Shown here one piece after another: positions 1-41,078 of a stretch of 41,078 nucleotides of DNA. The notes beneath the pieces were generated by a model. The model did not search any database. It had not been told where the DNA came from and saw nothing but the letters and a program-made list of their open reading frames with translations. The translations under genes were made by a program, and so were the position numbers. Numbering within the stretch: position 1 is the stretch's first letter; the number at the start of each line of letters is the position of its first letter. The stretch is taken from IMG/VR virus record IMGVR_UViG_3300025759_000210, positions 1-41,078 of that record, one strand, 5' to 3'. The DNA is from a virus.

Positions 1-164
1 TTAATGGCTCAGTAATAGATAAGGGCTTTGTACAAGTCAGTAAAGTTTATCAAGGTTTTGAGTTAGATAGCTTTGAGTTAGTTTTCTTTGGTAATAATAT
101 TGATTGGGTTAAACAAGCTGCTCAAAAAAAGCTTCAAGATATTAGCTGGCGTAATAATTCACAA
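1..164. repeat. Terminal overlap, left copy (pairs with 40915-41078)
   Basis: Bases 39-164 are identical to 40953-41078. Bases 1-38 differ from 40915-40952 at 7 positions (8, 9, 11, 12, 26, 30, 38). The reading frame is kept across the overlap, so it marks circular closure of the genome rather than two copies of a gene. Confidence 0.9.
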
Positions 165-1997
165 GTTTATAACCAAAGTGGAATAACAACAGCTAATAGT
201 GCTACTGTATCAACTTACGATCATTGTTTTCCTTATATTTCAAGAGGTGGTAATGAAGCTGATTACCAAACACAAGTAAGAGATTTTTACCCTTGTTTTT
301 ATATTAAAGCAATTATAGAAAGGGGTTTAAATGATGAAGGTTGGAATGTTTCTAGTAGTTTTTTAGATGATGCTAATATTAAAACATTAGTTTGTGATTT
401 TGCTAATAATATGCGAATCGCTCAAAGTGTTTTAGATGCTTCTAAGACTAGAGCAGAAACTACTGGAAATGTAGCGATAAGTAAAGGAGTTGATACTATT
501 ATAGCTTACAATGATGACTCAACACCTCCTAATAGCGATGCTAACGGTAATTATAATACGTCTACATACGTTTATACAGTACCTTCTACTGGTAGGTATA
601 TTTTAGAGCTATCAACCTCAGCAGGGGATGCAAATATTACGACAGCTAGTGTAGTAACTAAAGTTTATGTTAATGGTATTGAAACAAATAGTTTTGCTTT
701 CACTACTTCATCAGCTACTCAAACGGGTACTAGAGATGTAACATTAACATTAAATTTTAGTGATGTTGTTTCTGTTTATGCTACTATAGATACTTTATCT
801 CCTTCTACTTCTGCAAATGTAAAAGCAGGTAGTTATTTTAATATTTACAGAGCTACTGAATTAGCGGAGGGCGATAGTTATACTTTAAGTGAAATTATAC
901 CTGATGATTATAAGTTGCTAGATGTAATAAACGACTTTACAAGAATGTTTAATATTTACTATTGGACTGATGTAAGGACTAAAACAATTTATTTAGAGCC
1001 TAGGAATACTTTTTTTGAATCAGAGGCTAATGCTATAGACTGGACTGATAAGATAGATTTATCAAATAAGTATGAATTAGATTATGTAAGTAGTTATAAG
1101 AGAAGTGTTGAGTTTAGTTATAAAGATTTAAGCTCTGATGAATGGCTAAAAGGATGGGAGAGCAACAACAAACGTAAATACGGAGAATATACACACACTT
1201 TACCTAATAGATTCGCTGAGGGTACAACATCTATTAAATTAGATTTATTTAGTGCGCCTTATGCTCATGTAGCTAATGAGGTAACATATTTACAAAGCGG
1301 AACATTTAATAAGAATTTAGCCTTTACTACTTTAAAAGTATGGAATGAGTATATTAATACTAAAGAAGAACTACAGCCAGAAGAAAGGATAACTAATTAC
1401 AATCCTAAAATATTCTTTTTCAAGTTTGGAGGTCAAACGTCTTTAGATGGTACTACTAGACTAATGGACTTCTTCGGTACTTCTTATGCTAGTGCTATTC
1501 CTTATGGGATATTTGAAGCGTATAATAATACCGATACACCTATAAACTTAAATTTTGCAGATTCTTTTAAATCTGATGGAAGTGTAGATAGAGGGTTATT
1601 TTACAATTACTATGCTAGTATGATGAAAAACATTGAAGAAGGAGGTAGGCTTATAGCTTACTTTAACTTAGACAATGTTGATATTGAAAATTTAGACTTT
1701 AGAAAGTTAGTTTATATTGATTACCCTGCACAAGTAAAAGGATATTATTTAATAGAGAGTGTTATTGATTATAACCCTATTAAAAATGGGTTAACTAAGG
1801 TTAGTTTGTTTAAATTTGAAAACTTAGGAAGTGTAAGTATTGATTCATCTCAAGAGGGTAATAATAGTGTTGATATTGATAATGGAAATTTACCTCAACC
1901 ATTAGAGCCTATTTATGTTGAAGATGGAAGCGGTAATTTAATAGAAGTAGTTATAGAAAATCCGTTTAACGGTTGGTTATACCCAGTTTATAAATAA
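1..1997 (+). CDS. Tail/baseplate structural protein, C-terminal 664 residues
   Basis: The frame is open from base 3 to the stop at 1995-1997, so the gene enters from the left edge. It is the continuation of the gene starting at 40650. Joined through the end overlap, the full product is about 753 residues. I recognise no catalytic motif. The sequence is beta-rich with many Thr, Ser, Asn and Asp residues, as in phage tail-tip or baseplate proteins. It lies between a tail protein (39442-40653) and the tape measure, whose ATG is 3 bases downstream, which supports a tail-tip or distal tail role. An ATG at 411 exists but is internal: the frame upstream carries the same protein-like composition. Tail role fairly likely; exact function unknown. 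Confidence 0.7.
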   Translation, partial: NGSVIDKGFVQVSKVYQGFELDSFELVFFGNNIDWVKQAAQKKLQDISWRNNSQVYNQSGITTANSATVSTYDHCFPYISRGGNEADYQTQVRDFYPCFYIKAIIERGLNDEGWNVSSSFLDDANIKTLVCDFANNMRIAQSVLDASKTRAETTGNVAISKGVDTIIAYNDDSTPPNSDANGNYNTSTYVYTVPSTGRYILELSTSAGDANITTASVVTKVYVNGIETNSFAFTTSSATQTGTRDVTLTLNFSDVVSVYATIDTLSPSTSANVKAGSYFNIYRATELAEGDSYTLSEIIPDDYKLLDVINDFTRMFNIYYWTDVRTKTIYLEPRNTFFESEANAIDWTDKIDLSNKYELDYVSSYKRSVEFSYKDLSSDEWLKGWESNNKRKYGEYTHTLPNRFAEGTTSIKLDLFSAPYAHVANEVTYLQSGTFNKNLAFTTLKVWNEYINTKEELQPEERITNYNPKIFFFKFGGQTSLDGTTRLMDFFGTSYASAIPYGIFEAYNNTDTPINLNFADSFKSDGSVDRGLFYNYYASMMKNIEEGGRLIAYFNLDNVDIENLDFRKLVYIDYPAQVKGYYLIESVIDYNPIKNGLTKVSLFKFENLGSVSIDSSQEGNNSVDIDNGNLPQPLEPIYVEDGSGNLIEVVIENPFNGWLYPVYK

Positions 1998-2000
1998 GAT

Positions 2001-4949
2001 ATGGCAAATAAGACAATAGCGATTAAAATAGATGTTCAAGGAACAGCAGAACAGCAAAAGAAACTAGCTCAACTTGAAACAGAAGTTAAGAAATTAACTA
2101 ACAGAAGAACAGAATTAAATAGAGCCGTTAAAGAAGGTACTATATCTCTTGCTAGATATGGTAAAGAGATGGCTGAAATTAACACTAAGCTAAAAGCTAA
2201 CAGACGTGAGATGTTAGTTATGCGTGAAAACATACTAGGCTTAGATTCTTTCACTAAAAAACTAGGTAAAAGTTTTGCTAGGTTAGGTACTTCTATCGGT
2301 GGTGCTTTTGTTGGTTTATTTGCTATTCAAAAAGTAGGGCAGTTATTCTCACAAGCTATAACAACTATAAAAGAATTTGAGCAGCAAATGGCTAACGTAA
2401 AAGCGGTAACAGGTGCTACAGCTCAAGAGTTTGCACAGTTAGAGAAAAACGCAAAAGAATTAGGTGCTAGTACTCAATTTACGGCTACTCAAGTAGGGCA
2501 ACTACAGGAAGAGTTTGCTAAGTTAGGATTTAGTACTAATGAAATATTAGACGCTACTGAAGCCACTTTAGAATTAGCCGTAGCAACTGGATCAGATTTA
2601 GCACAATCCGCTAAAGTTGCAGCTTCTACTATTAACGGTTTTGGGATGGATGCTAAAGATACTCAAAGGGTAGTTGATGTAATGGCTAAATCATTTACTT
2701 CATCAGCTTTAGATATTAATAAGTTTGAGGTTGCAATGAGGCAAGTAGCACCAGTAGCTAAAGATGCTGGATTAAGTATTGAAGAAACTACATCTTTCTT
2801 AGGTGTTTTAGCTGATAACGGCATTAAAGCAGAAACAGCAGGAACAGGGCTTAGAAACATATTTTTAACATTAGCTGAAAAAGGCATGACTCTTAATGAG
2901 GCTATGAATATGGTAGCTAACTCTACTAACAGTTCAGCTACAGCTAGTAAATTATTTGGTAAGGAGAATGCAGTTGTAGCTACAACTTTAGCTAAATCTA
3001 CATCAGAAACATCTAAATTCACTAAAGAGTTAAAAAATGCTCAAGGTGCTGCTAGTGCTATGGCTAAGATAGTAGGAGATACATTAGAGGGTGATGTAAA
3101 AAGGTTTAACTCTGCATGGGAGGGGCTAGTATTAAATCTTGGAGAAAATGGAGAAGATTTATTTAGAGATATTGTTCAAGGTGCTACAGATTTCATTGAT
3201 ACGTTAGGAGATTTAACTAAAAATACTCATGCTGAATCTGACGCTATGAGATTGCAACAAGTGGAAGCAAATTCACTAGCTAATAGAATACTTAGTTTGT
3301 CAGAAAATGATGAGAATAGATTGAAATTACTTAATGAATTAGATGCTATTAACCCTAATATATTAGAGGGGTATGATAAGCAAACCATAAGTAATGAAGA
3401 GTTAGCTGAGGCTATGAAAAAATCTAACTCTGAAATGATTAACAAAATCATACTACAAAAGGAGTTAGAAAAAGTACAAGAACAAGCTCAAGAGGCTGGG
3501 GAAGTAGCCGCTGATATTGAGGATAAAAGACAAGAGTTATCAGATAGGCTTAGTGATAGATTGATAAGAAATTTAGAATTAAGAAATGCAGAGGAAACTA
3601 AATTTAATAAGCTTTCTAAAGCTAGAGCTGAAGAAGAATTAAAGATTCTTGAAGATTCTACTTTAGGTGTTGAGGAAAAAGCTAACGCTTTAACTGTATT
3701 AGCTCATAAACAAAATTCTTATAATGATTTTACTAGAGAGAATGATGCACTTTTAGTTCAAATAAGAAGAAAAACAGCAGATTTAAAAGAAGAAGAAGAT
3801 AAGTTAACAGCAGCTAAAGATAGACGGGCAGCAATAGAAGAAAGATTAGGATTATCTACGGAAGATTTAAACGGAAAGACTGAAGAAAATACTAATGTAG
3901 TAGAAGATAATAATGATGCTACTAAAAAATCTATTGATTTAAAAGTAGAAGAAACTGAGGCTATTGATGCTTGGCTTTTGAAACTAGATGAAGAAGATGA
4001 AGGGTTTGAAGATCTTTACGATAAGAAAAATGCTATTATTGAATCTTACAATAGAAACTTTAAAGAAAATGCTGATGAGTTAGTTAGTATTGAAGAAGAA
4101 ATGTTAGATAAAATGGTAGCGGATAATGCTGCTGCTATCGCTAAAGAGTTAGAGCAGGAAAGAGAAAAAGCCGAAGCTAAAAAAGAATTTCAAAAACAAG
4201 TTAATGCTGAATTATTCGACTTAGGAGAACAAGCAGCAAATGCTTTAGTAGAAGTTTCTAACAGAAAAGTAGAAAGAGAAAAAACTTTAGAGCTAGATGC
4301 TTTAAACGCTAAATTACAAAACGGTTTAATATCACAAGAAGAATTTGAAAAGGAAAGATATGCAATAGAGAAAAAAGCATTTCAAAGACAAAAAAGGTTA
4401 GAATTAGCTCAAGTTGCTATTAGTTTAGCTAGAGAAATAGCAGCTATTAATGCTAGTGCTGCTGCTAACCCTACTAACGCATTTACTTTTGGTGCTGCTG
4501 GTTTAACTCAAGCTCAAGTATTAACTGGTATTGCTGTTGCTAGGTCTGCTGTTCAAGCTGGTATAATTGCTTCTCAATCATTTGCTGAGGGTGGTTTTAC
4601 TGGTGATGGTTTTGGTAGTCCTGATGCTAGTGGATTTAAACAAGCTGGGGTAGTGCATGAAGGCGAGTATGTAGTACCTAAAAACGTATTAGAAACTAAT
4701 AGAGGTGGTGCTTTAGTTGGTGCTTTAGAAAGCATGAGGTTAAATAGACCTCAACCATACATAGGAACAGGTTTTGCTAATGGTGGTTTTACTTCTTCTA
4801 TGTCTGTTGATATGGTTGATATGGAAAATAGAATAGCTAAAGCTGTAACTCAGTCAATAGGTGCTATTCAAGTTATAAACAATGCTACTGATACATTTAC
4901 TGAAGCTGCTAAGGTTAGTAATATCGTTAGTGACGCAACCTTCGGTTGA
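2001..4949 (+). CDS. Tape measure protein
   Basis: A 982-residue, largely helical protein, typical of the tape measure that sets tail length and helps DNA ejection. Residues about 1-80 and 490-640 are Lys/Glu/Arg-rich coiled coil. There is a hydrophobic Gly/Ala stretch near residues 95-115 and another Ala/Gly-rich hydrophobic segment near 810-865, as in tape measures that cross the inner membrane. The segment around residues 120-330 (conserved-looking pattern with AKELGASTQF and DVMAKSFTSSALD) resembles the TP901-type tape measure core domain. It follows the tail protein by 3 bases and ends just before a small hairpin. The length would suit a medium-long siphovirus tail. Confidence 0.92.
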   Translation: MANKTIAIKIDVQGTAEQQKKLAQLETEVKKLTNRRTELNRAVKEGTISLARYGKEMAEINTKLKANRREMLVMRENILGLDSFTKKLGKSFARLGTSIGGAFVGLFAIQKVGQLFSQAITTIKEFEQQMANVKAVTGATAQEFAQLEKNAKELGASTQFTATQVGQLQEEFAKLGFSTNEILDATEATLELAVATGSDLAQSAKVAASTINGFGMDAKDTQRVVDVMAKSFTSSALDINKFEVAMRQVAPVAKDAGLSIEETTSFLGVLADNGIKAETAGTGLRNIFLTLAEKGMTLNEAMNMVANSTNSSATASKLFGKENAVVATTLAKSTSETSKFTKELKNAQGAASAMAKIVGDTLEGDVKRFNSAWEGLVLNLGENGEDLFRDIVQGATDFIDTLGDLTKNTHAESDAMRLQQVEANSLANRILSLSENDENRLKLLNELDAINPNILEGYDKQTISNEELAEAMKKSNSEMINKIILQKELEKVQEQAQEAGEVAADIEDKRQELSDRLSDRLIRNLELRNAEETKFNKLSKARAEEELKILEDSTLGVEEKANALTVLAHKQNSYNDFTRENDALLVQIRRKTADLKEEEDKLTAAKDRRAAIEERLGLSTEDLNGKTEENTNVVEDNNDATKKSIDLKVEETEAIDAWLLKLDEEDEGFEDLYDKKNAIIESYNRNFKENADELVSIEEEMLDKMVADNAAAIAKELEQEREKAEAKKEFQKQVNAELFDLGEQAANALVEVSNRKVEREKTLELDALNAKLQNGLISQEEFEKERYAIEKKAFQRQKRLELAQVAISLAREIAAINASAAANPTNAFTFGAAGLTQAQVLTGIAVARSAVQAGIIASQSFAEGGFTGDGFGSPDASGFKQAGVVHEGEYVVPKNVLETNRGGALVGALESMRLNRPQPYIGTGFANGGFTSSMSVDMVDMENRIAKAVTQSIGAIQVINNATDTFTEAAKVSNIVSDATFG

Positions 4950-4956
4950 TTTTATT
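4936..4956 (+). terminator. Weak hairpin at tape measure stop
   Basis: CAACC-TTC-GGTTG (4936-4948) forms a 5-bp stem overlapping the stop codon, followed by ATTTTATT. The stem is short, so it may only attenuate transcription. Confidence 0.35.
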
Positions 4957-4963
4957 ATATTTA
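4956..4963 (+). promoter_or_regulatory. Putative -7 box (TATATTTA)
   Basis: TATATTTA is one base from the Bacteroidetes -7 consensus TAnnTTTG and lies 4 bases before the ATG at 4968. If used, the transcript would be nearly leaderless. No clear -33 TTG is visible. Confidence 0.35.
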
Positions 4964-4967
4964 CTTT

Positions 4968-5198
4968 ATGTGGTTAGCTAGAATATTTGGTAGGGTTAAA
5001 AACTATGACAGTAACATAGTAAGCCGTTTAAAACAAGATAAGCGTAAAAAGATATGTCAGGGCTGTAGTTATTATAGCCCTCATTTCAAAGCTCTGTTTA
5101 AAACTATTAGTAACGTTCCGCAATGTAAGAAATGTAATTGTGCTATCTTAGAGAAGGTTATTTGGGAGAATGAAAAATGTCCTAAGAATAAGTGGTAA
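4968..5198 (+). CDS. Small putative zinc-ribbon protein
   Basis: A 76-residue basic protein. Cysteines are arranged as CQGC (about residues 32-35) and CKKCNC (about 54-59) with another Cys near residue 72, which suggests one bound zinc. The N-terminus (MWLARIFGRV) could be amphipathic. It follows the tape measure and its stop overlaps the next start (TAATG at 5196-5200), so translation is likely coupled. I do not recognise a named family. It may be a small virion or DNA/RNA-binding protein. Confidence 0.6.
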   Translation: MWLARIFGRVKNYDSNIVSRLKQDKRKKICQGCSYYSPHFKALFKTISNVPQCKKCNCAILEKVIWENEKCPKNKW

Positions 5199-5428
5199 TG
5201 AGCATAGACGAAAAACTAGAATTATTAACAATAGATGAACGTGAATTAATCTATGATGCTGTAATGAAAACTTACGGTAAAATGTTACCAGACGGCACAA
5301 GCTTAGAAATACTATACAGCTATTTTAAGACGATTGTAGAACCAAACTTTAACGCTAGATGTGGAAAATGCAGAAAGAGAGTAACAGCCTATTGGTATCA
5401 GAGGCTGAAGAGCTGGAAGATGCTTTAA
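5198..5428 (+). CDS. Hypothetical protein with C-terminal CxxC
   Basis: I chose the ATG at 5198, which overlaps the previous stop as TAATG, over the in-frame GTG at 5192. The product is about 76 residues, helical in the N-terminal half, with a CGKC motif followed by a basic, aromatic tail (TAYWYQRLKSW). This Cys-x-x-Cys then Tyr-Trp pattern resembles small proteins near tail genes in other Bacteroidetes phages, from memory. Its 3' end overlaps the next gene by 70 bases in another frame, which is long for this genome. Confidence 0.6.
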   Translation: MSIDEKLELLTIDERELIYDAVMKTYGKMLPDGTSLEILYSYFKTIVEPNFNARCGKCRKRVTAYWYQRLKSWKML

Positions 5429-5658
5429 CCAAAACTTTATACTCTTATGTTGATAAAGCTATTGATGTGCCTCATGCTATCAATATTCTAATAGAAAACG
5501 GGTTAATTAATCAAGATTTAATCAGAAACATATCAATATGTAATGATTTTGATATTATGTATAAAACACCTATTAAAACGATGGATATTTACTATAATCT
5601 ATCAGTAAAGTACGATTTAGGTGTTGATTCAATAAGAAAGATAATAAGAGAAAGATGA
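5359..5658 (+). CDS. Hypothetical helical protein
   Basis: A 99-residue protein. The ATG at 5359 follows an in-frame TAG directly, so the frame cannot start further upstream; the ATG at 5368 is an alternative that shortens the overlap. The product is mostly helical (LVSEAEELEDALTKTLYSYV) with no recognised motif. Its stop overlaps the next start as ATGA (5655-5658), consistent with an operon running from 4968 to 5963. Confidence 0.6.
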   Translation: MWKMQKESNSLLVSEAEELEDALTKTLYSYVDKAIDVPHAINILIENGLINQDLIRNISICNDFDIMYKTPIKTMDIYYNLSVKYDLGVDSIRKIIRER

Positions 5659-5963
5659 GTGTTGATGAGGCTATAGAATTAAGAAAGGAAGCAAGGGCTA
5701 ATAAAGATTATGATTTATCTGATAAGCTTAGATTGTTTTTAGATTCTAAAAGAGTTTATTGTTTAGATACTAAAGATGATATGTTAGTTATTCATGATAA
5801 TTCAATAAAGGATAGAGAAGCTTTTAACGAGTATATTAAAGAGCAAAAGAGATTACATAGCTTAGTAGATTCTTTTACTTATTCAAACTTAGATAAAGAA
5901 GATAGAGATAGTTTTAAACAACTTTGTAAAGAAGAGCAAAAAAATAACTTCTATTACCTATAG
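5655..5963 (+). CDS. Small protein resembling the C-terminal region of cysteinyl-tRNA synthetase
   Basis: A 102-residue protein. Residues about 5-45 (EAIELRKEARANKDYDLSDK, then LRLFLDSKRV and LDT) match the pattern R-x-x-A-R-x-x-K-D-x-x-x-(S/A)-D-x-x-R-x-x-L followed by D-T that I know from the C-terminal helices of CysS. No catalytic HIGH or KMSKS motif is present, so it cannot be an active synthetase. It starts inside the previous stop (ATGA) and is followed by a promoter-like box. Role unknown: an RNA-binding remnant and a coincidental helical hairpin are both possible. Confidence 0.55.
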   Translation: MSVDEAIELRKEARANKDYDLSDKLRLFLDSKRVYCLDTKDDMLVIHDNSIKDREAFNEYIKEQKRLHSLVDSFTYSNLDKEDRDSFKQLCKEEQKNNFYYL

Positions 5964-5968
5964 TTTAT

Positions 5969-5976
5969 TATATTTG
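5969..5976 (+). promoter_or_regulatory. Putative -7 box (TATATTTG)
   Basis: TATATTTG matches TAnnTTTG exactly, 6 bases after the preceding stop. A start near 5983 would reach the strong terminator at 6025-6048 after about 65 bases, so it may drive a very short RNA or read through into the head operon. No obvious -33 TTG. Confidence 0.45.
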
Positions 5977-6024
5977 TAATCTCTTGTTAGTTTTCAAGGT
6001 GTTTTTGTGAGAGTGTTACATTTT

Positions 6025-6048
6025 AGAGGGTTTGCGCCCTCTTTTTTT
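6025..6048 (+). terminator. Rho-independent terminator
   Basis: AGAGGG-TTTGCG-CCCTCT stem-loop followed by seven Ts. It ends the tape-measure-side operon before the head genes. Confidence 0.85.
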
Positions 6049-6064
6049 GTTAATGCCATTAACA
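6048..6064. promoter_or_regulatory. Perfect palindrome TGTTAATGCCATTAACA, operator candidate
   Basis: Eight-base arms TGTTAATG and CATTAACA are perfectly inverted around one C. The site directly follows the terminator and lies 34 bases before the prohead protease ATG, a position suited to a regulator of the head operon. A further TGTTAA follows at about 6068. Function is inferred from position only. Confidence 0.45.
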
Positions 6065-6097
6065 TTATGTTAAATAGAAATTATTTAATGTTGTACC

Positions 6098-7144
6098 ATG
6101 AATTGGTACACAATAGAAAATAGTATTGAGAACAAGCTACAAATTTCCATTGATGAGGAGATTGGTAGTTATGGTATTTCTGCTAAGTCTTTTATTGAAG
6201 AGGTACAAAGTTCTAACTCAAGAAAGGTAGAGTTATCTATTAATAGTTACGGAGGATCAGTATTTGATGCTTTAGCTATTTACGACTTTCTAAAAAACTC
6301 AAAGTATGATGTTTCAGTTAAAATTGAGGGCGTTGCTGCTTCTGCTGCTACTATTATCGCTTTAGCTGGAAAAGAAAAGCCTAAAATGACGGCTAACAGT
6401 TTCTTTATGATTCATAACGCATGGATGCCAGTAGTATCAATGGAGGGTATGGATTCTAATGATATTAGAGAATATACTAAGGAGTTAGAAAGTCAAGCGG
6501 ATTTAATGGATAAGATTAATGATAAACTAGCTAAGATTTATTCTAGTGTTACTGGTTTAAAAGTTGATTCTATTAAATCTATGATGGATAAAGATACTTG
6601 GATGGATGCTGATGAGGCTTTTGAGTTAGGTTTTGTTGCTGAGGTGTTAGGTGCTGTTAAAGTTGCTGCTTACGCTCAACCTAAAGACTTAGAGAAAAAG
6701 GGATATAAAAATATTCCATCTAATTACGTAAATCAATTAAATAGTTTAGATATGTCTGAAACAAAAAAGGAAACTCTTTTAGAAGAGTTAAAAGCTTGGG
6801 TTTCTGAAACTTTCTCAAATAAAAAAGAAGAAGTGAAAGAAGAGCCTAAGGCTGAAATCAATGCTGAGGAATTAAAAGCTGAATTAATGGCTGAAATTTC
6901 TGCAAGTGTTGAAGCGGATAAAGAAGCTTTAAAAGCTGAATTAGCTGCTAAAGAGGCAGAGTTACAAGCTAAGGCTGAAGAATTTGAAGCTAAAGCTAAA
7001 GAGCTTGAAAAAGCTAACGCAAAAAGAGAAGAAGCTCCTGCTAGAGAAGATGAAGAAGGTGTTAAATCAACTCCTGAAATCAAAGACGAGTTAGGTGCTA
7101 TGATTAAGAATGTTTGGAAAAAATCAGGATTTAAAATTAACTAA
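6098..7144 (+). CDS. ClpP-type prohead protease with C-terminal scaffold-like region
   Basis: A 348-residue protein. The N-terminal 190 residues are an S14/ClpP-like protease: oxyanion region INSYGGSVFDALAIY, catalytic Ser82 in GVAASAAT, His106 in FMIHNAW, and a likely Asp166 just before TWMDADEAFELGF. Residues about 220-330 are Ala/Glu/Lys-rich coiled coil, resembling a scaffolding domain. Such fusions process the head shell and guide its assembly. The major capsid gene follows after 12 bases. A shortened scaffold could also be made from an internal start such as the Met at about residue 218, which I cannot confirm. Confidence 0.9.
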   Translation: MNWYTIENSIENKLQISIDEEIGSYGISAKSFIEEVQSSNSRKVELSINSYGGSVFDALAIYDFLKNSKYDVSVKIEGVAASAATIIALAGKEKPKMTANSFFMIHNAWMPVVSMEGMDSNDIREYTKELESQADLMDKINDKLAKIYSSVTGLKVDSIKSMMDKDTWMDADEAFELGFVAEVLGAVKVAAYAQPKDLEKKGYKNIPSNYVNQLNSLDMSETKKETLLEELKAWVSETFSNKKEEVKEEPKAEINAEELKAELMAEISASVEADKEALKAELAAKEAELQAKAEEFEAKAKELEKANAKREEAPAREDEEGVKSTPEIKDELGAMIKNVWKKSGFKIN

Positions 7145-7156
7145 TAATTAAAAAAG

Positions 7157-8194
7157 ATGGCAAATTTTATTACACAATCGTTTAACATAACTTACTCTGG
7201 TACTCATGTTACTAACGAGTTATTTTATGCACCTCAAGAAGGGTCTGATGACTTAATGGGGATTAGAAAATTACCTAATGTAAAGGTAAAAACTACTTTA
7301 TACTTACCTGCGACTTTAACAAAAATCGTAAGAGCTTATTCTACTTGTGGTTTCACTGCAACTGGTGGAGCTATTGACGTATCAGATAAGACGTTAGAAG
7401 TTAAGAAAATGAAAGTAAACCTTGAGCAATGTGGAGATACTTTCTATGGTACTGTTATGGAAGAGTTCTACGGTGCTGGTACTGATATTGATAACTTAGA
7501 AGATACTATCGTAGGAGATATTGCAAGAAGAAAAGTTTTAGAAGGTATTGCAGATGATAACGGGCGTATCGCTTGGTTTGGTGCTACTTCTGGTGCTTCT
7601 GCTGATTACTCTCAAATGGATGGTTTCATTCAGTTGTTTATTGACGGTTCTGCTTCATTAGATAAGTATGTTGCAATGACTGCTATCGCTAATGTTGAAG
7701 ATACTGCTGGTGTTTTAGTTGCTGATGGTGCTTATGAGCTTTTAAAATATGCTTACGAAAACCAATCACAAGTATTAAGAAAAATGCCTAACTCTTCTAA
7801 GTCGTTTAGAGTTACTTCTACAATCGTAGATAACTTAATTACTACTTATGAGCAATTAGGTACTGGAAACGAGTTAGGACTTTCTATGTTAATTAACGGT
7901 GCAGGAGAGCCTCAATTGAAGTTTAGAGGTATTCCAGTTGTTGAAGTTAGAGGATGGGATACAGCTTTAGCTGATAGCGACAACCCTAATACTACTACTG
8001 GTATTAACATTGGTGCTAACTTAATGGTTTATACTGTAAATGATAACTTAGTAATCGGTACTGATGTATCTGATCCACAAGCTGAGTTAAAGTTTAGAAG
8101 TAACGATGATGATTCTGAATTACTTAAAATCATTGCTAAGTACAAAATGGGTGCTCAGTTCATTCATGGAGAATTAGTAGGAATGTATTATTAA
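7157..8194 (+). CDS. Major capsid protein
   Basis: A 345-residue protein directly downstream of the protease-scaffold gene. It has the mixed alpha/beta pattern of HK97-fold capsid proteins, including a long acidic helix region (VMEEFYGAGTDIDNLEDTIV) and a C-terminal beta-rich segment with an IGTDVSD stretch. No closely named family comes to mind. The call rests on size, position and the terminator just after the gene, as expected for an abundantly expressed product. Confidence 0.85.
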   Translation: MANFITQSFNITYSGTHVTNELFYAPQEGSDDLMGIRKLPNVKVKTTLYLPATLTKIVRAYSTCGFTATGGAIDVSDKTLEVKKMKVNLEQCGDTFYGTVMEEFYGAGTDIDNLEDTIVGDIARRKVLEGIADDNGRIAWFGATSGASADYSQMDGFIQLFIDGSASLDKYVAMTAIANVEDTAGVLVADGAYELLKYAYENQSQVLRKMPNSSKSFRVTSTIVDNLITTYEQLGTGNELGLSMLINGAGEPQLKFRGIPVVEVRGWDTALADSDNPNTTTGINIGANLMVYTVNDNLVIGTDVSDPQAELKFRSNDDDSELLKIIAKYKMGAQFIHGELVGMYY

Positions 8195-8200
8195 TATGAT

Positions 8201-8226
8201 AGCCCCTTAATTGGGGCTTTCTTTAA
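8201..8226 (+). terminator. Terminator after major capsid gene
   Basis: AGCCCC-TTAATT-GGGGCT, a 6-bp stem followed by TTCTTT. The imperfect T tract suggests partial read-through into the next gene, which starts 13 bases later. Confidence 0.7.
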
Positions 8227-8238
8227 AACTTTTTAAAA

Positions 8239-8814
8239 ATGGCAGAAATTAGTACAGATATTCTTTTTGGTTGTGCCGATGAGAATAGAAGAGGAGGTAT
8301 AAAACGTATCTTCATTACAAATAAAGATGATATTTCTAGCTTTACTGCTTCAACTGTTTCAACTGAGCACGCTTATACTGCTGTAACTCTTGCAGCTACT
8401 TCAGATGTTTGGTATGAGATTGAAGGAGAGTTAGAAACTAAGACTTATACTTCTGAGGGAAGTAGAGAAAACGGTTCTATCGCTTATGAAACTACTTTAG
8501 AGGTATTTTGCCCTAAGATGGAGAAAACAAAAGCACAAGGAATTAACGCTTATGTTCAGTCTTGTGGATTAGTTGTAATTTTTGAAACTTACAACAAAGA
8601 AACTACTGAGAATAAAGCTTTTGTATTAGGTTTTGATGAGATTATGGGCGTTGATGCTCATGTTGATGCTATCGCTTCAGAAGTTATTGAAGGAGAGGTA
8701 CAAGGTCAGAACGGTTATACAGTAACTTTCTCTGGTAAACAAGCTGAATTACTAAGAGAATTTGTAGGGTCTATTGACACTAATGCTAGTGGTTCAGTAT
8801 CATTTGGTTCTTAA
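8239..8814 (+). CDS. Probable major tail tube protein
   Basis: A 191-residue, beta-rich acidic protein (DVWYEIEGELETKTYTSEGS, then VFCPKMEK and VTFSGKQAELLREFVG). Size, composition and its own flanking terminators fit a highly expressed tail tube protein. Placement directly after the capsid gene is unusual but is seen in some Bacteroidetes phages. A head decoration protein is the main alternative. Confidence 0.6.
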   Translation: MAEISTDILFGCADENRRGGIKRIFITNKDDISSFTASTVSTEHAYTAVTLAATSDVWYEIEGELETKTYTSEGSRENGSIAYETTLEVFCPKMEKTKAQGINAYVQSCGLVVIFETYNKETTENKAFVLGFDEIMGVDAHVDAIASEVIEGEVQGQNGYTVTFSGKQAELLREFVGSIDTNASGSVSFGS

Positions 8815-8835
8815 TTATACTTTCAATAGTTGCTT

Positions 8836-8867
8836 AAAGGGGTTAGTTTTTACGCTAACCCTTTTTT
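8836..8867. terminator. Strong, possibly bidirectional terminator
   Basis: GGTTAG-TTTTTACG-CTAACC with flanking GG/CC gives a 7-bp stem and a run of six Ts on the + strand. It lies between convergent genes: the tail tube gene on + and the first minus-strand ORF, whose stop is at 8871. It may serve both strands. Confidence 0.8.
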
Positions 8868-8870
8868 AGT

Positions 8871-9095
8871 TTAGAAAGGACAATCTGCTTTAACTGGTTT
8901 TACTAGGTGTTTTCTAAGATTATTAACAGAATAGAAACTACCTCTAATCTTATATCCTAAAGTTCCGTTATTAGATATTTGTTTTATCTTTCTGCCAGTC
9001 TTAGCGTTAAAACATTCTTTGTACTTTGTAAACTTATACTCTGGGGCAAAATCCACAACAAAAGTAATAGTATAAGTTATTGATATTGTTTCCAT
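8871..9095 (-). CDS. Small hypothetical protein, NUMOD4-like pattern
   Basis: A 74-residue basic protein, the last gene of the minus-strand block. The segment YKFTKYKECFNAKTGRKIKQ followed by GYKIRGSFYSVNNLRKHL resembles the repeat-like pattern of small Bacteroidetes phage proteins and loosely the NUMOD4 motif (Y-x-(V/F)-(S/T) then a G-Y segment). It has no nuclease motif of its own. Spacing to the upstream minus-strand gene is 32 bases. Function unknown. Confidence 0.55.
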   Translation of the reverse strand: METISITYTITFVVDFAPEYKFTKYKECFNAKTGRKIKQISNNGTLGYKIRGSFYSVNNLRKHLVKPVKADCPF

Positions 9096-9127
9096 TAGTT
9101 AATACTTAAAGTGTCATTACAACTATG

Positions 9128-9451
9128 TTATGTAACATTTGGGTAATCATTCTTTATCACCTTTTTTGTAATGTGATGTCCTCCTTTTAAAACAATCTCC
9201 AAACCATCTTCATCCCATTCAAACTCAATAACGGCATCACCCCATAATTTAAAGTGTTTAGGTATTTTATTGTTGTTTTTAGTTTTAATAACTAAATATT
9301 CACCATCCAACTTAAAGAAATCTATGTAATTATTTTCAATTATTAAATAAGCATTATATCCAGTAAATTTACCAAATATGCTTTGTGGTTCGTTTGTTTC
9401 TTCAAAACCTTCAAAACCTTCTTCGTATATAAAATTTGCTTTAGTACTCAT
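9128..9451 (-). CDS. Hypothetical acidic beta-rich protein
   Basis: A 107-residue acidic protein on the minus strand, with predicted beta strands (YNAYLIIENNYIDFFKLDGE, EFEWDEDGLEIVL). No recognised motif, signal peptide or membrane segment. Its start lies 6 bases downstream of the 48-base repeat copy at 9458-9505, the same distance as for the gene at 10725-11084, so the two probably share a leader element. Confidence 0.6.
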   Translation of the reverse strand: MSTKANFIYEEGFEGFEETNEPQSIFGKFTGYNAYLIIENNYIDFFKLDGEYLVIKTKNNNKIPKHFKLWGDAVIEFEWDEDGLEIVLKGGHHITKKVIKNDYPNVT

Positions 9452-9457
9452 ATTCTC

Positions 9458-9505
9458 ACGTTACATAACACGTAGTAAAAACAACTACGCAGATTTTTAC
9501 TTCTA
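9458..9505. repeat. 48-base direct repeat, copy 1 (attC-like hairpin)
   Basis: Matches 11091-11138 at 46 of 48 bases, with the 41 bases 9465-9505 exact. It can fold as AGTAAAAA paired with TTTTTACT, or as CGTAGT paired with ACTACG. An ACATAAC box sits at 9463-9469. On the minus strand it forms the 5' leader of the gene ending at 9451. Confidence 0.85.
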
Positions 9506-9518
9506 TCATTATGTTTTA

Positions 9519-9704
9519 TTACTCTACAATTTCCCAATCACCGTAATTACCATAAACAGATTCTTTGCCGTTTTTATCTACTGCATAATAAGTTGGTTCA
9601 CCTCGGTTAATTTCAATACAAGTAACAACAACAAGTTTACCTTTTCTCCAACTTTTCTGCCTAATTCTACTACCCACCTTTAGGTTTAAATCTTTTATAT
9701 TCAT
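9519..9704 (-). CDS. Small SH3-like hypothetical protein
   Basis: A 61-residue basic protein on the minus strand. The pattern LKVGSRIRQKSWRKGKLVVV followed by a Tyr/Asp-rich end is typical of a small SH3-like or KOW-like beta barrel that may bind nucleic acid. Function unknown. It is separated from its neighbours by palindromic spacers. Confidence 0.5.
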   Translation of the reverse strand: MNIKDLNLKVGSRIRQKSWRKGKLVVVTCIEINRGEPTYYAVDKNGKESVYGNYGDWEIVE

Positions 9705-9728
9705 CTTAATCTATTTTAATTTAACAAA

Positions 9729-9781
9729 ACATAACACATAATTAAACGCAATTAAAAAAGCGTTTACTTTAAACGTTGTGT
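9729..9781. repeat. attC-like imperfect palindrome between minus-strand ORFs
   Basis: Outer boxes ACATAAC (9729-9735) and GTTGTGT (9775-9781) flank an inner stem TAAACGC (9743-9749) paired with GCGTTTA (9760-9766). Box and spacer layout recalls an integron attC site, but the boxes deviate from the RYYYAAC/GTTRRRY consensus. Confidence 0.55.
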
Positions 9782-9788
9782 GTAATAG

Positions 9789-10040
9789 CTACTCTTCCGC
9801 ATAACTTTTAGCAAAAGGGTCGCATTTAAACATAGTTACGAAGTCATATTGCTTATCTCCTGGCATTGAATCCAAAACAGCCCTAATATCAGGAGTGTCA
9901 TTTATCAAATGTCCGCCAGTCATACACTCTTGTCCGTTTTTCAAAATAAGTGCAAGGCTGTTTTTTCTGTTAATTCGGTTTGCTAAAAGTTCAACTTCTT
10001 CATAACCGTTACTACTTGGTGTAATGTGTAATATTTTCAT
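9789..10040 (-). CDS. Hypothetical protein
   Basis: An 83-residue protein on the minus strand. It begins MKILHITPSSNGYEEVELLA and contains a CMTGGHLIN stretch. I do not recognise a family. It is bounded by attC-like palindromes on both sides: the GTTGTGT/ACACAAC boxes lie 26 bases upstream of its start, and ACACAAC lies 8 bases past its stop (minus-strand view). This is the arrangement expected for a one-gene cassette. Confidence 0.55.
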   Translation of the reverse strand: MKILHITPSSNGYEEVELLANRINRKNSLALILKNGQECMTGGHLINDTPDIRAVLDSMPGDKQYDFVTMFKCDPFAKSYAEE

Positions 10041-10075
10041 TTTTATTGTTTTAAACCGCTACTACACACAACAAT

Positions 10076-10148
10076 GTGTATAAGTAATGGCACGTTAAAG
10101 TTTGTGGCATAATTCAAAGGTTCGGTGTATGTGCCACTACTCATACAC
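10076..10148. repeat. Long imperfect palindrome 1 (attC-like)
   Basis: Arms 10076-10093 (GTGTATAAGTAATGGCAC) and 10131-10148 pair at 16 of 18 positions. Flanking boxes are ACACAAC at 10066-10072 and GTTGTAT at 10155-10161, with unequal spacers of 3 and 6 bases, as in attC sites. Confidence 0.7.
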
Positions 10149-10188
10149 TCGTCCGTTGTATGCAATTAAAAAAGACATACAACAATAA

Positions 10189-10294
10189 ATATAAGTAATG
10201 GCTAAAGCATACCTAAGAGCTGAACCTTCGGGTCTTTCGGGGTTACTCGTTTGTATGCGGTACTATTAACCCTTATTCCCGCCACTACTCATAT
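10189..10294. repeat. Long imperfect palindrome 2 (attC-like)
   Basis: Arms 10189-10202 (ATATAAGTAATGGC) and 10281-10294 pair at 12 of 14 positions. An inner GCATAC (10207-10212) pairs with GTATGC (10253-10258). Outer boxes are ATACAAC at 10177-10183 and GTTATAA at 10303-10309. The left arm repeats the sequence of palindrome 1. Confidence 0.7.
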
Positions 10295-10302
10295 TCTTGT
10301 AC

Positions 10303-10398
10303 GTTATAAACAATGGCGGTCGTAGGCTTGTGTACTACTAAGTCCCCCATAATGCGCATCACTAACTCCGAGTGCAGGAAACCGCCAAAGTTCATAAC
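10303..10398. repeat. Long imperfect palindrome 3
   Basis: Arms 10303-10320 (GTTATAAACAATGGCGGT) and 10381-10398 pair at 15 of 18 positions. The left end doubles as the outer box of palindrome 2, so the elements are arranged head to tail. Confidence 0.7.
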
Positions 10399-10413
10399 AA
10401 AATTTAAAAACAA

Positions 10414-10497
10414 TAGGGTGCTATGTATCTGTTTGAGACTTCATCTATTAGTTTAAGGAGTTTCGCCTTTATGGTACATAGCCCAATTCTTACCCTA
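10414..10497. repeat. Long imperfect palindrome 4
   Basis: TAGGGT-GCTATGTA (10414-10427) pairs with TACATAGC (10475-10482) and ACCCTA (10492-10497), with a 9-base bulge on the right arm. The bulge on one side only is a feature also found in attC hairpins. Confidence 0.65.
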
Positions 10498-10531
10498 CTA
10501 TCTTTACATTTAACATTATAAACAATTAAAA

Positions 10532-10675
10532 TCAGTCAGTAGTATTAAGCCACCAAAGTTTCAACCTATTAACAATCCTAATAAACCAACGGTATTTAAT
10601 CCTTATTTTATTTCGTTCAATAGTCTTTGTTTTCTCTTTACTAACTATTGCCAGTAGGTTTTCTTTATTACTCAT
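10532..10675 (-). CDS. Small basic hypothetical protein
   Basis: A 47-residue ORF on the minus strand, very basic (MSNKENLLAIVSKEKTKTIE, then a Trp/Arg-rich end with KLWWLNTTD). It lies between two other cassette-like units in the same orientation. No recognised family. Short length and biased composition leave real doubt that it is translated. Confidence 0.4.
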   Translation of the reverse strand: MSNKENLLAIVSKEKTKTIERNKIRIKYRWFIRIVNRLKLWWLNTTD

Positions 10676-10724
10676 TAATCTGATTTTAAAAGTTTATTAC
10701 AACCGTACATTATAAAACATTTAC

Positions 10725-11084
10725 CTATGAACTAAAATGCTTTATCATAAAATCATCTCTATTATCAGAAACTCCTTCAATGCAAATTGCGTGACAAAAT
10801 CCGTTTGCATTAATCATAAAATCAAAGCAACATAACGGCATTTCTACAACTTCATCTGGTTTAGTATCTTCTTTAATTATAAATGTTGTTCCTCCAATAA
10901 TTTTATAAGTGTTACAAAGCACCCACACATACTCCTCTGGTATTGTAGTTTTTGCAGTTTCCTGAATACGTCCGTTTCTATCAATAATAACCAAACTCAT
11001 TTCAGACCCACTAAACATATATCTGTACATATATATTTTTACTATATCACCTTTTTTTATTGTATTTCCTTTCCAATCTTCCAT
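10725..11084 (-). CDS. Hypothetical protein, YopX-like N-terminus
   Basis: A 119-residue minus-strand protein starting MEDWKGNTIKKGDIVKIY, a pattern seen in small SH3-like or YopX-like phage and cassette proteins. The rest is beta-rich and contains a CCFDF segment. The start lies 6 bases from repeat copy 2 (11091-11138). It is the first gene of the minus-strand block. Function unknown. Confidence 0.55.
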   Translation of the reverse strand: MEDWKGNTIKKGDIVKIYMYRYMFSGSEMSLVIIDRNGRIQETAKTTIPEEYVWVLCNTYKIIGGTTFIIKEDTKPDEVVEMPLCCFDFMINANGFCHAICIEGVSDNRDDFMIKHFSS

Positions 11085-11090
11085 ATCTTA

Positions 11091-11138
11091 ACGTTTTATA
11101 ACACGTAGTAAAAACAACTACGCAGATTTTTACTTCTA
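11091..11138. repeat. 48-base direct repeat, copy 2 (attC-like hairpin)
   Basis: 46 of 48 bases match 9458-9505. Boxes TTATAAC (11096-11102) and GTTGTAT (11145-11151) flank the hairpin. On the minus strand this is the 5' leader of the 10725-11084 gene and marks the edge of the minus-strand island. Confidence 0.85.
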
Positions 11139-11251
11139 ACATTAGTTGTATCATTAATGTAATATTAAAAAAAATAATACTAACTAAAATTAAAAAGCTG
11201 TTATTTATATTAATTCTAAATAAGTAAAATATTTTTAGTATTTTTATCATT

Positions 11252-11431
11252 ATGAAGAAAATTTTTTGTATAGAGCCTAAGTTTTTAGGTAAAAAAATAA
11301 TGGGTCAGGTAGGTATTTTCTTGCTTACAGAGTCGACTTCTCAAAAGGATTTAAAGAAACTGTATAATGCAGGTTTTACAAATATGATTAAAGTAGAAGA
11401 AGTAAAGGATGAGCCAAAAGAAGATAAGTAA
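11252..11431 (+). CDS. Small protein upstream of portal
   Basis: A 59-residue protein (MKKIFCIEPKFLGKKIMGQV, with SQKDLKKLYNAGF). It is translated from the first + strand ATG after the minus-strand island, and its 3' end overlaps the portal start by 23 bases. The LKKLYNAGF-type helix resembles the small proteins next to portal or head genes in other phages, which probably act in the virion or in head assembly. I cannot name a family. Confidence 0.6.
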   Translation: MKKIFCIEPKFLGKKIMGQVGIFLLTESTSQKDLKKLYNAGFTNMIKVEEVKDEPKEDK

Positions 11432-12692
11432 TATTAAAGCAAGTACTGCTAAATCTGATCCTATTTCAACTCCTATAGTTAAAAAGGAAAAAGATTTAAA
11501 CAGAGATATCGTTTCTGCATGGGTTCCGTTTTTTAAAGACTCTGATAACATCTATGTTAATGACTTAGCAAAAAGAGCTAGAAGAAGCTCAACACATTCA
11601 TCTATCATTAATCAAAAGTTAACCTTTGCTATTGGTAAAGATTTCTGTTTTTGGCAAAATGATGAAAGAGTAAACTTTGAAGATTTAGATAGTAGGTTTA
11701 TTGAGTGGTATAACGAAGTTAACCCTGATGGAGATACTTTAAGAGATGTTTTTAAGGAGGTTATGCGTAGTTTTATCATTACTGGTAACTGTTATCCTCA
11801 TGTTAAAAAGTCTGGAGATTATACAGCTTTATATTCTATTGATGCAACTACTGTAAGAAAGTCTAAAGATAAAAAGACTGCTCATATTTCTAACTTTTGG
11901 AGAGATATTAAACTAGATACTATTCCTAGTGCTGAATATCCTATTTTAACTATTCCATTTAAACAAGATAGAGAGCAAAAGGAGTACGTTTGTCATATCA
12001 TGCGTAAATACCCAGAATTTAACTTTTATGGGTTGCCTGATTACGTAGGTGCTTTAGATTGGATTGATATTGAGTATAGAATTTCTAAGTACAATATTGA
12101 TAAGTTTGATAACGGGTTTTTTCCATCTGTTTTAATGCAGTTTTTTGGAGATGTGCCTGACGGTATGAACGCTCAACAATACGTAGAAAAGATTAAAGAT
12201 AAATACGTAGGAGAAGGGAACAACGATAAGTTTTTAGTAGAGTTATTAGATAGCCCAGAACAAGCAGCACATATAAAAGAGTTTGAGCGTGAAAGGGATG
12301 GAGAATTTCAAATGCTTTCAGAATTAGCCGTTAAAAATATTATTACTGCTCATAGAATTACACCATCTTTAGCAGGTTTAGAAAATGCTGGTAAATTAGG
12401 CTCTAATCAACAAATTAGAAACGAGTATGATAAGTTTATGAATAGCGTAGTTATTCCAGACTTTCAAGAGCCTATTCTAAGAGAGTTTAACAGAATTATT
12501 AAAGAAGCTGGTTTTGATGTTGAGATAGACATTATGAATGTTGCGCCAGTAGGTATTAATGAAAGTATTGATGTTAATGCTGTTATTACAATCAATGAAG
12601 CTAGAGCAGCTTTAGGAATGGAATTACTAGAGGATGAAGAGCAAGGAAATAGATTAGTAAAGATTTTAAATAGTTCTAACGATGGCGTATAA
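11409..12692 (+). CDS. Portal protein
   Basis: A 427-residue protein with the layout of HK97/PBSX-type phage portals: a basic N-terminus, a clip/wing region with NCYPHVKKSGDYTALYSIDA, and a C-terminal helix segment where IITAHRITPSLAGL matches the usual portal motif (I-x-x-A-F/H-x-I/V-P-P-x-L-L/A-G). It would form the dodecameric DNA entry ring at one capsid vertex. It overlaps the 59-residue gene upstream and the connector gene downstream by 11 bases. It lies about 20 kb from the terminase, which is atypical. Confidence 0.88.
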   Translation: MSQKKISNIKASTAKSDPISTPIVKKEKDLNRDIVSAWVPFFKDSDNIYVNDLAKRARRSSTHSSIINQKLTFAIGKDFCFWQNDERVNFEDLDSRFIEWYNEVNPDGDTLRDVFKEVMRSFIITGNCYPHVKKSGDYTALYSIDATTVRKSKDKKTAHISNFWRDIKLDTIPSAEYPILTIPFKQDREQKEYVCHIMRKYPEFNFYGLPDYVGALDWIDIEYRISKYNIDKFDNGFFPSVLMQFFGDVPDGMNAQQYVEKIKDKYVGEGNNDKFLVELLDSPEQAAHIKEFERERDGEFQMLSELAVKNIITAHRITPSLAGLENAGKLGSNQQIRNEYDKFMNSVVIPDFQEPILREFNRIIKEAGFDVEIDIMNVAPVGINESIDVNAVITINEARAALGMELLEDEEQGNRLVKILNSSNDGV

Positions 12693-13185
12693 TACAGAGG
12701 TAATTACTGCTGCTGAGGTTAAGGCTTTAGCTATTAATGATACTGCTTTTGATGAAGCGTATTTTGAAGATTATATTATAGTAGTTCAAAGAAAGTATTT
12801 AAAACCAACTTTAGGAGATGATTACTATGATGAGATATTAACAGAGGTTGCAGGTGCTACTTTAACGGCTGATAATACTATTATAGTAGAAAACTTTATT
12901 AAACCTATGTTAGCTCATTATATCGTCTATGAGGTGTTTCCTAAGATTCATACTCAGGTAACTAACATGGGGAGTATGGAAAACTATACCGAGTTTAGTA
13001 GACAAAATAAGAGCTTTGAATATTCACAGAATAGAGATTTCTTTATATCTCAAGGGGATAATTGGAGAAAAGACATGATAGAGTATATTAAAGATGCTCA
13101 AGATAATGACGCTACTAAATATCCGTTATTTGATAGCTGTGTTGACAAAGTACAAGTAAATAAAAGAGGAATTATATTTTATTAA
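12682..13185 (+). CDS. Probable head-tail connector/adaptor protein
   Basis: A 167-residue protein overlapping the portal gene by 11 bases. It has an N-terminal helical part with LKPTLGDDYYDEILTEVAG and a central segment FIKPMLAHYIVYEVFP. This resembles the gp6-like helical adaptor proteins of Bacteroidetes phages, which sit under the portal. Position supports the call; sequence evidence is moderate. Confidence 0.55.
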   Translation: MAYNTEVITAAEVKALAINDTAFDEAYFEDYIIVVQRKYLKPTLGDDYYDEILTEVAGATLTADNTIIVENFIKPMLAHYIVYEVFPKIHTQVTNMGSMENYTEFSRQNKSFEYSQNRDFFISQGDNWRKDMIEYIKDAQDNDATKYPLFDSCVDKVQVNKRGIIFY

Positions 13186-13188
13186 AAT

Positions 13189-14421
13189 ATGCCAACTTTA
13201 CATAAAAATATTACAGCTTCGGCTGATATACATAACCCTAAATGGTTTCCTGATGCTAATAATGGAGATGTATCTTGGAGAAATGAAAAAGGAGAGTTAG
13301 AAAGCACAGATGAATTAGTTTTACCTGCTGCTTTAAATTTCGTTGATGCAAGTGTAGCCCCTCCAACTACTAACGATGGAGATATTTACGTTTTAAGTAG
13401 TGGTGGTAGTGTTAATGCTGGTTGGGGTGCTGTTAGTTTAGATGATTGGGTTAGATATGATTTAGTTAATACAACTTGGAATAGTATTACACCTCAAAAA
13501 AGTAGTTTATGTTATGATAAGACAGCAGATAAATTGTTTTCTTATGATGGTGTTGATTGGCTACAAGTTGGCGGAGATTCTATTTACACAGCAAGTGGAA
13601 CAGTACCTACTTCTGTTGTTGCTACTTTAACAGATACTTTTACTTTTAAAGGTAATAATACTTCTAGTGCTTCATCTAATGTTAAAATAGTTGATTCAGC
13701 TAGTGCTGATCTTTGGGATTTTAGGAATAACGGTGATGTTTATCAAAGTAAAAACTCAATTCACTACGCTCAAGGAAACTCATTGACTTTTGATACTGGT
13801 GATGGTTCTTTCACTGGTTTAAGAATTAAAGCAGGTCATAACAGAGGCGGAACGGGTGAAAATGACTTACTTTTTCAAGTTAGGGATAATTCAGATGTTC
13901 CAATATTTACTGTGGGAAATGGAACGGGGACAAGTTCTACATTATACACTAAAGCAAGTCTTACTTTTAGCGGTGCTAGTGAAGTAATACTTCCGAGCGT
14001 TAGTAATTTTATTTTTGATGTTCAGACGATACCTGTTTGGGGTACTACGGGGACAAGGCTAAGAAATACAGCAGGGATAAGAATAGATGAAAATACTTAC
14101 ATAAATAAAGTCGCATCATCTTTGTTTTGTTTTGATATAACAGGGACAACATTAGGGGCGTTTACTTCTGTTAACGATTTTGCAACCGCTACGGAAAATC
14201 AAACAAGGGGGTTTTTTAGTAATGACTTAACAAGTAGATTTTTAGCTTTTGATGACGGAGGGAATATTAGAATTAAAGCAGTTACCACTACTACTGCTGA
14301 TGCTGAACTTGTAGCTAGTGAAATGAGTTTTCATATTGACGAATCGGGGAACAATTTAACATTTAAAGTGAAATATTCAGACGGCACTACTGTAAAAAGT
14401 GGAAGCGTTGCATTAACTTAA
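13189..14421 (+). CDS. Fibre-like virion protein, DUF2793-type repeat at N-terminus
   Basis: A 410-residue, Gly/Ser/Thr-rich beta protein. Residues about 55-130 contain PPTTNDGDIYVLSSGG, a W-x-x-Y stretch and a repeat of the form Y-D-x-x-x-D-W-L-Q-V, like the DUF2793-type repeats of phage fibres. The remainder looks like a beta-helix or fibre shaft. The C-terminal third (from about 14000) uses more G-rich codons than the rest of the genome, suggesting a recombined receptor-binding part. Placement between connector and lysis genes fits a head or tail fibre. Confidence 0.6.
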   Translation: MPTLHKNITASADIHNPKWFPDANNGDVSWRNEKGELESTDELVLPAALNFVDASVAPPTTNDGDIYVLSSGGSVNAGWGAVSLDDWVRYDLVNTTWNSITPQKSSLCYDKTADKLFSYDGVDWLQVGGDSIYTASGTVPTSVVATLTDTFTFKGNNTSSASSNVKIVDSASADLWDFRNNGDVYQSKNSIHYAQGNSLTFDTGDGSFTGLRIKAGHNRGGTGENDLLFQVRDNSDVPIFTVGNGTGTSSTLYTKASLTFSGASEVILPSVSNFIFDVQTIPVWGTTGTRLRNTAGIRIDENTYINKVASSLFCFDITGTTLGAFTSVNDFATATENQTRGFFSNDLTSRFLAFDDGGNIRIKAVTTTTADAELVASEMSFHIDESGNNLTFKVKYSDGTTVKSGSVALT

Positions 14422-14433
14422 TAAATAAATAAA

Positions 14434-14841
14434 ATGATTAAAATTATAACAACAGCAAGTATTAAATTAACAGAAGTAACTAAAAATGCTTTTGGAGATG
14501 TTTTAGAAAATGAATTACCAGAAGGGTCTGAGGTTACTTTATGGTTAGGTGATCCTAACGCTTATGGTAAAGATTTATCTTTAGTTTGGGAGATTCCTTT
14601 ATTAATGTGGGTTGGTAACTATACAGAAAAAGATACTAAACCATCTGTTACTTTAAAAGAAGTTTCTAAAAAGTATAGAGTATCTTTATTTAATGAAGAT
14701 GGTACTTATAAATATCCTTTTACAAGGTCTGATAAAGATTATGTGATAGGTATGATTGACGACCAAAATAGGTTATTGGTTAGTTTCTTATATGCTAATG
14801 GTATTTTTCCAGAAGGCAGTTTAGAAATAGTAGGAGTTTAA
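14434..14841 (+). CDS. Hypothetical structural-region protein
   Basis: A 135-residue beta-rich protein. ITTASIKLTEVTKNAFGDVL and the later DKDYVIGMIDD stretch give no named domain. It starts 12 bases after the fibre gene and its stop overlaps the next start (TAATG). It may be a fibre-associated or capping protein; this is inference from position. Confidence 0.5.
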   Translation: MIKIITTASIKLTEVTKNAFGDVLENELPEGSEVTLWLGDPNAYGKDLSLVWEIPLLMWVGNYTEKDTKPSVTLKEVSKKYRVSLFNEDGTYKYPFTRSDKDYVIGMIDDQNRLLVSFLYANGIFPEGSLEIVGV

Positions 14842-15260
14842 TGTACTTTGGTAATATATACAAGTTTCTAACTGAAAAGGAAGTTAAAAACGCTTTACAA
14901 AGGCAGATTAATCATTATAATCTGCTTTTTTTGATGCCTTTATTTAAAGAAGCTTGGGCTAGTAGGTTTTGGGTAGAATATGGATATGATGGTGCTACGG
15001 GTATAGAAGATGAAACTCACCCATCTATTGAAATATTTCTACATGATTACGCTTATAGGGTTTTTGGTGGTAATTACAAAGATGATTACATTATGTATAA
15101 GCTTCAAAAACTAATGGGTAAAAAGAAGGCTCTACGTAATTTTATTGGTACTACTACCTTTGGATTCTTTTTTAAAGCAAAGAATAGAATACTAAAAGGA
15201 AAAAGTAACACCTCAACAGAAAATGTTAATAGGATTTACAACTATTTACGTAGAATTTAA
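14841..15260 (+). CDS. Hypothetical helical protein
   Basis: A 139-residue helical, basic protein (TEKEVKNALQRQINHYNLLF; later KALRNFIGTTTFGFFFKAK). The hydrophobic GTTTFGFFF stretch is too short for a sure membrane segment. Coupled to the preceding gene and followed by a promoter-like box. No family recognised. Confidence 0.5.
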   Translation: MYFGNIYKFLTEKEVKNALQRQINHYNLLFLMPLFKEAWASRFWVEYGYDGATGIEDETHPSIEIFLHDYAYRVFGGNYKDDYIMYKLQKLMGKKKALRNFIGTTTFGFFFKAKNRILKGKSNTSTENVNRIYNYLRRI

Positions 15261-15268
15261 TATATTTG
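15261..15268 (+). promoter_or_regulatory. Putative -7 box (TATATTTG) close to a start codon
   Basis: Exact TAnnTTTG match in the context TTTAATATATTTG, only 3 bases before the ATG at 15272. If active, the transcript would be leaderless. The same context precedes the ATG at 34128. Confidence 0.45.
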
Positions 15269-15271
15269 AGC

Positions 15272-15433
15272 ATGAATAAAGAACAAGCACTAAAAGTATT
15301 ATTAGAATTAGCCTATAGGGCTGAATTACCGAAGTCTTTAACGGGGGTTGAAGCTTCACAGTACTTAAATCAAATTAATGAAGCTAAGACAATTTTAGAA
15401 AGCTGCATTAAAGAAAAGGATGATAAAAAATAA
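15272..15433 (+). CDS. Small hypothetical protein
   Basis: A 53-residue acidic, helical protein (MNKEQALKVLLELAYRAELP; later YLNQINEAKTILESC). The stop is at 15431-15433, directly abutting the next ATG. It opens the probable lysis operon. Function unknown. Confidence 0.6.
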   Translation: MNKEQALKVLLELAYRAELPKSLTGVEASQYLNQINEAKTILESCIKEKDDKK

Positions 15434-15700
15434 ATGGAACTTTCTATAGAGAATACAATACAGTTTATAGTTTTCTTAGGTGGGTTAGTTGCTGCTTTTG
15501 TTAAATTTAACAATAAAACAGAAAGACACTCAGTTATGATTACTCAGCTTGAAAAGTCAATAAAAGACGTTAAAGAAGAAAATGAAAGAAGTTATACTAA
15601 ACTTGAAACTAAAATAAGTGAAGTTGAAGCTGATTTAAAACGTATTGCAATCGATATAGGAGAGATTAAAGGCTTTATTAAGCAATTAAGTACTAAATGA
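15434..15700 (+). CDS. XhlA-like membrane-anchored coiled-coil protein (possible holin partner)
   Basis: An 88-residue protein with one N-terminal membrane segment (IQFIVFLGGLVAAFVKF, residues about 9-25) and a charged coiled-coil tail to the end. This matches the plan of haemolysin XhlA-like phage proteins that assist lysis, mirror-imaged in membrane position. Its stop overlaps the next ATG (TGA/ATGA region at 15697-15700), linking it to the lysin candidate. Confidence 0.5.
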   Translation: MELSIENTIQFIVFLGGLVAAFVKFNNKTERHSVMITQLEKSIKDVKEENERSYTKLETKISEVEADLKRIAIDIGEIKGFIKQLSTK

Positions 15701-16134
15701 AACTTACATTAATCAGAGATACTTACACAAGTAAAAGCACTATCGGAAGGCTTTTTATTGATGGCGTAGAATTTTGCTACACCTTAGAAGATGTTGTAAG
15801 AGCTAAAGGTGTTAAGGTTTACGGAGAAACAGCCATCCCAGAAGGTAACTATTCAGTTACATTATCATATTCAAACAGATTTAAACAAGTTATGCCTTTA
15901 GTTTATAATCAAGAAGATTTAAGCGTACAAGATGGTGAGGGTGTTAGATTTGATGGTATTAGAATACATTGGGGAAATAAAGCAGAACATTCTCATGGTT
16001 GTATTTTAGTTGGATCATCTAAAGCTGTTGATTTTGTAGGTAATAGTAAAAAGACTTATAAAGAGTTGTTAGAAGTGTTAGGAGATTTTGATATAATAAA
16101 ATTAGAAGTAATAAATAAAGCTCAATTAAAATGA
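15697..16134 (+). CDS. DUF5675-like protein, possible cell-wall lysin
   Basis: A 145-residue protein matching the DUF5675 pattern. IRIHWGNKAEHSHGCILVG (His91, His98, His100, Cys102) resembles the H-x(n)-S-H-G-C active site of YkuD L,D-transpeptidases. The chemistry would target peptidoglycan, so it is the best endolysin candidate in the window. No signal peptide is visible, consistent with holin-dependent release. Overlaps both neighbours by a few bases. The lysis role is inferred from motif and context. Confidence 0.6.
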   Translation: MKLTLIRDTYTSKSTIGRLFIDGVEFCYTLEDVVRAKGVKVYGETAIPEGNYSVTLSYSNRFKQVMPLVYNQEDLSVQDGEGVRFDGIRIHWGNKAEHSHGCILVGSSKAVDFVGNSKKTYKELLEVLGDFDIIKLEVINKAQLK

Positions 16135-16397
16135 AATTTTTAGGGAATTTATTAGGTAAGGTTAACCCAGTAGAGGTTATAAAAGTTTTAAAAGGTTCAG
16201 ATGAAAGAGCTTTAAACAAAGGAATTTTAGCAATGGGGGGAAGTGGTTTGTTAATCACGTCAGGCATTGGATTAGTTACAGATGGTGCTGATTCTGAAAG
16301 TTGGTATGAGATTGTAGGAGGTGCTATTATGCTTTTAATTGGTGGTGTATTGGCTGTGTGGTTATCTAACAAGGTAGAAGATATTAAAAATAAATAA
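16131..16397 (+). CDS. Putative holin
   Basis: An 88-residue protein with two predicted membrane segments: GILAMGGSGLLITSGIGLV (residues about 31-49) and EIVGGAIMLLIGGVLAVWL (about 60-78). The N-terminus is basic and the C-terminal tail is charged (SNKVEDIKNK), as in small two-helix holins. It starts inside the preceding lysin gene and ends the late operon before tandem terminators. Confidence 0.6.
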   Translation: MKFLGNLLGKVNPVEVIKVLKGSDERALNKGILAMGGSGLLITSGIGLVTDGADSESWYEIVGGAIMLLIGGVLAVWLSNKVEDIKNK

Positions 16398-16438
16398 GGT
16401 TTTCTTAGCCCTTTCTGGGTTTTTCGTTGTTTGTGTTT

Positions 16439-16464
16439 AGAGGGGGTTGTGCCCCTCTTTTTTT
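16439..16464 (+). terminator. Strong late-operon terminator
   Basis: AGAGGGG-GTTGTG-CCCCTCT, a 7-bp stem followed by a T run. A weaker hairpin (AGCCC-TTTCT-GGGTT, 16407-16421) precedes it. Together they separate the late genes from the early region. Confidence 0.88.
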
Positions 16465-16516
16465 GTGCTTGAAAAAATATTTTTAAAAAAACTTGCTTGT
16501 ATTAAAAAATTAATAC

Positions 16517-16524
16517 TATCTTTG
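16517..16524 (+). promoter_or_regulatory. Early promoter, -7 box TATCTTTG
   Basis: TATCTTTG fits TAnnTTTG. TTG triplets at 16493-16495 and 16497-16499 lie 21 and 17 bases upstream, close to the Bacteroidetes -33 spacing. An upstream element GTATTAAAAAATTAATA is shared with the promoters near 18475 and 22511. The start of the next gene is 29 bases downstream of the box. Confidence 0.7.
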
Positions 16525-16552
16525 ATTTATCAAACACAGAAAAACACAACAA

Positions 16553-16816
16553 ATGGAAAATTTTAGAGAAACTTTAGAGAAAATTCAAACAGCAGAGAAT
16601 ACTTTTTTTCACGTTGAATTTATTAAGAAAGACGGATCATTAAGAAAGATGAACGCTAGATTAGGAGTTAAAAAAGGTGTTAAAGGTACTGGTATGGCTT
16701 ATAACCCAATAGAAAAAGGTTTACTTCCAGTTTACGACATCGACAAAGGGGCGTTCAGAATGATAAACCTTAGCACAGTAACTAAATTAGTAATTAAAAA
16801 AGAGGAGTTAATTTAA
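16553..16816 (+). CDS. Small SH3-like protein, first early gene
   Basis: An 87-residue basic protein. VEFIKKDGSLRKMNARLGV followed by a PVYDIDKGAFRMINL segment is a pattern I associate with the SH3-like small proteins often found in Bacteroidetes and crAss-like phages. The name is from memory. Its place as the first gene behind a strong promoter fits an immediate-early takeover factor, but no function is known to me. Confidence 0.6.
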   Translation: MENFRETLEKIQTAENTFFHVEFIKKDGSLRKMNARLGVKKGVKGTGMAYNPIEKGLLPVYDIDKGAFRMINLSTVTKLVIKKEELI

Positions 16817-16850
16817 GCTCCTCTATTATTAACCTATAAACATTTAAAAT

Positions 16851-17060
16851 ATGTGGATTAAAATTAAGAACACTAGAATTAACTTAACTCATGTATCAGA
16901 TTATACTTTACGTGAAAATGATATTACGTTTTATTATCCAGTTTTTACGGGAGAGGATAATGATGACCAACATTTTGAAATTATAGCCTGTGATACACCA
17001 GTAGAAGCTAAGGCGATTGTAAAGCAATTAGATGAAGCTTTAGGAGTAAAAGAATTATAA
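16851..17060 (+). CDS. Hypothetical early protein
   Basis: A 69-residue acidic protein (MWIKIKNTRINLTHVSDYTL, later TPVEAKAIVKQLDEAL). Two beta strands, a loop and a C-terminal helix are likely. No family recognised. Followed directly by a terminator. Confidence 0.6.
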   Translation: MWIKIKNTRINLTHVSDYTLRENDITFYYPVFTGEDNDDQHFEIIACDTPVEAKAIVKQLDEALGVKEL

Positions 17061-17063
17061 ACT

Positions 17064-17081
17064 AAGCCCTCCGGGGCTTTT
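17064..17081 (+). terminator. Terminator after second early gene
   Basis: AAGCCC-TCCG-GGGCTT stem-loop followed by a short T run. It probably attenuates rather than ends early transcription. Confidence 0.65.
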
Positions 17082-17099
17082 AAAACATCAAATAAGATT

Positions 17100-17309
17100 A
17101 TGACACCAAAAGACAAAGCATTGTCACTACTTGACAAAATTCAGTATGAAAGTAATGATAAAAATGAAAAAAGAAGAAACTCAAATTTAGGTTTAATATT
17201 TTGTAATGAGATTTTAGAAAGTTTCATTATCAGATTAACACCTGACCAGTTTAATTATTGGAATGAGGTTAGAAATGAATTTTATAAACTAAACAAAGAA
17301 TCAGAATGA
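17100..17309 (+). CDS. Hypothetical early protein
   Basis: A 69-residue helical protein (MTPKDKALSLLDKIQYESND, later LTPDQFNYWNEVRNEFYKL). Stop and next start overlap as ATGA at 17306-17309. No recognised family. Confidence 0.6.
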   Translation: MTPKDKALSLLDKIQYESNDKNEKRRNSNLGLIFCNEILESFIIRLTPDQFNYWNEVRNEFYKLNKESE

Positions 17310-17542
17310 AAACACCACTACAAGAATTAATGGAGTATATGGAGCAAAACCAATACTTTATAGGGAATGATTTATTAGCTAAGTATAAGGATCTACTTGA
17401 AAAGGAAAAAACAGAGTTTATTCATTGTTGGATAAGGGCATATACTAAAGATTTTATTAACCCATTAAAAGAAAGTTACTATTACCCTTTGGCTGAAGAA
17501 TATTATTACACATTTATTAACCCATTAGGTAAAAACAAGTAA
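17306..17542 (+). CDS. Hypothetical early protein
   Basis: A 78-residue, Tyr-rich helical protein (MKTPLQELMEYMEQNQYFIG; later YYYPLAEEYYYTFINPLG). Translationally coupled to the gene upstream. No recognised family. Confidence 0.6.
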   Translation: MKTPLQELMEYMEQNQYFIGNDLLAKYKDLLEKEKTEFIHCWIRAYTKDFINPLKESYYYPLAEEYYYTFINPLGKNK

Positions 17543-17605
17543 AACTATAAAACGCCACTAAACCTTAATTACTGGCAAAATATAGTAACTTTTAAAACAA
17601 CAAAT

Positions 17606-17848
17606 ATGAAAACAAAAACAATTTTATTAGGATTAGCATTGGCTTTAATGTCATGTGAAAAAGAGTATGAATCAGTAACAACAAGCTGTGAATGTGGAAC
17701 GATAGCAAATGACGGTATTAGTGGAAATAGCTATTGGATTGAAGTAAGAAACAACTGCACAAGCAATAAAAAACGTTTCTACATGGATCAAGATTTATGG
17801 ATGAACGCCCATGTTGGGGATAAAAGGTGTTATGGTTATGAATGGTAA
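17606..17848 (+). CDS. Phage-encoded lipoprotein
   Basis: An 80-residue protein with a lipoprotein signal peptide: MKTKTILLGLALALMSC, lipidated Cys17. The mature N-terminus CEKEYE resembles the surface-export signal of Bacteroidetes lipoproteins (acidic and Lys residues right after Cys), so it may be displayed on the cell surface. The mature part has four more Cys (SCEC, NNC, KRC), enough for two disulfides. Small phage lipoproteins often block superinfection at the outer membrane. That role is inferred. Confidence 0.7.
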   Translation: MKTKTILLGLALALMSCEKEYESVTTSCECGTIANDGISGNSYWIEVRNNCTSNKKRFYMDQDLWMNAHVGDKRCYGYEW

Positions 17849-17860
17849 AAAATAAATATT

Positions 17861-18055
17861 ATGAAAACAAAAAATTTAATTTACATTCTAATATCTATAG
17901 GATGGTTATTAATTATCGGCTCTTATTTTATAGAAAGCCCTATTTATGCTGACTTTGTATCAATTATTTTTTTAGTCGCTGGTGCAATAGGTGTTATTTA
18001 CTTCTTAATTATGTGCTATGTATGGATTAAACGAATTAGTAGTAAAAAAAGGTAG
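17861..18055 (+). CDS. Small two-helix membrane protein
   Basis: A 64-residue protein with two hydrophobic segments: NLIYILISIGWLLIIGSYF (residues about 5-23) and about residues 31-55 (SIIFLVAGAIGVIYFLIMCY), ending in a basic tail. It directly follows the lipoprotein gene. The two could act together at the envelope, for example in exclusion. No family recognised. Confidence 0.55.
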   Translation: MKTKNLIYILISIGWLLIIGSYFIESPIYADFVSIIFLVAGAIGVIYFLIMCYVWIKRISSKKR

Positions 18056-18452
18056 GCATTACAGCGGTTTTAGGTTTAGACCTTTTATACGTTGTAAATC
18101 TATTACAGTAGCTTTTAAGTTTACTGATTCATGCAGATACTTAGGTAATACTATACAAATGACTGAGCAGATTAATAAGCTTGTAGGATTTGGTGAAATA
18201 TTACACCACAGGAATAGTATTAGGATAGGATGGAGATATGACCCTATAAACGATATTATCAAGCTTTATACGTATGAATACAGAAATGGAGAACGTATCA
18301 TAAACCCATTAGATGAAGTTAAAATAAATCAGACTAAAAAGATAAAGCTAAAGAGTAAAAAGGTTTACTGGTTTGGGTGTTATAGATTTCCTTACTTTGG
18401 AGGTAAAGCACCTGCACCTCATGATATGAAAATAAAACTTTCTTTCTTATAG
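18018..18452 (+). CDS. Conserved-looking beta protein
   Basis: A 144-residue basic beta-rich protein. RNSIRIGWRYDPINDIIKLY and the C-terminal YFGGKAPAPHDMKIKL are motifs that I have seen in other small Bacteroidetes phage proteins; no function is attached to them. The ATG at 18018 overlaps the membrane protein gene by 38 bases and is the only upstream ATG in frame, so the start is uncertain. Confidence 0.55.
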   Translation: MYGLNELVVKKGRHYSGFRFRPFIRCKSITVAFKFTDSCRYLGNTIQMTEQINKLVGFGEILHHRNSIRIGWRYDPINDIIKLYTYEYRNGERIINPLDEVKINQTKKIKLKSKKVYWFGCYRFPYFGGKAPAPHDMKIKLSFL

Positions 18453-18474
18453 TTGTATATTAAAAAGTTATTAT

Positions 18475-18482
18475 TATATTTG
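18475..18482 (+). promoter_or_regulatory. Early promoter, -7 box TATATTTG
   Basis: Exact TATATTTG with TTG at 18453-18455, a 19-base spacer. This is the best full match to the Bacteroidetes -33/-7 promoter in the window. The upstream element ATATTAAAAAGTTATTA is shared with 22491-22511. The leader continues GTAAAACAAACAAC to the ATG at 18510. Confidence 0.8.
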
Positions 18483-18509
18483 TAAAACAAACAACAAAAA
18501 AATAACATT

Positions 18510-18755
18510 ATGACACGTACAGAAACAGTAAGATTTTATTTAGGACAAGCACAAGAAAGACCTTTTTCAGTTGAAGTAACTGGTTACTACAGTAAACCTG
18601 ATTACGACAGCCCAACAGAAGTAGATTTTGAAATATCTTCTGATTATTACGATGAAGAAAATGAATGTATTTGTAATGATCTTATTAAAAGATATGAAGC
18701 AATTAACAAAGAAGATATTAAAAGATTAGTAATAGATGAATTTCAACAATTATAA
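18510..18755 (+). CDS. Hypothetical acidic early protein
   Basis: An 81-residue acidic protein (EISSDYYDEENECICNDLIK). Possible role as a DNA mimic is only suggested by its acidity. First gene of the recombination operon. No family recognised. Confidence 0.6.
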   Translation: MTRTETVRFYLGQAQERPFSVEVTGYYSKPDYDSPTEVDFEISSDYYDEENECICNDLIKRYEAINKEDIKRLVIDEFQQL

Positions 18756-18757
18756 AC

Positions 18758-19006
18758 ATGGAAGAACAAAAGAACGATTTAGGGAGTTTTCTGATTGAGA
18801 ACTCTCATAAATCAAATGCTGAATTAGCTGAGAGCATTAGAGAAATAAAGAAGCTAAAAAACAGTCACGATAATATTGTTATTTTTCAAGAGAAAAAGTC
18901 AATATGTAAAACGGCTGAGAAACTAAACAAAATAATAAAAGCATTTAATAAAGATGCTGAGTTACAAATTAAAATAAAGAAACAAACATGGAAACAAAAG
19001 GATTAA
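18758..19006 (+). CDS. Hypothetical coiled-coil early protein
   Basis: An 82-residue helical protein (ELAESIREIKKLKNSHDN). Its 3' end overlaps the Rad52-like gene by 19 bases, so the two are probably co-translated. No recognised domain. Confidence 0.55.
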   Translation: MEEQKNDLGSFLIENSHKSNAELAESIREIKKLKNSHDNIVIFQEKKSICKTAEKLNKIIKAFNKDAELQIKIKKQTWKQKD

Positions 19007-19512
19007 GTAAAAAACTAGATGTTAGTAATATTGATTTTAAAGTGAAACAGTTAATCAAGTCTGGACCTAAAGTTATGGCTTTATTATTAGCTTATAAGGA
19101 TGCTAGAGTTGATATGAATATACTTGATGAGGTAGTAGGTCCAGAGAATTGGATGAACGATTACAAAAGAGATTCTAAAGGAGTTTTGCAATGTGGTATA
19201 GCTATTAAATTTGGTTCTGAGTGGGTTTGGAAATGGTCTAACGGTACTGAATCTATGACTGAGAAGGAAAAAGGAGAGTATTCAGATGCTTTTAAAAGAG
19301 CTGGTTATATGTGGGGTATTGGTAGACATTTATACGATTTTCCTAATTTATTTGTAGAATTAAAAGATAATGAATACTATGATAAAGGAGGTAAACCAGC
19401 AGCAACAGGTAAACTAAGACCTAATGACTGGACTTGGTTTATAGATTACGAAAAAGGTATTATAGGTGCTAGAGATAAAAATAATAATGTTAGAGTTAAT
19501 ACAAAGTTTTAG
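18988..19512 (+). CDS. Rad52/Sak-like single-strand annealing protein
   Basis: A 174-residue protein. YKDARVDMNILDEVVGPENW, GTESMTEKEKGEYSDAFKRA and YMWGIGRHLYDFP follow the phage Rad52/Rad22 (Sak) pattern: an N-terminal catalytic-like fold and the conserved S-D-A-F-K-R-A-x-x-x-x-G-I-G-R-x-L-Y motif. It should form rings on single-stranded DNA and anneal complementary strands for phage recombination. It is followed by an SSB-like protein and a RusA resolvase in the same transcript. Confidence 0.85.
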   Translation: METKGLSKKLDVSNIDFKVKQLIKSGPKVMALLLAYKDARVDMNILDEVVGPENWMNDYKRDSKGVLQCGIAIKFGSEWVWKWSNGTESMTEKEKGEYSDAFKRAGYMWGIGRHLYDFPNLFVELKDNEYYDKGGKPAATGKLRPNDWTWFIDYEKGIIGARDKNNNVRVNTKF

Positions 19513-19514
19513 TT

Positions 19515-19757
19515 ATGGCGTTTAATCCTTTTGAAGAATATATAAGCCCAGAGCAAGAGCAAATACTTGACGGGCTTTTCATGAACAGCAACAACTATTA
19601 TAATATAGATGTTGAAGAGTTAGCAAGTTTAGAAAAAGAGTTTTTTGATAACTTAGGAGGCTTAACCTCAGAAAGAGCGCAAGAAATAATAGACTATCTT
19701 AACGAAAACAAGATAGAAATGGATTTAGATAAACAGTTTAATAATCGTTTTTTATGA
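19515..19757 (+). CDS. Hypothetical acidic early protein
   Basis: An 80-residue acidic helical protein (SPEQEQILDGLFMNSN; later SERAQEIIDYLNENKIEM). Stop and next start overlap at 19754-19757. No recognised family. Confidence 0.55.
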   Translation: MAFNPFEEYISPEQEQILDGLFMNSNNYYNIDVEELASLEKEFFDNLGGLTSERAQEIIDYLNENKIEMDLDKQFNNRFL

Positions 19758-20416
19758 AAGTTTTGAATTTATACGCTTGTTTAGGTGGCAACCGTTATAA
19801 ATGGGATGAAGTAGCAGAAGAAGCTGGTATTAATTTAGATGTTACTGCTGTTGAGCTAGATACTGAGTTAGCAAAATTATATCAAGAGCGTTTCCCTAAT
19901 GATACTGTAATAGTTGCAGATGCTCATAAATATTTACTTGACAACTATAAAGAGTTTGATTTTATTTGGACTTCGCCACCTTGCCCTACTCATAGTAGAA
20001 TGAGGAAAACAAATACAGGCGAAGGTGAGAGGAAATCTAAAGCGACTTATCCTGATATGAAGTTGTACCAAGAAATATTATTATTAGAACACTTTTTTAA
20101 AGGGAAATATTGTGTTGAAAATGTAATACCTTTTTACGAGCCTTTAATACCAGCAAAGAAAAGAGATAGACATTTATATTGGACAAACTTTAATTTACCA
20201 AGTGATTTAAACGGAAGAAAGGCGAGTAACTTCATACAATCAAAAGTTAGTGATTTGAGCGACTTCCACGATTACGATTTTAGAAAGTACAAAGGAAACC
20301 AAAGAGTAGCTAAAATAGCTAGAAACTTAGTAGATTATGAAGCTGGAAGAACTATCTTTGAAACTTTCTTAGGAATACATAAACAAAAAAATGAAAATCA
20401 AAAAAGTTTATTTTAA
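19754..20416 (+). CDS. DNA (cytosine-5) methyltransferase
   Basis: A 220-residue protein with the C5-MTase motif set: motif I-like NLYACLGGNRYKW (residues 5-17), the ProCys loop SPPCPTHS with catalytic Cys77, and motif VI VENV with Glu122. The length is short for the family, which leaves little room for a target recognition domain. Phage C5-MTases usually protect DNA from host restriction. A relaxed or very short target is possible but unverified. Confidence 0.82.
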   Translation: MKVLNLYACLGGNRYKWDEVAEEAGINLDVTAVELDTELAKLYQERFPNDTVIVADAHKYLLDNYKEFDFIWTSPPCPTHSRMRKTNTGEGERKSKATYPDMKLYQEILLLEHFFKGKYCVENVIPFYEPLIPAKKRDRHLYWTNFNLPSDLNGRKASNFIQSKVSDLSDFHDYDFRKYKGNQRVAKIARNLVDYEAGRTIFETFLGIHKQKNENQKSLF

Positions 20417-20427
20417 AATTTACAACT

Positions 20428-20721
20428 ATGGATAATAATTTAGAATTTCCGAATGGGTTAATTTTTAAGCTGCCTAGAAATGGCGCACCCGAATTTGTTA
20501 AAGGCTCATTAAGTATTAAAAGAGCTGAGTTAATTCAATGGCTTAATAGTAAGTCTGATGAATGGATAAACCTTGATTTAAAAGTAGGTCAGTCTGGTAA
20601 AGCTTATGCTTCTGTAAATACTTTTAAACCTGATTCAACTAGTACGAAAAATACAAAAGTTGGTATGCCTCCACAGGTTAATATTAATGGTTTTGATACT
20701 GATTCTGATCTCCCGTTTTAA
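20428..20721 (+). CDS. Putative single-stranded DNA-binding protein
   Basis: A 97-residue protein with an OB-like beta core (LKVGQSGKAYASVNTF) and an acidic C-terminal tip ending in TDSDLPF. This mimics the SSB tip D-D-D-I-P-F that recruits replication and repair proteins. It lies two genes downstream of the Rad52-like gene. SSB function is inferred from the tip and the context. Confidence 0.6.
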   Translation: MDNNLEFPNGLIFKLPRNGAPEFVKGSLSIKRAELIQWLNSKSDEWINLDLKVGQSGKAYASVNTFKPDSTSTKNTKVGMPPQVNINGFDTDSDLPF

Positions 20722-21140
20722 TGGATAGTAAAGAGTTAGAAAAGTTAGTAGAGAGTATTGTGAAAATAATTTCATGGTACTCTCAAACTGATTCAAAAGA
20801 TGGAGATTTCTTAGCAACTGCTAAAAGAAAGTTGTTAGGGTACTCTTTTACGTTCTCTACGGCTGTTGGAGATGCTTTAGATAGTTACAATAAAGCTTAT
20901 GCTCATAGGAAGTCAGAAACAGCTCAAAAAGTATTAGAATATGTTTCTAATGGTGATGCTCAATTTAAGGCATCTATGAAAGCTGAAATAGACGTAAAAG
21001 ATATGAGGCTAGTTGAATCTGGTTATGAATCATTGTATAGACGTTTAAAAGGTCAGCAAGAAGCAATTAATAATACCATCGCTTCAATAATGCAGGATCT
21101 AAAAAGACTAGAAAACGAATTTAAACAAACTGGTAATTAA
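20721..21140 (+). CDS. Hypothetical helical protein
   Basis: A 139-residue helical protein (KRKLLGYSFTFSTAVGDALD; later LYRRLKGQQEAINNTIAS). Start and stop overlap both neighbours (TAATG), indicating a tight operon. It may serve the recombination module; I recognise no domain. Confidence 0.55.
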   Translation: MDSKELEKLVESIVKIISWYSQTDSKDGDFLATAKRKLLGYSFTFSTAVGDALDSYNKAYAHRKSETAQKVLEYVSNGDAQFKASMKAEIDVKDMRLVESGYESLYRRLKGQQEAINNTIASIMQDLKRLENEFKQTGN

Positions 21141-22063
21141 TGAAAAGGTTTTACACAATAGACGAAAATAATAAAGAAGTTTTTGATGAAAAATGGTTTA
21201 AAGAAGCTGTTGAAGAAAAAAGCTTAATAACCGTTAATAGCTTAAGTGGTGGTAAAACTTCTTCTTACATTGCTGCTAATTACCCGGCAGACTACAATAT
21301 TTTTTCATTAGTAAGAACAGACGATATTAATTGTAAGTTTCCTGATGAAAAAGTTAGGCAGATGGTTAGCGATAGATTAGGTGTAGATTTTATAGGAACT
21401 CTTGAAGAAGATGCTATTATTTATACTATGCTAGATTTAGAACAGTTTATTGGTAGTGAAATTAATTGGGTTACTGGCAAAACTTTTGAAGAAGTTATAA
21501 ATGATAAAGGGAATTATTTACCTAATATAATGTCTAGGTTTTGTACTACTGAAATGAAACTAACACCTTTATTTAATTGGTGGTTAAATAATATAAATGA
21601 GCCTATTGAAATGAGGATAGGGTTTAGAGCTTCTGAGCATAGAAGGGCTAATAATATGAAAGAAAAAACTAATTACTTAGGTTTATCAGAATTTAAACAT
21701 ATTATAGGGAAGCATAAAAACGGGAATAATAAATGGATTAAAACTGGTTGGCAGTTACCTAGTTTTCCGTTAATAGATGATGCTATTTACAAAGATAATG
21801 TAGAAGCTTTTTGGAGTAATAAAAATATTCGTTTTGCTTATATGAATAACTGTGTAGGTTGTTTTCATAGAAACGAGGCATTACTAAAGTTAATGAGTGA
21901 TAAAAACCCTAATAAGTTTGAATGGTTTTGTAATAAAGAAAAAGAAACATCTAATAGTTTTAAAAACGGAACATCATACGAAAAAATTAAAAACTCATTT
22001 AGGAATATGACTTTATTCGATGATGATTTTAATGAGTGCGATTCTGGTTACTGTGGGTTGTAA
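21140..22063 (+). CDS. PAPS reductase/DndC-like ATP-pyrophosphatase family protein
   Basis: A 307-residue protein with the PP-loop SLSGGKTSSY (residues 34-43) of adenine-nucleotide alpha hydrolases. A Cys in RFCTTEMKL (residue 135), a CVGCFH pair (238, 241) and terminal Cys (300, 305) could bind an iron-sulfur cluster or zinc. The family includes PAPS reductase, DndC and phage relatives of unknown role. In this DNA-metabolism operon a role in nucleic-acid sulfur or base modification is possible, but no dnd partner genes are present. Confidence 0.7.
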   Translation: MKRFYTIDENNKEVFDEKWFKEAVEEKSLITVNSLSGGKTSSYIAANYPADYNIFSLVRTDDINCKFPDEKVRQMVSDRLGVDFIGTLEEDAIIYTMLDLEQFIGSEINWVTGKTFEEVINDKGNYLPNIMSRFCTTEMKLTPLFNWWLNNINEPIEMRIGFRASEHRRANNMKEKTNYLGLSEFKHIIGKHKNGNNKWIKTGWQLPSFPLIDDAIYKDNVEAFWSNKNIRFAYMNNCVGCFHRNEALLKLMSDKNPNKFEWFCNKEKETSNSFKNGTSYEKIKNSFRNMTLFDDDFNECDSGYCGL

Positions 22064-22064
22064 T

Positions 22065-22430
22065 ATGAAATACACTATTTTAGGTAATGTACCATCTAAA
22101 AGTAATTGCTATAAAGTGATCAGATTAGGTAATGGATCTAATGCTAAATGCTCACTAGGTAAACAAAAGCAGTTATTAAGCTATGAGAACAGTTTTAAAC
22201 TGCAGATGTTAAACTATGAGTATAAACTTATAGAAAGTGAGTTTAAATTCGTTATAGACGTTTATTACAACTCTAGGCGTCCAGACTTAGATAATAGCTT
22301 CAAAGTTACTCTCGATATGTTGCAGAAAGTTGGAATAATCAAGAACGACAACAAATGCATTGAAATACAAGCTAGAAAGCTACTGGATAAAGAAAATCCA
22401 CGTATTGAATTTAAAGTAATACCAATCTAA
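22065..22430 (+). CDS. RusA-type Holliday junction resolvase
   Basis: A 121-residue protein. I chose the ATG at 22065, directly after the preceding TAA, rather than an in-frame ATG at 22020 that would add a sequence overlapping the preceding gene. SRRPDLDNSFKVTLDML has the paired acidic residues and Lys of RusA. It would cut four-way junctions formed by the annealing protein. It ends the operon before a terminator. Confidence 0.85.
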   Translation: MKYTILGNVPSKSNCYKVIRLGNGSNAKCSLGKQKQLLSYENSFKLQMLNYEYKLIESEFKFVIDVYYNSRRPDLDNSFKVTLDMLQKVGIIKNDNKCIEIQARKLLDKENPRIEFKVIPI

Positions 22431-22454
22431 TTTTATTTAGAATCATTTTAAATA

Positions 22455-22484
22455 AGGGCAATTTTAAACATTTTGCCCTTTTTT
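22455..22484 (+). terminator. Terminator after RusA gene
   Basis: AGGGCAA (22455-22461) pairs with TTGCCCT (22473-22479), followed by a T run. Confidence 0.82.
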
Positions 22485-22510
22485 GTTAACTGATATTAAA
22501 AAGTTATTAC

Positions 22511-22518
22511 TAATATTG
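22511..22518 (+). promoter_or_regulatory. Early promoter, -7 box TAATATTG
   Basis: TAATATTG differs from TAnnTTTG at one base. The upstream ATATTAAAAAGTTATTA is identical over 17 bases to the 18475 promoter. The leader contains AAACAAACAC before the ATG at 22544. Confidence 0.6.
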
Positions 22519-22543
22519 TAGAAGAATTTAAAACAAACACAAA

Positions 22544-22792
22544 ATGAATTTAGAAAATCAACCAATGAAAAAACAAATTGAAGCTTTAGATCACTTAAGT
22601 GATTTAGCATGGGAAATCTCAACAGCAATGAAAATAGTACAGATTCATAAAGATGATGTTGTTAAGTATGCTTTAGAACCTAACTATGTAAAGATTAGAG
22701 TAAAAGGTTTACAAGAAGCTGAAAAAGAGTTAGAAGATTTACAAAACAAGTATGATTTAGCATTAGCATATTTAAACAATTTAAACAAGTAA
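22544..22792 (+). CDS. Hypothetical early protein
   Basis: An 82-residue helical, coiled-coil-like protein (GLQEAEKELEDLQNKYDLAL). First gene of the replication operon. No recognised domain. Confidence 0.55.
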   Translation: MNLENQPMKKQIEALDHLSDLAWEISTAMKIVQIHKDDVVKYALEPNYVKIRVKGLQEAEKELEDLQNKYDLALAYLNNLNK

Positions 22793-22796
22793 GAAA

Positions 22797-23024
22797 ATGA
22801 AAAAGCAAATTATTTATAAAAGAAACGGAATGAGTTTATCATCAGGTAACTCATGGTTAACAGATATTTATGATGTTTTAGAAGAAACTGAAAACGGTTA
22901 TAAGGCTGTATTGGTTAGTACTAATGATCCTTTTAATGATACAAAAAAAGGGGAAGTGCGAGAGATGACTCATGTAAAAATAGCAAGATGCTATGGAATG
23001 GAAGTAGTAGAAATAACAGAATAA
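22797..23024 (+). CDS. Hypothetical early protein
   Basis: A 75-residue beta-rich protein (IYDVLEETENGYKAVLVSTN). No recognised domain. Four bases separate it from the preceding stop. Confidence 0.55.
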   Translation: MKKQIIYKRNGMSLSSGNSWLTDIYDVLEETENGYKAVLVSTNDPFNDTKKGEVREMTHVKIARCYGMEVVEITE

Positions 23025-23026
23025 TT

Positions 23027-23263
23027 ATGGAAAACTTAGAAAAACTAAAAAAGATGAAAGATTTAAACAAATTTGAAGAGATGTTTATGCTATTTGCTTC
23101 CAGTTTAGCACAGTTTGGAAGTGAAATAGAAGATGCTAATTTTAAAAATGAGGTTGGTTTAATCTCATGGCAAACAGCTAGAAAATTAGAAGAGCTTTAC
23201 AAAGAAGTTGAAGCTGATATAGTTAGGGTTAGGGAATATTCAAAAATTAAAACAAGAGCATAA
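23027..23263 (+). CDS. Hypothetical helical protein
   Basis: A 78-residue helical protein. I chose the ATG at 23027, just after the previous stop, rather than the in-frame ATG at 22988, whose extra 13 residues overlap the previous gene. No recognised domain. The stop overlaps the next start (TAATG). Confidence 0.55.
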   Translation: MENLEKLKKMKDLNKFEEMFMLFASSLAQFGSEIEDANFKNEVGLISWQTARKLEELYKEVEADIVRVREYSKIKTRA

Positions 23264-23694
23264 TGTTTACAGAATCAGATTTATTTAAAGTACACAACCT
23301 TACTAAACAAGGTTTTAATTTCACAGAGTGTATTAGTTCAGTTAGATTGGATAAAGTTAAAGCCTGTGAAGGAGATAAGCTTAAAATAGTGTTAAAAGTA
23401 GTTGCAGACTATTACAAAGTTTCAGAAGAGGATATTAAAGGGCAATCTAGGTTAATGAGAATAGTTGAAGCTCGTAGAATGTTCTGTTATTTAGGCAGAA
23501 TGTTTACTAACAAAAGTTTAAATATGTTAGGTATGGTTATTAACCGTAATCACGCTACAGTACTACACCAGTTTAACAATATTGTAGGTTATTTAGATAT
23601 TAAAGATCAGGCTACGTTAACAGATATTGATGAGCTTACTGTTGAATATCATAGATTAGTTAAAATCCACGAAAAAGAAAAAGCAAATGTATAA
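23263..23694 (+). CDS. DnaA domain IV-like protein 1
   Basis: A 143-residue protein. Residues about 48-110 (VVADYYKVSEEDIKGQSRLM, VEARRMFCYLGRMF, NRNHATVLHQF) follow the DnaA C-terminal DNA-binding domain: V-A-x-Y-Y-x-V, x-G-x-S-R, the R-x-x-x-x-Y-L helix and the R-x-H-(S/A)-T-V motif that contacts the DnaA box. No ATPase domain is present. It may recognise DnaA boxes on phage or host DNA. Directly followed by a paralogue. Confidence 0.8.
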   Translation: MFTESDLFKVHNLTKQGFNFTECISSVRLDKVKACEGDKLKIVLKVVADYYKVSEEDIKGQSRLMRIVEARRMFCYLGRMFTNKSLNMLGMVINRNHATVLHQFNNIVGYLDIKDQATLTDIDELTVEYHRLVKIHEKEKANV

Positions 23695-24094
23695 CATTGA
23701 AGAATTAAAAATAGCTTGGAGGTTAGGCTCAAGAGGTTACAGCTTCAGAGAAGTTAAACAGCTTTTAGAAGATAATGATGTTATTGATATGCCATTAACA
23801 ATATCAGAGCTTTTTAAGAAGATTTGTAACTATTATGGGGTTTCTCCTTCAATGGTTAGAGGTAAGAGCCGTAAAATAGAATATGTAAAGGCTAGAGTAA
23901 TGTTTTCTTACTTCGCTTGTATCGAGTTTAAAATACCTCAGAATGATGTAGCAAGATGTATTAATAAAGATAGAAGTAGCCTAGTTCATTATAATTACAA
24001 GGTGCAAAACTTTTTAGATATTGATGACATAGAAACTACTAGAGATGTGAATAACCTAAGAGAAATTGTTAATAGTATTCACAATGTTAAGTAA
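23687..24094 (+). CDS. DnaA domain IV-like protein 2
   Basis: A 135-residue paralogue of the preceding protein, sharing the layout: an N-terminal IAWRLGSRGYSFREVKQLL segment, then ICNYYGVSPSMVRGKSR and KDRSSLVHYNYKVQNFL in place of the DnaA signature. Its DNA-contact loop has KDRSSLVHY where copy 1 has RNHATVLHQ, suggesting a different target. Genes overlap by 8 bases. Duplication followed by divergence is the simplest origin. Confidence 0.7.
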   Translation: MYNIEELKIAWRLGSRGYSFREVKQLLEDNDVIDMPLTISELFKKICNYYGVSPSMVRGKSRKIEYVKARVMFSYFACIEFKIPQNDVARCINKDRSSLVHYNYKVQNFLDIDDIETTRDVNNLREIVNSIHNVK

Positions 24095-24104
24095 ATTTAA
24101 TCAG

Positions 24105-24112
24105 TATTATTG
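24105..24112 (+). promoter_or_regulatory. Putative -7 box TATTATTG before the XRE gene
   Basis: TATTATTG differs from TAnnTTTG at one base and is followed by GTAAAACA, the same downstream sequence as the other early promoters. No clear -33 TTG. ATG at 24127. Confidence 0.45.
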
Positions 24113-24126
24113 TAAAACATTTAATT

Positions 24127-24294
24127 ATGGAATTAAGCAAAGTAAAAGAAAGGATAAAAGCTTCTGGTTATAAAAAGAAGTTTATAGCTGAAAAAATTGG
24201 AGTTCATGAGGTTGTATTTAGTTACTACCTAAATGATAAAAGAGATCTTCCAGAAGATAAGCTACAAAGGTTAAAGATGTTTTTAGGACTATAG
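24127..24294 (+). CDS. Small XRE-family HTH regulator
   Basis: A 55-residue protein with one helix-turn-helix: YKKKFIAEKIGVHEVVFSYY then LNDKRDLPEDKLQRL. This is the minimal Cro/C1-type fold without any dimerisation tail. It probably controls the nearby early promoters. With no integrase seen, I read it as a lytic timing regulator rather than a lysogeny repressor. Confidence 0.7.
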   Translation: MELSKVKERIKASGYKKKFIAEKIGVHEVVFSYYLNDKRDLPEDKLQRLKMFLGL

Positions 24295-24343
24295 ATTTTT
24301 TTTCTCTAAGAATGTTAATTTTTTTTATACAAAAGTGTGTAAT

Positions 24344-24532
24344 ATGAATGATAAGAAAAGTTTTTTACAAGCAGTTGCATGGGATTTAGGAGTTAGTTTT
24401 GACTACGTTAAAAGCCACTATGAGGACTACATACAATTCTACCAGTTTAAAGCTGAACACTTCTACAACGTTGTTAAGATGTTTATGAAAAAGGATGGAG
24501 GTAAAATAGCAACTAAAAAAGGTTTTAAGTAA
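24344..24532 (+). CDS. Hypothetical protein next to initiator
   Basis: A 62-residue basic protein. I chose the ATG at 24344 over the in-frame GTG at 24335. AWDLGVSFDYVKSHYEDYIQ suggests a helical, HTH-like protein. The stop overlaps the initiator ATG (TAATG). Confidence 0.5.
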   Translation: MNDKKSFLQAVAWDLGVSFDYVKSHYEDYIQFYQFKAEHFYNVVKMFMKKDGGKIATKKGFK

Positions 24533-25287
24533 TGGAGGGCTGGATAAGTTTACATAGAAAATTACAATACAATTGGATGTGGACAGAAAAAAGAGAATTT
24601 TCAAAAGCTGAAGCATGGATCGATATACTTCTTCAAGTCAACCATAAAGATGGTCAAGTTATAATAAAAAATAAACTATATGAAGTCAAAAGAGGAGATA
24701 GTTTAAACAGTCTTGAAACGTGGGCAAAAAGATGGAGATGGACTAGAAATAGAGTAAAAAGATTTTTAGAACTTTTGAAAAATGATGGCATGATACGTTT
24801 TGAATGTGACTCAAAAACGACCCACTTAACTGTTTGTAATTATGACAGTTACCAAAGTGAGCGTACATTAAACGTACATCAAATGGACATCAAACGTACA
24901 TCAAACGTACATCAAACGTACACAAACAATAATGATAATAATGATAATAATGATAATAAATTAAAAATAGAAGCTTCGCAAATTGGAAAATTCAAATCTG
25001 ATTTAATGAGTGAGGTACAGCAAACTAATATAATTCAGAAAGCTAAATTTAAAGTTGAAGAAAGAGGTGGCTTATGGGCTTGTGATTATAATTTTAATCC
25101 TTATTCTCAGTTGACTAAAAAATATAATTCATTTCAATTTATTTGTAAAAGGTTTAACTGGAAGTTTAATGATGTTAATCACATGAAAAATAGTTTCTTT
25201 AATTTTGTTGTTAACTATTGGGAGTTTAACACAGAAACAATAGAGTCTAAAATAAAACAACAATTTAAAAATAAGTACGCTAGATGA
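24532..25287 (+). CDS. Replication initiator, winged-helix N-terminus
   Basis: A 251-residue protein. The N-terminal 100 residues (GWISLHRKLQYNWMWTEKR, SLETWAKRWRWTRNRVKRFL) match phage replisome-organizer winged-helix domains. A linker encoded by iterons and an Asn/Asp repeat (about residues 112-143) separates this from a C-terminal helical part that could recruit the helicase. The gene layout (initiator, origin inside it, then helicase gene) parallels lambda O and P. Confidence 0.75.
   Translation: MEGWISLHRKLQYNWMWTEKREFSKAEAWIDILLQVNHKDGQVIIKNKLYEVKRGDSLNSLETWAKRWRWTRNRVKRFLELLKNDGMIRFECDSKTTHLTVCNYDSYQSERTLNVHQMDIKRTSNVHQTYTNNNDNNDNNDNKLKIEASQIGKFKSDLMSEVQQTNIIQKAKFKVEERGGLWACDYNFNPYSQLTKKYNSFQFICKRFNWKFNDVNHMKNSFFNFVVNYWEFNTETIESKIKQQFKNKYAR
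24859..24957. other. Putative phage origin: six 11-bp iterons plus AT-rich repeats
   Basis: Six tandem copies of an 11-base unit, consensus AAACGTACATC, are centred on CGTACAT cores at 24862, 24873, 24884 (degenerate, TGGACAT), 24895, 24906 and 24917. They are followed by three copies of AATGATAAT (24931-24957), a low-melting tract. Eleven is not a multiple of three, so the repeats are kept at DNA rather than protein level. This matches the lambda-type origin inside the initiator gene. Confidence 0.75.
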
Positions 25288-27134
25288 TTGAATGGAGTAA
25301 AATAGATTTATCAGGTAAAAGAGCTAACTCTAAAGGAGAAGTTAAAACTTTATGTCCTAGTTGCTCTCATACAAGGAAAAAGAAAAAAGATCCTTGTCTA
25401 AGTGTTAATATTGAAACTGGTGTAGGTTATTGCTGGAACTGTGAAGAAACAACAGTAAGAGAAACAAAAAGTAAAAAGATAACTTACGATTTACCACCTC
25501 AAAAATGGGAAAACTTTACTAACCTTTCTGATAAAGTTGTTAAATGGTTTAGCAATCGTGGAATATCTCAAAAAACTTTAATTGAATGTAGAATAACAGA
25601 AGAAAAGTACTACCAACCTCAACTACAAAAAGAAACTAATAATGTAGTTTTTAATTACTTCTATGGTGTTACATTGCTTAATAAGAAGTTTAGAAGTCCA
25701 GAGAAAGCTTTTACTCAATGTAAAAATGCTAAAAAAGTTTTCTATGGAATAAACGACCTTGAAGGGGAAACAGAATGTTATATTGTAGAAGGGGAGATGG
25801 ATAAGCTATCACTTTGGGAAGTTGGAGTAAAAAATTGTATATCTGTTCCTAATGGTGCTAATGATCTTAATGATGTTTTTGATACTTGCGGAGAGGAGTT
25901 GAAGAAAATAGAAAAGTTTTACATAGCTGTTGATAATGATGAAGCAGGTAAGAAACTAGAGAAAGCTTTAATAAACAGATTAGGTAAATGGAAATGCTCT
26001 AGAATTGAGTTTGAAAACGGTAAAGATGCAAATGATGAATTACAGCATTCTGTTTTTAGTTTAGAAGATGCTTTAAACAATCCTATTGATTACCCAGTAG
26101 AGGGTACTTTTACTGCTGCTGATATTTGGGATGATATTTTAGATTTATATCATAACGGAGAAGAAGAAACAATTAAACCTAAAGGCGGTAATTGGGAAGA
26201 GTTTAATGATATGTTTTCGATTAGAATGGGTCAGCTTACAACTGTAACGGGTATTCCATCTTCTGGTAAATCAAACTTTATTGAGGATTATGTTTTAAAT
26301 ATTATTTCAGATTATCAAGAGTATAAAGTTTCATTTTTTAGTCCTGAGCATTTACCAATGAGAGTACATCAACAGATATTAATGGAAAAAGTTGTAGGTA
26401 AGAAGTTTGAGGAGAATGTTTATGCAGAAAGAATTAATTTATTAGAGCTTGATAAATATAAAGAATGGTCAAAAGATAAGATTTACCTAACAGCACCAGA
26501 TAAAGGGGAGTTAGTTGATTGGGATTGGCTTTTAGAAAGGTTTAAAGAGCAATGTTTTAAATATGGTTGTAATATTTTCATTATTGATGCCTTCAATAAA
26601 GTTAAGCGTAAAAATGGAGAAAGTTTAGCAGAGATAGGAGAGATACTAGCGAGGCTTACTGCTTTTGTTCAAGCTTATAATGTTCATGTATTTTTAATTG
26701 CTCATCCTACAAAAATGAGAAAGGTTGAAGGAACTGATAAATATGAAATACCTGATTTGTATAGTGTTAAAGGGTCTGGAGATTTTAGAGATCAAACTCA
26801 TAACGGTTTAGCAGTACATAGGGATTATGAAACAGGAGAAACAATAGTTAAAAATCTAAAAGCGAAGTTTAAGAATCAAGGCTCTGGTAATATTGGTCAG
26901 ACGGTGCTTTTTAAGTATGATATGGATACTGGTAGATATTACAAAGAACATAAAAACAATAAGCCTTATTGGGATAGATTAGTTAAACAGCAAGAATTAA
27001 AACCTATTGAAAGTAATATAGAATCAAGTAGAATTAACGCAATGAATAGACAAAGTGGTTATCCTAAACATGATTATAGCAATGGTTTACCTATGCCTGA
27101 TAGTTTTTATGATGAAGAAAATTTACCATTTTAA
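25284..27134 (+). CDS. Primase-helicase (T7 gp4-like)
   Basis: A 616-residue protein. It has an N-terminal zinc site (Cys24, Cys27, Cys50, Cys53); a Toprim domain with YIVEGEMDKL (Glu170) and the Asp pair in IAVDNDEAG (217, 219); and a DnaB-type RecA helicase with Walker A GIPSSGKS (323-330), Walker B IFIIDAFN (Asp435) and an H-motif LIAHPTK near residue 479. It would prime and unwind the phage DNA. The start overlaps the initiator stop by 4 bases. Confidence 0.92.
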   Translation: MIEWSKIDLSGKRANSKGEVKTLCPSCSHTRKKKKDPCLSVNIETGVGYCWNCEETTVRETKSKKITYDLPPQKWENFTNLSDKVVKWFSNRGISQKTLIECRITEEKYYQPQLQKETNNVVFNYFYGVTLLNKKFRSPEKAFTQCKNAKKVFYGINDLEGETECYIVEGEMDKLSLWEVGVKNCISVPNGANDLNDVFDTCGEELKKIEKFYIAVDNDEAGKKLEKALINRLGKWKCSRIEFENGKDANDELQHSVFSLEDALNNPIDYPVEGTFTAADIWDDILDLYHNGEEETIKPKGGNWEEFNDMFSIRMGQLTTVTGIPSSGKSNFIEDYVLNIISDYQEYKVSFFSPEHLPMRVHQQILMEKVVGKKFEENVYAERINLLELDKYKEWSKDKIYLTAPDKGELVDWDWLLERFKEQCFKYGCNIFIIDAFNKVKRKNGESLAEIGEILARLTAFVQAYNVHVFLIAHPTKMRKVEGTDKYEIPDLYSVKGSGDFRDQTHNGLAVHRDYETGETIVKNLKAKFKNQGSGNIGQTVLFKYDMDTGRYYKEHKNNKPYWDRLVKQQELKPIESNIESSRINAMNRQSGYPKHDYSNGLPMPDSFYDEENLPF

Positions 27135-27167
27135 TAAAAATATTTTGTTGTATTAGTTTTTTATTAT

Positions 27168-27175
27168 TAATATTG
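27168..27175 (+). promoter_or_regulatory. Early promoter, -7 box TAATATTG
   Basis: TAATATTG with TTG at 27145-27147 (20-base spacer). The leader GTAAAACAAACAAACAAGC resembles that of the 18475 promoter. Drives the small gene at 27200 and the helicase-methylase pair. Confidence 0.65.
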
Positions 27176-27199
27176 TAAAACAAACAAACAAGCAACATT

Positions 27200-27337
27200 A
27201 TGGACTTATCAAAAATGACTATTAAGCAAATCGAAAGAAAAATAGAGGAGTTAAAATCATTAAATCTTACTAATGAATTACTACAGGATTTAAGAAAGTT
27301 AGAGATTGAACTTAGTTATAGAATTTATTTTAATTAA
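27200..27337 (+). CDS. Small hypothetical protein
   Basis: A 45-residue charged helical protein (MDLSKMTIKQIERKIEELKS). It has the leader and start typical of this region (CAACATTATG). Function unknown. Confidence 0.55.
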   Translation: MDLSKMTIKQIERKIEELKSLNLTNELLQDLRKLEIELSYRIYFN

Positions 27338-27357
27338 ACCAATAAACAAACAACATT

Positions 27358-28725
27358 ATGGATTATCAAGAGTTTTTAGAAAGTAAAAAACATACTATCG
27401 GTAATTTTGGTTTTGAAGCTAATTATATTCCAGAAATAGCTTTTGACTTCCAAAAAGCGATAATAGAAAAAGCAGTTAAAAAAGGTCGTATGGCTATATT
27501 TGCTGATACTGGACTGGGTAAAACTTTAATGCAAGTTTCGATAGCTCAGAATATTGTAAATCATACAAAAGGAAAAGTATTAATACTAACTCCTTTAGCC
27601 GTTGCTTTTCAATTTATTTTAGAAGCTGAAAAGTTAGGTATTACAGATATTGAGTATTCAAAAGATGGTAGCCACTCAAAAAGTATCGTTATTTGCAACT
27701 ATGAGAGATTACATTACTTTGATAAAAAAGAGTTTCAAGGTGTTATACTTGATGAATCTTCAATACTTAAAAACTTTGACGGTAAAATAAAGAATCAGGT
27801 AACAAGTTTTGTTAAAAAGATTCCTTATAGATTTTTGTCAACTGCTACACCTTCTCCTAATGATTTTATTGAGCTTGGTACTTCTTCAGAGGCTTTAGGT
27901 TATATGGGGTATATGGATATGCTTACAAAGTTCTTTAAAAACAATATGGGTAGTATTGCAAAGCAAACTAGAAACATAGGAGAAAAGTATTACTTAAAAC
28001 CTCATGCAGAAAAGAGTTTCTTTGCTTGGGTTAATCAATGGTCGATAATGGTTAAAATGCCATCTGATTTAGGGTTTGACAATAGTCGTTATGAGTTACC
28101 TAGATTGATTACAAATAAGCACGTAGTTAAAAACAATTCTACTGTTGATGTAGATGGACAGATAAAGATGTTTACATTTGTAGCGAAGTCTTTTAGAGAA
28201 ATAAGACACGAACAAAAACAAACACTAGAGGACAGATGTAGAAAAGCTGTTGAATTAGCAAAAGAAAAAACTTCTGTATATTGGGTTAACCTAAATGAAG
28301 AATCTTCTTTAATTGCTAGTTTAGATCCTGAAGCTGTTGAAATAACTGGAAGTATGAGTATTGATAAAAAAGAATCTATTTTAATGGATTTTGCTCAAGG
28401 TAAAATAAAAAGATTAATTACTAAAGCTAAAATGACTGGTATGGGGTTAAATTGGCAACATTGTAATCATTCTGTATTTTTCCCTACTTACTCTTATGAA
28501 CAGTATTATCAAGCTATTAGACGTTTTTGGAGGTTTGGACAGAAGAATGATGTTACTATTGATTTAGTTATATCAGATGGTCAAACAAGAGTATTAGAAG
28601 CTTTACAACAAAAAACAGAAAAAGCTATTCAACTATACGAAAACTTAACAAAAAATGTAAATTCTGTTTATTCAGAAACTATTAAAAGATTCGATAACGA
28701 AATTATTAAACCTAAATTTTTATAA
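27358..28725 (+). CDS. SNF2/DEAD-like helicase
   Basis: A 455-residue superfamily 2 ATPase. It shows Walker A ADTGLGKT (residues 49-56), Walker B-like ILDESS (Asp132, Glu133), motif III STATPSPND (161-169), motif V region ITKAKMTGMGLNW, and motif VI QAIRRFWRFGQ (arginine finger). The next gene is a DNA methyltransferase, 3 bases downstream. This pair recurs in many phages; I infer it links DNA translocation to methylation or repair. Functional role not proven. Confidence 0.85.
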   Translation: MDYQEFLESKKHTIGNFGFEANYIPEIAFDFQKAIIEKAVKKGRMAIFADTGLGKTLMQVSIAQNIVNHTKGKVLILTPLAVAFQFILEAEKLGITDIEYSKDGSHSKSIVICNYERLHYFDKKEFQGVILDESSILKNFDGKIKNQVTSFVKKIPYRFLSTATPSPNDFIELGTSSEALGYMGYMDMLTKFFKNNMGSIAKQTRNIGEKYYLKPHAEKSFFAWVNQWSIMVKMPSDLGFDNSRYELPRLITNKHVVKNNSTVDVDGQIKMFTFVAKSFREIRHEQKQTLEDRCRKAVELAKEKTSVYWVNLNEESSLIASLDPEAVEITGSMSIDKKESILMDFAQGKIKRLITKAKMTGMGLNWQHCNHSVFFPTYSYEQYYQAIRRFWRFGQKNDVTIDLVISDGQTRVLEALQQKTEKAIQLYENLTKNVNSVYSETIKRFDNEIIKPKFL

Positions 28726-28728
28726 CAC

Positions 28729-29748
28729 ATGAACAACGTAAAAGATCAATTAGTAACAGACAATTATGCAATCTATAACTCAGATTGTATGTATGTACTT
28801 CCAACATTAGAAGAAAAGTCTATCGACTTATCAATTTACTCTCCACCATTTGCAGGGCTTTATAACTATTCAAGTAGTGATAATGATTTTAGTAACTGTG
28901 AAAGCAAAGAGCAATTTTTAGAACAGTATGAATATTTAGTTAAAGAGATTGCAAGAGTAACAAAAGATGGTCGTATAACTGCTGTTCATTGTACTGATGT
29001 TTTTGATAATGTTTGTAGATTATGGGATTTCCCTCACGAGATTATTAAAATACATGAAAAGTATGGATTTGAATACAGAAACCGTATTACTATTTGGAAA
29101 GAGCCTTTAAAGGTACGTATGCGTACAATGGTTCAAAGCTTAATGCACAAGTTTATAGTAGAAGATTCTACAAAGTGTTTTACTGCTATGCCTGATTATG
29201 TTTTAGTTTTTACTAAGAAAGGAGAAAACAAAGTACCAGTAACTCATCCACAAGGACTTAAAAGATATTTCGGAGAAACACCAGTACTACCAAATATTTT
29301 AAGAGCTTGGAACAATGCTAATAAATCAGATTTAAACGAGGCTCAATTATGGGATCACTTAAACAGAGAATTTAAAAACCATCAAGACCCTAAGAGTAAT
29401 AAATTATCTCATTACATATGGCAACGTTACGCTAGTTCTGTTTGGGATGATATTAGAATTGATAACGTATTACCTTTTAGAGATTCAAGAGAAGAAGATG
29501 ACGAAAAGCACGTACATCCATTGCAATTAGATGTTATTGATAGATTAGTTGAAATGTATTCTAATGAGGGCGAAGTTGTTTTTACTCCTTTTATGGGTGT
29601 AGGTAGTGAGGTTTATAGCCCTGTTTCATTAGGTAGAAAAGCAATAGGAATAGAGTTAAAAGATTCTTATTTCAAACAAGCTAAGATAAATTTAGGAGAA
29701 GCTAAAAATAGATTTCAAGCAGAACCAGAGCAAAAAACTTTATTCTAA
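28729..29748 (+). CDS. Amino DNA methyltransferase (beta-class order)
   Basis: A 339-residue protein. Catalytic motif IV SPPF (residues 38-41) precedes the SAM-binding motif FMGVG (about 288-292), which is the beta-class order; the central 150 residues form a target recognition region. SPPF is compatible with N4-cytosine or N6-adenine methylation. It follows the SNF2-like helicase and overlaps the next ATG (TAATG). Likely protection from host restriction. Confidence 0.85.
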   Translation: MNNVKDQLVTDNYAIYNSDCMYVLPTLEEKSIDLSIYSPPFAGLYNYSSSDNDFSNCESKEQFLEQYEYLVKEIARVTKDGRITAVHCTDVFDNVCRLWDFPHEIIKIHEKYGFEYRNRITIWKEPLKVRMRTMVQSLMHKFIVEDSTKCFTAMPDYVLVFTKKGENKVPVTHPQGLKRYFGETPVLPNILRAWNNANKSDLNEAQLWDHLNREFKNHQDPKSNKLSHYIWQRYASSVWDDIRIDNVLPFRDSREEDDEKHVHPLQLDVIDRLVEMYSNEGEVVFTPFMGVGSEVYSPVSLGRKAIGIELKDSYFKQAKINLGEAKNRFQAEPEQKTLF

Positions 29749-30038
29749 TGAAAGAGATAATAGAAGCAAATTACAAAAGTATAGTAGATAGGGGTTTAAT
29801 AGCCCCTTATACTAATCTTCATAACTTTTTACATAAGATTAAAGAAGAAATACAGGAGCTTGAGTATGGTGTTTTTGTTGATTTTGAAACAGGTAATGTA
29901 AGCGATTATACTAAAGAAGAGTTAGCAGATGTTATAATGGTATGTTTGAACATGGCTAAACATTATGATATTGATATTGAGCAAGAGATTAAAAACAAGA
30001 TTAAGATAAACGAACAAAGAGCGAAAAATGGCAAATAA
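29748..30038 (+). CDS. MazG-like nucleotide pyrophosphohydrolase
   Basis: A 96-residue all-helical protein. KIKEEIQELE and TKEELADVIMVCLNMAKHY form the E-x-x-E...E-x-x-D metal-binding pattern of the MazG/dUTPase-like superfamily. It would hydrolyse nucleoside triphosphates, possibly dUTP or alarmones, to shape the nucleotide pool. Overlaps the next gene by 11 bases. Confidence 0.75.
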   Translation: MKEIIEANYKSIVDRGLIAPYTNLHNFLHKIKEEIQELEYGVFVDFETGNVSDYTKEELADVIMVCLNMAKHYDIDIEQEIKNKIKINEQRAKNGK

Positions 30039-30303
30039 CAAAGAATATTACAGATTAATAGCATTAAGATTTCTAGCTAATGGTGTATCTTTATTAGAAG
30101 ATATTGAAGATTTAAAAGAAACTAAGTTATACAGCAAACAATTAAAGCATTACGGTAATAAGTTTGTAGAGGAATTAGAAAAAACAATAGTACCTTTAGA
30201 AACTGCTTTATATGAAACAAACGACATAGGAGTAGTTAACCAGATTCAAGAAGTAGTGCAACAGTTTAATAAAGGGCTAGTTGATGGGTTTGTTAAGAGA
30301 TAA
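30028..30303 (+). CDS. Hypothetical helical protein
   Basis: A 91-residue helical protein (LRFLANGVSLLEDIEDLKET). Similar small proteins are common beside MazG genes in phages of this group, from memory. No recognised domain. Confidence 0.5.
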   Translation: MANNKEYYRLIALRFLANGVSLLEDIEDLKETKLYSKQLKHYGNKFVEELEKTIVPLETALYETNDIGVVNQIQEVVQQFNKGLVDGFVKR

Positions 30304-30320
30304 TTCTGTTATTAATTTAG

Positions 30321-30328
30321 TATATTTG
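30321..30328 (+). promoter_or_regulatory. Putative -7 box (TATATTTG), 5 bases before an ATG
   Basis: Exact TATATTTG in the context TTTAGTATATTTGTTAAA ATG. No -33 TTG at ideal spacing. If active, the gene at 30334 and the terminase operon behind it would have a leaderless transcript. Confidence 0.45.
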
Positions 30329-30333
30329 TTAAA

Positions 30334-30555
30334 ATGAAGATTGGAAGCTTAAAAATATCTGATAAGTTTTATTACAAGAATTGTACTTACAATGTAATTA
30401 CTAAAGATTGTACTTTTATTCAAGCTAAGAAAGATAACGAAGTAGACGGTTTTACTTATTACTTCTTAACTGATATTGAAGTAGAGCCTTTTAATTACGA
30501 TCATATTCAATGGGTAAATCCAAACCACGATATAAGCGATAAATATACAAGATGA
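30334..30555 (+). CDS. Hypothetical beta-rich protein
   Basis: A 73-residue protein (GSLKISDKFYYKNCTYNVIT; later TYYFLTDIEVEPFNYD), probably a small SH3-like barrel. Overlaps the acetyltransferase start by 4 bases. Confidence 0.55.
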   Translation: MKIGSLKISDKFYYKNCTYNVITKDCTFIQAKKDNEVDGFTYYFLTDIEVEPFNYDHIQWVNPNHDISDKYTR

Positions 30556-31082
30556 AAGTAGGAGAGTTTACATACGGGCATAAAGGGATTAGGATGTACT
30601 TCCAAAATACAGAAGCTCAACTAACAATAGGTAAATACTGTTCAATAGCTGAAAACTTAAAAGTATGGTTAGGGGGTAATCATAATACTAGATTTATTTC
30701 TACTTTTCCATTCGGTTTAGTTAATAGAGATAAGTTTAAATTTGTTTGCCCTAATCAACCTAGTACTAAAGGAGATGTTACAATAGGTAACGATGTTTGT
30801 ATAGGTGCTAATGTTACTATTATGTCAGGCGTTACTATTGGGGATGGTGCTGTTATTGCTAATAATTCACACGTAGTTAAAGATGTTGAGCCTTATACAA
30901 TAGCAGGAGGTAACCCAGCACAAGAGATAAGAAAAAGATTTAGTAAAGAAGATATTGATTTCTTGCTAGAGTTTAAATGGTGGGATTTAGATTGGCCAGA
31001 AGTAGCAAAGATTAGTAAATACCTTTGTAGTGAAAGATTTGATGAATTAAAAGAGTATTATAATGGCAAAGAAAGTAGGTAG
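30552..31082 (+). CDS. Hexapeptide acetyltransferase, xenobiotic acetyltransferase-like
   Basis: A 176-residue left-handed beta-helix protein. GGNHNTRFISTFPF carries the catalytic His44 typical of the chloramphenicol/streptogramin acetyltransferase (XAT) group, and VTIGNDVCIGANVTIMSGV shows the hexapeptide repeats. Phages may use such enzymes to O-acetylate host surface polysaccharide or virion sugars. Substrate unknown. Found just upstream of the terminase. Confidence 0.8.
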   Translation: MKVGEFTYGHKGIRMYFQNTEAQLTIGKYCSIAENLKVWLGGNHNTRFISTFPFGLVNRDKFKFVCPNQPSTKGDVTIGNDVCIGANVTIMSGVTIGDGAVIANNSHVVKDVEPYTIAGGNPAQEIRKRFSKEDIDFLLEFKWWDLDWPEVAKISKYLCSERFDELKEYYNGKESR

Positions 31083-31542
31083 ACCATCTAAAATAAATAA
31101 GTTTATAGAAGTTGCTAAAGAGGTTTTATTTAAAGAGTCTTTAATGCTATTAACTGATGAAGAATTAGTATTCTTAATTAATGAGCAGTTAGATGAAAAA
31201 GACAAAGTTGCTATTAGAACTTTTAAACTTTGGAAGTCAGGAGATTATAGCGAAAAAGAAGATATTGGTAAAGAATTTTTGCCCCTTATAAAAAAAGCGT
31301 TGTTAATTCAAAAAGAAAGCCTATTTAAAAAGTTTCAAAATGATGATAGAGCATGGCAAAGATGGGCTTGGATAATAGAGCGTAAATTCTCTGAATGGAA
31401 TCTTAAAAAGATTAGTGAAAGTACTACAGAGGTAAAAGGAGAGGTTAGTACTAAGGTAGATTATAGCAAATTAGATGAATCAACACTTAAAGACATTATT
31501 AGACAGCTTAAGTCTGACGGAAGCACAAAGGGAACTTTATAA
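31063..31542 (+). CDS. Terminase small subunit
   Basis: A 159-residue protein. The basic N-terminus KKVGRPSKINKFIEVAKEVL resembles phage small-terminase DNA-binding starts, and AWQRWAWIIERKFSEWNLKK fits the helix bundle for oligomerisation. It recognises the packaging start and directs the large subunit, whose gene overlaps its 3' end by 68 bases. Confidence 0.8.
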   Translation: MAKKVGRPSKINKFIEVAKEVLFKESLMLLTDEELVFLINEQLDEKDKVAIRTFKLWKSGDYSEKEDIGKEFLPLIKKALLIQKESLFKKFQNDDRAWQRWAWIIERKFSEWNLKKISESTTEVKGEVSTKVDYSKLDESTLKDIIRQLKSDGSTKGTL

Positions 31543-32932
31543 AATATCTTTCTATGAGTTTTCTTTAGATGCTTTTAAAGCCTTGCATAATGGTCAAGAG
31601 TTAATACCTAATTGGCATATTAAATACCTATGCGATAGATTACAAAAAGAAGCTTATAGAGTTGTTAACGGAGAAGAAAGAGATAAGCACTTATTAATTA
31701 ACGTACCGCCTAGAACATTAAAGAGTGAGTTAGTAAATGTTTTCTTTTCTGTTTACTGTTGGATATTAAAAGATTCAATACAGTTTATTAGCTCTTCTTA
31801 TTCTGCTAGTTTATCTATTACACTTTCAACACAAGCAAGAAGATTAATAGAATCAGATTGGTTTAAAGAACACTTCCCGGAAGTACAACTTTCAAAAGAT
31901 GAAAATACCAAATCAAGATATACTACTACTAATAGCGGACTGCGTTATGCTACTTCTACTGGTGGAACTGTTACGGGAATGGGTGCTGATATTATAGTAA
32001 TTGATGACCCACAAAACCCACAACTAGCAAGATCAGACGTAGAAAGAGAAAACGCTAATGTATTTTTTAACGAAACATTACGCTCAAGGCTAAACAATCC
32101 AGACAAAGGTGTTTTTATTGTAATCATGCAAAGACTACATGAAAAAGACTTAACTGGAATGTTATTAGAAAAAGAGCCTGATAATTGGGAGCATATTTGT
32201 TTACCTGCTGAGGTATCAAATTACGTTAAACCGATTGATTTAAAAGAGTTTTATGTTGATGGCTTACTATTTCCTCAAAGATTATCTAAAAAGACGTTAG
32301 AGAGTTTTAAATTAGGTTTAGGGTCTTACGGTTATTCGGGTCAGTATTCACAAACACCATCGCCTGATGAGGGAGGTATATTTAAAGGAGATTGGTTTAA
32401 CATTGTTAAGAGCTTACCAGAAAACATAAACCCTGAGTTAGTTAAATGGGATTTCTATTTAGATACTGCTTACACTAATAAGCAAGAGAATGACGCTACT
32501 GCAATGCTTTGTGCTGCATTTATAAATAATGAGCTTTATATTAAAGAAGTTAAGGCGGTTAGGTTAGAGTTTCCAGAACTTATAAAAGAGATACAATTAT
32601 TTACGGGTTTAAACGGTTATAATCATAGAAGTAGAATCTATGTAGAGCCTAAGGCAAGTGGTAAAAGTATTGTTCAAATGTTAAAGCGTTCAACGGGGTT
32701 AAATGTTATAGAGGATAAACCACCAACACAAGATAAAGTAAGTAGGGCTGCTTCTGTTTCTGCGTTTATTGAATCAGGTAGAGTTAATTTAATTGATGGT
32801 AGGTATATTGATAGCTTTTTAAATGAGCTTAAAGCATTTCCTAATGGATCACATGATGATATGGTAGATACTCTAGTTATGGCTATTGATAGAAACACAA
32901 ACAGAAGAAAGTCAGTTAGGGCTATGGCGTGA
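31475..32932 (+). CDS. Terminase large subunit
   Basis: A 485-residue packaging motor. ATPase: Walker A-like PPRTLKSE (residues 78-85) and Walker B IIVIDDPQ (173-180). Nuclease: LDTAYT (Asp330), Glu391 in YVEPKASGK and the SHDDMVD motif (Asp461, Asp462). It pumps DNA into the prohead and cuts it. The ATG at 31475 overlaps the small subunit by 68 bases, and protein-like sequence continues across it, so I kept that start. Confidence 0.93.
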   Translation: MNQHLKTLLDSLSLTEAQRELYKISFYEFSLDAFKALHNGQELIPNWHIKYLCDRLQKEAYRVVNGEERDKHLLINVPPRTLKSELVNVFFSVYCWILKDSIQFISSSYSASLSITLSTQARRLIESDWFKEHFPEVQLSKDENTKSRYTTTNSGLRYATSTGGTVTGMGADIIVIDDPQNPQLARSDVERENANVFFNETLRSRLNNPDKGVFIVIMQRLHEKDLTGMLLEKEPDNWEHICLPAEVSNYVKPIDLKEFYVDGLLFPQRLSKKTLESFKLGLGSYGYSGQYSQTPSPDEGGIFKGDWFNIVKSLPENINPELVKWDFYLDTAYTNKQENDATAMLCAAFINNELYIKEVKAVRLEFPELIKEIQLFTGLNGYNHRSRIYVEPKASGKSIVQMLKRSTGLNVIEDKPPTQDKVSRAASVSAFIESGRVNLIDGRYIDSFLNELKAFPNGSHDDMVDTLVMAIDRNTNRRKSVRAMA

Positions 32933-33042
32933 AAACTAGGCGCATTACAATAAAAACGGGTGCATATCTAATATGTTAGCAGAAAATAGGCGTAAACGTA
33001 GCAAAAAGCTAAAATGTTAACTATTCTTTACAAAATAGGTGC
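32931..33042. repeat. Four degenerate direct repeats AAAA(C/T)AGG(C/T)GC
   Basis: Copies: 32932-32943 (AAAACTAGGCGC), 32952-32963 (AAAAACGGGTGC), 32982-32993 (GAAAATAGGCGT) and 33031-33042 (CAAAATAGGTGC). Spacings are 20, 30 and 49 bases, near multiples of a helical turn. The first copy overlaps the terminase stop. Confidence 0.55.
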
Positions 33043-33105
33043 TTTATGTAAAAGATAGTTTACTGAAAATCTAAAGTTCAATTATATATTTTCTTGCATA
33101 TAAAG

Positions 33106-33180
33106 TGCAATGAGTTACACTAATTCATATGTAAAAACGTATAACATTATCAAAACTTACTAAAAGTGTAATATATTGCA
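33106..33180. repeat. Inverted repeat upstream of late promoter
   Basis: Arms TGCAATGAGTTACAC and GTGTAATATATTGCA are inverted with 12 of 15 pairs, centre-to-centre 60 bases. Possible paired operator sites. Confidence 0.5.
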
Positions 33181-33205
33181 TTTTTTATTATGTTAAATAA
33201 AATGT

Positions 33206-33213
33206 TATATTTG
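33206..33213 (+). promoter_or_regulatory. Putative late promoter -7 box (TATATTTG)
   Basis: Exact TATATTTG, 22 bases before the ATG of the metallophosphoesterase gene. No -33 TTG at ideal spacing, so an activator may be required. Confidence 0.5.
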
Positions 33214-33235
33214 GCGAAACATAAATAAAAGTTAA

Positions 33236-34108
33236 ATGATTCTAAGTCAAATGTCTAAAAACTCTCACAAATTAGAGTTTAAAGAAACGAAAAGAAAAAA
33301 GACAATTCAATTAGCAATTTTATCAGACCTTCACTGGGATAACCCTGACTGTGATAGAGAGCTTTTAAAAAAGCATTTAGATTATTGTTTAGAGAAAGAT
33401 ATTAAAGTATTGCTTAACGGTGATACTTTTTGTTTAATGCAAGGTAAATACGATCCTAGAAGCTCTAAAGGTAAAGTAAGACCAGAACATCAAAACCCTA
33501 GATATTTAGATGCTGTTGTTGAAACTGCTGCTGAGTGGTTTACTCCTTATGCTGAAATAATAACTGTAGTTGGTTATGGTAATCATGAAACAAGTATTTT
33601 AAGAAGGCAAGAAACAGATGTTATACAGCGTTTTGTAGCTTTATTAAATCATATTGCTAAACCTATTAGCCCAGTTTATGCAGGTGGTTATACTGGTGCT
33701 TTAAGAATATCAGCTAATATGAGTAATGCTATTAAAACTTATGATATTTGCTATTTTCATGGTTCAGGTGGTGGAGGTGTAGTTACTAGAGGGGAAATTA
33801 ACCTAACTAGAATGGCTACAATGTTTGAGGGGTTTGATTGTTTAACTTTTGGACATATTCACGAGCTTAAAGAAACAAGTTTAAGAAAGGTTTTCTTATC
33901 AAAAACTGGACAGATTAAACATAAAGACGTTTTAGGGCTTATTACTGGTACTTATAAAGATGAGTATAAGGTTGGTTATATGGGGTGGCACGTAGAAAGA
34001 GGTGCACCTAATAAACCAATAGGAGGTAAGATATTAGAAGTAACTTTTAACAGAAAAGAAACGGGAGTAGAAACATACGCTAGAAGCTTCAACTTCCCAT
34101 TATTATAA
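33236..34108 (+). CDS. Calcineurin-like metallophosphoesterase
   Basis: A 290-residue protein with the full metal-binding set: SDLHWD (Asp31, His33), NGDTF (Asp63), GYGNHE (Asn116, His117), YFHGS (His175) and FGHIHE (His207, His209). The family includes phosphodiesterases, phosphatases and nucleases. It is the first gene after the non-coding region. Roles in end processing or nucleotide metabolism are open. Confidence 0.88.
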   Translation: MILSQMSKNSHKLEFKETKRKKTIQLAILSDLHWDNPDCDRELLKKHLDYCLEKDIKVLLNGDTFCLMQGKYDPRSSKGKVRPEHQNPRYLDAVVETAAEWFTPYAEIITVVGYGNHETSILRRQETDVIQRFVALLNHIAKPISPVYAGGYTGALRISANMSNAIKTYDICYFHGSGGGGVVTRGEINLTRMATMFEGFDCLTFGHIHELKETSLRKVFLSKTGQIKHKDVLGLITGTYKDEYKVGYMGWHVERGAPNKPIGGKILEVTFNRKETGVETYARSFNFPLL

Positions 34109-34115
34109 AATTTAA

Positions 34116-34123
34116 TATATTTG
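34116..34123 (+). promoter_or_regulatory. Putative -7 box (TATATTTG), 4 bases before an ATG
   Basis: TTTAATATATTTG precedes ATG 34128 by 4 bases, the same arrangement as at 15261. Candidate leaderless late promoter. Confidence 0.45.
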
Positions 34124-34127
34124 TATC

Positions 34128-34346
34128 ATGGAAAATAAAGAAGTTAAAAAAACAAAAGCAAAAGCAGAGCTTAAAAAGGCTGTTAGCCCTAAAAAAGAGT
34201 TCTCTAAAGAATTATTAGAGATGGCTTTAAAGATTGACAAAGAAGTAAAAGAAAATAGAGGTAAAGACTTTAATACTTCTACTTGTGCTTCTTTAAACAG
34301 AGTTAAAACTGTTTTATTACAAATGGCTAAAAAGCTAGAAAAGTAA
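34128..34346 (+). CDS. Small Lys-rich protein
   Basis: A 72-residue basic protein. The N-terminus is Lys/Ala-rich (KKTKAKAELKKAV) and disordered-looking; the rest is helical. The stop overlaps the next start (TAATG). Unknown function, perhaps a DNA-binding or virion protein. Confidence 0.55.
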   Translation: MENKEVKKTKAKAELKKAVSPKKEFSKELLEMALKIDKEVKENRGKDFNTSTCASLNRVKTVLLQMAKKLEK

Positions 34347-35128
34347 TGCTAAAAGTAACTATTGAAAGTAAAGAATATTTTTTAAGAGATAAGTGGGAGG
34401 ATAATACAGTTGAGCAAATGGAACAAGCTCAAGAGTATTTGTCTAAACTTCCTACTGTATTAGAGCAGTATTTCTATACAGACAAAGAAGTAAATGTATC
34501 TGAACAAAAGCTACTAGATTTCTATGTTGATTGGATAGAGTTATTCTCTGACATTCCTAGAGAGTATTTAGAGAGTGAGATAGAAGTTAACTCTGCTAAT
34601 GATGTAAGTTTAGTTACGTTGTTTAATCTCGTGTTTAAATTCATGGGAGAGCCACAAGATTTAGAGCCTATTTCAGAGTTTACTTTCAATGGAGATACTT
34701 ACAAGTTAATAGAGCCAGTTAAAACCGTTGGAGGTATTGAAAAGCTTTTAGGCGGTGCAACATATAAACACTTTGTTGAGGCTCAAGCTTTATCTAGTTT
34801 ATTCAGTAAAAAGCAATACAGAAAGTGGAGTTACCTTGCTAGAATGACTGCAATACTGTTTAGGCTTGATCCTAATGAAAAGTATGATGAAGAAGTAATT
34901 GAGTTAAGAGCTAAAGCATTTAAAAAACTTCCAGTATCAGATGTTTATAGTGCTTATTTTTTTTTGCTCGAGCATATCAACAGATTGCAAGGCTCTTTAG
35001 TATCATCTTTGAGGGAAAGAGTGGAAAACCAACCAACACAAAAGCGGAGGTCATTGTTAAGGAGATGTATTGGCAAAATAAAGCCTTTGAGATTGCTAAA
35101 GAGGGCATTTTCAACCAACAAGGATTAA
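34346..35128 (+). CDS. Tail assembly chaperone-like protein, zero-frame product
   Basis: 260 residues in the zero frame. The sequence up to residue about 206 is an acidic helical protein (DFYVDWIELFSDIPREYLES; later VSDVYSAYFF). From the T9 run (34957-34965) the zero-frame end is an Arg/Lys-rich tail using rare codons (cgg, agg), unlike the rest of the genome. The -1 frame looks protein-like. This is the organisation of tail assembly chaperone pairs (like lambda G/GT). Tail role is inferred; placement 7 kb before the tape measure is unusual. Confidence 0.6.
   Translation: MLKVTIESKEYFLRDKWEDNTVEQMEQAQEYLSKLPTVLEQYFYTDKEVNVSEQKLLDFYVDWIELFSDIPREYLESEIEVNSANDVSLVTLFNLVFKFMGEPQDLEPISEFTFNGDTYKLIEPVKTVGGIEKLLGGATYKHFVEAQALSSLFSKKQYRKWSYLARMTAILFRLDPNEKYDEEVIELRAKAFKKLPVSDVYSAYFFLLEHINRLQGSLVSSLRERVENQPTQKRRSLLRRCIGKIKPLRLLKRAFSTNKD
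34957..34963 (+). promoter_or_regulatory. Slippery heptamer T-TTT-TTT for -1 ribosomal frameshift
   Basis: The T9 run 34957-34965 includes an X-XXY-YYZ type heptamer in the zero frame (tat ttt ttt ttg). A -1 shift here joins residues 1-206 to the frame 34963-35271, giving about 308 residues. An assembly error in the homopolymer would give the same picture. Confidence 0.6.
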
Positions 35129-35271
35129 CGCCTATTGATAGCGTTTATTCTACTAACTTGTTTAAGGTTTTAGAATATGTAAGTTTAGATAGTGCTAATA
35201 AGAAGTATTCATATGAGTTACAAGAAATGGCACATAAAGACAGCGTAGCAAAGTCAAGACGTAAACGATGA
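34963..35271 (+). CDS. -1 frame extension of the tail assembly chaperone-like protein
   Basis: In the -1 frame the reading is open from the T9 run to the stop at 35269-35271, about 102 residues (FARAYQQIARLFSIIFEGKS; later VKEMYWQNKAFEIAKEGI). Internal ATG at 35065 could start a short protein, but the frame is open upstream to 34951 and codon use is normal there, so fusion by frameshift is more likely. A basic tail (SRRKR) ends the product, directly before the next gene. Confidence 0.6.
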   Translation, partial: FARAYQQIARLFSIIFEGKSGKPTNTKAEVIVKEMYWQNKAFEIAKEGIFNQQGLTPIDSVYSTNLFKVLEYVSLDSANKKYSYELQEMAHKDSVAKSRRKR

Positions 35272-35483
35272 CAAGAGATGAATTTTTAGAAGATATTTTA
35301 AAAGCTTGTGAATTTTACTACTGGAACGTATTAGGAGTTTACAAGTATTATCAGATTGTTTCTATTACTAATTACTTTGTATGTATTAGCGTTATTCATT
35401 ACTGCGAGAAAGAGAGCTACGCTGAGGTGTTAGAGTTTCAAAATGATGAGTCTTTAATTGATAACATGATAGATGTATTGTGA
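35268..35483 (+). CDS. Small hypothetical protein
   Basis: A 71-residue acidic, Tyr-rich protein (EFYYWNVLGVYKYYQIVSIT). Overlaps the preceding stop by 4 bases. A weakly hydrophobic middle does not make a sure membrane segment. No family recognised. Confidence 0.5.
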   Translation: MTRDEFLEDILKACEFYYWNVLGVYKYYQIVSITNYFVCISVIHYCEKESYAEVLEFQNDESLIDNMIDVL

Positions 35484-35492
35484 TAATTTTAT

Positions 35493-35500
35493 TATATTTG
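35493..35500 (+). promoter_or_regulatory. Putative -7 box (TATATTTG) before structured RNA
   Basis: Exact TATATTTG, 9 bases after the preceding stop. It would start transcription near 35505-35508, at the first hairpin of the structured RNA. Confidence 0.5.
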
Positions 35501-35503
35501 CAC

Positions 35504-35587
35504 TTGAGTGTGATGGCTCAATTAAGATACTTTTATAAACTCCCTTAGATTGACGTATCCATCACTACTGATTTCTAAGGGTTTTTT
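35504..35587 (+). ncRNA. Putative small structured RNA with kissing loops, ending in a terminator
   Basis: Hairpin 1 is TTGAG (35504-35508) with CTCAA (35517-35521), loop TGTGATGG. Hairpin 2 is CCCTTAGA (35542-35549) with TCTAAGGG (35574-35581), followed by TTTTTT (35582-35587). The hairpin 2 loop holds CCATCAC (35559-35565), perfectly complementary to GTGATGG (35510-35516) in the loop of hairpin 1. A -7 box precedes it and the HNH gene follows. It could be a free small RNA of about 80 bases or a leader controlling the HNH gene. I recognise no named RNA family. Confidence 0.5.
35542..35587 (+). terminator. Terminator hairpin of the structured RNA
   Basis: Perfect 8-bp stem CCCTTAGA/TCTAAGGG, 24-base loop, then six Ts. 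It lies 5 bases before the HNH gene ATG, so it may also regulate that gene. Confidence 0.65.
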
Positions 35588-35592
35588 AATTT

Positions 35593-36159
35593 ATGAAAAC
35601 TTGTAAAATTGATGGGTGTGATGTTAAATTTTACGCAAAAGGATTATGTGAAAAACATTATGCTAGATTAAGAAGAATTGGCTCTTTAGATTTAATAGGT
35701 AAGGATTATGAGAAACACGATTATGTTGGAACTTCAGAATATAACACTTGGTCAAATATGAGGAGAAGGTGTAATAATGTTAATGATAAATATTACAAAA
35801 ATTACGGAGGTAGAGGTATTAGTGTTTGCGATGAATGGAATAATTCTTTTTTAAGATTTATAGAATATATGGGTAATAAGCCTAATCCTAATTATTCTAT
35901 TGACAGGATAGATAATAATAAGGGTTATTATAAAGAGAATTGTAGATGGGCTGATAGAACTACTCAAAACAACAATCAAAGAGTTAGGAAAGATAATAAG
36001 AGTGGCGTTAAGGGTGTTTTTTATGATAACGCAAGAAAAGTTTGGACTTCGGTTTTATATAAAAACAAAAAAAGAGTTCATATTATGAATCATAAAACTA
36101 AAGAAGAAGCAATTAAATATAGATTAAAAGCAGAATTGGAATATAATAGAAAATTTTAA
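35593..36159 (+). CDS. HNH homing-type endonuclease with AP2-like C-terminus
   Basis: A 188-residue protein. It has an N-terminal zinc-finger-like start (CKIDGCDVKFYAKGLCEKHY), then YNTWSNMRRRCNNVNDKYYK, GGRGISVCDEW, and SIDRIDNNKGYYKENCRWAD, the HNH fold of phage homing enzymes. The last 45 residues (GVKGVFYDNARKVWTSVLYK) resemble an AP2 DNA-binding domain. It is free-standing; the neighbours are not visibly split. A mobile gene inserted in the late operon. Confidence 0.85.
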   Translation: MKTCKIDGCDVKFYAKGLCEKHYARLRRIGSLDLIGKDYEKHDYVGTSEYNTWSNMRRRCNNVNDKYYKNYGGRGISVCDEWNNSFLRFIEYMGNKPNPNYSIDRIDNNKGYYKENCRWADRTTQNNNQRVRKDNKSGVKGVFYDNARKVWTSVLYKNKKRVHIMNHKTKEEAIKYRLKAELEYNRKF

Positions 36160-36164
36160 TAACT

Positions 36165-36875
36165 ATGAGATATCCTAAAGTATTAATAAGCTGTCCTACA
36201 GCACAATCTAAAGATTACTGTGTTGAAGATTTCATTAATCAAGTAAAAACATTTACATATCCTTTGTATGATGTATTTTTTTTAGATAATTCTAAAGATG
36301 AAAAGCATATAGAAATGTTTTGGAAAAGAGGTATTAAAGCCGTACATGAGCCAATTAAAGGAAACTTTAGAGAAGAGTTAACAAGGCATCAAAATATAAT
36401 ACGATCATTCTTTTTAAATGGAGATTACGATTATTTATTAATGATTGAATCAGATGTATTTACTGGAGAATGTATTATAGAGAATTTAGTTTCTTATGCT
36501 GAAGCTTATAGGGCTAGTATTGTTACTGCTACTTATGAGATACAGCAAGATGAAGCAAAGTTATGTTTAACATCAACTGTTGATGGGTTAGCGGTACGCA
36601 GCGAAAAAATATTACCTAGAGAATTAGGATATAGTATTATGGGGAGAGGCTGCGTACCGTTACAAAAACTAATGAAAGACCCTGATGCTAGATTAACAGC
36701 AACTGGAATAGGTTGTACTTTGTTTGGTAGAGAAGTCTTAGAGGATAACAAATTTAGAGTTGATTTAAAGTTAAATAAAGGTGCTTTTAGCGATACGTTT
36801 ATTTTCTCTGATGCTTTAAAACAAGGTTATGAGGTGTTAATTAATTCTGATTTAATCTGCGAGCATAGAAAATGA
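36165..36875 (+). CDS. GT-A type glycosyltransferase-like protein
   Basis: A 236-residue protein starting VLISCPTAQSKDYCVEDFIN with a LDNS turn, and a likely metal/nucleotide motif LLMIESDVF at about residues 91-99. SDTFIFSDALKQGYEVLIN with CEHRK at the end matches family-2-like glycosyltransferases. It might add sugar to virion protein or DNA. It starts 5 bases after the HNH gene and overlaps the next start (ATGA). Confidence 0.7.
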   Translation: MRYPKVLISCPTAQSKDYCVEDFINQVKTFTYPLYDVFFLDNSKDEKHIEMFWKRGIKAVHEPIKGNFREELTRHQNIIRSFFLNGDYDYLLMIESDVFTGECIIENLVSYAEAYRASIVTATYEIQQDEAKLCLTSTVDGLAVRSEKILPRELGYSIMGRGCVPLQKLMKDPDARLTATGIGCTLFGREVLEDNKFRVDLKLNKGAFSDTFIFSDALKQGYEVLINSDLICEHRK

Positions 36876-36949
36876 GATTAAAGATAATTTTTGTTATTTT
36901 AGGGCTTTTAATAATTAAAGTTTTAACCTATGAGCTATTTAGACGATGA
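36872..36949 (+). CDS. 25-residue membrane peptide
   Basis: MRLKIIFVILGLLIIKVLTY then ELFRR: one membrane helix with basic ends. Starts inside the previous stop (ATGA) and its stop overlaps the next gene. Too small to be sure, but the spacing is operon-like. Confidence 0.4.
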   Translation: MRLKIIFVILGLLIIKVLTYELFRR

Positions 36950-37097
36950 TGAATTAGAAGATTACATAATTTTAACAGATGTTCAAGACATGACAGAGGA
37001 ACAAATGAGGATTGAAATGAAGGATATTATGAATCTAACAATAGCCATAGGGCATATACCAAACAAAGAAAAATTAAGAATAATAAATCAAAATTAA
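36930..37097 (+). CDS. Small acidic hypothetical protein
   Basis: A 55-residue protein (MSYLDDDELEDYIILTDVQD), very acidic at the N-terminus. It overlaps the membrane peptide by 20 bases in another frame and is followed after one base by the next ATG. Unknown function. Confidence 0.5.
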   Translation: MSYLDDDELEDYIILTDVQDMTEEQMRIEMKDIMNLTIAIGHIPNKEKLRIINQN

Positions 37098-37098
37098 G

Positions 37099-37614
37099 AT
37101 GAGTAGTTTAGCAACACTAGAAGTATTAAAAAAAGAGTTAGTAAAGTTTAAAGATCGTAAGGAGTTTTTAGATAAGTGGATAGGTTTACTTGAAACTAAT
37201 GAATATGAAACAGATTACGAGCGTTTTGAGGCTTTAGATATGGCTTATAAGCTAAAGAATGAAAGAGATACTAAAGAAGTATTAATTGAGCAGAGAGAAG
37301 GGCAGATAAAACAGATTGAACAACAAGAGGAGTTAAAACAAAAGGCGTCTAATGAGTTTCCAGATTTATTAGAAAAGGCTAAAGAGGTTCATTCACAAAT
37401 GTTTGTTGATTTAGAAGCTTTAAAGGCTCATAAACCGTTAAGCAAAGACGAAAAGCAACATAAGTTAAATGCTATTAATGACCTAAAGAATACTATTGAG
37501 GTTGTTAAGTTAATGCTTCAAGGTATTGAAGAAAGATATGAAAAAGATAATCTACACAAGGAACTGTTAGCAGACTTTAGGCAGTTAGGAGATATTGTTA
37601 AGATTAACGAATAA
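37099..37614 (+). CDS. Coiled-coil protein
   Basis: A 171-residue, highly charged coiled coil (LEVLKKELVKFKDRKEFLDK; later GQIKQIEQQEELKQKASNEF). No enzyme motif. Its place before the tail completion genes suggests a virion or assembly factor. Coupled to the next gene (TAATG). Confidence 0.55.
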   Translation: MSSLATLEVLKKELVKFKDRKEFLDKWIGLLETNEYETDYERFEALDMAYKLKNERDTKEVLIEQREGQIKQIEQQEELKQKASNEFPDLLEKAKEVHSQMFVDLEALKAHKPLSKDEKQHKLNAINDLKNTIEVVKLMLQGIEERYEKDNLHKELLADFRQLGDIVKINE

Positions 37615-37832
37615 TGAATATACAAGATATAATATATCGCCCTAAAGACTGGGAAATACATGAGCTAGAAATGAATTATGTTATTGAACAGTATATTTAT
37701 GAAAAGAAAAAAGTTAATGTTAAGTTAAGTGATTCTAGAGTTTTTTTAAATCCTTTCTTGTATGTAAGTAGGGAGTTGTCTAAAAAACTTTATTGTTTTG
37801 AAATAGCTAGGCAATACTTTTTAAATAAATGA
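37614..37832 (+). CDS. Small hypothetical protein
   Basis: A 72-residue protein (IIYRPKDWEIHELEMNYVIE; later FLYVSRELSKKLYCFEIARQ). No recognised domain. Overlaps the next tiny ORF by 4 bases (ATGA). Confidence 0.5.
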   Translation: MNIQDIIYRPKDWEIHELEMNYVIEQYIYEKKKVNVKLSDSRVFLNPFLYVSRELSKKLYCFEIARQYFLNK

Positions 37833-37906
37833 GTTTTATCACGTTAATTTTCATATTAGTAGTAATTAGGATTGTAAATAGGTTAATACAAGATTATTTA
37901 GATTGA
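37829..37906 (+). CDS. 25-residue membrane peptide
   Basis: MSFITLIFILVVIRIVNRLI then QDYLD: one membrane helix and a charged tail. Second tiny membrane peptide in this operon, followed by a terminator. Confidence 0.4.
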   Translation: MSFITLIFILVVIRIVNRLIQDYLD

Positions 37907-37923
37907 TTCTAAATAAAGTTAAG

Positions 37924-37953
37924 AGAGGTGCAAAAATGTACCTCTTTTTTTTT
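37924..37953 (+). terminator. Rho-independent terminator
   Basis: AGAGGT (37924-37929) pairs with ACCTCT (37940-37945), followed by a nine-T run. Ends the 34-37.9 kb operon. Confidence 0.82.
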
Positions 37954-37982
37954 ATATTAGTAAAAAATTTATTATAGGGGTT

Positions 37983-38330
37983 TTGGCAATTAGTATTTAT
38001 AATAAAGTAGATGGTGTTTCTTTTTATTGGGATACTCAAGATGAGCCTTTATATGAGTTGCATGAGGGAATCAAGACTAACAAAGAATTTATACGGATTG
38101 CTAGTGATACTGGGGCTATCGGTACTGGTACTGATGCTTACCTCGCTGATGTTTCTGGTGGAGGTACTGAAAAGAGTTACTTACCTAATATTGATATGTC
38201 AGAAATATACGGGTTTAAATGGGGGTTAAGACTTAGAAAAGGAACGCTAGATAGGATTATGTTTAGAATACAAGATAACATAACTGGCTTAACTACATTT
38301 AACGCTATTGCAACTGGTACTAGAATATGA
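37983..38330 (+). CDS. Hypothetical tail-region protein, probable TTG start
   Basis: 115 residues. The only start in frame before protein-like sequence is TTG at 37983; upstream the frame has no ATG back to a stop at 37920. It is beta-rich (GVSFYWDTQDEPLYELHEG; later YGFKWGLRLRKGTLDRIMFR). Position before tail completion genes suggests a virion part. A TTG start is rare here. Confidence 0.5.
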   Translation: MAISIYNKVDGVSFYWDTQDEPLYELHEGIKTNKEFIRIASDTGAIGTGTDAYLADVSGGGTEKSYLPNIDMSEIYGFKWGLRLRKGTLDRIMFRIQDNITGLTTFNAIATGTRI

Positions 38331-38467
38331 GAGCAGATATAAAAACACGATTATTAATTAAATTAATTCCTAGTTTTAAGGGTTATTTTGAGCGTACTAA
38401 ACGATGGTTTAAGTACTCGATATATTTTGATTGGTTAATATTTACTATTGACATAGATAATTTCTAA
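38327..38467 (+). CDS. Small basic protein
   Basis: A 46-residue protein (MRADIKTRLLIKLIPSFKGY; later an aromatic end DWLIFTIDIDNF). Overlaps the previous stop by 4 bases (ATGA). No family recognised. Confidence 0.45.
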   Translation: MRADIKTRLLIKLIPSFKGYFERTKRWFKYSIYFDWLIFTIDIDNF

Positions 38468-38468
38468 C

Positions 38469-38951
38469 ATGGCGGATTACAGCGATATTATAGATGAATT
38501 TGAAACGATAGCAACGGCTTTTACTTCTGTTAATTACTTTAGATATGACAGAGTAAGCTCTATGAATGGGCAACAAAAGGCTAAAGGCTATCCAATGATT
38601 TTATTAACCTCAACACCTAATACTTCACGTGGTGTATCTAATACTTCTTATTTGCCAAAACGTAAAGAATTTACCTTTAAGGTATTTTGCTATGATTTGT
38701 ACAATACTGCTCAAAAGAATAGTTATGATTTACAAACGGCACAAGCTACGGTAGATAAGATACTTGACCAATACATAGCAGAATTTATAAGTAGGAATAT
38801 TGACGGGGCTAATGGTTTTAGTATTGTTGATAGAGAGCAGATAAGCGGTTTTATGGCTCATGATGTCTTAAATGACAAATTAATCCAGTCAGTTTATGAC
38901 GTTAAAGTAGCTTTAGATTCTGATTGTACTACGGGAACATTTAGTTATTAA
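38469..38951 (+). CDS. Probable tail completion/terminator protein
   Basis: A 160-residue protein with an alpha/beta pattern (YSDIIDEFETIATAFTSVNY; FTFKVFCYDLYNTAQKNSYD). Its size and place directly before the gp10-like gene and upstream of the tail genes fit a head-tail or tail-terminator protein. No clear family motif. Confidence 0.5.
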   Translation: MADYSDIIDEFETIATAFTSVNYFRYDRVSSMNGQQKAKGYPMILLTSTPNTSRGVSNTSYLPKRKEFTFKVFCYDLYNTAQKNSYDLQTAQATVDKILDQYIAEFISRNIDGANGFSIVDREQISGFMAHDVLNDKLIQSVYDVKVALDSDCTTGTFSY

Positions 38952-39442
38952 TGATAAACTATAACAAAATAGGAAAGTTTATAATATCAGCTTTACAACA
39001 AGAGTTAATAGCTCAAGGGCATGAAGCTACTGGTAACCTAGTTAATAGCTTTGAACAGAATGTTATTAGCCTACCTAATTCGTTAGTATTAGAGATATTA
39101 ATGGATGACTACGGTATTTATGTAAATGAGGGTAGGAAGTCAGGAGGTAAAAAAGTACCTATTGCGGTTTTAATAGATTGGATTGAAAGGAGAGCTATAG
39201 CAAGTGGAGATAAAGAAGTTAAAAATGTAGCCTTTGCTATCCAACAAAAGATATTTCAAGAGGGTAGCCCAACGTCAGGCAGTTATAAATTTACTTCTAA
39301 TGGTAGGCGTAAAGGGTTTATAGATTTTGTTATTGATAACGAATTAAACGAAATTTACAACGAATTAGAACAAGAGGTTTTTGAAGATTACGATGCTGCA
39401 ATAGTATCAATGGTTAAAGAATTTAATTTAAAGAATAAGTAA
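38951..39442 (+). CDS. HK97 gp10-like tail protein
   Basis: A 163-residue protein. NEGRKSGGKKVPIAVLIDWI, AIQQKIFQEGSPTSG and a basic/acidic end match the HK97 gp10-like group, which sits at the head-tail joint or acts in tail assembly. Stop/start overlap with both neighbours (TAATG). Confidence 0.7.
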   Translation: MINYNKIGKFIISALQQELIAQGHEATGNLVNSFEQNVISLPNSLVLEILMDDYGIYVNEGRKSGGKKVPIAVLIDWIERRAIASGDKEVKNVAFAIQQKIFQEGSPTSGSYKFTSNGRRKGFIDFVIDNELNEIYNELEQEVFEDYDAAIVSMVKEFNLKNK

Positions 39443-40653
39443 TGGCAATTACAATAAATACTCAACCCAGTCAAGGAGGGTTAAATTTAGCATATAGACC
39501 TTATGTTTACACTTTTAGCTATAGCGGTGGTGGTACTGTTGTTGGTGCTGTTGTTGAGGTTGTTGTTAACTCTGTTAGGGTATCAGCTAAGAATGTGCAA
39601 TTAGATTTAGGCTCTAGTACTGATTTTACAGTAGACATTCAAGAAGAAGTACAAAAGTATGTTAGTTTTGAATTAAAAACATTAGGGGCTAGTGGTGTTA
39701 TTACGGGCGATGACGGTATTAATAGTGTTGTAGTAAAGATATATGAAGTAACAGAGTCGGGAGGTGTTTTAACTACGGCTTATAATCCTGCTGATGCCAA
39801 CAATTCTAGTTATGATGCTATTAGTGATACTTCACAGTTTTTAAATTGGACTGAAAGCCATGTAGATTATAATACTTTTGATTTTGCTGATTATAGATTA
39901 ACGGCTGATACTAAAAAGTTTTTAGCTGAATCTCCAACGGTTAAAGAAATAGAACTAGGGCAAGATGAATTTATAGGTATTTTATGGCATCAAGGTACTG
40001 CATCAACTAACTTTAAATTAGAAGTTTTAACATACGATTCTAGTAATGCTTTATTAAATACTGATTACATTAATATTACAGAGTGGAATAGTGCTTACGT
40101 TACTTTGGTTGTTTCTCCTTATCTAAGTTTGGCTGTAGGTACTGCTAATTTAATTGCTGCTGGTATTAGTTTAACTAATGTATCATATTATACTATCAGA
40201 GTTATTAACGATTTAGGAGATAAGTCAGAGCTTAGAAGATTTAATATAGTTGATTCATGCGATACTGATACTAGAATACATTGGTGTAATAAGTTTGGAA
40301 AACAAGAAAGCCTAACATTTAAGGGTAATAAAATAGAAACTGTATCAACTGCTACTAGCACATTTGAAGGTGCTTTAGGTAATACTTATTCAAGTAGCGC
40401 AAGAGGTACTACTACAATACAAACAACTAGAGCAAATAGTTTTGAAGCTTATACTAAATCAGTAGGTAGGGAAATTTACCAACTAGCTCAAAGTATTGCT
40501 TTTAATAACAATGCTTATGTTGAGTTAGACGGTGCTTACTTTCCTATAATTATTGATGATGTTGAAACTGTTAAAGTAGATGAAAAGAATATGCCTATAC
40601 AGTTTAAATTAAGTTATAGATTAGCAAATAGAGATAAAGGTATAAGAGGATGA
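39442..40653 (+). CDS. Tail protein
   Basis: A 403-residue beta-rich protein (PYVYTFSYSGGG; VTKSVGREIYQLAQ-like C-terminal helix). A Cys pair in SCDTDTRIHWCNKF could form a disulfide or a metal site. The C-terminal third resembles tail proteins of other Bacteroidetes phages, from memory. It overlaps the next gene by 4 bases (ATGA). A distal tail or baseplate role is likely. Confidence 0.6.
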   Translation: MAITINTQPSQGGLNLAYRPYVYTFSYSGGGTVVGAVVEVVVNSVRVSAKNVQLDLGSSTDFTVDIQEEVQKYVSFELKTLGASGVITGDDGINSVVVKIYEVTESGGVLTTAYNPADANNSSYDAISDTSQFLNWTESHVDYNTFDFADYRLTADTKKFLAESPTVKEIELGQDEFIGILWHQGTASTNFKLEVLTYDSSNALLNTDYINITEWNSAYVTLVVSPYLSLAVGTANLIAAGISLTNVSYYTIRVINDLGDKSELRRFNIVDSCDTDTRIHWCNKFGKQESLTFKGNKIETVSTATSTFEGALGNTYSSSARGTTTIQTTRANSFEAYTKSVGREIYQLAQSIAFNNNAYVELDGAYFPIIIDDVETVKVDEKNMPIQFKLSYRLANRDKGIRG

Positions 40654-41078
40654 ATGAGGTAATTATTAGGATTCTCGACAGTAGTAATTCTGTTTTAGGC
40701 TCTTTAGATTTAAAAAGTTTTAATGATTTCCCTTTGGTTATTACTAAGGGTATTGTAAACCTTGATAATTTAAAAGCCAGAACTGGGAGTTACTCTAAGA
40801 GTTTTAAAGTACCTAACACTAAGAACAATTCTAAGCTGTTAAATAGTTTAGATGATATAAACAGCCGTAAGGATTATAATAGTGCTTTAAACCGTAAGGA
40901 GTGCGTTATTATAGTTAATGGAACGATAATAGATAAGGGTTTTTTACAAGTAAGTAAAGTTTATCAAGGTTTTGAGTTAGATAGCTTTGAGTTAGTTTTC
41001 TTTGGTAATAATATTGATTGGGTTAAACAAGCTGCTCAAAAAAAGCTTCAAGATATTAGCTGGCGTAATAATTCACAA
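40650..41078 (+). CDS. Tail/baseplate structural protein, N-terminal 143 residues
   Basis: The ATG at 40650 overlaps the previous stop (ATGA). The frame is open to the edge of the window (143 codons) and continues at base 1, since the ends overlap. Starts MNEVIIRILDSSNSVLGSLD. It joins the 664-residue continuation at 1-1997 for a product of about 753 residues. Confidence 0.75.
   Translation, partial: MNEVIIRILDSSNSVLGSLDLKSFNDFPLVITKGIVNLDNLKARTGSYSKSFKVPNTKNNSKLLNSLDDINSRKDYNSALNRKECVIIVNGTIIDKGFLQVSKVYQGFELDSFELVFFGNNIDWVKQAAQKKLQDISWRNNSQ
40915..41078. repeat. Terminal overlap, right copy (pairs with 1-164)
   Basis: See the left copy. In-frame differences change Thr/Ser, Ile/Val and Leu/Val and are otherwise silent, so both versions look functional. 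Confidence 0.9.

Follow-up and report, generated by a model that had tools for sequence, protein, structure and literature searches.

A loop-paired RNA leader precedes HNH endonuclease genes in a putative mobile cassette of related phages

Free-standing HNH genes rank with the most common mobile genes of phages, and how they are prevented from damaging their carriers is known mainly from relatives of T4. Phage homing endonucleases are controlled by leader hairpins and terminators, with the mobE terminator stopping ∼30% of transcripts (PMC2988022). In the T4-type leaders (I-TevI, mobE, segB and seg43), RNA structure between the promoter and the start codon limits expression, either as single hairpins over the Shine–Dalgarno site or as a terminator inside the coding region (PMC2988022). 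Many T4 cassettes use neighboring promoters. In Bacteroidota, structure close to the start codon tunes translation, which proceeds without Shine–Dalgarno sites (PMC6847099). Structured RNAs and terminators also accompany protein genes in other systems. Type III toxin–antitoxin systems (ToxIN, CptIN) combine one promoter, a pseudoknotted RNA, an intrinsic terminator and a downstream protein gene (PMC5086642); the HEARO or omega RNA of IscB-type nucleases (RF02033) lies directly upstream of a mobile HNH-domain nuclease gene (PMC9755519); and premature-terminator leaders, or "mobile attenuators," place a 5′ terminator before a gene on a mobile element (Naville and Gautheret 2010, PMC2965389).

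The RNA analyzed here lies in a stretch of viral DNA of 41,078 nucleotides (IMG/VR record IMGVR_UViG_3300025759_000210), hereafter the window. The window phage is of flavobacterial type, and among the matches listed its closest terminases include those of Croceibacter, Chryseobacterium and Cellulophaga phages. The same sequence (AAGTTTATCAAGGTTTTGAGTTAGATAGCTTTGAGTT...) stands near both ends of the window, at ∼34 to 92 and ∼40948 to 41006, as a direct terminal repeat, and the contig probably represents a whole genome, either circular or permuted. The window also holds an identical 29-nt stretch, CGTAGTAAAAACAACTACGCAGATTTTTA, twice on the plus strand (9471 to 9489 and 11104 to 11122) and a short tandem repeat with an 11-nt unit (TACGTTTGATG, minus strand) at 24885 to 24925, within a 251-aa gene.

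A sequence-only reading had described positions 35493 to 35587 as a promoter-to-terminator unit encoding a kissing-loop small RNA, and direct inspection confirmed its TATATTTG box, two hairpins and six Ts. That reading placed two complementary 7-mers within the hairpin loops; their pairing held, but the last G of GTGATGG belongs to the stem. The unit is indeed unexplained by coding sequence, as had been claimed, with no open reading frame of at least 40 aa across 35484 to 35592. The features of the locus are the following.

35493..35500, plus strand: Bacteroidota-type −7 promoter element TATATTTG, read directly from the sequence (consensus TANNTTTG)
35505, plus strand: predicted transcription start, placed 5 nt past the G of the −7 box (PMC6847099)
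35505..35520, plus strand: 5′-terminal hairpin 1, UGAGU-[GUGAUG]-GCUCA (TGAGT-GTGATG-GCTCA in DNA), from RNAfold and two-sided changes in relatives
35510..35516, plus strand: loop-1 7-mer GTGATGG, the 5′ side of the loop–loop helix, with 6 nt in the loop
35526..35530, plus strand: GATAC, complement (by sequence) of GTATC at 35555 to 35559 beside the loop-2 7-mer
35542..35549, plus strand: 5′ arm of the terminator hairpin (hairpin 2), CCCTTAGA, from RNAfold
35559..35565, plus strand: loop-2 7-mer CCATCAC, the 3′ side of the loop–loop helix, from the sequence
35574..35581, plus strand: 3′ arm of the terminator hairpin, TCTAAGGG, from RNAfold
35582..35587, plus strand: T6 tract in the sequence, predicted 3′ end of an RNA of ∼83 nt
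35593..36159, plus strand: HNH endonuclease gene, 188 aa (PHROG 374 HNH endonuclease, E 4e-53)
about 35493..36158, plus strand: putative mobile cassette of promoter, RNA and HNH gene, all three absent together in locus L002

The Bacteroidota −7 element has its G at −5 (PMC6847099). Exact copies of TATATTTG also occur in intergenic gaps of the window at 5969, 15261, 18475, 30321, 33206 and 34116, and no clear −33 element was found at the copy preceding the RNA. RNAfold gives exactly hairpins 1 and 2, with an unremarkable stability (z of −1.8). The linker between the hairpins is A+U-rich, and the 24-nt loop of hairpin 2 contains CCATCAC, so that the two loops are able to form 6 to 7 bp. Pairing of GATAC with GTATC could lengthen this helix; in L262, one of the relatives described below, the corresponding extension is contiguous (GTGGTAGATAC). 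The T6 tract ends 5 nt upstream of the HNH ATG (35593). The terminator 3′ arm includes an AAGGG 11 nt upstream of that ATG, in a group of bacteria that makes no use of Shine–Dalgarno sites (PMC6847099). The encoded protein has a zinc-knuckle-like N-terminal segment and an AP2-like C-terminal segment, the AP2 match being subthreshold. Elsewhere in the window, at 5969 to 6048, a strong terminator (AGAGGGTTTGCGCCCTCT T7) lies ∼50 nt downstream of a second TATATTTG box and upstream of a head protease-like gene at 6098; the fold of this promoter-to-terminator unit shows no loop–loop pairing.

The interleaved-helix score of the window leader had a P value of 0.001 in 2,000 dinucleotide shuffles. A strict layout, defined as a hairpin at +1, a terminator and a 6-nt loop–loop match, arose in 4, 18, 2 and 57 of 20,000 shuffles of the window leader and its relatives L262, L017 and L091, respectively. 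Such shuffle P values are tests at one given place. Across 1.46 Mb of phage DNA, scores of −26 or better occurred at 18 places in shuffled and 15 in real sequence, a chance rate for comparable patterns of ∼1 per 80 kb. Since ∼0.5 would thus be expected per 41 kb, the window pattern alone is suggestive but no proof. Similarly, a whole-locus scan for a terminator with loop pairing found 33 real against 45 shuffled places and so did not rise above shuffles overall, and all five of its top places lie upstream of HNH genes. Among 9,180 promoter-like 8-mers in all loci compared, 14 give the layout; four of these are the HNH leaders of the window, L262, L017 and L091, and the remainder look like A+T-rich chance matches. 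The significance of the pattern comes from its conservation in relatives.

We gathered remote homologs of the window HNH protein and inspected the DNA upstream of their start codons. Three further HNH genes (L262, L017 and L091), at other positions in phages related to that of the window, are preceded by the same unit: a TATATT box, a 5′-terminal hairpin, a terminator hairpin, a U-rich tract and the HNH start codon. One phage holds both L017 and L262, and L091 comes from a close relative. The promoter box is the same as that of the window, or nearly so, and in the same place, and hairpin 1 starts exactly at the predicted +1 in the window, L262 and L091 and 1 base later in L017. Loop 1, GUGAUG in the window, reads GUGGUA, CGUGAGAAA and GUGAGA in L262, L017 and L091, and its partner, CAUCAC in the window, reads UACCAC, UCUCAC and UCUCAC. 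The letters of the terminator stem differ wholly between the window and the three relatives, and the U-tracts of L017 and L091 are less perfect.

Compensatory changes in the loops and stems of relatives had been named beforehand as a test of the structure, and they are present: when the elements of the four leaders (close family, n = 4) were matched according to role rather than sequence, two-sided changes were evident in 16 of 20 pairs. An alignment by sequence alone misplaces hairpin 1. When partners were swapped between sequences, the paired fraction of the terminator stem fell from 100% to 41% and that of hairpin 1 from 95% to 35%. The loop–loop helix lost less, going from 96% to 77%, because 3 of its 7 pairs never vary. 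Two further matches to the L017/L091 loop from a pattern scan, L265 and L268, both lie in coding DNA and were rejected. Giving up hairpin 1 would allow a longer H-type pseudoknot of 10 to 13 bp in L262, L017 and L091, where either this or the kissing loops may form. The leaders revealed no second, mutually exclusive antiterminator. As the copies in the relatives differ in their letters yet keep their pairing, this is almost certainly a real, conserved RNA structure.

The unit also appears to move with its gene. At the site corresponding to that of the window, L002 has no −7 box, no RNA and no HNH gene, and its flanks match the window at 84% (the 71-aa gene) and 91% (the next gene) DNA identity. 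Conversely, the homologous places in the window are empty where L262, L017 and L091 carry cassettes, giving insertions at four different places. The L017 cassette runs opposite to the neighboring phage genes, so its HNH gene would need the cassette's own promoter, which lies upstream of the terminator. In L262 (1300 to 2250, minus strand), the HNH cassette stands behind a RusA-like gene, and a recoded duplicate of the 3′ end of that gene (EIHAKKHLDKENPRVEFHIIPIE) remains downstream of the HNH gene; this remnant is likely a typical trace of homing and points to the likely target. Together, the empty L002 site, the empty places in the window, the L017 orientation and the L262 scar suggest that promoter, RNA and HNH gene travel together as one mobile cassette.

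Consistent with the earlier statement that no named family has this plan, Rfam gave no match to the window or its relatives at curated or loose thresholds, and the window RNA belongs to no family catalogued there. The loose hits, to eukaryotic and archaeal snoRNAs and a frameshift element, were all far below cut-off, and a snoRNA reading was set aside, the box-C-like GUGAUG not being kept in L017 or L091. A group I intron carrying the HNH gene was likewise rejected: Rfam finds none in the window or relatives, and the cassettes lie between intact genes. A DNA similarity search in phages returned nothing beyond chance. In 395 Bacteroidota genomes HNH homologs were few and the RNA was seen upstream of none; annotated phage HNH relatives lie mostly in operons or group I introns, and this RNA was found in none of them.

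Analogous leaders, without hairpin 1, precede HNH genes in more distant or unrelated phages. In L018, L048 and L211, the HNH start codon is closely preceded by a long terminator-like hairpin whose loop pairs with a 5′ segment (P = 0.0005 each), and the analogous leaders of L055 and L081 are weaker (P = 0.01 to 0.03). Among genes with noncoding upstream DNA, the pseudoknot test was passed by 8 of 31 HNH genes, some of them (L008, L042 and L124) of another type, and by 5 of 113 other genes, a count that includes the window's own HNH leader (L001). The recurrence of this plan before HNH genes in the unrelated phages L018, L048, L211 and L055/L081 suggests that such leaders may have arisen repeatedly. 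The leaders of L018 (3675 to 3778), L048 (3900 to 3991) and L211 (1903 to 2000) have sigma-70–like promoters and unrelated sequences. L018 has a similar pseudoknot-plus-terminator leader at 1830 to 1948, before a non-HNH gene of 108 aa, in the same phage as the HNH copy. L081 (3670 to 3796, identical in L214) and L055 (3065 to 3183) have a larger structured HNH leader with a terminator, and paired changes distinguish them (CAT/ATG versus CAC/GTG). In this leader GCTGGGGAGCAA stands both at the 5′ end and immediately ahead of the HNH ATG, and the loop CTCCCC could pair with either copy. Perfect hairpins that would cover the HNH ribosome binding site, resembling the T4 type, were observed in L009 (2570 to 2626), L053 (3900 to 3944) and L281 (555 to 602).

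We favor, with a probability of roughly 0.58, the reading that the RNA is a self-contained, cis-acting leader of a mobile homing-endonuclease cassette that restrains the HNH gene. Transcription would start at the −7 box and mostly stop at the T-run, yielding a stable RNA of ∼83 nt sealed at both ends, and the HNH protein would be made only from read-through transcripts, keeping the DNA-cutting enzyme low. Such an arrangement would agree with the recognized need to hold homing endonucleases in check and with the partial terminator of mobE (PMC2988022). The HNH gene seems to need such read-through because the sole promoter of the unit precedes the terminator and L017 has no neighbor in the same direction. 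The loop–loop contact would lock the fold of the leader and tune the frequency of terminator formation or access to the start codon; its candidate roles are terminator timing, hiding of the start region, stability and protein binding. In sum, judging from the sequence comparisons, the most likely role of the RNA is that of a brake on the gene for the cutting enzyme. The sequence-only reading had proposed a compact regulatory RNA. A loop-paired RNA with a terminator is what we find, not as a free-standing intergenic sRNA gene but as the 5′ part of a mobile cassette. Given this position, and an HNH gene reached apparently only by read-through, the short RNA is more likely the terminated product of a cis-acting leader or attenuator than a trans-acting RNA.

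Other readings were weighed against the cis-acting leader. The short RNA could itself be the main product, a stable trans-acting sRNA directed at phage or host messages with the HNH gene as passenger, and the hairpin at +1, the terminator hairpin and the loop contact are how a stable free sRNA would be expected to look. However, the pairing parts are those that vary most, and L262 and L017, within one phage, have different loops, so each loop would pair with its own partner rather than with a shared target; moreover, copies were found solely before HNH genes and complementarity to the phage genome was no more than chance, which leaves this reading unlikely. Less probable still is a pseudoknot-like RNA that binds the HNH protein to hold it back or to help it, in the way that type III antitoxin RNAs act on their ribonucleases. 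Its appeal lies in a gene order (promoter, structured RNA, terminator, protein gene) like that of type III systems (PMC5086642) and in the joint movement of RNA and HNH gene, but tandem repeats are absent, no RNA of this sort accompanies most relatives within the HNH family, and the protein is a DNA endonuclease of the homing type rather than a ribonuclease like ToxN, with no PADLOC match. It is distinctly doubtful that the terminator serves to overproduce an RNP partner that tunes HNH cutting, which would be a non-guide system unlike omega RNA or type III.

Translation-coupled control, in which the invariant loop-1 GTG (ATG in the window) starts a leader peptide and ribosomes prevent the terminator, appears very unlikely. 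Short frames, read by eye, do run from the loop GTG or ATG in all four leaders, and the stop touches the terminator stem in the window (codons 35513 to 35548, stop within the 5′ arm) and in L091, but their lengths are as expected by chance in A+T-rich DNA, the L262 stop lies well upstream of the stem and no peptide is conserved. That the pattern is fortuitous loop complementarity on a plain insulating terminator is scarcely credible: similar scores do arise about once per 80 kb, but four HNH leaders share the pattern, with two-sided changes between them. We regard an omega-RNA–like guide or cofactor for RNA-directed DNA cutting as the least probable reading. The RNA immediately precedes an HNH nuclease gene, an arrangement shared with HEARO/IscB (PMC9755519), but there is no HEARO match, the proteins are of 144 to 188 aa with HNH (and an AP2-like part) and no RuvC, and the best match of each of the four RNAs to its empty target site spans 8 to 9 nt, which equals background.

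As a cis-acting leader, the RNA would carry its control within the mobile unit, allowing the cassette to land at new sites in either orientation. It would also give Bacteroidota phages an RNA family found by conservation of base pairs, not of letters, and it makes exact predictions for a small RNA, with a 5′ end at 35505 and a 3′ end at 35587.

Among known systems, the likeness to type III toxin–antitoxin loci lies in the joining of promoter, RNA, terminator and protein gene in one unit. On inspection the leaders are single units rather than tandem RNA repeats, the protein is an HNH endonuclease by PHROGs rather than a ToxN/CptN/TenpN-type endoribonuclease, and in the window RNA the terminator itself takes part in the pairing. 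HEARO likewise has a structured RNA just ahead of a mobile HNH-domain gene; the window RNA differs in being ∼83 nt, with no RF02033 match, no RuvC and no guide-like match at the insertion site. As in the T4-type leaders, a structured RNA lies between promoter and endonuclease start codon, but the window cassette has its own promoter, and a 5′-terminal hairpin kissing a terminator loop is not described in PMC2988022. The window RNA shares a 5′ terminator on a mobile element with the mobile attenuators, from which it is set apart by the contact of its 5′-terminal hairpin with the terminator loop, a feature specific to the cassette and kept by two-sided changes. Control of homing endonucleases by RNA structure is itself already known, and this leader would be a new kind of example within it.
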